From NCBI RefSeq assembly GCF_002154335.2, contig NZ_MTPX02000041.1, positions 62,001 to 126,000 of the forward strand: a stretch of DNA of 64,000 nucleotides, written 5' to 3'. The notes below the pieces were generated by a model, which was not told where the DNA came from, did not search any database, and saw only the letters and a program-made list of their open reading frames with translations. Below, one piece after another: positions 1-64,000 of this stretch (the stretch's first letter is position 1; each line of letters starts with the position of its first letter). A program made the translations under genes and the position numbers. This stretch comes from Actinomyces ruminis. Lineage in GTDB: Bacteria > Actinomycetota > Actinomycetes > Actinomycetales > Actinomycetaceae.

Positions 1-853
1 GGCCGCGCGCTGGGAGACGTTGGCGACGTTGCTGGTCAGGTGTGACTGGAAGTTGGTGGCCGCCTGATGACGTCGGTGGGCCCATCATCCAGCCGACGCG
101 CCAGCCGGTCATCGCGTAGGTCTTGGCGACGCCGTTGAGCACCACCGTCTGGTTGGCCAGTTCGGGCACGAGCGCAACGATGTGTGCCGGCTGGGCGTCG
201 TCGTAGAGCAGGTGCTCGTAGATCTCGTCGGTGACCACCCAGATGCCGTGCTCCAGCGCCCACTGGCCGATGTGGGTGAGTTCGGCGGCGGTGTAGACGG
301 CGCCGGTGGGGTTGGACGGCGAGCACAGTAGCAGCACCTTGGTGCGTTCGGTGCGGGCGGCCTCCAACTGCTCGAGCGTGACCTTGTAGTCCTGGTCCGC
401 GCCGGCGAACACCTCCACGGTGGTGCCACCGGCCAGGGCGACTACCTCCGGGTAGGTGGTCCAGATGGGGGTGGGCATCAGCACCTCGTCGCCCGGGTCG
501 ACGAGTGCGGCGAAGGCCTGGAATACGGCCTGCTTGCCGCCGTTGGTGACCAGGATGTCCTCGGGGGAGACCAGATAGCCGGAGTCGCGCAGTGTCTTGG
601 CGGAGATGGCCTCGCGCAGCTCGGGCAGTCCCTTGGCCGGGGAGTACTTGTGGTTAACCGGATCCTGAGCCGCGGCGACGGCGGCGGCGACGATGTAGTC
701 CGGGGTGGCGAAGTCCGGTTCGCCCGCGCCAAACCCAATAACGGGGCGCCCGGCTGCGCGCAGGGACTTGGCCTTGGCGTCGACGGCGAGGGTCGCCGAC
801 GGGGAGATGGCGGCCAGACGGGCTGAGACTCGACTTATGGGTGCAGTACTCAC
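1..853 (-). CDS. aspC: Aspartate-type aminotransferase, C-terminus cut by window edge, two frameshifts
   Basis: This is a PLP-dependent class I aminotransferase that moves amino groups between aspartate-like donors and 2-oxo acids in the cytoplasm. Reading from a GTG at 853, the protein shows [15 protein letters not shown], then [17 protein letters not shown], the [11 protein letters not shown] stretch, [18 protein letters not shown] and [10 protein letters not shown], the normal order for aspartate aminotransferase. The PLP lysine lies in [14 protein letters not shown]. Just after it the frame breaks twice, near 77-80 (a C lost on the coding strand) and near 63-65 (an A lost). Restoring both gives [20 protein letters not shown] up to the window edge. 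An aromatic or dapC-type specificity cannot be excluded. Confidence 0.88.
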
Positions 854-1023
854 GCGCCGATAGTCTCATGTCGCCATGGTGGGGCGGTGCCGCTGTCCCG
901 CTATGCGGCGCAAGGTGGCGAGATTCTCATACCGGGGGCGGGCCGGCACCGCCGACGTGGCGCAGCCCACGGAACTGGAGTTCGGCATTCGCCGCTCGAT
1001 GTGGCAAGATGGGTTGCCGCTGA

Positions 1024-1096
1024 AGGGCAGTGGCGCAATTGGTAGCGCACCGGTCTCCAAAACCGGCGGTTGTGGGTTCGAGTCCCGCCTGCCCTG
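1024..1096 (+). tRNA. trpT: tRNA-Trp (anticodon CCA)
   Basis: The 73-nt cloverleaf closes with acceptor stem AGGGCAG (1024-1030) and CTGCCCT (1089-1095) plus discriminator G1096. The anticodon stem CCGGT/ACCGG encloses the loop CTCCAAA, giving anticodon CCA at 1057-1059. The T arm contains GGTTCGAGTCC. CCA is not encoded. It lies 100 bp upstream of secE, the usual place for trpT in actinobacteria. Confidence 0.97.
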
Positions 1097-1196
1097 CTGA
1101 GAACGGCGGATCTGTCGGGAGATCCCGTCGGCTCCGTCTTCTCGCCCACCAGGGCGTGACCGGACCGTCGACCCCGAGGATCACGAAAGCAGAAGC

Positions 1197-1430
1197 ATGA
1201 GCGATACAACCGTCGCCAAGGGCAAGCGGAAGCAGAGGCGTGGCCCCTTCTCCCGTATCGCCTTGTACTTCCGGCAGGTGATCGACGAGCTCCGCAAGGT
1301 GGTCTGGCCCACCCGGAACGAGCTGTGGACCTACTTCGCGGTGGTTGTGGTGTTCATCTTGGCGATCATGCTGTTCACCGGGGCGCTCGACGCCATCTTC
1401 GATCGGCTCGTCATGTGGGCCTTCGCCTGA
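1197..1430 (+). CDS. secE: Preprotein translocase subunit SecE
   Basis: SecE clamps SecY in the SecYEG channel that exports unfolded proteins across the membrane. The 77-residue protein has a basic N-terminus, the conserved amphipathic helix FRQVIDELRKVVWPTRNEL and a single membrane helix WTYFAVVVVFILAIMLFTGAL. This is the one-helix form usual outside the gamma-proteobacteria. It starts at ATG 1197, 60 bp before nusG on the same strand, so the pair is probably one transcript. Its partner secY lies at 45.3 kb. Confidence 0.96.
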   Translation: MSDTTVAKGKRKQRRGPFSRIALYFRQVIDELRKVVWPTRNELWTYFAVVVVFILAIMLFTGALDAIFDRLVMWAFA

Positions 1431-1489
1431 CCATCCGTTCTCGCTAGTCGCCGTCGCCGTTAGATTCAGTCCGAGGAAAGAGAAACACC

Positions 1490-2221
1490 GTGTCCGAGGA
1501 GAACCTCCCCGAGGAGTCCACCGTCGTCGACGGGGTCGCACCCGCAGAGCCGCAGCAGTCGGCCGAAGTCGACCCGGTTGAGGAGTTCCGTCAGCAGCTG
1601 TCCTCGCTGCCCGGCGAGTGGTACGTGCTGCACACCTACTCCGGCTATGAGCGGCGCGTCGCTGCGGACATCATGGCGCGCGCGGAGAACTTCGAACTGG
1701 AGGACTACGTCTTCGACGCCGTCGCCCCCATGGAGACGGTCATCGAGATCAAGAACGGCAACAAGAAGAAGGAGGTCTCGCGGGTCCGCATCCCCGGCTA
1801 TGTGTTCGTGCGCATGGATCTGGATGACCCGGAGACCTCCGAGCAGGTGTGGCGCACCATTAAGGACACCCCCGCCGTCACCGGCTTTGTTGGTGACCGC
1901 TACGACCCGGTGCCGCTGACCTTCGAGGAGGCTGTCTCCCAGCTCGGCCCCACTCCCGAGGAGGTTGCCTCCAAGCGCGCTGCCGCGGCCACCGCCGCCC
2001 CCGAGGAGGGGGCCGGAACCCAGGTTGCCGCCGACGGTCAGGTCTACGAAGTCGCCTATTCCGTGGGCGAGTCCGTCATCGTCACCGATGGCCCCTTCGA
2101 GTCGCTGCCCGCCACGATCTCGGAGATTCACCCCGAGACGCAGAAGCTGCAGGTGCTCATCTCCCTGTTCGGCCGCGACACCCCGGCCGAACTGGCCTTC
2201 AACCAGGTCGCCAAGATCTGA
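1490..2221 (+). CDS. nusG: Transcription termination/antitermination factor NusG
   Basis: NusG binds the clamp helices of RNA polymerase and links transcription to Rho and to the ribosome. The 243-residue protein has an acidic N-terminal extension of about 40 residues, an NGN domain starting at [19 protein letters not shown] and including [13 protein letters not shown] and VTGFVGD, an Ala/Glu-rich insert, and a KOW domain with [19 protein letters not shown]. The acidic extension and inter-domain insert are usual in actinobacteria. The start is a GTG at 1490 after a purine-rich GAGGAAAGAGAAA segment. Confidence 0.96.
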
Positions 2222-2288
2222 TCGCCCCGCCCGGGCCCCAAGGGCCCACAGGCGAAGGCGCAGCACCTGTGAGACCGCCCACCGGCTG

Positions 2289-2317
2289 GCTCACGGGCGC
2301 GCACGCGGGTCTAAGAT
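2289..2317 (+). promoter_or_regulatory. Possible promoter for rplK-rplA
   Basis: A good -10 box TAAGAT at 2312-2317 has a weak -35 GCTCAC at 2289-2294 with 17 bp between them. It lies about 100 bp before rplK and after the end of nusG, so it could give the ribosomal genes their own start. Assigned by pattern only. Confidence 0.4.
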
Positions 2318-2413
2318 GGGCGCTCGCGTGCCAGGTACGTGCCCACGTGCCAACGCATGAACCCGCTGCACGGCAGGTGTGCAGCATTCCGGACAAGAAA
2401 GATCGAATTACCC

Positions 2414-2845
2414 ATGGCTCCTAAGAAGAAGGTCGCCGGGCTGATCAAGCTCCAGATCCAGGCCGGTCAGGCCAACCCCGCCCCGCCGATCGGCCCCGCG
2501 CTCGGTCAGCACGGCGTGAACATCATGGAGTTCTGCAAGGCCTACAACGCTGCGACCGAGTCGCAGCGCGGCAATGTCGTCCCGGTGGAGATCACGGTTT
2601 ACGAAGACCGCTCCTTCACTTTCGTGACCAAGACCCCGCCGGCCGCAGAACTGATCAAGAAGGCGGCCGGCGTCTCCAAGGGCTCCGCCACCCCGCACAC
2701 GGACAAGGTCGGCTCGCTGACCCAGGCCCAGGTGCGCGAGATCGCCGAGACCAAGATGCGTGACCTGAACGCCAACGACGTCGACTCCGCCGCCAAGATC
2801 ATCGCCGGCACCGCCCGCTCCATGGGCATCAGCGTCGAGGCCTGA
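2414..2845 (+). CDS. rplK: 50S ribosomal protein L11
   Basis: L11 forms the GTPase-associated centre with 23S rRNA and the L10-L12 stalk and is the thiopeptide site. The 143-residue protein begins [20 protein letters not shown] and contains the proline-rich [20 protein letters not shown] segment and the C-terminal RNA-binding part with [15 protein letters not shown] and [14 protein letters not shown]. The length is normal. ATG 2414 is chosen because the protein aligns exactly there; the upstream codons are unrelated. Confidence 0.98.
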
Positions 2846-2923
2846 GCCCAGGCCGACTCCCCAAACCGATAAGCGTGGAAGGGCCTGCGCGGCCCGTTCA
2901 CCACGACTGCTAAGGAGAAGCAG

Positions 2924-3612
2924 ATGACTAAGCGCAGCAAGGCTTACCGCGCCGCCGCGGAGAAGATCCAGTCCGGGATCCTCTACACCCCGGCGGAGGC
3001 CGTGAAGCTGGCCAAGGAAACGTCCGTCACCAAGTTCGACTCCACCGTGGACGTCGTCCTCCGCCTGGGCGTTGACCCCCGCAAGGCCGACCAGATGGTG
3101 CGTGGCACCGTGTCCCTGCCGCACGGTACCGGCAAGACCGCCCGCGTGGTCGTCTTCGCCCAGGGTGAGCGGGCCGAGCAGGCCCTTGCCGCCGGCGCGA
3201 CGAGGTCGGCGGCGACGAGCTCATCGCGAAGGTCGCCGGCGGGTACACCGATTTCGACGCCGCCGTCGCCACCCCAGACCTGATGGGCAAGGTCGGGCGC
3301 CTTGGTCGTGTGCTCGGTCCCCGTGGCCTCATGCCTAACCCCAAGACCGGCACCGTTACCATGGACGTGGCCAAGGCCGTCGCCGACATCAAGGGGGGCC
3401 GCATCGAGTTCCGCGTGGACCGCGCCGGCAACCTCAACTTCGTGATCGGCAAGTCCTCGTTCACCGAGGAGCAGCTGGCCGAGAACTTCCAGGCCGCCTT
3501 GGACGAGGTGCAGCGTCTGAAGCCGTCGGCCTCTAAGGGCCGTTACATTCTCAAGGCCACCATGGCCACGACCATGGGCCCCGGCATTCCCATGGACGTC
3601 GCCAAGCTCTGA
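2924..3612 (+). CDS. rplA: 50S ribosomal protein L1 (one frameshift)
   Basis: L1 forms the mobile L1 stalk that helps release tRNA from the E site and can repress its own operon. The N-terminal part ([15 protein letters not shown] to [14 protein letters not shown]) and the C-terminal part ([20 protein letters not shown] to [11 protein letters not shown]) lie in different frames. One G missing near 3198-3199 explains this: restoring GCG-GAC gives [20 protein letters not shown] and an uninterrupted protein of about 229 residues, the normal length. It follows rplK by 78 bp with an AAGGAG ribosome site. Confidence 0.95.
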
Positions 3613-3637
3613 GGCATTGCGGCTGATACGCAGCTGA

Positions 3638-3677
3638 ACGACCGGGCCGGTCCCCAGGCGGGGGCTGGCCCGGTCGT
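3638..3677 (+). terminator. Hairpin terminator after rplA
   Basis: ACGACCGGGCC (3638-3648) pairs perfectly with GGCCCGGTCGT (3667-3677), with CCCC/GGGG pairing further in. It lies 26 bp after the rplA stop. There is no long U-tract, which is common for strong actinobacterial hairpins. Confidence 0.75.
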
Positions 3678-3771
3678 CATTCCAACGAGACTTTTCTCTT
3701 AGGATGGCGGTACCGGGCGGGCCGGGCGGACACGCCCGCATGCCCGCTATCCCGATTCCGAGGAGACGCCC

Positions 3772-6090
3772 ATGCCCCCAATCAACGACGCTGCCCAACG
3801 TCTGGGAAGCGCCTACGTGCTGGACTCACGCATCGGGGCGGGGGCGCAGGGGGACGTCTGGCTGGCCCATCGCAGCGATGCGCCCGGCATCCCGCTGGCG
3901 GTGAAGCTGCTGCGCGCCGACCTGCTGGAGGACGCGGGTGTCGTTGAACGCTTCATCCGGGAGCGCGCCACCCTGATGCGGGTGGCCTCCCCCTACGTCG
4001 TGGGCGTGCAGGATATGGTGATTGAGGGCAGTCGCTTCGCCATCGTCATGGACTATGTGGGCGGCGGCAACCTGCGGGGCCTGCTCAATGAGCGAGGGGT
4101 GCTGCCGCCCGCCGAGGTGGCTCGGGTCGGGGCGATGCTTGCGAGTGGACTGGCCACCGTGCACGACGCCGGTATCGTCCACCGCGACATCAAGCCCGCC
4201 AATGTGCTGATCGCCACGTCGGGCGAGAGTGCGGATCCGGCCGACGGCGATACTGCCGTGATCGGGCGGGACACTTGGACGCCTCGGCTGGCCGACTTCG
4301 GGGTAGCCCGCATCTGCGATACGGTCGCCTCCTCCCGGGCCACCGGAGCCATTGGAACCCCGCTGTATATGGCGCCGGAGATTCTTGATCCTGCCGCCCC
4401 GACGCCCGCTGCGGACGTGTATTCCCTCGGGGTGCTGCTGTATGAAGCCGCCTGCGGTATCACCCCGTTCGTCGGTGCACCGTCCCAGGTGCTCGCCCAG
4501 CACGCGCGCCGTGCCCCCGGCCGCCCTGACGGCGTGCCCGACGCTCTGTGGCACGTGCTGGAACGCATGCTCGCCAAGCAGCCGGCCGCCCGTCCCAGCG
4601 CCCATGAGGTCGCTGCTGCGCTGCAGGCGGCCGCTCCCGCGCTGGCGGGCAGCGCCCCCGCTCGCCGCTTGACCGTGCCCCCGCCGTCGGCTCCCGCGGC
4701 AGCGCCGTACCTGTGGGCGGGTGACGCACTGCCCGAACCGGAGACAGCGCCGACGCTGGTGGGCCCGGCCAGCCCCGGGCCAGGTACGCCGGCCACCGTC
4801 CCGCTGACGCCGCCACCGACCATGGTCTCCGCATCCAGTCCACCACGGCGCAGTCGACGCAGAAGACGTGCGCTTTTTGGCGTGATCGCCGCCGCGGTCG
4901 TGCTCGCCGTCGCGGTCGGCGGGGTGATTACCTGGCGGCACCGGACCGCGGGCGCGCCCGGGTCGACCGCCGTCGCCGCGCTGCCTGCACAGGCCGATAC
5001 GATCGAACTGCAGCGGATCACCGATGTGGATGAGTACCGATTGGCCCCCAACCATGGCGCCCTGGCGGCGGAAACCAGCTATAAGCACTGGTCGCTGTAC
5101 GACCTGGACGCCGTGGGCCAGGCCCCGGTGTGGTCCGACGATTGCGACTCGGCGGGCTTCTGGACCAACGAGACCTTCCTGTGTGTACAAGACGACGCCG
5201 GGCAGTTGATCGGCCTGGACGGCGCCGAGACCGGCGACGTCCTCGCATTCGACGAGCGCACGCAGCTGGGAACCACCGGAAGCACCGCCATTGTGATCGA
5301 CGGCAGCTACTCCGGCTCGCTCGTGGCCCTGGACGCCAGCGGCGAGCAGCTGTGGCGCCGTGACGGCAGCTTCCGGGATGCGCACATCGGTGCGGGCTTC
5401 ATCGTCACCTACGAGACCGGCTCCGAGCGGCTGCTCGTGCTCTCCGCGGAAACCGGAGAAGTGCTGCTGTCCGAGGCGGCCGAGAACACCCCCGACTTCG
5501 ACTCCTCCCTGCCCGGCGGCATTGGCATCGACGTGGGCACGCAGGCCTTCTACAAGGTCGATGGCGAGGCGGTGACCGTCTATGACGCCACCGGCACCGA
5601 GGTCGGCACCGTGGATGGGGTCGACGCCCGCTCGGACTGGGTACTCTCTGACGCGGTGAGTGCCGAGCAGCTGGTGGAGCTGCTGCGCGACGTGGCTGCC
5701 GATAACTCGGTGCACGTGCGCGGTCGGAGTACCGAGGCCGGGCTTGCCGTCGATGCGGTCACCTGCACCGTCACCGGCCCCGATGGGGCGAGCTATACCG
5801 TGCCCGAACGCACCGACGGAGAGGCCTGCGTCATCACCCCGGAGGGGCTCATCGGCAAGGACGAAGGCGTGCTATTCACCATGGGGCAGCCCTCCTCGCG
5901 CACGGATGCCACCGGCGACCACGTGATCGCTTACGACCTCGACGACGGCGAGCAACTCTGGCGGGTGGCCGGTACCCTGGTGGGCGTGCTCCCGCCTTCG
6001 GACAACGCCGCCGGCAAGGCCGCCGGGGCCCCGCGCATGCTGGTGGCCGAGGGGGACGACCTGGTGATTCACGCCGTCGTGGGGAAGTAA
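3772..6090 (+). CDS. Membrane Ser/Thr protein kinase with propeller-like extracellular domain
   Basis: A Hanks-type kinase predicted to phosphorylate Ser/Thr in response to an extracellular cue. All key residues are present: the glycine loop GAGAQGDVW (22-30), Lys45 in AVKLL, catalytic HRDIKPAN (137-144), DFG (175-177) and GTPLYMAPE. After the kinase come a Pro/Ala-rich linker, a basic stretch ([12 protein letters not shown]) and one membrane helix at about 366-390. The remaining 370 residues contain repeated short strands such as [32 protein letters not shown] and [17 protein letters not shown], which look like PQQ/beta-propeller blades. ATG 3772 has GAGGAG upstream. No PASTA repeats occur, so this is not PknB. 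It converges on the OmpA-type gene that follows. Confidence 0.92.
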
Positions 6091-6111
6091 ACCGAGGTCG
6101 GCCGCTGCCGG

Positions 6112-7716
6112 CTAGGCCTGTGCCACCGGGATGTCGGTCAGGCGCGCGGCCAGGTTCTTGCCGGGCAGGTCCAGGGTGACGGTGTCGGCGCCGGGGTAGG
6201 GCCAGACGACGGGCAGCCTCGTGGCCTCACCGCTGGCAATCTTGTACACATTCCGGTTGGTCACCGGGACGTACTCGCTGTCGGCATCCAGGTAGTTGGC
6301 TGCCAGGTAGCGCGTACCTCCCTGCAGGAGCGTGGGGTTGTGGACTCCGGTGAAGGAGGCCGGCCAGTGCAGGATCTGCAACTCGTTGGGCAGAGCGAAC
6401 AGGCTCACGGTGATGCTCACGTCCTCCTGCGCGCTGAGCAGGAGCGCGCCGGTCACATAGTCGCCCACGCGCGTCACCGACTCCATCGCCAGGTGGACGG
6501 TCTGGTCGCTGATGCGCACGTCTACGCCGTCGGCGCCCGTGCCCACCGGGCCGACGGAACGGGGCATCTGCCCGGCAGTCGCCGTGGAGGCCTGGCCCGG
6601 CGGAGGAGTAGCTGCCGACAGGGCCGTGGCCTCCGCCGGGTTCTTCGGCGTCATCACCACTTCGACTCTGCGGTTGGTGGCGCGCGCCTCGTCGGAGGTT
6701 CCCTCCGCCCGGGGAGCGGACTCGCCCTTGCCGGTTACGGTGGCGTCCCAAGCAGACAGATCCGTGAGCTCTCCGAGCCGGTCGGCGACAGCTTGAGCAC
6801 GCTGCTCGGACAGGGTCTGGTTGTAATCCTCCTCGTCGACGTCGTCGGTGTGTCCGGTAACTGACAGCTTCCCGCCGGATGGGTAGCGATTCAGCTGCTC
6901 GACCACCTTCGTCAGCACATCGTCCGCCTGTGCTGACAACTCGGTCGAGTCGGAGCCGAACGTAACGTCCCCCGAAACTGTCACCGTCGTTGAGTCCTCA
7001 TCGGAATCGGTGTCATAGGAGCCGTCGGTGGCGACCACTAGCGAGCTGAGTTGGTAGGGGCCCGGGTCGGCCTCACGGTCGATCTCGGCCACGCTGAGCA
7101 GTTCTCCCGCCTCGAAACCGGCGTTCTCGGGGCTCACCACGGGGACGCCCACCGCCACCCCAACGCTGGGGAGGAACAACTCGACGGTCTCGACGCCGTC
7201 GTCGACCGCATCGAAAACCGGGAACAGCTCCACCGGGGATGTTCGGGAGACGGTGTCAAACAGCCCATCCGAACGCTCGCCAAGTTCGGGGAACACCAGT
7301 GACTGGTGCAGGGAGAGCAGCCGCATGCCGCGCATGGTGTAGGGGGAGGAACCACCGAAAGCGGAGGAGATGGTCAGCTCCTCGTCGGAGTCGGTGGATA
7401 CTTCCACGCGTACCAGCGTGTAGCCGTCCTGCACCGTGGCGGGACCGACCCGGAAGGTAGCCGCCACACCGCCGAGCGCGGAGGCCAGGGCGACGGCGCC
7501 GGAGGCGTCCGCGGTAGGCACCGGGGGCGCAGTGACCGCGGGGGAGGCCGTAGGGCCGGCAGGACCGTCGGTAGACTGCGCTGCCCGCTGTAGCGGATTG
7601 CCGGAGCAGGCGGCCAGGCCAAGTCCGGCTGCGCCCAGCGGCAGGAGCGACAACAGGGTGCGGCGGGGGACGCGAATGGGGCCGGGGACATCGGGGTGGG
7701 AGGGTGAGATGCGCAT
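6112..7716 (-). CDS. OmpA-family Tat lipoprotein, copy 1
   Basis: A probable cell-surface lipoprotein that binds peptidoglycan. The N-terminus VPRRTLLSLLPLGAAGLGLAACSG carries twin arginines, a hydrophobic core and a lipobox ending at Cys, suggesting Tat export and lipidation. The middle is unrecognised. An OmpA/MotB-like domain follows (FGSDSTELSAQADDVLTKVV, then VTGHTDDVDEEDYNQTLSEQ with RAQAVADRL, then ATNRRVEVVMTP), and a further C-terminal region of about 150 residues. ATG 7716 is preceded by AGAAAGG at a good distance. The protein is a clear paralogue of the one at 12.1-13.6 kb along its whole length. An OmpA domain on a lipoprotein in a Gram-positive cell implies wall attachment rather than an outer membrane. 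Confidence 0.85.
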   Translation of the reverse strand: MRISPSHPDVPGPIRVPRRTLLSLLPLGAAGLGLAACSGNPLQRAAQSTDGPAGPTASPAVTAPPVPTADASGAVALASALGGVAATFRVGPATVQDGYTLVRVEVSTDSDEELTISSAFGGSSPYTMRGMRLLSLHQSLVFPELGERSDGLFDTVSRTSPVELFPVFDAVDDGVETVELFLPSVGVAVGVPVVSPENAGFEAGELLSVAEIDREADPGPYQLSSLVVATDGSYDTDSDEDSTTVTVSGDVTFGSDSTELSAQADDVLTKVVEQLNRYPSGGKLSVTGHTDDVDEEDYNQTLSEQRAQAVADRLGELTDLSAWDATVTGKGESAPRAEGTSDEARATNRRVEVVMTPKNPAEATALSAATPPPGQASTATAGQMPRSVGPVGTGADGVDVRISDQTVHLAMESVTRVGDYVTGALLLSAQEDVSITVSLFALPNELQILHWPASFTGVHNPTLLQGGTRYLAANYLDADSEYVPVTNRNVYKIASGEATRLPVVWPYPGADTVTLDLPGKNLAARLTDIPVAQA

Positions 7717-8233
7717 GAGTGTGCCTTTCTGAACGTTGTGCAAGGCATCTGTCTTGACGTGGAGACGCTATTGGTGCTTCTGTGCGCCACGCGATGGGCA
7801 GAACTCAACGACTCCCCGGGTGTACCTGGGTAACCCCGGGCCGCCCTGCGGCCCGAGCCGGTAGGGCCGTCCGCCCATGGCGGAGACGTGATCGAGGCGT
7901 TATGATCGGCGCGCCCCGCTCCCGACCGGAAGGCTCGAACCGTGCTTGAGTGCAGTCATGTCGCCGTCCCGGCGCGTTTCTTTGACTCATTAGTGAATGT
8001 GGTGCGCGTTGTCGGCGACAGCTGTGATTGATTGACTTTTAGGTAAGGCTCGGGCAAGGTGACCTCCATAGTTGAGTGGACAACAATACGACGCTCAACA
8101 AGATAGGCGGTTGGCTCTTTGCGGTATCGCGAGTCGGCGTCTGTGCAGGGTGTGAAGATGGTTGAGGAGCGGCTAGCTTAGTTTCGAAGACTAGGTCACA
8201 AACGGAATTGGTGGTGTCTGAAAGGTGGAAACG
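7717..8233. other. Spacer between divergent lipoprotein genes
   Basis: I see no convincing gene in these 517 bp. The spacer separates the minus-strand OmpA-type gene from the plus-strand lipoprotein genes, so it should hold divergent promoters. It contains one of the three palindromic sites of this island at 7814-7831. The part after about 7980 is clearly less GC-rich than the rest of the window. Confidence 0.5.
7814..7831. repeat. Palindromic site 1 (CCCGGGTGTACCTGGG type)
   Basis: The sequence CCCCGGGTGTACCTGGGT is a near-palindrome matching the sites at 9027-9044 and 11958-11975. It lies about 100 bp upstream of the OmpA-type gene copy 1 (minus strand). Such a shared intergenic palindrome would fit a dimeric repressor or activator site, but this is inference. 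Confidence 0.5.
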
Positions 8234-8814
8234 ATGGGTGGTCCTTGGAAACGAAGGACGTTCTTTCTTGGGGTTGCGCTCGGTGTGTTGTCCGCGGGTT
8301 GCGGGTGTTCGCAGCGTGGCCACTCGACGCCGCAAGGTTGGTACCGAGTCGCCCATGGATGTGGCGCGTTCGATCTAAAGGACGGCTGGCAGGAAGTCGA
8401 TATCCCAGACGATGCGAACCTGCTTGGATGGGACTATGTGGTGCAGGATACTGCCGAATTTGGTAGCGAGGACACGCGGTTGCGGCTCGGTGCGATGACA
8501 AATGGGGGATATACTGATTACTTGGTGTATCCACCTGAATCGGCTGAAGACCTCGCGAGTGATCTGGCTGGATTCGAGTTATTTGGAAAGTACAAGGCGA
8601 AGTCGCCGAATCCAACTCGAATGGAGGGTGTGGCGGATGAGATCTGGCGCATCGACTATCCTAATGATGACGATCCGACGAGCCTGTCATACCTATTTAC
8701 TGCCAAAGATGATGGTTATGATGAGATGCTTGTTGTGGGTTGACTGGCCCTGACGTTGATGAGCAGTTATTGGAGATTGTCGTGGCCGGCATCGAGGTGG
8801 TTCATCGTGACTGA
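8234..8814 (+). CDS. Small Tat-type lipoprotein, family member 1 (one frameshift)
   Basis: Function unknown. The N-terminus MGGPWKRRTFFLGVALGVLS ends in the lipobox LSAGC and has a twin-arginine RRTFF motif, so it should be exported and lipidated. The mature domain of about 165 residues (GAFDLKDGWQEVDIPDD, DYLVYPPESAEDLASDL, WRIDYPNDDDP) resembles the next three genes in strand pattern. The frame stops early at 8743. Restoring one G in the run at 8737-8739 extends it with GLTGPDVDEQLLEIVVAGIE to a stop at 8814, matching the C-termini of its relatives. ATG 8234 is preferred over GTG 8225 because AGGTGG sits correctly before it. A Mog1/PsbP- or LpqN-like fold is only a guess. Confidence 0.72.
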
Positions 8815-9176
8815 ATGTCGTGGCAAGAGGATCGGCCTGTATTGATGATTTCACGCTGTGCTCACGCTAGACGGCGCCGCCATCGGCGCGCTTATCGCAA
8901 GGTTGGTGCTGGTGATGCGGTGACGCACACGGCTTGTCGGGACGGTGTCGCCGAGCAGAAGAGCGCGTGGTCGGTTTGGGGAGGTTCCATCGGAGGGTTC
9001 GGTGTTGCAGGCGGTGTATTCGGATGTGCCCGGGTATACCTGGGGAGTTGGTCAGGGGTGCCCATGGGACGATTCCCTCGGGCGGTATACGGTTGGTGTA
9101 TTCGGGATGAGAGATGCTGCGAATGTCGATGGATAGCGCGCAGGCCCGGGTATTCTTGAAGGAATGAGGTTGTCCT
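8815..9176. other. Spacer between lipoprotein genes
   Basis: No supported gene. The open frames on both strands lack recognisable content or ribosome sites. The spacer contains palindromic site 2 (9027-9044) and a half-site GCCCGGGTATTC at 9144-9155 just before the next gene, so it looks like a promoter/operator region. Confidence 0.45.
9027..9044. repeat. Palindromic site 2 (CCCGGGTATACCTGGG)
   Basis: TGCCCGGGTATACCTGGG is the second copy of the island's palindrome, about 130 bp upstream of the lipoprotein gene at 9177. A half-site with the same left arm occurs at 9144-9155. Confidence 0.55.
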
Positions 9177-9827
9177 ATGAGGCGTTGTATGTACAAGTTC
9201 CGGCGTGCGGCGGTCGTTGCGTCAATGGTTGGCCCGATGATGGTTGCTGCTACTAGCTGCTCAGCGGGAAGCAGTGGTGAGTCCACTGTCGAAGCGAAGG
9301 CGAGCGCGACGATGTCTGCGATTGAGACTACGGAAGCGGATGGTGTAAGCGTTGCGGTCGCCGAGGCTGCCCCGGGGCTCACGATCGAGATAGCCGCGAA
9401 CGCATACACTGCGCCACCGGACACCTATAGTGACGGTCGTCGCGGAGTAACTTATCATGTGGATAATGAAGCGGCGTCTTACACGGTGATAGTGGAGTAT
9501 TATGAGTCTGGAGGCAAAACTGCCAGCGAGGTTTTGGAATCTGAGCTGGGTGCGTTCGAGTTGCAAGGTGCATCTGCTGGCGTGACACAGAGTGATGTTT
9601 CAGTTGAAGGTAGCGAGGAGGCGTATCGACTCGATTGGACGCAAAGTGCGGAGGTGCCGTGGTCCGCGGAGGATGACACAGAGATTGATGTGCAGTGTTC
9701 CGGTGTGATATTCGACGGACAGGATGGCTATAGTTATGCGGTGTACGTCTATGCAGAAGTTTTTGACGAGGCGTCGCTTGCCGCAGTTGCCGACGTTATC
9801 GACTCAATCCAGGTGAGTCAGCCGTGA
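9177..9827 (+). CDS. Small lipoprotein, family member 2
   Basis: A 216-residue exported protein of unknown function. The N-terminus MRRCMYKFRRAAVVASMVGP continues to MMVAATSCSAGSSG, a signal peptide with a lipobox-like TSC. A Ser/Thr/Glu-rich linker of about 35 residues leads to a domain of about 150 residues (APGLTIEIAANAY, YHVDNEAASYTVIVEYYESG, VSVEGSEEAYRLDWTQSAEV, YSYAVYVYAEVFDEASLAAV, DVIDSIQVSQP). ATG 9177 is the first in-frame start; ATG 9189 is possible. Its stop overlaps the GTG of the next gene by 4 bp, so the genes should be co-translated. Base composition is less GC-rich than in the ribosomal genes. Confidence 0.75.
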   Translation: MRRCMYKFRRAAVVASMVGPMMVAATSCSAGSSGESTVEAKASATMSAIETTEADGVSVAVAEAAPGLTIEIAANAYTAPPDTYSDGRRGVTYHVDNEAASYTVIVEYYESGGKTASEVLESELGAFELQGASAGVTQSDVSVEGSEEAYRLDWTQSAEVPWSAEDDTEIDVQCSGVIFDGQDGYSYAVYVYAEVFDEASLAAVADVIDSIQVSQP

Positions 9828-10432
9828 GGCGCCGTGCAGCGATTCTCGGGGGCATACTTCCTGCTGCGCTCGTAGTGTCGGCATGCGGCAGTGACGATGA
9901 TGGGGCTGCGGCAAGTTCAGCGACTCCCGTGGAAGACGTTCCGCAGCCCGCTACGCCCATGGCGGGACCTACCGAAGACCCCTCGGCCTGGACGAACATC
10001 GAGGCTGACGACGGCCTGAACCTCGCAATTCCCGCTGCGTTTGAGGGGCCGGTCACCCACGACGATTGGGGCTCGTACACCGATTCTTACGACCTGAACG
10101 ATGCTTCCGGCGCGATGGTCCAGAGGCTTATGCTCGGCGTCGTTGGCGAGGCGACGAGTGCCGACGGCATGCGGCAGATGGCTACGTTCACCAACAAGTT
10201 TTTGATCACCGACTATGAGGAGATCAACCGGATCAGCTGGCAGCAGGACGAGAACACGGCGATAGATCGGGTCACCTTCAAATGGGGCGATGACGCCAGC
10301 GGCGCCGGCACCTGCTGGTTGGTCGCCAGCAATGGCATCGTCGCGTTCGTGACGTTGTACGGGGAATACTTCGATGACGGGATGCGCAACGGCATTGAGG
10401 AGTCCATTACCTTTGCTCAGGAGGAATCATGA
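9824..10432 (+). CDS. Small lipoprotein, family member 3
   Basis: A 202-residue exported protein of unknown function. A signal peptide MRRRAAILGGILPAALVV with lipobox VVSAC is followed by an Asp/Ala/Pro linker and a domain of about 150 residues (DGLNLAIPAAFEGPVTHDDW, VQRLMLGVVGEATSADGM, INRISWQQDENTAIDRVTF, TCWLVASNGIVAFVTLYGEY, NGIEESITFAQEES). The order of strands and the closing helix match its neighbours. It starts at GTG 9824 inside the end of the previous gene and overlaps the next by 4 bp (ATGA), the middle of a tightly coupled trio. Confidence 0.76.
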   Translation: MRRRAAILGGILPAALVVSACGSDDDGAAASSATPVEDVPQPATPMAGPTEDPSAWTNIEADDGLNLAIPAAFEGPVTHDDWGSYTDSYDLNDASGAMVQRLMLGVVGEATSADGMRQMATFTNKFLITDYEEINRISWQQDENTAIDRVTFKWGDDASGAGTCWLVASNGIVAFVTLYGEYFDDGMRNGIEESITFAQEES

Positions 10433-11451
10433 GCCGGTTGGTTGGACGCCGTCGCAGCTTGAAGGCTGCCGGTCTACTGGGAGTCGCAACGTTGCTGGCC
10501 GCCTGTTCCAAGAATGAAAGTAACGCGATGCAGGGCTGGGAGACCACTGAGGTAGATGGGCTGTCGTTTTTGGTGCGCTCCGACTGGACTCGCGGAGATG
10601 TCGAAGGTCAGGTCTGGACGGGGCGCTGGGATAGCGAGGACGGGCAGAATCGCCTCTTGGTTGCCAGCGACCTGGAGGCGGATGACGCCTATGCCGCCAT
10701 CGAGATCGCAATGGATGCAGCACGCTCGGCTACCCGGGGCTACGCTCCCGTAGGGACTCGTACCGCTGAGCGCGTCGGTGACTTGCTCGTCGTCCGTCAG
10801 GACTATCGGACCTCGTGGCCGCTGAATGGCGACGGAACGGTCTGGTGCGTCAGCTCGGGGAACCGGCATGCGTTGGTGGATTTGTCCGGGGCCGACGTGT
10901 CCGCAGAAGAGCGCGACGGCGTCGGCGCGAGTTTTTCGGTCAGTGAATCGTTCGCGCAGGAAGCGAGTGCTGTAGCAACGTCTGCGGCGCCGCAGGACGC
11001 TCCCGAAGGCACGGCACTGCTCGAGCGCTCGGGCGTGCGACTAGCCGTGCCGGAAGGGTGGTACGACACGGACGGCATTGAGGGATCGGAACGGTGGACG
11101 GTGGGTTGGGCAATGATCGACGACGATGAGATCATCCAAGCGCGCCTCTTGGTAGCCCCGAGTATGCCGCAGGAATCGGTTTCGCTGGCCCTGGCGCAGA
11201 TCGAAGTCGATCATCAAGCCGGATCCCTGGATGGCTACACCATGCGTTCGCGCACGCCGCTGACGCTCGCCGGGATGACGGAGGCGGTGCGCACCGACTT
11301 CGTTTCGGGTGATGCGGGCGAAGACCAAGGGTGCCTGTGGGTCTTCACGGATGGGACCACTGTTGCCGCCGTTCAGTACAACTGCGTGGGCCAGCTCGAC
11401 ACATCGGTCCGCGACGCGGTCGAAAACACCCTGGCATTCGTGACGGTCTGA
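10429..11451 (+). CDS. Lipoprotein with two tandem copies of the family domain, member 4
   Basis: A 340-residue exported protein of unknown function. The N-terminus GRRRSLKAAGLLGVATLLAACS carries twin arginines and the lipobox LLAAC. Two related domains follow in tandem: the first at about 35-180 (VDGLSFLVRSDWTRGDVEG to SFSVSESFAQEA), the second at about 200-340 (SGVRLAVPEGWYDTDGIEG to SVRDAVENTLAFVTV). An Ala/Ser-rich linker joins them. It is the last gene of the overlapping trio from 9177 and converges with the DUF192 gene. The doubled domain suggests duplication and fusion of a single-domain ancestor. Confidence 0.78.
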   Translation: MSRLVGRRRSLKAAGLLGVATLLAACSKNESNAMQGWETTEVDGLSFLVRSDWTRGDVEGQVWTGRWDSEDGQNRLLVASDLEADDAYAAIEIAMDAARSATRGYAPVGTRTAERVGDLLVVRQDYRTSWPLNGDGTVWCVSSGNRHALVDLSGADVSAEERDGVGASFSVSESFAQEASAVATSAAPQDAPEGTALLERSGVRLAVPEGWYDTDGIEGSERWTVGWAMIDDDEIIQARLLVAPSMPQESVSLALAQIEVDHQAGSLDGYTMRSRTPLTLAGMTEAVRTDFVSGDAGEDQGCLWVFTDGTTVAAVQYNCVGQLDTSVRDAVENTLAFVTV

Positions 11452-11490
11452 CGGCGCGCGGGTCGACCGGTTGGAAGCTGGCTGCTACCG

Positions 11491-11867
11491 TCAGCGATGG
11501 GGCTCGGTGCCGATAACGGTTCCGCGTTTAATGCCGAGCTTCGCGGCCGTGCCTGCCGGCATCTCGACGGTGGCATGGGCGGTCAGGCGGGGCAGGCAGA
11601 GCCGGCGCGGAGGAGTGGTGGTGAAGGCGACGACACGCCCATGGCGCCCGACGTATACCAGGTCAAGGGCATAACGCATGCCGAAGGTGTGCACCCAGTT
11701 GCACGCCTTGATCCACGGGCGCCATCGAGGCTATCGGTGCCCAGTAGACCGGCGTTGCGTTCCTTGCGGTTGCTGGCAACCCAGGCCTGTGTCGTCGTCG
11801 CCTCGCCGTCCACCGTCAGGACGTGCTCGGGGTTGCTGGTGGCCCGGGCGGGATGAGACAAAGTCAT
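11491..11867 (-). CDS. DUF192 family protein (one frameshift)
   Basis: The DUF192 family has no settled function; members are small and often exported or found near envelope genes. Read from ATG 11867, TVDGEATTTQAWVASNRKE and RNAGLLGTDSL are in one frame, and VHTFGMRYALDLVYVGRHGR, VVAFTTTPPRRLCLPRLTAH, ATVEMPAGTAAKLGIKRGTV are in the next. Restoring one base near 11715 gives ARWIKACNWVHTFGMRYALD, the typical centre of the family. The repaired length of about 125 residues is normal. No clear signal peptide is seen. It is convergent with the lipoprotein trio, and an operator-like palindrome abuts its start. Confidence 0.68.
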
Positions 11868-11868
11868 A

Positions 11869-11888
11869 CGGTTATGGTCTCATAACCG
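11869..11888. promoter_or_regulatory. Palindrome directly upstream of the DUF192 gene
   Basis: CGGTTATG (11869-11876) and CATAACCG (11881-11888) form a perfect 8-bp inverted repeat with a 4-bp spacer, 2 bp from the DUF192 start codon. It could be an operator or, in RNA, a small hairpin occluding the start. Confidence 0.4.
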
Positions 11889-11957
11889 CGGGGTGTTGTC
11901 ATGCGCCGGCTGTGCGTGCCGTTGGTGCAGTGTCGTGAAGTCTTTGCGGGTAGGTGG

Positions 11958-11975
11958 TGCCCGGGTATACCCGGA
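11958..11975. repeat. Palindromic site 3 (CCGGGTATACCCGG)
   Basis: TGCCCGGGTATACCCGGA contains a perfect 14-bp palindrome and is the most symmetrical of the three copies. It lies about 110 bp upstream of the second OmpA-type gene. The shared left part TGCCCGGGTATACC is identical with the site at 9027. Confidence 0.6.
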
Positions 11976-12085
11976 TAGTCGGGCTGGGCTCCCCAAGGCG
12001 TAGGGGTGATCATCTTGTTACTGTTGACGGGTTCCGGGTTTCCAAGGGCTTTGGCCTGCGGTTCGTTGTAGGAGTGGTGTTCGTG

Positions 12086-13621
12086 ATGTTGCGTCGACGT
12101 GAGGTGCTGACCGGGTCTGTGTCGGTAGCGGTGGCGGCGGTGCTCGCCGCCTGCGCAGGGGGTCGTGGCGGAGATGGCGGTGCGGCTTCGCCTGCGTCGC
12201 CGACCGGTATGGGTAGCGCGTCGGCGGCGCCCGTGAACTCAGACCCGGTGGTGCTGAACTCGGTGTGGGAGGGCGAGTCTTTGACGACGCGTGTGGGTCC
12301 TGCGGTGGTGCAGGATGGTTTCACGGTGGTGCGGGTTGAGGTGTCCACCGATGATGCGGAGGGCGCGGTGGACTTGTATGGCATGTTGGGGCCTCATACC
12401 GCGGCTTGGACTTTGAACGCGGTGCGGCTGTTGTCACTCACTGAGGGGGTTGCGTTTCGTGAGGTGACGACGAATGGTGGTAATGAGAGTGTGGAGCCGG
12501 GTGGGTCGGCTCAGTTGTTTCCGGTGTTTGGGGGTGTGCCGGATGGTTTGAGTTCGGTGGATGTGTTTTTGCCGAATGTGGGTGTGGCGCTTGGGGTGCC
12601 GGTGGTGGATGCCGGTGAGGCTGGGTTTGATGTGGATGCGGCGTTGTCGGCCGCGGAGATTGATGAGAGTGTGGAGTCGGGTCCGTTTGAGTTGAACTCG
12701 GTGGTGGTGGCGGCGGATGGTTCGTCGGATACGGAGAAGGATGATGTGTCGACGACGGTGAATGTGTCGGGTGATGTGTTGTTTGCGACGGATTCTGCGG
12801 AGTTGAGTGGCCAGGCTGATGAGGTGCTGGGGAGCGTGGTGGAGCAGTTGGAGCTGTATCCGTCTGGTGGCGCGCTTGAGATTACTGGGCATACGGATGA
12901 TGTGAATACTGATGAGCATAATCAGGAGTTGTCGGAGCGGCGGGCGCAGTCGGTGTCGGATCGTCTGGGGGACCTGGTCGACCTGTCGAATTGGGAGACG
13001 GTCGTGTCGGGTAAGGGTGAGTCTGAGCCGCGGGTGGCTAATGATTCGGATGAGAATCGGCAGTTGAACCGGCGGGTGGAGGTGCTGCTTACTCCCGCCG
13101 ACCCCGATGAGGCCAGCACCGCGAGTCCGGGCGCTGGCTCGTCTGGTGAGATGCCCGAGCCCAAGGGGCCGGTGGGGCGCGGCCCGGACGGGGTGGATAT
13201 CGAGGTTGACGGGGTGCCTGCGCGTATCTCCCTGGACAGCGTCACCAGGTACGAGGGCTACCTGATAGGCAACGTCAAGGTTGTGGCCGAACGCGATGCG
13301 TCGGTATCCATCGTCCATTTCGGTGTTCCAACCGATATGTATTCACTGCGTGAATGGGGTGCGTATCAGTCGACGGGGTTCAGTTTGCTGAAGGGCGGAC
13401 AACGGTATCTTCTCGCTGATTTCACGGATGGTGAAGGCGTGAACCGGCCGCTGACGAATTTCTGGAGTAACAAACTCGAGGGGGAGGTTGAGCACTCGTT
13501 TCCGGTTGTGTGGCCTGACACGGGCGAGGACATGATCACGGTCGATGCGCCTGGCGGAACAAATGGCGGCTTGCCAGTGCTCGCTGTGCGCTTGACCGAC
13601 ATCCCCGTCATCGACGCCTGA
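12086..13621 (+). CDS. OmpA-family lipoprotein, copy 2
   Basis: A paralogue of the protein at 6112-7716, also predicted to be a wall-binding lipoprotein. MLRRREVLTGSVSVAVAAVL leads to the lipobox LAAC. Shared blocks are VVQDGFTVVRVEVSTD, NVGVALGVPVV, the OmpA core (FATDSAELSGQADEVL, ITGHTDDVNTDEHNQELSER, LNRRVEVLLTP) and the C-terminal region ending in AVRLTDIPVIDA. ATG 12086 has GGAG upstream at 12071-12074; in-frame GTG 12083 is also possible. About 12.3-13.1 kb is unusual: the coding strand is rich in G and T and poor in C, unlike its paralogue, which may reflect transfer or recombination. Confidence 0.85.
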   Translation: MLRRREVLTGSVSVAVAAVLAACAGGRGGDGGAASPASPTGMGSASAAPVNSDPVVLNSVWEGESLTTRVGPAVVQDGFTVVRVEVSTDDAEGAVDLYGMLGPHTAAWTLNAVRLLSLTEGVAFREVTTNGGNESVEPGGSAQLFPVFGGVPDGLSSVDVFLPNVGVALGVPVVDAGEAGFDVDAALSAAEIDESVESGPFELNSVVVAADGSSDTEKDDVSTTVNVSGDVLFATDSAELSGQADEVLGSVVEQLELYPSGGALEITGHTDDVNTDEHNQELSERRAQSVSDRLGDLVDLSNWETVVSGKGESEPRVANDSDENRQLNRRVEVLLTPADPDEASTASPGAGSSGEMPEPKGPVGRGPDGVDIEVDGVPARISLDSVTRYEGYLIGNVKVVAERDASVSIVHFGVPTDMYSLREWGAYQSTGFSLLKGGQRYLLADFTDGEGVNRPLTNFWSNKLEGEVEHSFPVVWPDTGEDMITVDAPGGTNGGLPVLAVRLTDIPVIDA

Positions 13622-13689
13622 GCGGGCCGGCGATCTGTCGCGGTTGGTGGCGGCGTGACCAAGAGCACCGCCGTCCGTCGTCGTCGGGC

Positions 13690-13720
13690 TTGCGTCGCAA
13701 GGGCTGGCGGCGTGTATGGT
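13690..13720 (+). promoter_or_regulatory. Possible promoter of the L10 operon
   Basis: TTGCGT (13690-13695) and TATGGT (13715-13720) lie 19 bp apart, immediately before the L10 leader RNA. The spacing is longer than ideal, but the place just upstream of the structured leader is right. Confidence 0.4.
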
Positions 13721-13725
13721 CGTGC

Positions 13726-13800
13726 CCGCCAAAGACCGCAGGTCTCCCGCGCAAGCGGGGCCAAGTCCGCGTCACGCGGAGCCGGCGCAGGTGAGAACGA
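13726..13800 (+). ncRNA. Ribosomal protein L10 leader (autoregulatory RNA)
   Basis: The segment starts GCCAAAGACCGCAGGT and contains two small hairpins (CCCGC/GCGGG at 13746-13759 and TCCGCG/CGCGGA at 13766-13780), closing with GGCGCAGGTGAGAACGAGCC. The conserved AAGACCGCAGGT and GAGAAC pieces are those of the known L10 leader, which mimics the 23S rRNA site for L10(L12)4 so that excess protein represses rplJL. It is followed by an attenuator hairpin. Confidence 0.85.
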
Positions 13801-13837
13801 GCCCAACGGCTCTCGGAGCATTCCGAGTGCAGCAGCG

Positions 13838-13867
13838 AGCCCCGTGCCCACCGGCGCGGGGCTTTTT
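13838..13867 (+). terminator. Attenuator in the rplJ leader
   Basis: AGCCCCG (13838-13844) pairs with CGGGGCT (13857-13863) and is followed by a TTTTT run (13863-13867), a true intrinsic terminator 40 bp before rplJ. Placed directly after the L10 leader, it is the probable switch by which L10 binding lowers rplJL transcription. Confidence 0.8.
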
Positions 13868-13906
13868 CCGTGCCGGAGCCTGCGGCAGACCACGGAAGGA
13901 GGGCCC

Positions 13907-14428
13907 ATGGCAAGGCCTGAGAAGGACGCGGCTGTTGCACAGCTGGCGGACAAGTTCCGTGAGGCCAACGCCGTTCTGCTCACCGAGTACCGTGGGCTGA
14001 GCGTCGCCGACCTTAAGGAACTGCGTCGCTCGCTCGCCGGCAACGCCGAATACACCGTGGCGAAGAACACGCTGGCTTCCATCGCCGCCCGTCGCGTCGG
14101 ACTGGACGCGATTGTGGACGATCTGAAGGGCCCCACCGCCCTGACGTTCGTGACCGGAGAACCGGTCGAGGCCGCCAAGGCCCTGCGCGACTTCGCCAAG
14201 GACAACAAGAACCTCATCATCAAGTCCGGCGTCATGGACGGCAACGCCCTGACCGCCGACGAGATCGACCGGCTCGCTTCGCTCGAGTCCCGCGAGGTCC
14301 TGCTGGCCAAGGCTGCGGGCGCTATGAAGGCGTCTCTGTCCAAGGCCGCGTACCTGTTCGCTGCGCCCGCCTCCAATGCGGTCCGCACCGTCGACGCCCT
14401 GCGCGAGAAGCAGGAAGCCGCGGCCTGA
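13907..14428 (+). CDS. rplJ: 50S ribosomal protein L10
   Basis: L10 is the base of the ribosomal stalk: it binds 23S rRNA beside L11 and carries L7/L12 dimers on its C-terminal helix. The 173-residue protein starts [20 protein letters not shown] and shows [32 protein letters not shown] and the C-terminal Ala-rich helix ending in [14 protein letters not shown] 13907 has GGAAGGAGG upstream. Regulation by the leader at 13726-13867 is likely. Confidence 0.97.
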
Positions 14429-14507
14429 GCCGCATCCACTACCAAACCCATAATCGCCCTGCGCATAAACAGGTGCAGGACCCCTTTTCCAGGAAGGAAC
14501 GCCCATC

Positions 14508-14897
14508 ATGGCGAAGCTGACCACCGACGAGCTCATCGAGGCCTTCAAGGAGCTCTCCCTCATCGAGCTGTCCGACTTCGTTAAGGCCTTCGAGGAGACC
14601 TTCGACGTGACCGCTGCCGCCCCGGCCGCTGCCGTCGTCGCCGCCGCTCCCGGCGCTGCCGCCGGCGGTGCTGCCGAGGAGGAGAAGACCGAGTTCGACG
14701 TCATCCTCGAGTCCGCTGGTGACAAGAAGATCCAGGTCATCAAGGAGGTGCGCGCCCTGACCTCCCTCGGTCTGAAGGAGGCCAAGGACCTCGTCGAGGC
14801 CGCCCCCAAGGCCATCCTCGAGGGCGCTGCCAAGGACGCCGCCGAGAAGGCCAAGGCTCAGCTCGAGGGCGCCGGCGCCACTGTTACCCTCAAGTGA
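14508..14897 (+). CDS. rplL: 50S ribosomal protein L7/L12
   Basis: L7/L12 is the flexible stalk protein that recruits elongation and release factors. The 129-residue acidic protein has an N-terminal dimerisation part ([20 protein letters not shown]), an Ala-rich hinge and the globular C-terminal domain with [30 protein letters not shown] and [11 protein letters not shown]. It follows rplJ by 79 bp with AAGGAA upstream of its ATG. Confidence 0.98.
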
Positions 14898-14951
14898 GCC
14901 CGTCCCCGACGCCGTCGGCTGCTAGCCGGCGCTGGGGGACCGCATGAACAC

Positions 14952-14993
14952 CGTCGCCGCCCCGACTACTGATCAGTAGTCGGGGCGGCGACG
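14952..14993. terminator. 42-bp perfect palindrome after rplL
   Basis: Positions 14952-14972 are the exact reverse complement of 14973-14993, centred on CTGATCAG, with GC-rich outer arms. As RNA it would form a very stable hairpin in either direction. It lies 54 bp after rplL and probably ends or attenuates rplJL transcripts or is a processing site before rpoB. No U-tract follows. Confidence 0.7.
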
Positions 14994-15020
14994 CGTTACG
15001 GCAGCGGCATGCGCCGACCC

Positions 15021-15187
15021 TTGCGTCGGTTTGGACCGCCTACGTCGGTTTGGACCCCTTGCGTCGGTTTGGACCCCTTGCGTCGGTTTGGACCGCCCCA
15101 GTTGCACACAACGGCGGTCCAAACAGGGGAGAGCGGTCCAAACAGGGGAGAGCGGTCCAAATGGACTTACGCGGTCCAAACAGGGGA
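15021..15187. repeat. Array of four direct and four inverted TTTGGACC repeats
   Basis: Four units of (TTGCG)TCGGTTTGGACC start at 15021, 15041, 15059 and 15078, about 19 bp apart. They are followed, in the opposite direction, by units of GCGGTCCAAACAGGGGAGA near 15114, 15133, 15152 and 15171, again on a 19-bp period. Any left unit can pair with any right unit. The 250 bp from here to rpoB hold only a weak promoter. The same TTGGACC core recurs at 33067-33197 and 39361-39417. Confidence 0.85.
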
Positions 15188-15262
15188 CGGCGATCCAGGT
15201 GGGGGAGTGGGGCAGTATGCGGGATTGTGGCGGGAATCGCAAGGCGGAACGCCGCCTTGGCG

Positions 15263-15291
15263 TGGATCGGTGAGGGGTGAGCGTGTAGGCT
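15263..15291 (+). promoter_or_regulatory. Possible rpoB promoter
   Basis: TAGGCT at 15286-15291, preceded by TG (extended -10), has only a poor -35 (TGGATC, 15263-15268). It lies between the repeat array and rpoB, about 150 bp before the start codon. Confidence 0.3.
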
Positions 15292-15444
15292 AGCTCTTCG
15301 CGTACCTTGTGTGTACTGGCCTCAGTGGTACTGCCCGCAATCCGGCCCGACCAGCCGACGGACCCGAGAGGGGACTGCGGGGAGTCGCCGAGACCGCACG
15401 CAGGCGTACGCAGAGTGATCCCCGAGATAAGGGAAGGATCCCCT

Positions 15445-18962
<3,518 letters not shown>

Positions 18963-19096
18963 CCCCCACGCCCGGGAGGGCGGGCGCCCAGTGCGTCGGC
19001 CCTCCCGGGCCAACGGGACCGGAGCCGCCGTGGAACCGCGGCACCGAGATCCCCTAAGACTTTTGAGCTGACCACTCTGATTCGGAAGTAGGAACT

Positions 19097-23062
<3,966 letters not shown>

Positions 23063-23112
23063 GGCGAGTGCGGCCGCTGGGCGACCGCACAGCGCCGAGT
23101 GACAACGACGGC

Positions 23113-23144
23113 GGCCCGCACCCCCACTACGGAGGGTGCGGGCC
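23113..23144 (+). terminator. Hairpin terminator of rpoBC
   Basis: GGCCCGCACCC (23113-23123) pairs with GGGTGCGGGCC (23134-23144) around a 10-nt loop, 50 bp after the rpoC stop. It lacks a U-tract but is very stable. Confidence 0.78.
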
Positions 23145-23232
23145 GTCTCGCCCGTCGCACGTCGGTTGCGATGTGCGTCACGTGGTGGCAAGGTGAGCTC
23201 GCGTCAGCCCTCCTCATTTCCAAAGGGATGCC

Positions 23233-26081
23233 ATGAGTGACTACCGAAACTCCCTGAGTCCCGAACCTGTGCCCGAGAGCTATCCCGACGGCGTCGCCCC
23301 TGCCCCGGACCCATCGAACCCGCCTGCGAGCAGCGCATTCCCGGCGGCACCCGAGCGACCGGCTTTGAAACGGCCCCGCCGCCGGCCGCCGCGGCACCAC
23401 CCCCGGCAGCGCCGGTATTCCCCCAGGCCGACGCCCAGCCTCAGCCGGCCATGCAGCCGCCCACGCCGACGCCGCCGACCGCCCAGCAGCCGGCCATGCA
23501 GCCGCCTGTGGTCAGTGCCGCCGCTCCCAGCCCGGTCGGGGCCACGATGCAGGCGCTGATGCGCAAGCCCGCGCTTACGACGGTAGGGCTCACGCTCGTG
23601 GTCGTGTTTGGGGCCGCGCTGGTCTCGGCGATACTGCTCATGACATCGCTCGAGTTGCTTGGGCAGCACAACGTGCCGACTTCCTTCGGATTGTTCGTGG
23701 TTGCCATTGGCTTCAGCCTCGGAGGCAGGCTGCAAGCCACGTTCTCCCCGGAGACGCTGGGGGTGGGCACATATGCCTCTGTCAATGCGGGGCTGACGGT
23801 ACTGCCGCTGGGAACGCTGCTGGCGATCGCCATCGGCGTGTTCCTGCTCGCCCGCAAGCGCGCTCCCGTAGACGAATCCGCGGCGCCCCTGGGCGCGATG
23901 GCATTGCGTGCGGCCGTGGAGTCGGCTGCGGTCGCGCTCGTGGCGTGTCTGCTCACCGCCCTGGGCTCTTACGACCCAGCAGGAACCGGCGACGTGGTTG
24001 TGCGCGCCTCCGCCGGATCGTCACTACTGATCATCTGGGTGATCGTCTTCGCCCCGCTGATGCTGGCGCGTGCGGGGACGCAACTCACCTCCCGCGTTCC
24101 GGCCCGGTTGCGCCAAGTGTTGCGCGAACTCGGTGCACTGGCAGCGGTGACCGGGGTGGTGCTCGGCGCAGTCAGCCTCGTGGTCGGCGTGTTTGCGGCA
24201 TTTAAGAATGACGCGAGTGGTGCGACGGTCTTATTGCCCGTGCTGCTGGGCAATCTGATCGTGTACGCGCTCACGCTCGGCACCCTGGGCAGTATCACGG
24301 GCTCCGTATCGGCTGTTGTCCTGCAGGAACTCGGCCTTGGCGATACCCCGTATCTTGCGGGCACCGTATCTGCCCGGGACATCATGGGCTCATGGTCCAT
24401 CCTGCTGTACCTCGCCGTGGTGGTGGTCGCCATAGCCGGCGCGGCCCGCGTCGGTGTGCGCCGACAGCGGCTGGCCTCGGCGGACTTGGGCCGGACCTGG
24501 CAGATGCCTGTCGCGGCGCTGGTGGCAGGACTGCTCGTGCTGCACCTGCTCGCACCGGTACGCGTCTCGGGGAGCCTGCTGGGACAGCAGGCGTCGGCAA
24601 GCGTCGGTCCGGCCTGGTGGTCCAGCCTGACATTGGCGATCTTCGTGCTGATGGTCTCGGCGCTGGCGGAGGTACTGCCCACGTGGCTGTACGCCAACGC
24701 CATCTCCTTCCTACGACTGTGCGCGGGCGCTCGGGCGGTTGAATACTGGGTGAACGGTCAGGCACAGCCGGCCCGGCAATTCGTGGCGCCCGCCCAGCCC
24801 TACCCCTACGCGGCGGGCGTTGCACAGCCGGCCGGACCGGATCCCGCGGTACCACCCGCAGGCGCCGTCCCGCCCGCCCCTGCGCCGGCGGCGGGCGACG
24901 TCCCCGCCGGTTACGTCGCCCAGCCCTACGCGACTTCGGCGCCGACAGCGGTCTATGCGACGCCTGCACCCGCGCCGGCTTACGCGTCGTCGGCTCCGAG
25001 CATGTCGGCCGCCTCCGCGCCAGTAGCCATGTCGGCCAATGCGGCAGGAGTGCCTGCGCTGCCCGCGCCGCAGCCGATGGACCCGGCGGCCAGAAGGCGG
25101 CTGAAGCGTGTGGCTGGTGTAGTGGTGGCCTGCCTAGTTGTGATCGGAGCCGGTGCCATCGCGGTGCACGTGCTCAACTCGCGGCGGGGGCCGGAGCAGG
25201 CGGTCGAGGCTTACCTGGAACTGATCGCCGACGGCCAAGCCGCCGCGGCCACCGCCATGGTGGACCCCGGCGTGCCGAACAACCAGCGGCTGCTGCTGAC
25301 CGACGACGTCCTCGGTGCCGCGACCTCCCGCATCCAGGTAGTCGATGTGCGGGTGCCTTCGGGTGCCGATGCGGACCTGAGCGGTAGTGACTCGGTCACT
25401 GTTAACGCAACGCTATCCCTGGACGGCAAGCGCTTGGACGTGCCCATCACCGTGAAGCCAGGGGACAAGGAGTACGGCTTGCTGAACACCTGGGAGGTCG
25501 ACACCCCACTCATCCGGGAGATCACATTGTCCTCCTACTCGCTCAACGCTGTCACCGTCGGCGGCACGGAGGTGTCACTGGAGACCAGTGAATACGACGG
25601 CGCCTCGGCCACCCAGTACGTCTACTTCGGCATCTACGACGTCGGCGTTGGTGCAGACGTGTCCGATTACCTCACGGCCGACAACACCACGCTGAACGTC
25701 AATGACTCCTCCGAAGGCGAGTTGCGGGTCGAGGGCACACCCACCGAGGCGCTCAACACCCTGGTGCTTGACGCCGTCAACGCGCAGGCGTCCGACTGCG
25801 TGACTCCGCCCGGGAACCTCGACGAGGTCTGCCCGAGCCCGCTGCAGTCCACGCAGTTGGACTCGCTAGAGGTGAGCCAAGAGGCCGCGGAGGTGACGGT
25901 GGACGGAGCCAGCTTTGAAAGCGGCCCGGTTACCTTCACCACGCGCGACAATCCGAGCGACTGGAACAAAGACCCGGACCCCGAGGACTGGAAGTACACG
26001 CTCTACGGTTCCATTGAGTGGCCCGATGGGGGCGGCGAGCCGACGATCACCGTCACCGGGTCCTCCATCTACTGGTACTGA
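23233..26081 (+). CDS. Large multi-pass membrane protein with secreted C-terminal domain (one frameshift)
   Basis: Function unknown. The protein starts MSDYRNSLSPEPVPESYPDG at ATG 23233. After about 45 residues the frame shifts; one G lost near 23367 (TTG-GAA) restores ETAPPPAAAAPPPAAPVFPQ and joins the long downstream frame. The repaired product of about 949 residues has a Pro/Ala-rich cytoplasmic head, roughly eight to ten membrane helices, a long Pro/Ala/Tyr-rich linker, a further helix (RVAGVVVACLVVIGAGAIAV) and an external domain of about 300 residues. That domain starts GPEQAVEAYLELIADGQAAA, an NTF2-like opening, and ends GGGEPTITVTGSSIYWY. It lies alone between rpoC and a second membrane gene. 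A role in the envelope is inference. Confidence 0.72.
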
Positions 26082-26108
26082 CACGAACGTGTCTAAACGC
26101 ACCCTCGT

Positions 26109-26160
26109 GACGACGCTGCGGATCGGTACCGTTTTGGGTGCACCGGTCCGCAGCGTCGTC
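26109..26160. terminator. Long inverted repeat between two membrane-protein genes
   Basis: GACGACGCTGCGGA (26109-26122) is the exact reverse complement of TCCGCAGCGTCGTC (26147-26160), extended by CGGT/ACCG past one mismatch. A terminator or transcript-processing hairpin is likely. It ends 17 bp before the next start codon, so it may also limit that gene's translation. Confidence 0.65.
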
Positions 26161-26177
26161 GCCAAGGAGAGTTGCCC

Positions 26178-27046
26178 GTGACCACTCCACCGGAGTACCA
26201 GCCAATCCGCATCCATCGCGCGGCGCGACCAGGCGCGTGAGCGCTTTCGGCCGCAACGGCAATGATGGTCGGTTGGATCGCGACGCCGCCGACGCCCAGT
26301 GGCAGGATGCGCAGCCGACCCAAACGGTCGACACCACCACCGGCCTGGGTGACGGCGCCGCCACCACTGCGCTACCCGAGTCGTATGCACCCGCCGACTG
26401 TGCGGACATCGGCTATGCGCGCTCGGACGCAGAACCGGCCCCGACCATGGCGCTGCCGGTGGGTACCGGCTACGCGATGCCCACCACGCAGGCCGGGTAC
26501 GCGCCCGCCGCGGGGCATGTGCAGCCGGGCACCCCAGTGCGCCTGCCGGCGGCTCCGACCCGACGCCATACGGCCGCCACTCCGCTGGGGATGATCCTGG
26601 TGCTGCTCGCATCGGCGCTGCTCGGCTGGGGCATCTACACGCTGCTCGCCTCCCTGGATGTCATTGCCGTAGCGCAGGGTGCGGGCAGCCCGATCAACAC
26701 CACGGCCGCCGCGGCTTTTGCCACCGGGGGAGTGCTGGCCTTCATCGCCTTCATCGTCGCCATCGTGGCCGTGGCCCGGGCGCGTCCGAAGACGGCCGCG
26801 GTGATCCTGCTGCTGACCTGCCTGGTACTGCCGACCGTGGCGACTTTCGGCGGTGCCTATTACGGGGCAACAGCCCTCAAGGAGCGAACCGTGGCTCAGG
26901 CGGAGACATACGCCGACTTGCTCGACGTGGGTGCAATCGACACCGAGCAGATCGACGCCGTCATTGATCGGGTGGAGTCCCTGGGGGTGGACCTCCCCGG
27001 CAAGGACGAGGTCTTGGACATCCTCCGCGCCGCCAAGGGAGAGTAG
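26178..27046 (+). CDS. Three-helix membrane protein of unknown function (one frameshift)
   Basis: Function unknown. GTG 26178 is well placed behind AAGGAGA, but its frame soon stops. One C lost near 26202 explains this, the repaired start reading VTTPPEYQPNPHPSRGATRR and continuing into the long frame. The product of about 289 residues has a hydrophilic, Thr/Ala/Pro-rich head, three membrane helices (MILVLLASALLGWGIYTLLA, FATGGVLAFIAFIVAIVAVA, TAAVILLLTCLVLPTVATFG) and a short charged tail DTEQIDAVIDRVESLGVDLP. The head resembles the linker of the preceding gene in composition. The two genes are separated by a strong hairpin. Confidence 0.68.
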
Positions 27047-27868
27047 GGGAAGTCCGCGCGGCGCTGGGCATCTTCCCGTCGGCGGCAACCGAGATCCGCA
27101 CCACCGCGGTGCGCCAGTTCGATCAGCTTGCCGTCGGCCCGGAGACCGCCACCAACGGCTCCGTCTTGTACATACACCGAGCAGGTCCCGGAGATCCGGC
27201 ATGAGCCGACCGCGACGCCGGCATCGCTGCGCTCGTACAGCCGTGCCAGCCGGTCGTCTGCTACGCCACTTCGGTGTTTGGAACGCCGGTTAGCGATCTG
27301 CTGTATACCCCGGAGGCCTTCAGCAGACCGCTAAGTGGCGTAGTAGACGGTGAACCGGCGTAGTAGACAGGCTCTTTGTGTTTGTGGGGGGCGGCGGTTC
27401 GGACTCGGGGCCGCGATGTGGTGGTCGTGTTCGGGTGTGGGCGGTCGTTCCCGGGTTGACGAGGACGACGTCGAGCCGGCGTTGTTGGCCTGTGCGGACG
27501 GTTCGTCCGGCCTCGCAGGCGGTTCGTCATGAACAGCGACCGGCGGCGAGGTGGGACGTGGCCAGGAACACCCCAACCCCGTCTGGCGCACGGCGTCACG
27601 CACGGGTAATGTGTCCCACTGGTGCCCGCGTACGGTCACCGTTCTCCATTCCGTTCCCAGCCACTCGGAGTTCAGGCTCCGGTCGGTGACGCGGGTCTGC
27701 CGCGGCGGGAACCGACGGGCCCCGTCACGGGGCTCCGGGCGCATCGCCGTCGGCCCGGCCGACGGTGGGCGGGCCGGCCCTAACCGTGGCGCAGTGCGCC
27801 GTCTCGGGGGAGCGGGCCGGCACGTGGGCAGCGACAGCCCGCAAGCACTTCAAGATGGAGAATCAGTA
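27047..27868. other. 822-bp spacer before rpsL
   Basis: No gene can be supported. It holds a palindromic element at 27256-27371 (also found near 39.6 kb). A G/T-rich block at about 27372-27445 resembles one at 32533-32573 in the tuf-rpsJ spacer (shared TCTTTGNGTTTG and GGTGGTCGTG pieces). The last 200 bp presumably contain the rpsL promoter, which I could not place. Confidence 0.45.
27256..27371. repeat. Palindromic element, copy 1 (CCTTCAGCAGAC type)
   Basis: GTCTGCTACGCCACTT (27256-27271) is the 15/16 reverse complement of AAGTGGCGTAGTAGAC (27333-27348). Inside, TTAGCGATCTGCTG (27290-27303) pairs with CAGCAGACCGCTAA (27321-27334). GGCGTAGTAGACNG is repeated again at 27357-27370. The blocks ACGCCGGTTAG and CCTTCAGCAGAC...AAGTGGCGT occur in the same order at 39575-39634, so this is a dispersed element. 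Confidence 0.7.
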
Positions 27869-28243
27869 GTGCCCACGATTCAGCAGCTGGTCCGTAAGGG
27901 CCGCTCGACCAAGCGCGCGGCGTCCAAGACGCCGGCGCTCAAGTCCAGTCCGCAGCGCCGTGGCGTATGCACCCGTGTGTACACCACGACCCCGAAGAAG
28001 CCGAACTCCGCCCTGCGTAAGGTCGCCCGTGTGCGCCTGTCGACCGGCATCGAGGTCACGGCCTACATTCCCGGTGAGGGCCACAACCTCCAGGAGCACT
28101 CGATTGTGCTCGTCCGTGGTGGTCGTGTGAAGGACCTTCCCGGTGTCCGCTACCACATCGTGCGCGGTTCCCTCGACACCCAGGGTGTCAAGGGGCGCCA
28201 GCAGGCACGTTCCAAGTACGGCGCCAAGAAGGAGAAGAACTAA
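27869..28243 (+). CDS. rpsL: 30S ribosomal protein S12
   Basis: S12 lies at the decoding centre and affects accuracy and streptomycin response. From GTG 27869 the 124-residue protein reads [20 protein letters not shown], with [19 protein letters not shown] and [17 protein letters not shown]. Both lysines linked to streptomycin resistance when mutated are present as wild type. Longer upstream readings are unrelated in sequence, so GTG 27869 is chosen. Its stop overlaps the rpsG start. Confidence 0.97.
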
Positions 28244-28713
28244 TGCCTCGTAAGGGTCCCGCACCCCGGCGCCCGCTGGCCGTCGACCCGGTCTACGGCT
28301 CGCCCGTCGTCACCCAGCTCGTCAACCGTGTCCTGCTCGACGGCAAGAAGGCGACCGCAGAGCGCATCGTCTACGGCGCCCTCGAGGGCGTGCGCTCCAA
28401 AACCGACCAGGATCCGGTCTCGGTGCTCAAGCGCGCCCTGGACAACATTCGTCCGTCCCTGGAGGTCCGCTCCCGCCGCGTCGGTGGCGCGACCTACCAG
28501 GTCCCGGTCGAGGTTCGCCCCAACCGCGCCACCACCCTCGCTCTGCGCTGGCTCGTGGACTTCTCCCGCCAGCGGCGCGAGAACACCATGACCGAGCGGC
28601 TCATGAACGAGATCCTGGACGCCTCCAACGGCCTCGGCGCCGCCGTGAAGCGGCGCGAGGACATGCACCGAATGGCCGAGTCCAACAAGGCCTTCGCTCA
28701 CTACCGCTGGTAA
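28243..28713 (+). CDS. rpsG: 30S ribosomal protein S7
   Basis: S7 nucleates assembly of the 30S head and contacts the E-site tRNA. The 156-residue protein begins [20 protein letters not shown] and contains [40 protein letters not shown] and the C-terminal [11 protein letters not shown]. Length and ends are normal. The ATG overlaps the rpsL stop by one base (TAATG), showing coupling. Confidence 0.98.
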
Positions 28714-28788
28714 TCAACCGCACGCCCCCGAGCCCCCGGGCCCGGGCGGCGCCCAACTCCCGCACCACAAGAACGAAGGACATTACTA

Positions 28789-30924
28789 GTGGCACTAGAC
28801 GTGCTGACTGACCTCACTAAGGTCCGCAACATCGGCATCATGGCTCACATCGATGCCGGCAAGACGACCGTGACGGAGCGCATCCTGTTCTACACGGGCA
28901 TCAACTACAAGATCGGCGAGACGCACGACGGCGCCTCGACGATGGACTGGATGGAACAGGAGCAGGAGCGCGGTATCACCATTACCTCCGCGGCCACCAC
29001 CTGCTTCTGGAAAGACAACCAGATCAACATCATTGACACCCCCGGCCACGTCGACTTCACGGTCGAGGTTGAGCGCTCCCTGCGTGTGCTCGACGGCGCC
29101 GTCGCCGTCTTCGACGGCAAGGAGGGCGTCGAGCCCCAGTCCGAGACGGTGTGGCGCCAGGCGGACAAGTACAACGTGCCCCGCATCTGCTACATCAACA
29201 AGATGGACAAGCTGGGTGCGAACTTCGACTTCTCCGTGCAGACGATTCGCGACCGGCTTCACGCCACCCCGATCGTCATCAACTTCCCCATCGGTGCCGA
29301 GAACGAGTTCTCCGGCGTCGTCGACGTGCTGGAGATGCGGGCCATCCGCTTCCCGGAGAAGGACGCCGACGGCAAGGAGACCCGCGGCAGTGTCGTCGTT
29401 TACGAGGACATCCCGGCCGAGCTCGTCTCCCGCGCCGAGGAGCTGCGCAACGAGCTCGTCGAGACGGTCGCCGAGGCCGACGACGAGCTGATGGAGAAGT
29501 ACCTGGAGGGTGAGGAGCTGTCGGTCGCCGAGCTCAAGCGCGGCATCCGCAAGCTCACCATCGCCGGCGAGGCGTTCCCGGTCTTCGCCGGGTCCGCCTT
29601 CAAGAACAAGGGCATTCAGCCCGTGCTCGACGGCGTGCTCGACTACCTGCCCTCTCCGCTGGACGTGCCCGACGTCGAGGGCCACGTCCCCGGAGACGAG
29701 TCGAAGATCATCACCCGCAAGGCCGATGAGCACGAGCCCTTCTCCGCGCTGGCCTTCAAGGTCGCCACGCACCCGTTCTACGGCAAGCTCGTGTACGTGC
29801 GCGTGTACTCCGGCAAGGTCTCCCAGGGCGACACGATCTTCAACGCCACCAAGGGCCGCAAGGAGCGCGTCGGCAAGCTCTTCCAGATGCACTCCAACAA
29901 GGAGAACCCGGTGGAGCAGGCCCACGCCGGCCACATCTACGCGTTCATCGGGCTGAAGGACGTCACCACCGGTGACACCCTGTGCGCTCAGGGCGACCCG
30001 ATCATCCTGGAGTCGATGACCTTCCCGGACCCGGTCATTCACGTGGCCATCGAGCCCAAGACCAAGGGCGACCAGGAGAAGCTCGGCGTTGCCATTCAGA
30101 AGCTCTCCGAGGAGGACCCGACCTTCACGGTCGAGCTAGACGAGGAGACCGGCCAGACCGTCATCGGCGGTATGGGCGAGCTGCACCTGGACGTGTTCGT
30201 GGACCGCATGCGGCGCGAGTTCAAGGTTGAGGCGAACGTCGGTAACCCGATGGTCGCCTACCGCGAGACCATCCGTAAGAAGGTCGACAAGGTCGAGTAC
30301 ACGCACAAGAAGCAGACCGGTGGTTCCGGCCAGTTCGCGAAGGTGCTCATGACCTTCGAGCCGCTGACCCACGACGACGCGGACGAAGAGGGCGAGAACA
30401 AGCACTACGAGTTCGTCAACGCCATCACCGGCGGCCGCGTGCCCCGCGAGTTCATCCCCAGCGTCGACGCCGGCGTGCAGGAGGCCATGACCACCGGTGT
30501 GCTGGCCGGCTACCCGATGGTGGACGTCAAGGCGACCCTCGTCGACGGCGGCTACCACGAGGTCGACTCCTCCGAGATGGCCTTCAAGATCGCCGGTTCC
30601 ATGGCCTTCAAGGAGGGTGCCAAGAAGGCCAAGCCGGTTCTGCTCGAGCCGGTCATGGCCGTCGAGGTGCGCACCCCCGAGGAGTACATGGGCGACGTCA
30701 TCGGCGACCTGAACTCCCGGCGCGGCATGGTCCAGTCGATGGAGGACGCGCAGGGCGTGAAGGTCATCAAGGCCAACGTCCCGCTGTCGGAGATGTTCGG
30801 GTACGTGGGCGACCTGCGATCCAAGACGCAGGGCCGCGCCGTGTACTCCATGGAGTTCGACTCCTACGCCGAGGTTCCCAAGAACGTCGCGGACGAGGTC
30901 ATCGCCAAGGCCAAGGGCGAGTGA
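28789..30924 (+). CDS. fusA: Elongation factor G
   Basis: EF-G is the GTPase that drives translocation and, with RRF, ribosome recycling. The intact 711-residue protein shows the G1 loop [17 protein letters not shown], switch [22 protein letters not shown] and [10 protein letters not shown], followed by domains II-V (for example [15 protein letters not shown] and [20 protein letters not shown]). It starts at GTG 28789, 75 bp after rpsG. The arrangement rpsL-rpsG-fusA-tuf is the classic str operon. Confidence 0.98.
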
Positions 30925-31040
30925 CCCAGGCCGCACCCGGTGCCGGGGCGTGACGACACGCGCCGTCCGCCCCGGCCCCACCGGCCCCGGAATTGCATCC
31001 GGGGCAGCCCATCCAAGTAAGATTTCCAACAATTCATCAG

Positions 31041-31071
31041 TAGACACTCTCGCAGTCGGTATGGCTACCAT
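31041..31071 (+). promoter_or_regulatory. Possible tuf promoter
   Basis: TAGACA (31041-31046) and TACCAT (31066-31071) lie 19 bp apart in an AT-richer stretch of the fusA-tuf spacer, about 55 bp before tuf. Long spacing makes this tentative, but a separate tuf promoter is common. Confidence 0.35.
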
Positions 31072-31123
31072 GTGCTAGTCGATCCCCGACGAAGAGAACT
31101 ACCCGAGTCCCAGGAGGACACCA

Positions 31124-32314
<1,191 letters not shown>

Positions 32315-32359
32315 CGATCCACCTGCTTTGAGGCGCCCCGGGCGCCACTTAGCCAAGAC

Positions 32360-32400
32360 AATCCCCTTCCTCGCCTCGCGGCGGGGGAGGGGATTTCTTT
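32360..32400 (+). terminator. Terminator after tuf
   Basis: AATCCCCTTCCTCGCC (32360-32375) pairs with GGCGGGGGAGGGGATT (from 32380) through wobble pairs, followed by TTTCTTTG. It lies 45 bp after the tuf stop. Confidence 0.8.
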
Positions 32401-33066
32401 GTCCTGGCGCTCTGCGAATGAGGTTCTACGGGATCACCCGAATGCGACCACCGCAGGCGGCAGGGCCGAATCACCACCTGCCCCAGTCTCCGCAGCTGCT
32501 CGAAAGGCGCTTCTAAGGCATCTTCGAAACCGGTTCTTTGGGTTTGAGGTTGCGGTGGTCGTGGTCGGGTGCTGAGGTCGTTGTCGGGCGGGATGGTTGT
32601 CGGTGTTGTGCGTTGTTGGTTGTCCGGATCGGCGGGTCGGTGGGGATGGTTCGAGGGCGTGGGTTGGCCCGCGAGGACGTGGCCCGGTCCTTCCAGGACG
32701 CCGCCCCTCAGGGCGTTCTCGACGGTGGGCCGGCGTCCTGGCCGAACTCGCGTCCTCGAGCGATCTTCGCCTGGAAGAGACAGCGACCCGTAAACGTCCC
32801 CGCCCGAAGACGTCCTTGTCAGCCCGAAGGTGTCCGCGGGCGGATGAGGTCGCATTCGACGAGCGCGGGGTGTTCGAATACCGCCTCGCGAGCCCGAAGG
32901 TGTCCTCGTGAGCCTCGGGACGACCCGGCCCGGCCGGCTAATACGAACTCTTGTGCCCGAGTGCGACTCTCGCAGGGTAGCCCGTGCTGAATCATCACGG
33001 GATATCGGCGCGACCGTGGTGCTTCGGCCTGGTGTGTTGTGGGGAGCGTGCTGCCAACCCCCTAGA

Positions 33067-33197
33067 TGTTTGGACCGGGATCCCGCGCTTGGACCGGGTT
33101 CCCGCACTTGGACCGCGTTTCTTCAGTTGGACCGTCTGAGAGTGCGTTTGAGGCGGTCCAACCGCAGGCAGGCGGTCCAGCCGCAGCTTGATGGTCC
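33067..33197. repeat. TTGGACC direct/inverted array, second location
   Basis: Four TTGGACCG units (near 33069, 33089, 33108 and 33127) are followed by three reversed GGTCCA units (near 33154, 33173 and 33193), a layout like that at 15021-15187. The unit TTGGACCGTCTGAGAGTG at 33127 recurs almost unchanged at 39364. Confidence 0.75.
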
Positions 33198-33608
33198 ATC
33201 TGGATGCGGGTGGCCCAAGTCTGGGACGAAGGGGGCAGCGACGAGCGTCTGGGAGCACACCTTGCCAGCGACAGGCGGGCGGGGCGGGGACCATGCCGGC
33301 GTTGGGCGTCCCCGGCGGCTACACCACACTACGAGACCCACCCGTGAGAGCAGGGACTTCGTCAATACACGCGACTTAGGCGAGGCCGGGGTACTGGTCG
33401 CCAACGTTCCCCGTGCCTAGACGGGTGACGCCCTGGACAGTCTTTAAAACAAGGTCGTTGAGCCGGAACAGACCGAGGAACTGCGCGCCGATCCCTAACG
33501 CGACCCGGTGACCCCGGTCACCTGCACGCCCATGGGTGTCAACAACCACCGAATACTTGTCACAGGAGAGCGGACACCAGCACCCTGCCACCAAGCGATC
33601 GCGGTACG

Positions 33609-33864
33609 CGACACGCCCGAACGCGTGGACCCGTGCGCGGTCTCACAGGCCCGGCGGGTGCCCTCGGCTTTCACATGCGGGGGCGGCGCTGATAGCGTAG
33701 GCCAGCCGGCGGGCCCACACCCGTTCCGGCCGCACCGGGGGCCCACCCCGGAATCCAGTCTGACGGACCCGATCGCCATCGGGACTCCGTGTGTCCAGAC
33801 CGGCTCACCAGCTTGACTGGGCCGAGGTGCGCGTCGCATCGCGACACGCCCGAGCGCGTGGACC
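33609..33864 (+). repeat. Pair of 23-bp direct repeats upstream of rpsJ
   Basis: Positions 33609-33631 and 33842-33864 share 22 of 23 bases (core CGACACGCCCGA then CGCGTGGACC). They bracket the putative S10 promoter, the second copy being 30 bp before the rpsJ start. A duplicated leader segment or protein-binding site is possible. Confidence 0.6.
33670..33698 (+). promoter_or_regulatory. Probable S10 operon promoter
   Basis: TTCACA (33670-33675) and TAGCGT (33693-33698) are separated by exactly 17 bp, leaving a leader of about 190 nt before rpsJ, as is usual for this operon. Confidence 0.5.
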
Positions 33865-33894
33865 GGTTACCGAAAGCAAGAGAGGTTAGGCGCC

Positions 33895-34203
33895 ATGGCG
33901 GGACAGAAGATCCGCATCCGGCTCAAGTCCTACGACCACGAGGTCATCGACTCCTCGGCGCGCAAGATCGTCGACGTCGTGACCCGCGCGGGCGCGACGG
34001 TCGTGGGCCCAGTGCCGCTGCCGACCGAGAAGAACGTGTTCTGCGTCATCCGGTCGCCCCACAAGTACAAGGACAGCCGCGAGCACTTCGAGATGCGTAC
34101 GCACAAGCGGCTGATCGACATCGTCGACCCGACGCCGAAGGCCGTCGACTCGCTCATGCGTCTCGACCTGCCGGCCGACGTCAACATTGAGATCAAGCTC
34201 TGA
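33895..34203 (+). CDS. rpsJ: 30S ribosomal protein S10
   Basis: S10 is a 30S head protein that also serves as NusE in antitermination. The 102-residue protein reads [20 protein letters not shown], with [20 protein letters not shown] and [20 protein letters not shown]. Length is normal. GAGAGG precedes the ATG. It is the first gene of the S10 operon, which runs to rpsQ with spacings of a few bases. Confidence 0.98.
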
Positions 34204-34214
34204 GGACTGAAGCC

Positions 34215-34877
34215 ATGACTACCAACCAGCGGTCCGCCGCGCCGACCAAGGCGCTGCTCGGTACCAAGCTCGGCATGACTCAGATCTGGGACGAGAACGG
34301 TGTGCTGCGTCCGGTCACGGTCGTGCGCATCGACACCAACGTCGTCACCCAGGTCCGCACCGTCGAGAACGACGGCTACGAGGCCGTCCAGCTCGCCTTC
34401 GGCGAGATCGACGAGCGCAAGGTCACCAAGCCGCTCGCCGGTCACTTCGCCAAGGCCGGCGTAACCCCCCGCCGTCACGTCGCCGAGGTGCGCACCTCGC
34501 TCGCCGGCGAGTTCACGCCCGGTCAGGAACTCACGGCCGACACCTTCGAGGTCGGCCAGCTGGTCGACGTCACCGGCACCTCGAAGGGTAAGGGCTTCGC
34601 CGGCACCATGAAGCGCCACGGCTTCTCCGGCGTCGGCGCCTCCCACGGTGCCCACCGCAACCACCGCAAGCCCGGCTCGGTCGGCGCCTGCGCCACCCCG
34701 GGCCGCATCTTCAAGGGCCTGCGCATGGCCGGCCGCATGGGCCACGCCACCACGACCGTCCAGAACCTCAAGGTCCGCGGCGTCGACACCGACAAGGGCG
34801 TGCTGCTCATGGGCGGCGCCATCCCCGGCCCCAAGGGCTCGGTGGTCGTCATCCGTACCGCCGTGAAGGGAGCCTGA
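34215..34877 (+). CDS. rplC: 50S ribosomal protein L3
   Basis: L3 reaches the peptidyl-transferase centre and starts 50S assembly. The 220-residue protein has [40 protein letters not shown], the tip loop [20 protein letters not shown] and [20 protein letters not shown]. It is intact, 11 bp after rpsJ and 4 bp before rplD. Confidence 0.98.
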
Positions 34878-34881
34878 CACC

Positions 34882-35528
34882 ATGGCAGACACCATCACCG
34901 TCGACGTCGTCGACTCCACCGGCGCCAAGACCGGCACCGTCGAGCTTCCCGGCGAGATCTTCGACGTCGAGCTCAACATCCCCCTGATGCACCAGGTCGT
35001 CGTGGCCCAGCTGGCCGCGGCCCGCCAGGCACCCACGCCACCAAGACCCGCGGCATGGTTCGCGGCGGTGGCCGCAAGCCCTACCGGCAGAAGGGCACCG
35101 GTCGCGCACGCCAGGGTTCCATCCGGGCGCCCCAGTTCACGGGCGGTGGCACCGTGCATGGCCCGCAGCCGCGCGACTACTCCCAGCGCACGCCCAAGAA
35201 GATGAAGGCCGCCGCCCTGCGCTCGGCTCTGTCCGACCGGGCCCGCAACGGTCGCATCCACGTCATCACCGAGTTCGTCACCTCCGAGACGCCGTCGACC
35301 AAGGCGGCCCTCGCCGCTCTGCGCAACCTCACGGACCGCCCGAAGTCCCTGGTGGTTGCCACCGGCGCCGACGACCTCACCCGCCTCAGCCTGCGCAACG
35401 CCCCCGAGGCGCACGTACTCAAGGCCGACCAGCTGAACACCTACGACGTCCTCAACTCCGACGACGTCGTCTTCACCGCCGCCGCCCTGGACGACTTCCT
35501 CGGCAAGGGTGAGGAGGAGTCCAAGTGA
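34882..35528 (+). CDS. rplD: 50S ribosomal protein L4 (one frameshift)
   Basis: L4 lines the exit tunnel, the macrolide region, and in some bacteria represses the S10 operon. The N-terminus [20 protein letters not shown] to [12 protein letters not shown] is in one frame and the rest ([20 protein letters not shown] to [17 protein letters not shown]) in the next. One G lost in the run at 35028-35029 (CAG-GGC) restores [20 protein letters not shown], the conserved loop. Repaired length is about 215 residues. Its stop overlaps the rplW GTG. Confidence 0.96.
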
Positions 35529-35830
35529 GCTTCGTAAAGAGTAAGAACCCCCGCGACGTCATTATCGCGCCGGTCGTCTCCGAGAAGTCGTACACCTGCA
35601 TGGACCGCGGGCAGTACACCTTCATCGTGGCCCCCGACGCCAACAAGACCGAGATCAAGATCGCCATCGAGTCCATCTTCGATGTCAAGGTCGCCTCGGT
35701 GAACACGCTCAACCGCCGCGGCAAGACGCACCGCACCCGCACGGGCATCGGCAAGTCGAAGGACACCAAGCGCGCGATCGTGACTCTGCGCGAGGGCACC
35801 ATCGACATCTTCGGCGACGTGACGGACTGA
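35525..35830 (+). CDS. rplW: 50S ribosomal protein L23
   Basis: L23 sits at the tunnel exit and docks trigger factor and SRP. The 101-residue protein reads from GTG 35525 with [40 protein letters not shown] and [20 protein letters not shown]. It overlaps rplD by 4 bp (GTGA). Length is normal. Confidence 0.97.
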
Positions 35831-35851
35831 CACGGAAGGTAGAAGATCGAG

Positions 35852-36688
35852 ATGGCAATCCGTAAGTACAAGCCGACGACCCCGGGTCGCCGTGGCTCGT
35901 CGGTCGCCGACTTCAGCGAGCTGACCCGCAACCGCCCCGAGAAGTCGCTGGTTCGGCCCCTGAGCAAGACCGGTGGACGTAACTCCTCCGGGCGCATCAC
36001 CACCCGCCACAAGGGTGGCGGCCACAAGCGCGCCTACCGGCTGATCGACTTCCGTCGGCACGACAAGGACGGCGTGCCCGCCAAGGTCGCGCACATCGAG
36101 TACGACCCCAACCGCACCGCCCGCATCGCCCTGCTGCACTACGCCGACGGCGAGAAGCGCTACATTCTGGCTCCCAACGGCCTGCGTCAGGGCGACCGGA
36201 TCGAGGCCGGCCCCGGGGCCGACATCAAGCCCGGCAATTGCCTGCCGCTGCGCAACATCCCCACCGGTACCGTGGTGCACGCCGTTGAGCTGCGCCCCGG
36301 CGGCGGCGCCAAGATCGCCCGCAGCGCGGGGACCTCGGTGCAGCTGGTCGCCAAGGAGGGCAAGTACGCGCAGCTGCGCATGCCCTCCGGCGAGATCCGC
36401 AACGTCGAGGCCGCCTGCCGGGCGACCATCGGTGAGGTGGGCAACGCCGAGCAGTCCAACATCAACTGGGGTAAGGCCGGCCGCATGCGTTGGAAGGGCG
36501 TCCGCCCGACCGTGCGCGGCGTGGTCATGAACCCGGTGGACCACCCCCACGGTGGTGGTGAGGGCCGCACCTCCGGTGGCCGCCACCCCGTCTCGCCCTG
36601 GGGCAAGCCTGAGGGCCGTACCCGTCGTCCCAACAAGTCCAGTGACCGGCTCATCGTGCGCCGTCGCCGGACCGGCAAGAAGCGCTGA
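35852..36688 (+). CDS. rplB: 50S ribosomal protein L2
   Basis: L2 is required for subunit joining and peptidyl transfer. The 278-residue protein starts [20 protein letters not shown] and contains [36 protein letters not shown]-type sequence at 150-166, and the C-terminal [20 protein letters not shown] with the conserved His. Intact and of normal length, 21 bp after rplW. Confidence 0.98.
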
Positions 36689-36700
36689 TAGGAGCCAGTC

Positions 36701-36979
36701 ATGTCGCGAAGCCTTAAGAAGGGCCCCTTCGTCGACGACCACCTGCAGAAGAAGGTGGACGCCCAGAACGAGCAGGGCACCAAGAACGTCATCAAGACCT
36801 GGTCTCGGCGTTCGATGATCACGCCGGACTTCATCGGGCACACCTTCGCCGTCCACGACGGTCGCAAGCACGTCCCGGTGTTCGTTACCGAGTCCATGGT
36901 GGGCCACAAGCTCGGTGAGTTCGCTCCCACCCGTACCTTCCGTGGGCACGTCAAGGACGACCGCAAGGCGCGTCGCTGA
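36701..36979 (+). CDS. rpsS: 30S ribosomal protein S19
   Basis: S19 forms part of the 30S head near the A-site finger. The 92-residue protein is [20 protein letters not shown] to [15 protein letters not shown], with [20 protein letters not shown] in the centre. It lies 12 bp after rplB behind ATAGGAG. Confidence 0.98.
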
Positions 36980-37011
36980 CGGGCGCCGGAGAGTTTGAGA
37001 GGCTGAGAATC

Positions 37012-37389
37012 ATGGAAGCCAAGGCGCAGGCCAAGTACGTGCGCTGCACGCCGATGAAGGCACGCCGGGTCGTGGACCAGGTCCGCGGCAAGCGCGCCGT
37101 CGACGCCGTGGGCGTGCTGCGTTTCGCACCGCAGTCCGCTGCAGTGCCCGTCCGCAAGGTCATCGAGTCCGCAATCGCCAACGCCCGGTACAAGGCCGAG
37201 CGCGACGGCGAGCGCTTCGACGAGAACGACCTGTTCATCACCGAGGTGTACGCCGACGAGGGTCCGACCCTCAAGCGGTTCCGTCCACGCGCCCAGGGGC
37301 GTGCGGCGCGGATCCTCAAGCGCACCAGTCACATCACCGTCGTCGTCGGCGACCGCGCCGACGCCCCCAAGCAGGAAGGAGCCCGGTAA
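37012..37389 (+). CDS. rplV: 50S ribosomal protein L22
   Basis: L22 lines the exit tunnel, and its beta-hairpin is a macrolide-resistance site. The 125-residue protein starts [20 protein letters not shown] and includes [20 protein letters not shown] and the tip [20 protein letters not shown]. It ends one base into rpsC (TAATG). Confidence 0.97.
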
Positions 37390-38191
37390 TGGGGCAGAAG
37401 GTCAACCCGACCGGTTTCCGCCTGGCATCACCACGGACCACCGCTCCCGCTGGTTCGCCGACTCCACCAAGCCCGGTCAGCGTTACCGCGACTTCGTGGA
37501 TGAGGACGTCAAGATCCGTCGCCTCATGGAGAGCGGCATGGAGCGTGCCGGCATCTCCAAGGTCGACATTGAGCGCACCCGCGACCGGGTTCGCGTCGAC
37601 CTGCACACCGCCCGTCCCGGCATTGTCATCGGACGTCGCGGTGTGGAGGCCGAGCGGCTGCGCGGCCAGCTGGAGAAGCTGACCGGCAAGCAGGTTCAGC
37701 TCAACATTCTCGAGGTCCGCAACCCCGACCTGGACGCCCAGCTGGTCGCCCAGGGCATCGCCGAGCAGCTCGCCAGCCGCGTCTCCTTCCGCCGCGCCAT
37801 GCGGCGGGGCCTGCAGTCGGCCATGCGCGCCGGCGCCAAGGGCGTGCGCGTGCAGTGCTCCGGCCGCCTGGGTGGTGCGGAGATGAGTCGCAGCGAGTTC
37901 TACCGCGAGGGGCGCGTGCCGCTGCACACCCTGCGGGCCAACATCGACTACGGCTTCTACGAGGCCAAGACCACCTTCGGCCGCATTGGCGTGAAGGTGT
38001 GGATCTACAAGGGCGACATGACCGAGCGCGAGTTCGCCCGCCAGCAGGCCGAGTCCGCTCCGCGCGGTCGCGGCCGTGGTGAGCGCCGCGGCGGCCGCCG
38101 CGGTGAGCGCGCCCCGCGCCAAAGCGAGCAGCAGGCCGAGCAGGCGCCGGCCACCGAGAACGCTGCCCCCGATCAGGGAACGGAGGCCTGA
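37389..38191 (+). CDS. rpsC: 30S ribosomal protein S3 (one frameshift)
   Basis: S3 forms the mRNA entry site and has helicase activity with S4 and S5. ATG 37389 ([13 protein letters not shown]) leaves frame after 12 codons. One G lost at 37424-37425 (CTG-GGC) restores [20 protein letters not shown] and the remaining frame, with the KH domain [20 protein letters not shown] and RFQ-type core [20 protein letters not shown]. The C-terminus is an extended basic, Gln/Ala-rich tail ([19 protein letters not shown]), common in actinobacteria. Repaired length is about 267 residues. Confidence 0.96.
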
Positions 38192-38194
38192 GCC

Positions 38195-38613
38195 GTGCTC
38201 ATCCCCCGCCGGACCAAGTACCGCAAGCAGCACCGCCCGCACCGTTCGGGCATGTCCAAGGGCGGCAACCAGATCGCCTTCGGCGACTACGGCATCCAGG
38301 CTCTCGAGCCGCCTACGTCACCAACCGGCAGATCGAGGCGGCTCGTATCGCCATGACCCGCCACATCAAGCGCGGCGGCAAGGTGTGGATCAACATCTTC
38401 CCGGACCGCCCGCTGACCAAGAAGCCCGCCGAGACCCGCATGGGTTCCGGTAAGGGTGCCCCGGAGTGGTGGATCGCCAACGTCAAGCCCGGACGCATCA
38501 TGTTCGAACTCGGCGGCGTCGACGTCGATCTGGCCCGCGAGGCCATGCGTCGCGCCCAGGCGAAGCTGCCGATGAAGACCCGTTTCGTGACCCGTGAGGG
38601 TGGTGACATCTGA
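38195..38613 (+). CDS. rplP: 50S ribosomal protein L16 (one frameshift)
   Basis: L16 organises the A-site region of the 50S subunit. GTG 38195 begins [20 protein letters not shown] with [17 protein letters not shown]. One C lost at 38309-38310 (GAG-CCC) restores [20 protein letters not shown], continuing [20 protein letters not shown] and [20 protein letters not shown]. Repaired length is about 139 residues, normal. Its stop overlaps the rpmC start. Confidence 0.96.
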
Positions 38614-38864
38614 TGGCTATCGGTTCCAAGGGGCTCAGCCCCGCAGACCTCGACGCCATGGACAACGAGCGCCTCGCCGAGGAGCTGTCCAAGGCCAAGA
38701 CGGAGCTGTTCAACCTTCGGTTCGCGGCCGCGACCGGGCAGCTGGAGGACCACGGTCGCATGAAGGCTGTGCGTCGCGACATCGCCCGTATCTACACCAT
38801 TGTGCGCGAGCGTGAGCTCGGCATCCGCACCGCTCCGAGCACGCAGGAGGAGGACGCCAAGTGA
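38613..38864 (+). CDS. rpmC: 50S ribosomal protein L29
   Basis: L29 lies beside L23 at the tunnel exit. The 83-residue protein has the typical helical pair ([20 protein letters not shown] and [20 protein letters not shown]) with short tails at each end. It overlaps rplP (TGATG) and rpsQ (GTGA) by a few bases. Confidence 0.96.
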
Positions 38865-39175
38865 GCGAGCAGACCACTGACAACGTGACCCCCAGCAACG
38901 AGCAGACCGGCACCGACGCCCCCGAGCGCAACCACCGCAAGGTGCGTCGCGGCTACGTCGTGTCCGACAAGATGCAAAAGACCATCGTCGTCGAGGTTGA
39001 GGAGCGCTACAAGCACTCCCTGTACGGCAAGGTTCTGCGTCGCTCGAAGAAGTACAAGGTCCACGACGAGCACAACGACGCCCACCCCGGCGACCTGGTG
39101 CTCATCATGGAGACCCGTCCGCTGAGTGCCACCAAGCGCTGGCGGCTGGTGGAGATCCTCGAGAAGGCCAAGTGA
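38861..39175 (+). CDS. rpsQ: 30S ribosomal protein S17, last gene of the S10 operon
   Basis: S17 is a primary 16S rRNA-binding protein. The 104-residue protein has a Thr/Asn-rich N-terminal extension of about 20 residues and then [40 protein letters not shown] and [18 protein letters not shown]. It starts at GTG 38861. A strong hairpin follows, so the transcript appears to stop here rather than run into rplN. Confidence 0.97.
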
Positions 39176-39233
39176 CCGCTCGTAGGGGCCGGTAGGCCAT
39201 CGGACCGCTGGTCCGCTCCGCCCTCATCACAAA

Positions 39234-39277
39234 GACGACGCCGCAGCCTCCGGGGCAGCCCGGGCTGCGGCGTCGTC
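39234..39277 (+). terminator. Strong terminator ending the S10 operon
   Basis: GACGACGCCGCAGCC (39234-39248) is the exact reverse complement of GGCTGCGGCGTCGTC (39263-39277), a 15-bp stem with a 14-nt loop, 58 bp after rpsQ and followed by GTATTC. Confidence 0.8.
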
Positions 39278-39360
39278 GTATTCAACAGAGACAGAGATCA
39301 TCGGTGTGCATGCAGTGCCTCTCAGACAGGCGCGTCGTAGGCGCAGCGGCTGGTGTAGTC

Positions 39361-39417
39361 GGTTTGGACCGTCTGAAAGTGTCTGCCAACTAGTCCGCAG
39401 TGACGCTGACGGTCCAA
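39361..39417. repeat. TTGGACC inverted pair, third location
   Basis: GGTTTGGACCGTCTGA (39361-39376) is matched by the reversed GACGGTCCAA (39408-39417). TTGGACCGTCTGANAGTG is shared with the array at 33127. This is a reduced version with one unit on each side. Confidence 0.6.
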
Positions 39418-39574
39418 TCAGGCTTGGCCAGTAGCGTTCCATAGACAGCACGCGCCCCAGGCCCACGCCGATCCCCGCCCCGCGCCTAGGGCGACGTGCC
39501 GAAACCGGTACTGGTGACGTGCTGGGAACGGCTGGTGGTGTTTTGGGGTGTGGTGGTGGCTGGGGTCATCTATG

Positions 39575-39645
39575 ACGCCGGTTAGGTGTTCGTTGAAGGG
39601 ATGCGGAGCCTTCAGCAGACGCCGAAGTGGCGTCCCCAACGAACA
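39575..39645. repeat. Palindromic element, copy 2 (CCTTCAGCAGAC type)
   Basis: ACGCCGGTTAG (39575-39585), then GGAGCCTTCAGCAGAC and AAGTGGCGT reproduce the order in the 27.3 kb element. The outer arms TGTTCGTTG (39587-39595) and CAACGAACA (39637-39645) pair perfectly but differ from those of copy 1, so the stem is conserved and its sequence is not. The rest of the 39176-39756 spacer has no gene. Confidence 0.65.
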
Positions 39646-39756
39646 TGTCCCAGACTCCCGCACCTCTACGGCGCTACCCACGCCGCGGCGCAGGCCTGCG
39701 CCGCCATCACACCCACAAACACCAAGGGCCGGAAGACCTGTGGCACAGGCGGTATA

Positions 39757-40122
39757 TCAGTCGTCGAAGTCGAAACCGTCCGCTTCCGCCGCGGTGACGA
39801 ATGCGGTCAGTGCGTCTGGATCCGTCAAGTACGGAACGAGCGCCTGCGCCAGCCGTTCCATCAAGGCGTGGGTGCCAAAGGCGCTGAATGTGTCGCCCTC
39901 GGGGTCGGTCTCGACTTCGGGGAGCTCGCCGAGATCGACCAGGCGGCGAACCACGCCGGCCCAGAAGTAGCCGTTGGGCTCGTGGCCGAGATCGGCGACT
40001 CGCTCGGTCGTGCGCGGCCCGCTGACGTCGAAGCAGCAAGACCACTGGTCGAACTCGGGCAAGTCGTGCAGGCGGAGATAGCCGGGGAGCTGCACGGACG
40101 CAGGTTCATCGGAAGGGGGCAC
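39757..40122 (-). CDS. Probable Imm51-family immunity protein
   Basis: A 121-residue acidic protein on the opposite strand between two ribosomal operons. The segments HEPNGYFWAGVVRRLVDLGE, DPEGDTFSAFGTHALMERLA and DPDALTAFVTAAEADGF match my memory of the Imm51 immunity family, whose members protect against polymorphic toxins. GTG 40122 has AGAAAGG six bases upstream, the same context as OmpA-type copy 1. No cognate toxin gene is visible nearby, so it may be an orphan immunity gene. The family call is from recall and not tested. Confidence 0.55.
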   Translation of the reverse strand: MPPSDEPASVQLPGYLRLHDLPEFDQWSCCFDVSGPRTTERVADLGHEPNGYFWAGVVRRLVDLGELPEVETDPEGDTFSAFGTHALMERLAQALVPYLTDPDALTAFVTAAEADGFDFDD

Positions 40123-40558
40123 GTGCTGCCTTTCTGAGCGATCGAGTACAGTGGTGACGATCTTACGAGGCGTCGCTGCGGATTACCGGCATGGCCGGCT
40201 CTTTCCTCAGTTACCCCGAACGGCCGAGTCGTTGAGGCCCGCCGGCTTCAGGAGAGGTACGCCCCCACCTCGTAGGGGCGGCATGGCCGGTCGGCTCATA
40301 GTGGTGAGCAAAGGCACAGGCCTGGAGTTCTCGGCGGACTACCGGCAAATCCGCGCCTTGGACTAGGTTGGGGAGTTGCGCGCGCCCTCCGTGCGCCCGG
40401 CAGAGACCTCGCGCTCATGCGCCTGTGTCTGTCGGGACCCGCGTACCGGAACTTTGCCCGCCGTCGGCGGGCAGCGTGCACCACCAGAAGGAACGTTCGG
40501 CCAGGCTCGCGCCGCCATGCGCGGCGGGAGAACCGGCTCGACGACAGGAGAACATTCA
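40123..40558. other. Spacer and leader upstream of rplN
   Basis: No gene is supported. A short open frame from 40151 to 40366 (ending MAGRLIVVSKGTGLEFSADY) has no recognisable relatives. The 190 bp before rplN contain GC-rich inverted stretches such as CCCGCCGTCGGCGGG and presumably the spc promoter and leader, which I could not place exactly. Confidence 0.4.
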
Positions 40559-40930
40559 ATGATCCAGCAGGAGTCGCGACTAAAGGTCGCCGACAACACC
40601 GGTGCCAAGGAGATCCTGTGCATCCGTGTGCTCGGCGGCTCGGGTCGGCGCTATGCGGGCATCGGCGACCAGATCGTCGCTACCGTGAAGGACGCCATCC
40701 CCGGCGGCAACGTCAAGAAGGGCGAGGTCGTCAGGGCGGTCGTTGTGCGCGCCACCAAGGAACGTCGCCGCCCGGACGGCTCGTACATTCGTTTCGACGA
40801 GAACGCCGCCGTCATTATCAGGGACAAGGATGGCGAGCCCCGTGGCACGCGCATCTTCGGCCCCGTCGGCCGTGAGCTTCGCGAGAAGAAGTTCATGCGC
40901 ATCGTATCGCTCGCACCGGAGGTGATCTGA
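40559..40930 (+). CDS. rplN: 50S ribosomal protein L14
   Basis: L14 forms an intersubunit bridge with the 30S subunit. The 123-residue protein is [20 protein letters not shown] to [14 protein letters not shown], with [20 protein letters not shown] and [23 protein letters not shown] 40559 has ACAGGAGAA upstream. It is the first gene of the spc operon here, separated from rpsQ by 1.38 kb. Confidence 0.98.
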
Positions 40931-40933
40931 CCT

Positions 40934-41278
40934 ATGGCACGTATCAAGAAGGGTGACCAGGTCATCGTCATCGCCGGTAAGGACAAGGGCAAGACCGGTC
41001 GTGTGCTTCGGGTCATCCCGAAGGAAGACCGCGTCGTCGTCGAGGGCGTGCAGCGGGTAACCAAGCACACGCGCCCGCGGCAGACCGCTCAGGGAGCCCG
41101 CGCCGGCGGCATCGAGACCGTCGAGGCCCCCATCCACATCTCGAACGTCATGCCCATCGACCCCAAGACGGGCCAGCGCACGCGCGTCGGCTTCCGGGTT
41201 GAAGAGGGCGTGCGCCCCAACGGCCGCAAGCGCACCGTCCGCGTGCGCTACGCCAAGAAGTCCGGGGAGGATCTGTGA
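40934..41278 (+). CDS. rplX: 50S ribosomal protein L24
   Basis: L24 initiates 50S assembly and borders the tunnel exit. The 114-residue protein has the KOW motif ([20 protein letters not shown]), [12 protein letters not shown] and [20 protein letters not shown]. Intact, 3 bp after rplN. Confidence 0.97.
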
Positions 41279-41280
41279 CC

Positions 41281-41861
41281 ATGGCTGAGAACACGGCTGA
41301 AACCACGGCAACCGCCGTCGCCCCCCGCTGAAGGCCAAGTACGACGAGCAGGTGCGTCCCGCCCTGATGGAGGAGTTCAAGCACTCCAACGTCATGGAGG
41401 TTGGGCGCGTCGCCAAGGTCGTAGTCAACATGGGTGTGGGCGAGGCCGCCCACGACTCCAAGCTGATCGAGGGCGCCGTGCGCGACCTCGCCGCTATCAC
41501 CGGCCAGAAGCCGCAGGTGACTCGGGCACGCAAGTCGATCGCCCAGTTCAAGCTGCGCGCCGGACAACCCATCGGCGCCCACGTCACGCTGCGTGGTGAC
41601 CGCATGTGGGAGTTCCTCGACCGGCTCATCTCCATCTCGCTGCCCCGCATCCGCGACTTCCGCGGCCTGAGCCCGAAGCAGTTCGACGGTAACGGCAACT
41701 ACACCTTCGGACTGACCGAGCAGGCGGTGTTCCACGAGATCGATCCCGACGCCATTGACCGCGTGCGCGGCATGGACATCACCGTGGTGACCACGGCCAA
41801 GACCGACGAGGAGGCCCGCTCGCTGCTCAAGCAGCTCGGCTTCCCCTTCAAGGAGAAGTGA
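41281..41861 (+). CDS. rplE: 50S ribosomal protein L5 (one frameshift)
   Basis: L5 binds 5S rRNA and the P-site tRNA elbow. [15 protein letters not shown] from ATG 41281 meets a stop at once. One C missing from the C-run at 41321-41326 joins it to [20 protein letters not shown], followed by [60 protein letters not shown] and the C-terminal [17 protein letters not shown]. Repaired length is about 193 residues. Confidence 0.96.
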
Positions 41862-41862
41862 C

Positions 41863-42048
41863 ATGGCGAAGACCTCTTTGAAAGTCAAGGCGAACCGCAA
41901 GCCGAAGTTCGGCGTCCGTGCCTACACGCGCTGCCAGCGCTGCGGCCGGCCCCGCTCGGTGTACCGCAAGTTCGGCCTGTGCCGCATCTGCCTGCGCGAG
42001 ATGGCTCTCAACGGCCAGCTCCCCGGCGTGAGCAAGTCCAGCTGGTAA
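41863..42048 (+). CDS. rpsN: 30S ribosomal protein S14, zinc-ribbon type
   Basis: S14 helps assemble the 30S head. This 61-residue form keeps four cysteines (CQRCGRP and CRICLRE) that bind zinc, the type Z version. It starts [20 protein letters not shown] and ends [11 protein letters not shown]. It begins one base after rplE. Confidence 0.97.
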
Positions 42049-42106
42049 GAACTTACGTCGCAGGTCCGAAGAGGAAACCGCGACGAGGAAGGGCGCAGGC
42101 CCACTC

Positions 42107-42505
42107 ATGACAATGACAGACCCAATCGCAGACATGCTGACTCGTCTGCGGAATGCCAATAACGCATACCACGAGACCGTCTCCATGCCCTCCAGCAAGC
42201 TGAAGGTGAACATCGCCAAGATGCTGAAGAACGAGGGCTACATCGACGGCTACGAGGTGACCGACGCTCAGGTCGGCAAGACGCTCACGCTGACCCTGAA
42301 GTACGGTGCCAACCGGCAGCGTGCCATCCAGGGACTCAAGCGCGTGTCCAAGCCCGGTCTGCGCGTGTACGCAAAGTCCACGAACCTGCCCAAGGTCCTC
42401 GGCGGCCTGGGGGTGGCCATCCTGTCCACCTCCTCCGGCCTGCTCACCGACCGGCAGGCGGAGGCGCGGGGCGTAGGCGGCGAAGTGCTCGCCTACGTCT
42501 GGTGA
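42107..42505 (+). CDS. rpsH: 30S ribosomal protein S8
   Basis: S8 binds helix 21 of 16S rRNA and in some bacteria represses the spc operon. The 132-residue protein has [40 protein letters not shown] and the C-terminal [15 protein letters not shown]. It is intact, 58 bp after rpsN. Confidence 0.98.
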
Positions 42506-42526
42506 GAGAAGGAGCGGAGAAGAACC

Positions 42527-43066
42527 ATGTCTCGTATTGGACGCCTTCCCGTTTCGGTTCCCGCCGGCGTGGATGTAACCATTGAAGGAAATGACGTGAC
42601 GGTCAAGGGCCCCAAGGGCACCCTGAGCCGCACCATCGCCCAGCCGCTGACGGTCGCCCGCCAGGAGGACGGCTCCATCCTGGTGTCCCGGCCCGACGAC
42701 GAGCGCCGCTCGCGCTCGCTGCACGGCCTGTCCCGCACCCTGATCAACAACATGGTCATCGGCGTGACGGAGGGCTACTCCAAGGTGCTGGAGATCGTCG
42801 GCACCGGATACCGCGCAGCCCAGAAGGGCACCGGCATCGAGCTGTCGCTCGGCTTCTCCCACACCGTCGTCGTCGACGCCCCCGAGGGCATCGAGCTGAA
42901 GGTGGACGGTCCCAGCAAGGTGATCGTCTCGGGCATCTCCAAGGAGCAGGTCGGCGAGGTCGCCGCGAACATCCGCAAGATCCGCCCGCCGGAGCCCTAC
43001 AAGGGCAAGGGCGTGCGCTATGCCGGCGAGAACGTGCGCCGCAAGGTCGGAAAGGCTGGTAAGTGA
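42527..43066 (+). CDS. rplF: 50S ribosomal protein L6
   Basis: L6 supports the sarcin-ricin loop region. The 179-residue protein starts [20 protein letters not shown] and shows [38 protein letters not shown] and the C-terminal [20 protein letters not shown]. Intact. Confidence 0.98.
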
Positions 43067-43068
43067 CC

Positions 43069-43443
43069 ATGGCTTATGCGATCAAGAGGGACAAGACCAA
43101 GGCCGTCGCCCGCAAGATCCGCCACCAGCGCGTGCGCAAGCACGTGTCAGGCACCGCCGAGCGCCCCCGCCTGGTGGTCAGCCGTTCCAACCGCCACATG
43201 GTGGCGCAGGTTATCGACGACACCATCGGCCACACGCTCTGCTCCGCCTCCACACACGAGGCCGCGGCCCAGGGCGTCGAGGGCCACAAGGTTGGCGCGG
43301 CCCGCCGCGTTGGCGAGCTGGTTGCAGAGCGCGCCAAGGCCCTGGGCATTGAGAAGGTCGTGTTCGACCGTGGCGGCAACAAGTACCACGGTCGCGTCGC
43401 GGCCGTCGCCGAGGGCGCCCGCGAGGGCGGCCTGGCGTTCTGA
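43069..43443 (+). CDS. rplR: 50S ribosomal protein L18
   Basis: L18 binds 5S rRNA with L5. The 124-residue protein has [40 protein letters not shown] and [23 protein letters not shown] 43069 follows the rplF stop by 2 bp; a GTG two codons earlier is less likely. Confidence 0.97.
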
Positions 43444-43474
43444 GCCAGACGACGAGAAAGCTAAGGAGTTTCTG

Positions 43475-44181
43475 ATGGCTGCACCGCAGCGAGACAGGTC
43501 CGCGTCGTCCGACGGCTCGGCCCGGCGCGAGAGCGACCGCGGCGAGGGCCGCGGCCGCCGTGACCGCAACACTGACCGCCGCGACCGCAACAGCGGCCGG
43601 GGCAACGACGACAAGTACATCGAGCGCGTCGTCACCATCAACCGCGTGTCCAAGGTCGTCAAGGGCGGCCGCCGCTTCACCTTCACGGCGCTGGTCGTCG
43701 TCGGTGACGGCGAGGGCACGGTGGGTGTCGGCTACGGCAAGGCGAAGGAAGTTCCCGCCGCCATTGCCAAGGCTGTCGAGGCGGCGAAGAAGGAGTTCTT
43801 CCACGTCCCGATGATCCGCCGCACCATCCCGCACGTGGTCCAGGGGGAGGACGCCGCCGGCATCGTGCTGCTGCGTCCCGCCTCGCCCGGTACCGGTGTT
43901 ATCGCCGGCGGCCCGGTGCGTGCCGTCCTGGAGTGCGCCGGTGTCCACGACATTCTGTCGAAGTCGCTCGGCTCCTCGAACGCGATCAACATCGTCCACG
44001 CGACGGTGGCCGCGCTCAAGCAGCTCGAGCAGCCGGAGTCGGTCGCGGTCCGCCGTGGCCTGCCCCTGGAGGAGGTCGCGCCGCAGTCCATGCTGCGCGC
44101 CCGCGCCGAGGGTGAGGCCGCCAAGCGCGCCGAGGCCGAGAAGAAGGAGCCGAGAAGGCCGCTGAAGGAGTGGGTGTGTGA
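43475..44181 (+). CDS. rpsE: 30S ribosomal protein S5 (one frameshift near the end)
   Basis: S5 affects decoding accuracy and is the spectinomycin site. The N-terminus is an Arg/Asp/Ser-rich extension of about 45 residues ([20 protein letters not shown]). The core follows: [62 protein letters not shown] lost at 44149-44150 (GAG-GCC) restores the tail [14 protein letters not shown] and a stop at 44181. Without it the frame would run straight into rpmD as a false fusion. Confidence 0.95.
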
Positions 44182-44395
44182 TGCTGACGCCGCAACCGCT
44201 AAGACACAGCAGGACGCCCGACAGATCAAGGTGACTCAGGTCCGCTCCGGCATCGGGGGCACCCGCCGCCAGCGCGAGACCCTCAAGTCCCTCGGCCTGC
44301 GCCGGATCCGCCAGTCCGTGGTCCGCGAGGACAACCCGTCCGTGCGCGGCATGATCGCCAGGGTGGCGCACCTCGTCACCGTTGAGGAGGCCTGA
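44181..44395 (+). CDS. rpmD: 50S ribosomal protein L30 (frameshift after the start codon)
   Basis: L30 is a small 23S rRNA-binding protein. The core [40 protein letters not shown] and [17 protein letters not shown] is clear. The expected start is ATG 44181 overlapping the rpsE stop (TGATG), but its frame fails. One G missing at 44183 (ATG-GCT) gives [20 protein letters not shown] and a protein of 71 residues. A GTG at 44174 is the only in-frame start without repair. Confidence 0.92.
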
Positions 44396-44396
44396 G

Positions 44397-44869
44397 ATGG
44401 CTGACACGAAGAAGCACGAGGAGGCCGGCAGGTGGTTCGCCTGCATGACCTCCGCCCCGCTCCGGGCGCCAAGAAGGCCAAGACCCGTGTGGGTCGCGGT
44501 GAGGCGTCCAAGGGTAAGACCGCAGGCCGCGGCACCAAGGGCACCAAGGCGCGGTACCAGGTTCGCCCCGGTTTCGAGGGCGGCCAGATGCCACTGCACA
44601 TGCGCCTGCCGAAGCTGCGTGGCTTCCGCAACCCGAACCGGGTCGAGTACCAGCCCGTCAACGTCGGGCGCATCGCCGAGCTGTTCCCCGAGGGCGGCCA
44701 GGTCGGCGTCGACGACCTGGTTGCCAAGGGCGCGGTGCGCAAGGGCCAACTGGTCAAGGTACTGGGTGGCGGCGACGTGGCGGTCAAGCTCGACATCACC
44801 GCCGACGCCTGGTCCAACTCCGCCAAGGAGAAGGTCGAGGCCGCGGGCGGCACGCTGGTCGCACGCTGA
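44397..44869 (+). CDS. rplO: 50S ribosomal protein L15 (one frameshift)
   Basis: L15 is a late-assembly 23S rRNA-binding protein. ATG 44397 ([12 protein letters not shown]) changes frame after 12 codons. A G lost at 44431-44432 (AGG-GTG) restores [20 protein letters not shown], followed by [40 protein letters not shown] and the C-terminal [12 protein letters not shown]. Repaired length is about 157 residues. A strong terminator follows, closing the spc cluster. Confidence 0.95.
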
Positions 44870-44917
44870 CCGCGGGTCGGCTGCCGCCCCGACGGCGGCC
44901 GACAAGCACGGCATATC

Positions 44918-44964
44918 ACGGCTCCGGCCGGGCACGGGAGGCACTCGTGCCAGGCCGGAGCCGT
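44918..44964 (+). terminator. Terminator after rplO
   Basis: ACGGCTCCGGCC (44918-44929) pairs perfectly with GGCCGGAGCCGT (44953-44964), with inner arms GGCACG/CGTGCC, followed by ATTCTC. It lies 49 bp after the rplO stop. Confidence 0.82.
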
Positions 44965-44977
44965 ATTCTCTGACCAC

Positions 44978-45098
44978 ACGTACACGTTTGGCTCTGACGT
45001 ACGGGTTTCGCTCTGACGTACGCGTTTTGGAGTTCTCCCCGTGTCTGGCAGTCGGAAAGCTCCAAAACGCGTACGTGAAGCGGGAATTCGTACGTGTG
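44978..45098. repeat. ACGTACGCGTTTTGGAG inverted pair with extra half units, location 1
   Basis: ACGTACGCGTTTTGGAG (45016-45032) is the exact reverse complement of CTCCAAAACGCGTACGT (45060-45076). Degenerate units (CACGTACACGTTT near 44978 and GACGTACGGGTTT near 44997) precede it and a reversed TTCGTACGTGTG follows near 45088. The 17-bp arms are identical to those at 56684-56744. The remaining bases up to secY hold no gene. Confidence 0.8.
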
Positions 45099-45320
45099 AA
45101 CAGCCTCCGGAGATGTGTTCGGCGTGGGGTGGCGTGACCGATACCCTGTCGGCTTTGTGCCTGTGTGGCAAGCTGGACATGTGCGGCGGGGGTAGGGTTG
45201 CCCAGGGTATGCCCCCGGACAGGCGCGACGTGTGTCCGGAACGCCTCGGCGGTCGGTCCGCAGGACGCGTGTGCGCCCGCCGTTTCCCACATCCGCAATC
45301 AGCCGCCCACAGGAGACCGA

Positions 45321-46613
45321 GTGTTCAGTGCGTTCATCCAGGCGTTCAAAACGCCGGACCTCAGGAGAAAGCTCCTGTTCACCCTGGGCATCATGGCCCT
45401 GTTCCGGCTCGGCTCCGTGCTGCCCACCCCCGGAGTAGACCTGGCCAACGTGCAGGTGTGCGTGGGTGAGGCCGAGGACGCGGGCCTGCTTGGGCTGATC
45501 AACATCTTCTCCGGCGGCGCGCTGCTGCAGCTGAGCGTATTCGCCCTGGGCATCATGCCCTACATCACCGCATCCATCATCATTCAACTGCTGCGGGTGG
45601 TGATCCCGCGCTTCGAGGAGCTGTACAAGGAGGGCCAGTCGGGCGCCGCCAAGCTGACCGAGTACACCCGCTACCTCACCATCGGCTTGGGCGTGCTCCA
45701 GTCGGCCACCATCGTCGCCACCGCCGCCAACGGCAACCTGTTCACCGGCTGTTCGGTGGACGTCATCCCGAACGACTCGCCGGTGAACCTGGCGCTGATG
45801 ATCGTCACCATGACCGCCGGCACCGGCCTGATCATGTGGCTGGGCGAGCTTATTACCGAGCACGGTATCGGCAATGGCATGTCCCTGCTGATCTTCACCT
45901 CGATTGTGGCGCGCATGCCGCAGAACCTGCTGTCCATCCTGGGAGGCTCCGGCGGTGTCTCCCGCTTCCTGGCGGTGGTCGCCATCATCCTGGTGGCCAC
46001 GCTCGCGGTGGTGTTCGTCGAGCAAGCCACTCGCCGGATCCCCGTGCAGTACGCCAAGCGCATGGTGGGACGGCGCCAGTACGGCGGTTCCACCACCTAC
46101 ATCCCCATCAAGATCAACACCGCCGGCGTCATCCCGGTTATTTTCGCCTCCTCCCTGCTGGCCATGCCGCAGCTGGTCGCCCAGTTCGGCTCGCCCACCA
46201 GTGCTTGGGTGCAGTGGATCGGCACCAACCTGGGGCAGACGGACACGATCTACCTGGTGGCCTACGCCCTGCTGATCTTCGCCTTCGCGTTCTTCTACAC
46301 GGCCATCACCTTCAACTCCGAGGAGATCGCCGACAACATGAAGCGCTACGGCGGCTTCATCCCCGGCATCCGTGCCGGGGAGCCGACGGTGCGTTACCTC
46401 AGCTATGTAATCAATCGGATCACCGCGGCGGGCTCCGTCTACCTGGTGATCCTGGCCCTGCTGCCGACGCTCGCCGTCATCTGGCTGGGCCTGTCCCAGA
46501 ATCTGCCGTTCGGCGGCACGACCATCCTGATCATGGTGGGAGTCGGCCTGCAGACGGTTAAGGAAATCAACTCTCAGCTGCAGCAGCGGCACTACGAAGG
46601 GTTCCTCTCATGA
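45321..46613 (+). CDS. secY: Preprotein translocase channel subunit SecY
   Basis: SecY is the ten-helix pore of the Sec translocon. GTG 45321, behind AGGAGA, begins FSAFIQAFKTPDLRRKLLFT. Visible features are the plug/lateral-gate region INIFSGGALLQLSVFALGIM with PYITASIIIQLL, and the cytoplasmic loops ATRRIPVQYAKRMVGRRQYG and FNSEEIADNMKRYGGFIPGI. The 430-residue length is normal. Longer upstream readings cross repeats and are rejected. It overlaps adk by 4 bp. Confidence 0.97.
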   Translation: MFSAFIQAFKTPDLRRKLLFTLGIMALFRLGSVLPTPGVDLANVQVCVGEAEDAGLLGLINIFSGGALLQLSVFALGIMPYITASIIIQLLRVVIPRFEELYKEGQSGAAKLTEYTRYLTIGLGVLQSATIVATAANGNLFTGCSVDVIPNDSPVNLALMIVTMTAGTGLIMWLGELITEHGIGNGMSLLIFTSIVARMPQNLLSILGGSGGVSRFLAVVAIILVATLAVVFVEQATRRIPVQYAKRMVGRRQYGGSTTYIPIKINTAGVIPVIFASSLLAMPQLVAQFGSPTSAWVQWIGTNLGQTDTIYLVAYALLIFAFAFFYTAITFNSEEIADNMKRYGGFIPGIRAGEPTVRYLSYVINRITAAGSVYLVILALLPTLAVIWLGLSQNLPFGGTTILIMVGVGLQTVKEINSQLQQRHYEGFLS

Positions 46614-47194
46614 GCGCACGTATGGTCATCCTCGGTCCTCCCGGAGCCGGCAAGGGAACCCAGGCCGCCCGCATTTGCGAGCGCCTGGGCATCCCCGCCA
46701 TCTCCACCGGCGACATCTTCCGCGCGAACGTCGCCGGCGGCACCGAACTGGGCCGCCAGGCCAAGCAGTACATGGACGCCGGCGAGTACGTACCCGACTC
46801 GGTCACCAACGCCATGGTCGCCGACCGGCTGTCCGCCGCCGACGCCGCCGACGGCTTCCTGCTGGACGGCTACCCCCGCACCGAGGCGCAGGTGCACGAG
46901 TTGGACAGCATGCTCGCCGCCGCCGACCTGTCCCTGGACGTGGTCCTGGAGATCACCGCCGACGCCGAGGTAGTGGTGCAGCGCCTGCTGGGGCGTGCCG
47001 CCGAGCAGGGCCGTGCCGACGACACGGAGCCGGTCATTCGCCGTCGCCTGGAGGTGTACGCGGAGCAGACCGAGCCGTTGGCCACCTTGTACGAGCAGCG
47101 CGGACTGCTGGTACGCGTCGACGGCGTCGGCGCGCTGGACGAGGTCACCGACCGGATCATGGCGGCGCTCGCCACCCGCGGCGTCACCGCCTGA
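46610..47194 (+). CDS. adk: Adenylate kinase
   Basis: It interconverts ATP and AMP with two ADP. The 194-residue protein shows the P-loop GPPGAGKGTQAARICERLGI, ISTGDIFRANV, LLDGYPRTEAQVHELDSML and the closing RRRLEVYAEQTEPLATLYEQ. The LID is the short form without zinc cysteines, usual in actinobacteria. The ATGA overlap with secY shows coupling; map follows after 14 bp. Confidence 0.97.
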   Translation: MSARMVILGPPGAGKGTQAARICERLGIPAISTGDIFRANVAGGTELGRQAKQYMDAGEYVPDSVTNAMVADRLSAADAADGFLLDGYPRTEAQVHELDSMLAAADLSLDVVLEITADAEVVVQRLLGRAAEQGRADDTEPVIRRRLEVYAEQTEPLATLYEQRGLLVRVDGVGALDEVTDRIMAALATRGVTA

Positions 47195-47208
47195 ACGGTC
47201 CGCCGGTC

Positions 47209-48089
47209 ATGCTGACGCGCGAGCGGATTCAGCTCAAGACCCCTGACCAGCTGCGGCATATGCGCCGGGCCGGGTTGGTTGTCGCCGACATCCACGCGGC
47301 CTGCGGGAGGCGGTGCGCCCCGGCATCACCACCGCCGAGTTGGACGCCGTCTCCGCCGATGCCATTGCCCGCGGCGGGGCGCGCTCCAACTTCCTGGGCT
47401 ATTACGACTACCCGGCCACCGTGTGCATCTCCGTCAACGACGAGGTGGTCCACGGCATCCCGGGCGAGCGGGTGCTCGAGGCGGGCGACCTGGTCACCTT
47501 CGACTGCGGCGCCTACATCCTCGACGACGCCGGCACCCAGTGGCACGGCGACGCCGCCTTCACCACCGTGGTGGGCGGCCGCTACGCCTCCGAGGCCGAC
47601 CGGGTGCTGGACACCACCACTCGGCAGGCCCTGTGGGCTGCGATCGCGGCCGTCGCCCGCGCCGCCGCCGGTGAGGCCAGCGGGCGGGACGCGCGACTGA
47701 ACACTGTGGGGGACACGGTCGAGGCCACCGTCGCGGCGGCGAGTGCACGCGAGGGCGTGCACCTGGGCATCCTGCAGGACTACGTGGGCCACGGCATCGG
47801 TACCGCCATGCACATGGCCCCCGACGTGCTCAACTATTCCGTCAAGCGCAAGGGGCCCAAACTGCGCCCGGGCATGGTGCTCGCCATCGAGCCTATGCTC
47901 ACCGCCGGTGGTCCCGAGGTGGATGAACTCGACGACGGCTGGACCGTGGTCACCCGGGACGGCTCGCGCGCCGCCCAGTGGGAGCACACGGTGGCGCTTG
48001 TGCCCGGCGGGGTGTGGGTGCTGACTGCTCCCGATGGGGGAGTGGAGGGCCTGGCCCCCTACGGTATCGAGCCCCGCCCCCTGGCCTGA
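47209..48089 (+). CDS. map: Methionine aminopeptidase type I (one frameshift)
   Basis: It removes the initiator methionine from nascent proteins using two metal ions. MLTRERIQLKTPDQLRHMRR from ATG 47209 loses frame near 47300-47301. Restoring one C (GCC-CTG) gives DIHAALREAVRPGITTAELD and joins the rest. The metal-site segments are present: CISVNDEVVHGIPG, TFDCGAYILDDAGTQWHGDA, GHGIGTAMHMAP and VLAIEPMLTAGG. Repaired length is about 293 residues. secY-adk-map is the usual order. Confidence 0.95.
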
Positions 48090-48436
48090 GCGCCGACCCT
48101 TCGCCACGGCCGGTCGAAGTCACGCACCGCGACCGGCACCAATGACGCACCGAGACCGGCAGAAGTGGTTTCGGCGGGGCGAGTCGACTTCGCTCCGCGG
48201 ACCGGCGCGGCACACAGTGTGTCAGGAAACACCGCCGGATAATGCCCTCCCGCGGTGGTCAGCCGTGGCGGGTTTGCCGTATCGTTGGCGATCGGCGCGT
48301 CCAGGACGCGGTGCCAGACCATTTTGCCCGCCGGTTCTCCGGCTACCAGCAAGATGGCGCGGCACGTCCAGCGCACCATGCCGGCGGCGTCGTCGCCGGA
48401 AGGAGTATCCAGCGAGAAAGCAACCGACGGAGGAAC
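48090..48436. other. Spacer with a short direct repeat, upstream of infA
   Basis: No gene in these 347 bp. Two units of ACGCACCGNGACCGGCA lie at about 48122-48138 and 48145-48161. A possible infA promoter has -10 TATCGT at 48280-48285 with a weak TGGTCA 18 bp upstream. Confidence 0.4.
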
Positions 48437-48658
48437 ATGGCTAAGAAGGACGGCGTCATCGAGGTCGAGGGATCGGTCGTCGAGGCCCTTCCGAACGCGA
48501 TGTTCCGGGTTGAGCTGAGCAACGGGCACGTCGTGCTCGCGCACATCTCGGGCAAGATGCGGCAGCACTACATTCGCATCCTGCCGGAGGACCGCGTGGT
48601 CGTTGAACTCAGCCCCTACGACCTGTCGCGTGGCCGCATCGTCTACCGGTACAAGTGA
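48437..48658 (+). CDS. infA: Translation initiation factor IF-1
   Basis: IF-1 blocks the A site during initiation. The 73-residue OB-fold protein reads [20 protein letters not shown] with [40 protein letters not shown] and [12 protein letters not shown] 48437 follows GGAGGAAC. It leads the infA-rpmJ-rpsM-rpsK-rpoA-rplQ cluster. Confidence 0.98.
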
Positions 48659-48691
48659 CAGTCCTCCCAACCGGGAGGACGGAGGAACAAC

Positions 48692-48805
48692 ATGAAGGTC
48701 AAGCCGAGCGTCAAGAAGATCTGTGACAACTGCAAGGTGATTCGTCGCCACGGCAAGGTCATGGTCATCTGCGACAACCCGCGGCACAAGCAGCGTCAGG
48801 GCTGA
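48692..48805 (+). CDS. rpmJ: 50S ribosomal protein L36
   Basis: L36 is the smallest 50S protein. The 37-residue sequence [20 protein letters not shown] and [17 protein letters not shown] has the zinc-binding Cys/His set (CDNC, C and H). It lies 33 bp after infA behind GGAGGAAC. Confidence 0.97.
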
Positions 48806-48964
48806 CACCCGCGCGTCGTCGGCCTGGTGGCCGGCGGCAAAACAACTCAGCACCCACCCCAGTGGCGCCCCGCGCCACCACCCCCGGTTCCTGGAGGCCG
48901 GGGCACCGGAAGGCGGTGGAGGGGATGGGTGACGACCTCCGGGAACACACAGGAGAACCACACA

Positions 48965-49337
48965 GTGGCACGCATTTCCGGCGTTGACCTGCCTCGCGAG
49001 AAGCGAGTCGAGGTAGCGCTCACCTACATCTACGGGATCGGACGCACCCGCGCCCAGAAGACTCTTGAGGCCACCGGGGTCAACCCGGACACCCGCGTCA
49101 AGGACCTGACCGAGGACGAGCTGGTCGCGCTGCGCAACCACATCGATTCCAGCTACCAGGTCGAGGGCGACCTGCGTCGTGAGGTCCAGGCGGACATCCG
49201 CCGCAAGATCGAGATCGGCTCCTACCAGGGCCTGCGCCACCGGCGCCACCTGCCGGTCCGCGGCCAGCGCACCAAGACCAACGCCCGCACGCGCAAGGTC
49301 CCAAGCGCACCGTGCCGGTAAGAAGAAGGCCAAGTAA
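48965..49337 (+). CDS. rpsM: 30S ribosomal protein S13 (two frameshifts near the end)
   Basis: S13 forms head-to-50S bridges and contacts the P-site tRNA. GTG 48965 begins [20 protein letters not shown], with [20 protein letters not shown] and [20 protein letters not shown]. The tail is broken twice, at 49297-49298 (AAG-GGT) and 49314 (GTG-GCC), each a lost G. Restoring both gives TNARTRKGPKRTVAGKKKAK and a stop at 49337, the normal end. Unrepaired, the protein ends VPSAPCR. Confidence 0.95.
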
Positions 49338-49394
49338 CCAGTCGTTATCCGGGTGCCGCAGGCCCGGAATTAGACCTCACCCGAAGAAGGAAGC

Positions 49395-49796
49395 ATGCCC
49401 CCTAAGACTCGTTCCACCGCGCGCAAGCCGCGCCGCAAGGACCGTAAGAACGTCACCCACGGTCACGCCTACATCAAGTCCACCTTCAACAACACCATCG
49501 TGTCCCTGACCGACCCCAACGGCGCCGTTATCGCCTGGGCCTCCTCCGGTCAGGTCGGCTTCAAGGGCTCGCGCAAGTCGACGCCGTACGCCGCCCAGCT
49601 CGCCGCGGAGGCCGCCGCCCGACGCGCCCAGGACCACGGCATGAAGAAGGTCGACGTGTTCGTCAAGGGCCCCGGCTCCGGTCGTGAGACCGCGATCCGC
49701 TCGCTGCAGGCCGCCGGCCTCGAGGTCGGCTCGATCACCGACGTGACCCCGCAGGCGCACAACGGCTGCCGCCCGCCTAAGCGGCGTCGCGTCTGA
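49395..49796 (+). CDS. rpsK: 30S ribosomal protein S11
   Basis: S11 lines the mRNA exit on the platform. The 133-residue protein has [40 protein letters not shown] and the C-terminal [20 protein letters not shown]. Intact. The next gene is rpoA; rpsD, often found here, is absent from the window. Confidence 0.98.
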
Positions 49797-49955
49797 GTCT
49801 TGACACTGCGGTCGGCGTCCTCCTCACGCACGTGGGGGACGACGTCGGCCCTTGGCTCCGCCCGGCAGGACGGGCCGGCCGCCGACGCGCGTCGGCGGCC
49901 AACACCATGAGGAACGGCGTCATATAGCGGGCGCCGCGACGAAAGGAAACCCCTA

Positions 49956-50956
49956 GTGCTCATTGCACAGCGACCCACACTCTCCGAGGAGGTCATTGAG
50001 GAGGACCGCCGCTCGCGGTTCATCCTCGAGCCCCTCGAGCCCGGCTTCGGCTACACGCTCGGAAACTCCCTGCGTCGCACGCTGCTGTCCTCCATTCCGG
50101 GCGCAGCCGTGACCTCCGTCCGCATTGAGGGAGTGCCCCACGAGTTCCGCACCATTCCCGGGGTCAAGGAGGACGTCGCCCAGATCATCCTGAACATCAA
50201 GGAGATCGTCCTGTCGTCCGAGAACGACGAGCCGGTGGTCATGTACCTGCGCAAGTCCGGTCCGGGCGTCGTCGTCGCCGGCGACATCACCCCGCCGGCG
50301 GGCGTGGAGATCCACAACCCCGACCTGGTCATCGCCACCCTCAACGAGAAGGGCAAGCTGGAGATCGAGCTGACCGTCGAACGCGGCCGCGGCTACGTCT
50401 CCGCGAACCAGAACAAGGACCCGAACGCCGAGATCTCCCGGATCCCGGTGGACTCGATCTACTCGCCGGTCAAGAAGGTCTCCTACGCGGTGGAGGCCAC
50501 CCGTGTGGAACAGCGCACGGACTTCGACCGTCTGGTGGTCGACGTGGAGACCAAGGCCTCAATGACGCCGCGCGACGCGCTCGCCTCGGCCGGTAAGACG
50601 CTGGTTGAGCTGTTCGGACTGGCCCGGGAGCTCAACGTCGAGGCCGAGGGCATCGAGGTCGGCCCCTCGCCGATGGACCAGGCCCTGCAGCAGGACCTGG
50701 CCATGATGATCGACGAGCTGGACCTGCAGGCCCGCTCCTCCAACGCCCTCAAGCGCGAGGCATCCACACCGTCGGTGAGCTCGTCGCGCGCAGCGAGGCA
50801 GACCTCCTCGACATCCGCAACTTCGGTGCCAAGTCGATCTCCGAGATCAAGGACAAGCTGGCCGAACTCGGGCTGTCCCTCAAGGGGTCCCCGGTCGACT
50901 ACGCCCCGGAGGGCGACTACACCAACCCCACCTTCAGCGACGAGCAGCAGGCCTGA
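49956..50956 (+). CDS. rpoA: RNA polymerase alpha subunit (one frameshift)
   Basis: Alpha dimers start polymerase assembly, and the C-terminal domain binds UP elements and activators. GTG 49956 begins [20 protein letters not shown], with [20 protein letters not shown] and [22 protein letters not shown] lost at 50759-50760 (GAG-GGC) restores the C-terminal domain [20 protein letters not shown] and [20 protein letters not shown], ending at 50956. Repaired length is about 333 residues. Without repair the DNA-binding domain would be scrambled. Confidence 0.97.
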
Positions 50957-50986
50957 CGCCGGCTCGCCATTCCACTAGGAGACAAC

Positions 50987-51766
50987 ATGCCTCGCCCCAC
51001 CAAGGGTCCCCGGCTGGGTGGATCCCCCCAGCACGAGCGCCACATGCTGGCCAACCTGGCCACGCAGCTCATCGTCCACGAGTCGATCACGACCACGGAG
51101 GCGCGCGCCCGCCGCCTGCGCCCCTACGTCGAGAAGCTCATCACCAAGGGCAAGCGCGGCGACCTCCACGCCCGCCGCACGGTGATGAAGAAGGTGACGG
51201 ACAAGTACGCCGTCTACCGTCTCTTCGACGAGATCGCCCCGCAGATGGCCGACCGCGACGGCGGTTACACCCGCATCGTCAAGACCGCACCGCGCCGGGG
51301 AGACAACGCCCCCATGGCCGTGATCTCGCTGGTGCTGGAGCCGGTCGCCAAGAAGGCAGTCGTCGACGACGCCGTGCGCACCGCCAAGCGTGCGGCCGAG
51401 CAGGCCGTGGCCGAGGTCGAGGAGGCCGCCGCCGAGGTTGAGGCGGAGGAGACCCCCGCCGCTGAGGACGCCGTCGAGGAGACCGAGGCTGTGGCCGAGG
51501 AGACCGCTGCCGAGGCCGACGCAGAGGACGAGGCCTCCGGCAAGCCCGTCTACGCCGGCTCCGTCCGCCTGGAGAAGGGCACCACCGAGGCCCCCGACGC
51601 CGACCATGAGGTCAAGGGCAACGAGGACTCCATGAAGTACCACGTGCCCGGCTCCCGCTGGTACGACAACACGGTGGCCGAGGTCTGGTTCGCCAGCCCC
51701 GAGGACGCCGAGGCCGCGGGCTTCGCCCCCGCCGGCGGTGCCGCCGCGCAGAAGGTCAAGAAGTGA
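50987..51766 (+). CDS. rplQ: 50S ribosomal protein L17 with long C-terminal extension
   Basis: L17 lies near the tunnel exit. The first 120 residues are a normal L17 ([53 protein letters not shown]). The 259-residue total is about twice the family's usual length. A Glu/Ala-rich acidic stretch of about 50 residues is followed by a separate segment [20 protein letters not shown] and [20 protein letters not shown]. That segment looks like the small YHxPGSxWY...AEVWF...AEAAGF domain known from other actinobacterial proteins (sunset-like). The base calls are even through the junction and no frameshift explains it. Confidence 0.95.
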
Positions 51767-51803
51767 GCCGGTCCCGCTAAGGGCCACGCGTTACGACGTA
51801 CAC

Positions 51804-51839
51804 GGGAGGGCTGGTCGCCTGCGGGTGACCGGCCCTCCC
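51804..51839. terminator. Bidirectional terminator between rplQ and ppgK
   Basis: GGGAGGGCTGGTC (51804-51816) pairs with GACCGGCCCTCCC (51827-51839) with one wobble pair, lying between two convergent stops. Confidence 0.8.
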
Positions 51840-51845
51840 CGCGTC

Positions 51846-52604
51846 TCAGCGGCGGGCCATCTCCCAGCAGCGGGCGCCGCCGGTCATGCCCGCCTCATTG
51901 GGCACGACGACGACGTCGTCGCCGACCTTGTCGAGCTGGAAGGCGGTGATGCGGCGGGAATTGCCGCCGCCCAGGTAAAGCCGGTCCCACATGTACATGG
52001 GCCGCAGCGCCTCGACCACACGCCGCACTCGCCGCGACCAGTGGGCGTCCCCCAGGCGCAGCCGCTCGTGCTCGCCGATATAGTCGTCATAGGTGAGTCC
52101 CCAGCGCACCGGCCCCTGGGAGACCTCTACGTGGGGGGCGAGCACGCCGTTGTCGAAGACGGCGTTGCCCAGGCCGGTGCCCAGGGTCACGATCATCTCC
52201 AGGCCGTGCCCGGTGACGACGCCGGCGCCGGCGACCTCGGCGTCATTGAGCACTAGCACCGGGCGGCCGAGGGTCGCCTGGAGGCGACCACCCATGTCGA
52301 AGCGTGCCCAGGCCTCCACCAGTTCGGGCAGCACGCGGGAACGCGGGCCGTCCTTGGTGATGTAGTGGGGGGTGGCGATGACGACCCCGTGGCGGATCAT
52401 GCCGGGCATGCCGACGGTCACCCGGTCGGCGGGCGGCAGTTGATCGGCCAGGTCCTTGATGGTGTCTACCAGCAGCTCGGGCGGCAGCGGGTAGGGGGTG
52501 GGGGTGCGCAGGGCGCGGGAGATGATGGCGCCGTCGGCGTCGAGCACGGAGGCCTTGATGCCGCCGCCGCCGCAGTCGACGCTGAGGGTGGTTGTAGTGG
52601 TCAC
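51846..52604 (-). CDS. ppgK: Polyphosphate glucokinase (ROK family)
   Basis: PpgK phosphorylates glucose with polyphosphate or ATP and is typical of actinobacteria. The 252-residue protein has the phosphate loop LSVDCGGGGIKASVLDADG, VGMPGMIRHGVVIATPHYIT, the sugar-binding NDAEVAGAGVV and a second phosphate motif VTLGTGLGNAVFDNGVL, but lacks the ROK zinc cysteines. It starts at GTG 52604. The cytoplasmic product feeds glycolysis. It is alone on the minus strand between rplQ and truA. Confidence 0.88.
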   Translation of the reverse strand: MTTTTTLSVDCGGGGIKASVLDADGAIISRALRTPTPYPLPPELLVDTIKDLADQLPPADRVTVGMPGMIRHGVVIATPHYITKDGPRSRVLPELVEAWARFDMGGRLQATLGRPVLVLNDAEVAGAGVVTGHGLEMIVTLGTGLGNAVFDNGVLAPHVEVSQGPVRWGLTYDDYIGEHERLRLGDAHWSRRVRRVVEALRPMYMWDRLYLGGGNSRRITAFQLDKVGDDVVVVPNEAGMTGGARCWEMARR

Positions 52605-52776
52605 GCCCCGACGCTACCGCCTCGGGCGCGTCGGTAGTGGTTGGCGGTGGCCCGGCAGCAAATACCGCGGCGGCCACCGCGGCCGAGCTGCGCGCCTAGG
52701 GTCCTCGTCTCCGGGCGTGCGCGCGAAGCACCGGGCTGGCCGCTGAAGGTGAGGCGGGGGCCGTTGCCGTTGCTGT

Positions 52777-52880
52777 TGAACGACCCTGGGCCACGTTGCA
52801 CGACCTTGGGGTGTTTTGCACGACCCCGGGGTGGTCGTGGAACGCACACCAAGGTCGTGCAGTGGCACCAAGGTCGTGCA
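52777..52880. repeat. GCACGACC direct/inverted array in the ppgK-truA spacer
   Basis: Three units in one direction (TTGAACGACCCTGGG near 52777, TTGCACGACCTTGGGGTG near 52796, TTGCACGACCCCGGGGTG near 52816) are followed by three reversed ones (GGTCGTGGAACG near 52833, CACCAAGGTCGTGCA at 52847-52861, CACCAAGGTCGTGCA at 52866-52880). The layout is that of the TTGGACC arrays with a different motif. The rest of 52605-52957 has no gene. Confidence 0.78.
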
Positions 52881-52957
52881 AGTGAGACGCGGCCCCGGCG
52901 GCTAGCGCCGAGCCAGCTGGGCGAAGGCAGCATCCCGGCTGTGGTCTCATGGTTGCC

Positions 52958-53902
52958 ATGAGCGACGCCGCCCCCTCCCACCCCGACGCCGTGCGCGTGC
53001 GCCTGGACCTGGCCTACGACGGCACCGGCTTCCACGGCTGGGCCGCCCAGCCCGGACAGCGCACCGTCGAGGGCGTGCTGACCGACGCCCTGGCCACCGT
53101 GCTGCGCACCCCGGTGCGGCTGACGGTGGCCGGGCGCACCGACGCCGGCGTCCACGCCGTCGCGCAGGTCGCGCACCTTGACGTGCCCACCGCAGCCTGG
53201 CGGACACTGCCCGGACGCTCCACCCGCACCCCCGAGCAGGCCCTGCTGGACCGGCTCGCCGGCGTGCTCGCCCGCGAGGCCCAACACGGCCCCGTCCCCG
53301 CCCCGCGCGGTGCCGGCGACCTAGTGGTCTACGGCGTCCGGCAGGTTCCCCCCGCCTTCGATGCCCGCTTCTCCGCCCTGACCCGCCGCTACTGCTACCG
53401 CATTGCCGACGGTGGCCCCGCCGGCGCCCCACGCGACCCCGCCCGCCGCGGGCAGGTTCTCTGGCTGGGAGAGAGGCTCGACGTCAACGCCATGCAGGCC
53501 GCCAGTCGCCCCCTGCTGGGGGGGCACGACTTCCTGTCCTACTGCCGCCCCCGCGAGGGCGCCACCACCATCCGCACCCTGAAGGAGCTGAGCTGGCGGC
53601 GCCTGCCCGCCGATGCCCTAGGCCCCGACGGCGGCCTGGTTACCCTCACCGTCGTTGCCGACGCCTTCTGCCACTCCATGGTGCGTTCCCTGGTGGGCGC
53701 CGCCCTCGCCGTCGGAACCGGGCGGCGCGACGTCGAATGGCCCGCCCGGCTGCTGGAGGCTCGCAGCCGTCAGCAGGCGGCCCCCGTCGCACCCGCCCAC
53801 GGCCTCACCCTTCAGGAGGTCACCTACCCGGCCGACGACGAGCTCGCCGCCCAGGCCGAACGGGCCCGCACCCTGCGCCGAATGCCCGGCTGCTGCGACT
53901 GA
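52958..53902 (+). CDS. truA: tRNA pseudouridine(38-40) synthase TruA
   Basis: TruA makes pseudouridine in the anticodon arm of tRNAs. The protein of about 314 residues shows [40 protein letters not shown], the catalytic [38 protein letters not shown] and [23 protein letters not shown] 52958 is taken; ATG 52949 is in frame too, and neither has a clear ribosome site, so a leaderless start is possible. It lies upstream of rplM-rpsI as in many bacteria, but with a separate promoter between them. Confidence 0.94.
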
Positions 53903-53970
53903 ACGGGGGGTATCTGCCCGTCGCGCCCGGCGGCGTGTCAGGTCTCACGGCCCTGGGGGCGCCGACCGCT

Positions 53971-53999
53971 TTGACCACCCCTGAACCCGCCGGTAGGGT
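53971..53999 (+). promoter_or_regulatory. Probable rplM-rpsI promoter
   Basis: TTGACC (53971-53976) and TAGGGT (53994-53999) are separated by exactly 17 bp, about 165 bp before rplM. It is the best promoter match in the window. Confidence 0.65.
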
Positions 54000-54162
54000 A
54001 GGGCACCGTCGTGCAGCACGCGATCACGCTTGTGGTGCCATCCCACTCGCCACTTGCGGCCGGTGCTCCGACCACCTCATCTGACCATGGCGGTCCCGCC
54101 GGATGCCAGCGCCTGCGCTGTATCCGCGTGTCCGCCCGCCAAGAGAAACGAAGGCAACGCCA

Positions 54163-54605
54163 GTGCGCACGTACACACCGAAGCCCGGCGACGTCAAGAA
54201 GAACTGGTACGTCATTGACGCCAGCGACGTCGTGCTCGGCCAGCTCGCAGCCCAGGCTGCAACCCTGCTCCGTGGGAAGCACAAGCCGCAGTTCGCGCCG
54301 AACGAGGACTGTGGCGACTACGTCGTCATCATCAACGCCGACAAGGTCGTCCTCACCCGCGGCAAGGCCGATAAGAAGTTCGCCTACCGCCACTCCGGCT
54401 ACCCGGGTGGTCTGACCGCCGTCTCCTACCGGGAGCTGTTGGCCACCAACCCCGAGCGGGCCGTCCAGAAGGCCATCAAGGGCATGCTGCCCCACACCCG
54501 CCTGGGACGCGCCCAGCTGAAGAAGCTGAAGGTGTACGCCGGCCCGGAGCACCCGCACGCTCCCAGAACCCGCAGAGCTACCAGCTCACCCAGGTCACCC
54601 AGTAA
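54163..54605 (+). CDS. rplM: 50S ribosomal protein L13 (one frameshift at the end)
   Basis: L13 is an early 50S assembly protein. GTG 54163 begins [20 protein letters not shown], with [20 protein letters not shown] and [20 protein letters not shown]. Near 54562-54564 one base of a C-run is missing. Restoring it gives [19 protein letters not shown] and a stop at 54605, a normal ending. Repaired length is about 147 residues. Confidence 0.95.
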
Positions 54606-54645
54606 GCGCTCCAGCGCCCGGCACCCGACAAGCAAAGGACACATC

Positions 54646-55136
54646 GTGCTGAGACCACCGTCGACATCGACGCGCTGGACGAGGACAACGCCCCCGCCAG
54701 CTACACCACCGAATCCACCCCCACCGAGGGACGCGGCCAGTCCATCACCGCCCCCGGCATGGGGCTCGGCCGCCGCAAGGAGGCCGTCGCCCGCGTCCGC
54801 CTCATCCCCGGCACCGGCCAGTGGAAGATCAACGGCCGCACCCTGGAGGACTACTTCCCCAACAAGCTGCACCAGCAGCTGGTGCGCGCCCCCTTCACCA
54901 TTCTCGAGCTCGAGGGCCGCTTCGACGTCATCGCCCGCATCAACGGCGGCGGCATCTCCGGCCAGGCCGGCGCCCTGCGCCTGGGCATTGCCCGCGCCCT
55001 GAACGAGATCGACCGTGAGGCCAACCGCCCGGCCCTGAAGAAGGCCGGCTTCCTCACCCGCGACGCTCGCATCGTGGAGCGCAAGAAGGCCGGTCTGCAC
55101 AAGGCCCGCCGCGCCCCGCAGTACTCCAAGCGCTGA
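54646..55136 (+). CDS. rpsI: 30S ribosomal protein S9 (frameshift after the start codon)
   Basis: S9 contacts the P-site tRNA through its C-terminal Lys-Arg. The core [40 protein letters not shown] and ending APQYSKR is intact. The start GTG 54646 behind AAAGGAC is out of frame. A G missing at 54648 (GTG-GCT) restores [20 protein letters not shown] and the acidic N-terminal extension, making about 163 residues. The gap from rplM is 40 bp. Confidence 0.95.
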
Positions 55137-55182
55137 CCGCGGCGGCGTCCTCCTACGGACGCGCCGAAGCGCAGATTTCGCA

Positions 55183-55218
55183 CCGGTGGCCGTCTTCCCT
55201 CGGGGAGGCGGCCACCGG
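55183..55218 (+). terminator. Terminator after rpsI
   Basis: CCGGTGGCCG (55183-55192) pairs with CGGCCACCGG (55209-55218), 46 bp after the rpsI stop. It lies just before glmM and so separates it from the ribosomal pair. Confidence 0.75.
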
Positions 55219-55267
55219 ATTGCGTTCCGCGTGGAATGATGGGGCCGTCTACCCACAGGAGGATCCC

Positions 55268-56625
55268 ATGTCACGACTCTTCGGCACCGACGGCGTCCGC
55301 GGACTCGCCAACGAACTGCTCACCCCTGATCTCGCAGTCAGCCTCGGCCGGGCCGCGGCCAGCGTCCTGGCCGGCACCGACGACTCCACCCACCGGCTGG
55401 GCCGCCGCCCGCGCGCCGTCGTGGGCCGCGACACCCGCGCCAGCGGCGAGTTCCTCGACCATGCCATCAGCGCTGGCCTAGCTGCCTCCGGCATGGACGT
55501 CACCCGCGTCGGCGTGCTGCCCACCCCCGCCATCGCGCACCTGACCGCCAGCCAGGACGTCAGCCTCGGCGTGGTCATCTCCGCCTCCCACAACCCCTTC
55601 CCGGACAACGGCATCAAGTTCTTCGCCCGCGGCGGCTACAAGCTCGAGGACGCGGTGGAGGACCGCATCGAGGCGGCCCTGAGCGAGGATTTGCCCCGCC
55701 CCACCGGCGCCGACGTGGGCCGGGTCATCAAGGGTGAGACGGTCGCCGACCAGACCTACATCAACCACCTGGTGGACTCCGTGGCCACCGACCTGTCCGG
55801 CCTGCGCATCGTGGTGGACGCCTCCAACGGCGCCGCCAGCAACGTAGGCCCCGCCGCCCTGCGCTCCGCCGGCGCCGAGGTGATCGCCATCAACGCCTCC
55901 CCGGACGGGCTGAACATCAACGCCGACTGCGGCTCCACCCACCCCGAGCAGCTGCAGGCATACGTGCGCAGCGTCGGTGCGGACATGGGCGTGGCCTACG
56001 ACGCGATGCCGACCGCTGCATGGCCGTGGACGCCGACGGCAACCTGGTGGACGGCGACCAGATCATGGGCCTGCTGGCCGTGGGCATGAAGGCCGACGGC
56101 ACGCTCGGCTCCGACACGCTCGTGGTCACCGTGATGAGCAACCTGGGTCTGATCCTGGCCATGCGTGAGCACGGCATCCGCACCGTACAGACCGGCGTGG
56201 GCGACCGCTACGTGCTGGAGAAGATGCTGCAGGGCGGCTACACCCTCGGGGGTGAGCAGTCCGGGCACGTGATCGACACCATCCACGCCACCACCGGCGA
56301 CGGCGTGCTCACCTCCCTACGCGTGGCCGCCCGTATGAAGCGCACCGGCAAGTCCCTGGCCGAGCTGGCCAGCATCGTGCAGCGCCTGCCACAGACCCTC
56401 ATCAACGTCCGCGGTGTAGACAAGTCCGCCGCCGGCACCAACAAGGCGGTGCAGGACGCCGTCGCCGACGCCGAGAAGCAGCTGGGAGAGACCGGTCGCG
56501 TGCTGCTGCGCCCCTCGGGCACCGAGCCGCTGGTGCGCGTGATGGTCGAGGCCGCCAGCCAGGAGGAGTCCGACCGCGTGGCCGCCGGCCTGGCCGCCGT
56601 CGTCAAGGAGAACCTCGCGCTGTGA
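55268..56625 (+). CDS. glmM: Phosphoglucosamine mutase (one frameshift)
   Basis: GlmM turns glucosamine-6-phosphate into glucosamine-1-phosphate for UDP-GlcNAc and wall synthesis. ATG 55268 has AGGAGG upstream. It begins [20 protein letters not shown] and has the phosphoserine loop [16 protein letters not shown] (catalytic Ser107). A G lost at 56003 (GAC-GGC) breaks the metal loop; repair gives [20 protein letters not shown]. The sugar-binding GGEQSGHVI and phosphate-binding [15 protein letters not shown] follow. Repaired length is about 452 residues. Confidence 0.96.
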
Positions 56626-56630
56626 AAGTG

Positions 56631-56660
56631 CGGCCCGGGCTGCTGCAGCAGCCCGGGCCG
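56631..56660. terminator. 30-bp perfect palindrome, terminator of glmM
   Basis: CGGCCCGGGCTGCTG (56631-56645) is the exact reverse complement of CAGCAGCCCGGGCCG (56646-56660). It starts 6 bp after the glmM stop. Confidence 0.78.
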
Positions 56661-56683
56661 CCTGACGTACGACTTCTTGCCAC

Positions 56684-56744
56684 ACGTACGCGTTTTGGAG
56701 GTTTCCCCGCGCTAAAACGTCGGAAAGCTCCAAAACGCGTACGT
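56684..56744. repeat. ACGTACGCGTTTTGGAG inverted pair, location 2
   Basis: ACGTACGCGTTTTGGAG (56684-56700) and CTCCAAAACGCGTACGT (56728-56744) are exact complements and identical to the arms at 45016-45076. The loops differ except for TCCCCG and GTCGGAAAG. It lies between convergent glmM and pntB. Confidence 0.85.
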
Positions 56745-56789
56745 GAGAGGCATATGGAGGGCCAGGGCCCCGTCGCCGACAGTTTCGGC

Positions 56790-56811
56790 GGAGGGCTTGC
56801 CCCGGCCCTCC
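56790..56811 (-). terminator. Small hairpin after pntB
   Basis: GGAGGGC (56790-56796) and GCCCTCC (56805-56811) form a 7-bp stem with an 8-nt loop, 3 bp after the pntB stop on the minus strand. Confidence 0.5.
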
Positions 56812-56814
56812 AGC

Positions 56815-58329
56815 TCACTCCATGGCGCGGATGACCGCCTCCACGGTCTCCTTGGCATCGCCGAACAGCATGGAGGTGTTGTCCTTGAAGAACAGCGGGT
56901 TCTGCACACCGGCGTAGCCGGTCGCCATGGAACGCTTGAACACCACGACCTGCGCGGCGTCCCACACTCTCAGCACCGGCATGCCGGCGATGGGGGAGCC
57001 GGGCTCCTCCGCGGCGGGATTGACCGTGTCATTCGCACCAATGACCAGCACCACGTCGACGTCGGAGAAACTGTCGTTGACCTCCTCCATCTCCAGCACC
57101 AGGTCATAGGGGACCTTGGCCTCGGCCAGCAGCACGTTCATGTGCCCGGGCAGGCGACCGGCCACGGGGTGGATGCCGAAGGTGACGTCCACGCCCTCGC
57201 CGCGCAGCATCTCGGTGAGCGTGGCCACCGGGTACTGGGCGTGGGCCACGGCCATGCCGTACCCGGGGGTGATGACCACGCGCTTGGCGTCCTGCAGCGC
57301 GCGGGCCACGGCGCCGACGTCGGTCTGGTGGAAGGTGCCCTCCTCGCCCTCAGCGGGGGCCGCCACCGCGCCCTCGGTGCCGTAGCCGCCCAGCAGCACG
57401 GAGACGAAGGACCGGTTCATGGCCTGGCACATCAGGTATGACAGGTAGGCGCCAGAAGAGCCCACCAACGCGCCGGTGATGATGAGCAGGTCGTTGTTGA
57501 CCATGAAGCCGGTGAAGGCCGAAGCCCACCCGGAGTAGGAGTTCATGATGGACACGACCACGGGCATGTCGCCGCCGCCGATCGCCATCACCAGGTGTGC
57601 GCCCAGGGCCAGGCCGATAACCGTCATCACCGCCAGGCACGCCCAGGCCGCCGTCGAGCCGGCCGGAAGCACGATGAACGCGACCATCAGCACCAGACTG
57701 GCCAGCAGCGCGGCGAGATTGAGCTTATTGCGACCTGGCAGGGTGATGGGGCGGCCCGGCACCCGTCCGGCCAGCTTTAGCGCCGCCAGCACCGAGCCGG
57801 TGAAGGTCACCGCGCCCACGAATACGCCGAGGAACACCTCGCCCAGGTGGAATCCTCCCAGCAGCTCCGACATCGCATCGGGGGAGGAGTAGGAGCTGTA
57901 GCCCACGAGCACGGCGGCCAGGCCCACTAGCCCGTTGAGGACTGCGATTAGCTGCGGCATGCCGGTCATGGCGACTCGTCCGGCCAGCACCATGCCGATC
58001 ACCGCACCGATCCCCAGGGCCAGGGCGATCAGGATCGCGGTTGTGACTACCCCCTGGCCGGGGTCGGAGGTAAGTGCCAGGCCGATGGCGGCCGCGATGG
58101 CGATCCCCATGCCGACGGCGCCGGCAATGTTCCCAGCCACCGCCGTCTCGTGCCGGGATAGTCCGGCTGCGGCCAGGATGAACAGCACTGCCGCCGCAAT
58201 GTAGGCCAGGGCCACTGGCGAGGGCAGGGTCAGGCCGACGGCGTCGGCGGAGGCCACAGGGGACACGGCGGGCGCCGCCGCGGGGGATACGGACCAAACG
58301 GACAGGGGGAAAACGGCTGCGCAAAGCAT
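56815..58329 (-). CDS. pntB: NAD(P) transhydrogenase subunit beta
   Basis: PntB with PntA uses the proton gradient to reduce NADP with NADH. The 504-residue protein has about nine membrane helices and then the NADP-binding domain III with [40 protein letters not shown] and [20 protein letters not shown], ending [23 protein letters not shown] 58329 is preceded by AAGGAG. The N-terminus has an extra 35-residue Ala/Pro/Ser-rich, signal-like stretch before the usual first helix. It lies 4 bp after pntA. Confidence 0.95.
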
Positions 58330-58333
58330 GCCC

Positions 58334-59896
58334 TCACTCCTTCCTGAACATGGCGAGCATGCGGTGAGTGACCGCGAAGCCACCGAAGACGTTGATGGAT
58401 GCGAGCATGATCGCGATGAAGGCGACGGCGCTGATCGTCGGGTTGGCGTTGCCGACCTGGGAGATGGCGCCGAGCAGGATGATGCCGGAGATCGCATTCG
58501 TCACCGACATCAGCGGGGTGTGCAGCGCCGGGGTCACGTTGGAGATGACGTGGAAGCCGAGGATGATCGCCAGGGCCAGCACGATGTAGTGGCTGGTGGC
58601 GGCCGCGGGCGTGACCAGCACCAGCACGGCGACGGCGACGGCGGCAAGCGCGATCCCTACCGTCATGCGGCGGCGTGAGCGGGCCTGAGCGGCGGCCTGT
58701 GCCTCAGCCTCAGCGGCCGCATCCGCCTCGGAGGGCAGGGCCGAAGAGGCAGCGGCAGTGGCCTTGGGGACGGCCGAGACCGCCACGGGCGGCGGCGGCC
58801 ACAGCAGCTCGCCGGCCTGGCACACGGTGATGGCCCGCACCACCTGGTCGTCCAGATCCAAGGCCAGATTGCCGTCCTTATCTGGGGTGACCAGGGTGAG
58901 CAGGTTGAGGATATTGCGGCCATACAGCTGGGAGGCCTGGGCGGGCAGGCGCTCGGCCAGGTCGGTATAGCCGACGATGGTGACGCCGCCGGGGGTGGTG
59001 ACGACCTCGCCGGGCACGGTCAGCTCGGTGTTGCCGCCATTGGCGGCCGCCATGTCCACGATCACCGAGCCGGGTCGCATGGCCTCGACGGCGGCCCGGT
59101 CCAGCAGCAGCGGGGCGCGGCGGCCGGGGATGTTCGCCGTCGTAATCACGATGTCCGCGGCGGCGGACTGCTCCGCGTACAGCGCGTTCGCGAGGGCCGC
59201 CTGGTCGGCGCTCATCTCCTTGGCGTAGCCGTCGTCGGAGACCTCCTGGGCGGTGGGCACGGGCACGAACTCGGCGCCCACCGACTTGACCTGGTCGGCC
59301 ACTTCCGGGCGCACATCGGTGCCCTTGACGACGGCACCCAGTGAGTAGGCGGTGCCGATTGCCGCCAGGCCCGCCACTCCGGCGCCGATCACGTACACCG
59401 AGGCGGGCGGGAACTTGCCGGCCGCGGTCACCTGGCCGTTGAGCAACCGGCCGAAGTGCGCGGCGGCCTCGATGACGGCCCGGTATCCGGCCAGGTTCGC
59501 CTGAGAGGAGAGCACGTCCATGCTCTGGGCCCGGGAGATGCGCGGCACGGTGTCGATCGCCAGGGCGGTCAGGGAGCGATCCTGCAGGCTTTGGACGAGC
59601 TCGGGGTGGCGGGCGGGGTCGAGTCGACCGATGAGGGTGGCGCCGGGGTGCATGAGGTCGAGTTCGGCGTCGTCGGGTGCGTAGGCGGTGACGACGACGT
59701 TGCAGCCCCAGGTCTCGGCGCGGTCGGCGAGCTCGGCGCCGGCCTCCTCATAGGCGGCGTCGGGGAACTGGGCCGGCGCCCCGGCTCCGTGTTGGACGAC
59801 GACCTCGTAGCCCAGACGGATCAACTGCTCCACCGTCTGCGGCGTGGCCGCGGTCATGGAACGATCCGGAGGCTGACAGGGGATTCCAAGACGCAT
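58334..59896 (-). CDS. pntA: NAD(P) transhydrogenase subunit alpha (fused alpha1-alpha2)
   Basis: PntA carries the NAD-binding domain I and part of the membrane domain. The 520-residue protein starts [20 protein letters not shown] and shows [20 protein letters not shown], the nucleotide fold [20 protein letters not shown] and [21 protein letters not shown] Pro/Ala-rich linker is followed by three to four helices ([55 protein letters not shown]). Many actinobacteria split this into pntAA and pntAB; here it is one frame. AAAGGAG precedes ATG 59896. Confidence 0.95.
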
Positions 59897-60162
59897 TGAA
59901 ACTCCTTTCAGCGGGCGCGCCCGGTGCCGCGGCGGCGGCCGCGGGTTGGGAAGACGGACACGCGCGGTGACTCAGGTAACGGTAGAACGCGTCCGGGCAT
60001 GTGTCACACGGCGTCTCACCGCCGAACGGTTCGGCAAGGCTGCTGCGGCTCTGCTACGCTCCAAAATAACGGGATGGATACGGCGGTGGGTTTCGCGGCC
60101 GGTCTGAATCTCGCCGAGCCCTAGTCCGTGTCCTGGCCGCTCAGACATGCGAAGGAGTTGAC
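59897..60162. promoter_or_regulatory. Divergent promoter region between pntA and the PH-protein operon
   Basis: No gene. A possible plus-strand -10 TACGCT near 60055 (preceded by TGC) has a weak TTCGGC about 19 bp upstream. This 266-bp spacer must also hold the pntAB promoter. Confidence 0.35.
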
Positions 60163-61449
60163 ATGCCGGCACTCGCTGATCGCCACCCGTATGGCCCTCA
60201 CGGCGACGCCCCCGAGGCCGGTGTGTCGGCGCAGGTCCCGGAGTCGCTGGTGCGCAAACCGGGCGTGTCGACCTGCGTCGGTGGCGCACTGATCGCCTCG
60301 GTGGGCATCTTTATCGCTGTGGTGGGTATCCGGATGGCTCCGGATCCGGACATGGAGATTCGTTACGTCTGGCTGGCCTTCTGGCTGGGTGTTGCGTTGA
60401 TGTTGCTCTGCGCGGGCCTCACGTTGGCTGTGCGACGCACGGTTTTCGACGCCAGTGGCATCCATTCCCGCGGTCTGATCAGGCGCGTGGACCTGCCCTG
60501 GCCGGATACGCGCGCCGCCTTTGTTGTGGACGTGCATGAGTCCAGTCGCGACAGGGGCAGGGGCAGGCGCTCCAGGCGGCGGGAGGTGACCCTGACCGTC
60601 CAGGTCATGACGCCGGAGCGAACGGTGACGTTGGCGATGCCGCGCATCCTGTCCGCGGACGTGGACAGGGAGACGGTTCTGCGTGCGCGTCTAGAGGCGG
60701 ACTTGGATGAGATCTGGGGTTGGGCGCTCACGCGCGGCTATGCGCACGAGCGGGTGCCCGGTGGGCACGCGCCTGGGCGTTCGGGGCAAGACCCCCAAAG
60801 GGTGTCATACGGCGGCCTGCCCGCAGATCAGACACTGTTGGCCCAAGAACCGTTGGTACTCAAATGGCGGCCGGATGCGAGATCGGCGGCGTTCATAGGC
60901 GCCTCGATCGGCTTCATGCTGGCGGGCGGCCTCGGGATTGTGCACGCGCTGCGAGCCGCTGACGACCTGGCGTCTGCCAGCGTCGAATCGGTAGTCGTAG
61001 CGGTTTCATGCGCGGTGGTCGGCGTCGCGCTCCTCTTCCTGATCGGCGAATGCGCCAACCTGCGTTCGCGGTTGACCATCTCGCGCGACGGGCTGGCATG
61101 GACGGGGCTGTGGCATGCCCGACAACTGGCGTGGCCGCGGTCGCGCTCGTGCATCTTCGTCCACTCCCGCAGGCGCTCCGGACGCACCACGGCCACGGTG
61201 CGCGTATTGGCGCCCGACGGAAGGACGCTGGCCGTGCCCGGGCTGACTTGGCGTTCGAAGCACGACCGTCAGGCGCTGCTGCCGGCGGCGACGGCGGCGC
61301 ACTCCATCTGGCAGTGGGGCGCCTCCCGGGGCGCTGCCCGCGACAACGGCGAGTACTACATCGCCGCTGACGCGGACACCGAACGCAGCCGAGTCGACGC
61401 CGCGCGGAGGATCGACTACCTGCTCGCACACTCCCAGGAGCCGCGATGA
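60163..61449 (+). CDS. PH-domain membrane protein, tandem copy 1
   Basis: Function unknown. The 428-residue protein is built twice over. Helices STCVGGALIASVGIFIAVVG and WLAFWLGVALMLLCAGLTLA lead to a bacterial PH-like domain (RRTVFDASGIHSRGLIRRVD, LPWPDTRAAFVV). After a linker come two more helices (AFIGASIGFMLAGGLGIVHA, VVVAVSCAVVGVALLFLIGE) and a second such domain (RLTISRDGLAWTGLWHARQL, AWPRSRSCIFVHSRRRSGRT). The layout recalls the bPH families common in actinobacterial membranes. ATG 60163 has GAAGGAG upstream. It overlaps the next gene by 4 bp. Confidence 0.75.
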   Translation: MPALADRHPYGPHGDAPEAGVSAQVPESLVRKPGVSTCVGGALIASVGIFIAVVGIRMAPDPDMEIRYVWLAFWLGVALMLLCAGLTLAVRRTVFDASGIHSRGLIRRVDLPWPDTRAAFVVDVHESSRDRGRGRRSRRREVTLTVQVMTPERTVTLAMPRILSADVDRETVLRARLEADLDEIWGWALTRGYAHERVPGGHAPGRSGQDPQRVSYGGLPADQTLLAQEPLVLKWRPDARSAAFIGASIGFMLAGGLGIVHALRAADDLASASVESVVVAVSCAVVGVALLFLIGECANLRSRLTISRDGLAWTGLWHARQLAWPRSRSCIFVHSRRRSGRTTATVRVLAPDGRTLAVPGLTWRSKHDRQALLPAATAAHSIWQWGASRGAARDNGEYYIAADADTERSRVDAARRIDYLLAHSQEPR

Positions 61450-62710
61450 CAGGGGTACGACGGCGGGGCGCCGAGTCCTTGGTTCGCCGACCGAGCCCCT
61501 TCACCTACGTTTTCGGCGGCTTCCTCGCGTTGGTGGGGGTCATGTTTCTGGCCATCGGCTCCCAGCTACTCGCCTTTCGTGTGTCCATGCCGCCGTTCGC
61601 CGTGGCGGTCGGCCTGGCCGTGGCATTGCTGTTGATCGGTGGCGGCCTGGTACCACCGCTCAGACTTCGCACGGTCTTCGACGCCGCCGGCATTCACTCC
61701 CGCGGTGTGCTGCGCACGGTCCACCTGCCCTGGCCCGACTCCCGCACCGCCTTTACCATCAACGTCTCCGAACGGGTCAGAACCGAGAGCGGGCGCACGA
61801 CGGACGTGCTGACCGCCACGGTTGCCCTGGCCACGCCCCAAGGCAACGTAACCCTGGCGGCGCCCCGCATTGCCGCCATGAACCCCAATGGGCTGCGCTC
61901 GCGACTGGAAGCGGAGGTCGATGAGATCTGGGCGTGGGCGCAGGCACGCGGCTACACGCATGGCGTCGACGCCGCGCCAGTCATGTCGATATCACCGCAG
62001 CCACCGTCCGCGCCGGGGAACACCTGTGGGTACGACGCCCCATCCCAGGCGCGTGCAGATGGGCTTTCGCCCGAGGACACGGTCCTGCTGTCTCGTGACC
62101 TCCTGGTCTTCAAGCCGGCGAGAAGTGCTATCCGGCCGGCGATCATTCTTTGCGCCGTATGTTTGGCCCTGGCGGGAGGGCTGCGTCTGCTCACGGTTCT
62201 GGGGCCGCGCTTTCTTCCAGCGCTGTCCGGGCGTTTTCCGGACTCCGGGGCCTTCGCCGGGGTGCCCGTACTGCTGCTGATCTATGTGGCCGGTTACCTC
62301 CTGTTCTCCGTCTTGCGGATCATGAGCACCCGGCTGACCATGTCGCCCGAGGGACTGGTATGGCAAGACAGCTGGCGCACTAGACGGCTGACCTGGCCGC
62401 AGTCGCGCTCGTGCATATTCGTGCTGGCGTCCCACGAATCGGCGCGCACCACGCGTCTCTGCGCCTGCTCACACCCGACGGCGAGGCGCTGCGCGTACCG
62501 GGACTGCACTGGGCATCCCGGGACGAGCGTCAGGCGCTGCTGGCGGCCGAAGCGATGGCGCAGGCGATCTGGGAGTGGGGCGCTTCCCGGGGCGCGGCCC
62601 GCGACGACGGCCTCTACCGCCCTGCCGCTGACGCCGAGGTGGAGCAGCAGCGCCTCGCCACCGCCCAGCGCATCGCGCATCTGCAGGCGCATCCCCAGGA
62701 GCAGCAATGA
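61446..62710 (+). CDS. PH-domain membrane protein, tandem copy 2 (one frameshift)
   Basis: A paralogue of its neighbours with the same helices-PH-helices-PH layout (FTYVFGGFLALVGVMFLAIG; LRTVFDAAGIHSRGVLRTVH; ILCAVCLALAGGLRLLTVLG; RLTMSPEGLVWQDSWRTRRL). The frame breaks near 62453. One G lost (ACG-GCG) restores RTTASLRLLTPDGEALRVPG, matching RTTATVRVLAPDGRTLAVPG in copy 1, and the protein then ends at 62710 after about 421 residues. Without repair an unrelated reading of 300 residues would continue across copy 3. ATG 61446 follows CCCAGGAGCCGCG. Confidence 0.75.
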
Positions 62711-63996
62711 CTATTCCCCAGCAGGAGCCCCATGGTGGCTACGGCTGCGGTGCCGCGCCATACGGCGACGTACAGGCGACCGCCTCGGCGCCGTTCCAGG
62801 GCCGGGAATCCCTAATACGCCGACCGGCTGCCTCCAGGATGCTTGCAGGCTTCGTCTTCCTGTGTGCCGGTCTTATGCTGCTGTACCTCGGCTACATGCT
62901 GCATGTCCTCGATCCCGCGTTGCCGGTCGCCGCGCCCCTGTGCGTGGTTGGGGCACTATCGCTGTTCCTCGGCATTGCGATGCTGCGACGCCGCACCGTA
63001 TTCGACGCCCGCGGTATACACTCCCGCGGCCTGCTGCGGACGGTGCACCTGCCTTGGCCCGACTCCCGCGCCGGATTCATCGTCGTCCTGGCCGCCGGCG
63101 AGCGGGGCTCGGTGCCCGTGGTCGAGGTAGGAACGGCAGGTCACAGGACCAGATTGTCCGCCCCGCGCGTGTCATCCCAAACGCGACTCGAGGCCGAGGT
63201 CGACGCCATCTGGGCCTGGGCGCTGACCCGCGGCTACGCCCGCGAGACCATGCCTGCTCTGCGTGCCCGGCAAAGCGCGGACCCACGTGCTGCGCAAGCC
63301 ATACCTTCCATGGGAGCGGTGCCACGCGCCCTGCCAGTCGACCAGACACTGCTTGCCCACGAGCCTCTAATCCTCAAAGACAAGCCGAACTGGCACGGTC
63401 TCATCCCCAACATCGTCATCCTCGTGTTCCTATGCATCCTGGCGCTGCCGGCCGTGCTCGGCCCGGAGCGGACGCCGCATGCATTTGCTGGAGTGTTCCG
63501 GGAGGACGGGACGCTGCGCCTGTCCGGCGGTTTTTGGATGCTGCTGGTCGTGGCCGTGGGCAGTCTCGTAAACAACCTGCACCATATTGTTCGGGCGCGC
63601 ACGACCATCTCCCGTGAGGGACTGGTACTGGCGGGGTGGCGAACCCGCCGGGTGGCGTGGCCGCCGTCGAGTTCGTACTTCTTCGTACGAAGCCGGCGCT
63701 ACTTCGGGCATACCGAGGCCTCCGCATGGCTGCTCGACCCTGCCGGACTAGCGCTGCGCGTGCCCGGCACGGCGCGTTTCTCTAAGCATGAGGATCAGGC
63801 CTTGCTGGCCGCTGCGGCCGCAGCACAAACCATCTGGGAGTGGGGCGTCTCCCGCGCAGTCGCCTACGACGACGGCGGCTACTCTCCGGTCCCCGACGAG
63901 GCGGTCGAACAGGAGCGCCGCGCCAACGGTCGAAGAATCGCCTACCTCACCTCCCGCGGAAGTCAGGCCTTGCGCAGCAGCACCCGGCTCATGTGA
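62707..63996 (+). CDS. PH-domain membrane protein, tandem copy 3
   Basis: The third paralogue, 429 residues and intact. It has helices MLAGFVFLCAGLMLLYLGYM and APLCVVGALSLFLGIAMLRR, then RRTVFDARGIHSRGLLRTVH and LPWPDSRAGFIVVL. A second helix pair (LIPNIVILVFLCILALPAVL; GFWMLLVVAVGSLVNNLHHI) leads to the closing domain RTTISREGLVLAGWRTRRVA. ATG 62707 overlaps copy 2 by 4 bp, with the same CCCAGGAGC ribosome site seen before copy 2. The window ends four bases after its stop, so the operon may continue. Confidence 0.76.
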   Translation: MTIPQQEPHGGYGCGAAPYGDVQATASAPFQGRESLIRRPAASRMLAGFVFLCAGLMLLYLGYMLHVLDPALPVAAPLCVVGALSLFLGIAMLRRRTVFDARGIHSRGLLRTVHLPWPDSRAGFIVVLAAGERGSVPVVEVGTAGHRTRLSAPRVSSQTRLEAEVDAIWAWALTRGYARETMPALRARQSADPRAAQAIPSMGAVPRALPVDQTLLAHEPLILKDKPNWHGLIPNIVILVFLCILALPAVLGPERTPHAFAGVFREDGTLRLSGGFWMLLVVAVGSLVNNLHHIVRARTTISREGLVLAGWRTRRVAWPPSSSYFFVRSRRYFGHTEASAWLLDPAGLALRVPGTARFSKHEDQALLAAAAAAQTIWEWGVSRAVAYDDGGYSPVPDEAVEQERRANGRRIAYLTSRGSQALRSSTRLM

Positions 63997-64000
63997 TGGT

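Follow-up and report, generated by a model that had tools for sequence, protein, structure and literature searches.

Why should a ribosomal protein carry a second folded domain at its C-terminus, and what might that domain do on the ribosome? It is rare, to our knowledge, for a ribosomal protein to acquire an additional folded domain, and the question is raised here by the rplQ gene of Actinomyces ruminis, located in a stretch of 64,000 nucleotides (positions 62,001 to 126,000 of the forward strand of contig NZ_MTPX02000041.1, assembly GCF_002154335.2), hereafter referred to as the window. Where bL17, uL4, uS2 and bS16 sit on the ribosome is well established, bL17 lying near the tunnel exit. 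An original prediction, made from the nucleotide sequence and its translations, described this gene as L17 fused to an acidic linker and a compact extra domain, and proposed that the latter would project near the tunnel exit and could bring a factor to nascent chains.

Architecture of the fused gene

The rplQ open reading frame (Table 1) has the architecture foreseen in the original prediction. Its N-terminal part is assigned to bL17 by two profiles, PF01196 (residues 20-116, 130.6 bits, cut-off 27) and TIGR00059 (124.2 bits, cut-off 70.05), and the rpoA sequence found directly upstream of rplQ fits this identity. The L17 part had been expected to end near residue 120, close to residue 116 at which both profiles stop, while the linker, put at about 50 residues, proved to be nearer 73.

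Table 1. Features of the fused rplQ gene, with window positions and the basis of each assignment
Feature	Residues	Window position	Strand	Basis
Fused rplQ ORF		50987..51766	+	ATG start, 259 aa
bL17 core	1-116	50987..51334	+	PF01196 20-116, TIGR00059 9-116, AlphaFold pLDDT
Acidic Ala/Glu-rich linker	117-189	51335..51553	+	Composition, low pLDDT, variability among homologues
Extended sunset module	190-252	51554..51742	+	Full-length and domain models, A2 alignment
Core sunset domain	209-250	51611..51736	+	NCBIfam NF051437
Stop codon of fused rplQ		51764..51766	+	ORF reading

By composition, the linker comprises 32% Asp plus Glu and 30% Ala, with a net charge of -17, and the module that follows has a net charge of -7; the 259-residue protein contains no cysteine. 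Both length and sequence of the linker differ widely among homologues, as seen in an alignment of L17 proteins bearing the domain (A3). Upstream of the domain, an alignment of 126 rows (A2) presents the lead-in consensus GSxxPxxDGxAPxG, of which the window copy retains GS and the later AP. The uL4 protein of the same genome, whose gene also lies in the window, has no such tail.

No frameshift within rplQ is needed to account for the fusion, as had been stated. Elsewhere in the window, rpoA reads as frameshifted at 50755-50960, the called ORF (49956-50978) having a foreign-looking end and the expected alpha C-terminal sequence lying in another frame from 50759; this is probably a sequencing or assembly error. 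By eye, the 5' part of uL4 (35000-35060) and the 3' end of S13 (49270-49330) also look frameshifted, and the assembly may lose single bases. A minus-strand ORF resembling a ROK-family sugar kinase (51846-52604, by eye) lies between rplQ and a truA-like ORF.

Assignment to the sunset family

A search of the tail against protein domains, the check originally suggested, identified it through the NCBIfam model NF051437, named 'sunset' (residues 209-250, 80.9 bits, cut-off 27, E 5e-23), and returned no significant match in Pfam. The whole protein also matched NF051448, '50S ribosomal protein L17, sunset domain variant', with residues 1-250 covering the entire model (positions 1-229) at 331.6 bits (cut-off 280) and no difference seen between the two; an L17 without the domain (L264) scored 235.8 on this model, below the cut-off. 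The entry names the architecture, and no statement of function was seen in it. Since both models match and sister models exist, the combination of L17 and sunset is already catalogued in NCBIfam. The sister models NF051449, NF051450, NF051451 and NF051433 describe the sunset variants of L4, L20, S2 and ArfC, respectively; they match the window protein partially, sharing the C-terminal acidic linker and sunset, whereas the host protein differs. The NCBIfam scans contained no sunset model for bS16 or NuoE, although such fusions exist.

The literature searches returned nothing on this domain under the name 'sunset domain', and no paper on it under C-terminal extensions of bL17/L17 in actinobacteria. 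A search on ArfC with OmpATb yielded nothing, and Rv0901 was absent from the papers listed among the matches of a further one. Searches on ribosomal domain fusions and on helix-hairpin-helix (HhH) tails each yielded nothing relevant among the matches listed, as judged by title and start of abstract.

Distribution of the domain and of L17 fusions

A genome scan confirmed at least 564 loci bearing the domain. The 80 named loci listed consist of 50 L17, 29 uL4 and one cut off, a split that does not represent host frequencies because only ribosomal copies went into the query. Genera represented among them include Actinomyces, Kocuria, Rothia, Arthrobacter-type genera, Knoellia, Janibacter, Aeromicrobium and Nocardioides, and the top-ranking locus, with 98% over the 48-residue query, comes from Actinomyces glycerinitolerans. 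An assembly join or frameshift in rplQ was considered and is excluded, because many homologues carry the tail in independent assemblies, including these 50 L17 fusions and the L17 of A. glycerinitolerans, 95% identical to that of the window in alignment A3. Such a join, together with homologues lacking the tail, had been named as evidence that would count against the fusion; the latter are indeed numerous.

In a scan of the class, 73 of 394 genomes had a sunset match (107 matches by table sum). All matches except one below the cut-off were fetched, giving 103 distinct frames, among which 14 L17, 21 uL4 and 3 uS2 were recognised because they resemble seeds of known identity; the 38 frames, tallied by hand, occur in 34 genomes. 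Among the 394 genomes of the class, 385 have an L17 match and 14 have L17 fused to sunset. In the family, sunset matches were present in 11 and L17 matches in 99 of 101 genomes, and a comparison of their places put L17 fusions in four, all belonging to the genus of the window, where four of the six sampled genomes carry the fusion and two lack it.

The best-scoring 30 of the 99 family L17s all have net negative tails, and 26 of these lack sunset. Hence, on the sequences sampled, an acidic L17 tail is common and sunset is a patchy addition or survivor. In these 26 loci, the bL17 without sunset has an Ala/Glu-rich, net negative tail like that of the window protein, but not the folded end domain. 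In Arthrobacter sp. 35W and Aeromicrobium stalagmiti, sunset is found on uL4 and is absent from L17. Sunset also occurs outside Actinomycetes, because one of 14 control genomes, that of Bacillus subtilis, matched it over the cut-off (E<=0.001).

Other hosts of the module

The same kind of tail occurs in relatives on uL4 (50S), on uS2 and bS16 (30S) and on NuoE of respiratory complex I. Fusions to bS16 were recognised with Pfam in Flexivirga, Knoellia and Janibacter (L226, L233, L235, L238), and fusions to NuoE in Knoellia, Janibacter and Phycicoccus, either with Pfam (L190, L220, L241) or by similarity (L202, L203). No case of L20 with sunset was recognised, in a set where L20 was absent from the seeds and many frames are unclassified. 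Apart from L17, uL4 and uS2, the largest cluster in the class includes 26 frames, with LGFP repeats in the one member scanned, and other clusters were named from single members as GmrSD_C, thermonuclease-like and ArfC; Pfam gave no match for L216 and several other frames. The expectation that related domains would occur on exported-looking or nucleic-acid-related actinobacterial proteins agrees with the LGFP-repeat, GmrSD_C and thermonuclease-like proteins, one representative each.

Some membrane-anchored-looking proteins end in sunset, with four copies in L222, three in L224 and two in L207. These frames (L222, 721-3798; L224, 742-2586; L207, 1495-2586) are of low complexity, with an N-terminal hydrophobic segment preceding the two to four sunset copies, and the ArfC N-terminal matches of L222 and L207 fall under the cut-off. 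In nine further copies (L038, L039, L041, L046, L053, L057, L103, L105 and L247), a cysteine precedes the domain and a second one occurs, as CF or FC, where ribosomal copies show WF; judging from this pattern, they are possibly a disulfide version.

A parallel may be provided by HhH tails on L21, S2 and NuoE in other phyla. With an HhH consensus, the best PDB matches were 8yy9 chain O, a reaction-centre O chain, and 9wqv chain a, a complex I subunit, the later part of each being matched, and no bacterial ribosomal protein was present among the 59 PDB matches. These matches are a possible parallel to NuoE with its sunset tail.

Predicted fold and comparison with Ada

Structure prediction of the domain alone, based on the 126-row alignment, gave a pLDDT of 81 and a pTM of 0.69, and the AlphaFold model of the full protein a mean pLDDT of 83.7 and a pTM of 0.50. 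In the latter, ten-residue block means are 87-97 over residues 11-120 of the core region and 62 in the first block; a helix is predicted at 123-153 in the linker, pLDDT falls below 50 at 155-179, and values of 88-95 are reached at 191-250. The extended module is modelled with a lead-in strand (192-199), further strands and a short helix (238-243). The low pTM of the full model and the weak stretch in the linker are consistent with a domain lacking a fixed placement.

No solved structure of sunset was found: 75 PDB sequences match the protein at E<=0.001, and among the 60 listed and examined no best stretch extends beyond residue 182. The Foldseek search with the model placed two E. coli N-Ada entries at the top (E 0.91 and 1.0, probability 0.30 and 0.33), the other 23 rows having a probability of 0.02 or less, and Ada chains were the only rows with Z of at least 2 in VIA, with weak values of 3.3-3.9. 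No Pfam family matches more of the 126 domain members than PF02805 (Ada_Zn_binding; 15 at E<=10, best 2.7e-4); the window domain itself gave no row at E<=10 (cut-off 23 bits), HMMER filters dropping most matches with E above about 0.1. With hhalign, an Ada profile reached 82% over 45 columns against A2, and 19% over 14 columns, within the sunset part, against A3.

The Ada comparison set consisted of 18 segments out of 20 loci, chosen by the motif C-x3-C plus C-x2-C, whose cysteines we take to be zinc ligands. Having none of the four cysteines, the window protein lacks the Ada zinc site. The likeness to the N-terminal zinc domain of E. coli Ada (1u8b, 1wpk, 1zgw; PF02805) is weak, and the sunset tail differs in its missing zinc cysteines, its acidic net charge and its ribosomal host. 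These comparisons are suggestive: sunset may be related to the N-terminal fold of Ada, in a version that binds no zinc.

The module in solved ribosomes of Cutibacterium acnes

The only PDB sequence matching the sunset profile up to E 10 is uL4 of Cutibacterium acnes (8crx chain e, residues 244-290, E 1e-24), present in six entries, namely 8crx and five further ones. As in the window protein, the domain is located on a C-terminal extension, the host being uL4 and not bL17; the bL17 of C. acnes (187 aa) aligns with the window L17 only up to residue 182. The part of the source available describes the uL4 extension as solvent-exposed, 100 residues longer than that of E. coli, absent from the density and likely disordered, and that part makes no mention of a folded domain (PMC10085706). 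The missing density, as described there, would be expected of a folded domain that is loosely tethered, and just as much of a tail that is disordered.

Conservation, selection and loss

The domain is conserved in all 43 rows of alignment A3, the window included, and 12 columns are invariant across 16 chosen copies from bL17, uL4 and uS2. Substitution was compared between the window and seven Actinomyces loci as raw, uncorrected pN and pS. Beyond residue 189, pN was 0.025-0.112 and pS 0.103-0.377, with pN lower than pS in all seven comparisons; the corresponding ranges were 0.019-0.070 and 0.124-0.297 for the core, and 0.043-0.320 and 0.333-0.513 for the linker. The linker exceeded the domain in pN in every comparison. 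In terms of pN/pS, the domain was more constrained than the linker in five comparisons out of seven, the linker having the lower ratio in the other two, and the core was more constrained than the domain in six. Because of its conservation in A3 and the uniform excess of pS over pN, the tail is, on these comparisons, not a chance product.

Within the genus, the L17 of genome G477 (L313) has 168 residues and an end, EDTAEAAGFEPAGGADAQ, which resembles only the last part of sunset, apparently reflecting an in-frame loss of the domain, while that of G522 has no trace of it. Since one keeps an end remnant and the other nothing, the domain is dispensable in these two genomes.

Similar tails on uL4 and bL17 within one genome

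In genome G305, the tails of uL4 and bL17 share a near-identical block covering linker and domain, with the same codon at 86 of 91 identical residues and a nucleotide identity of 0.877 over the aligned stretch. A contrasting uL4/bL17 pair from Knoellia has the same codon at 49 of 63 residues (nucleotide identity 0.695), and the within-genome pairs of G375 (60 of 73, 0.761) and G402 (53 of 67, 0.773) fall between the two, their codon sharing being about as frequent as in the Knoellia pair. We infer that the near-identity in G305 reflects copying.

A shuffle test over 33 pairs gave a within-genome mean identity of 0.710 against 0.661 for shuffled pairs (sd 0.011), with none of 500 shuffles as high. 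The shuffles ignore kinship, and the sample of 19 hand-picked genomes has few uS2 comparators, draws five genomes each from Knoellia and Nocardioides (G287 and G176 being put in the latter by guess) and includes a uL4 copy that is decayed (G176). For no more than 11 of 45 domains does a different host of the same genome come closer than the same host from another genus, and the tails of Knoellia and Janibacter follow their own host gene. Given this small fraction and the limits of the shuffle sample, copying of tails between ribosomal genes appears to be occasional and not the rule.

Discussion

We propose, with about an even chance of being right, that the tail is a flexible docking module, loosely tethered on the ribosome surface. 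The acidic Ala/Glu-rich leash, variable in sequence, would hold the folded and negatively charged sunset domain away from that surface, and the domain would bind one or more cellular partners; its value would lie in presentation on ribosomes and not in rRNA contact. The host ribosomal protein would matter little provided that its tail reaches solvent, which would explain the presence of the module on bL17, uL4, uS2 and bS16. Conservation of the domain alongside variation of the linker argues for a docking role, and the block shared by uL4 and bL17 in G305 fits a unit able to move between sites. Against it stand the lack of any partner found, the patchy presence of the domain and its absence from two of six L17s in the same genus. 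Since 26 of 30 negative family tails have no domain, the acidic tail may have a role of its own; moreover, copying is clear in G305 only, and in two of seven comparisons the linker has a lower pN/pS than the domain.

The main rival to a docking module, which we consider unlikely although deserving of serious attention, is a near-neutral passenger, spreading by recombination between similar acidic tails, doing little, and tolerated because it hangs in solvent. Patchiness in class and family genomes, the remnant in G477, uL4 copies that look decayed (L106 and L107 among them) and the near-identical tails of G305 would all be expected of such a passenger; the excess of pS over pN beyond residue 189, the 12 columns kept invariant on three hosts, and the range of genera (from Actinomyces to Nocardioides) and of hosts would not. 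An improbable alternative is that an Ada-like fold binds mRNA, rRNA or DNA as an arm tethering ribosomes. N-Ada chains are the best fold matches and sunset also occurs on thermonuclease-like and GmrSD_C proteins, but similarity to Ada is weak, its zinc site is lacking, and both linker and module of the window protein are negatively charged; among the 126 domain members, a net positive charge was found in only 9 segments of about 70 residues, or in 15 when the last 46 residues were considered.

Two further readings concern where the module would bring the ribosome. Single-pass membrane proteins that contain between one and four sunset domains might hold sunset-bearing ribosomes by pairing, as the multi-copy proteins L222, L224 and L207 could suggest, together with a basic stretch after their N-terminal hydrophobic segment which, read from sequence, points to a C-in topology. 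This is quite improbable: the genome of the window, 82.6% complete, has a single sunset match, and in 20 of 46 named genomes, selected because they have sunset on L17 or uL4, that fusion is the sole match (E<=0.001), so pairing among different sunset proteins is not a general requirement. Least probable of all is the recruitment originally proposed, in which the L17 tail specifically brings a factor to nascent chains. The place of bL17 beside the tunnel exit speaks for it, but the module is also borne by uL4 and, on the 30S subunit, by uS2 and bS16, because of which the idea is unsupported as a general mechanism, and uL4 in place of L17 is the carrier in Arthrobacter sp. 35W and A. stalagmiti. 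Recruitment of some factor by the sunset tail, as distinct from that location, may still occur.

The docking module may be placed in a broader frame, which we advance as a doubtful but not implausible conjecture: leash and sunset would form a transferable ribosome-surface tag, copied between uL4 and bL17, usable on either subunit and shared with NuoE and single-pass membrane proteins, and in Actinomycetes the organisation of ribosomes and membrane-linked machines would depend on a common partner or on the domain itself. In this class, one small domain is carried by four or more different ribosomal proteins, across both subunits, and it is already included in the sequence of a solved ribosome, in C. 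acnes uL4, where the available part of the source treats it as likely disordered. If sunset does nothing, it would show cleanly how a passenger domain can spread from one ribosomal gene to another; if instead it recruits a factor, it would provide a handle on the partners of the actinobacterial ribosome, removable without touching the core.
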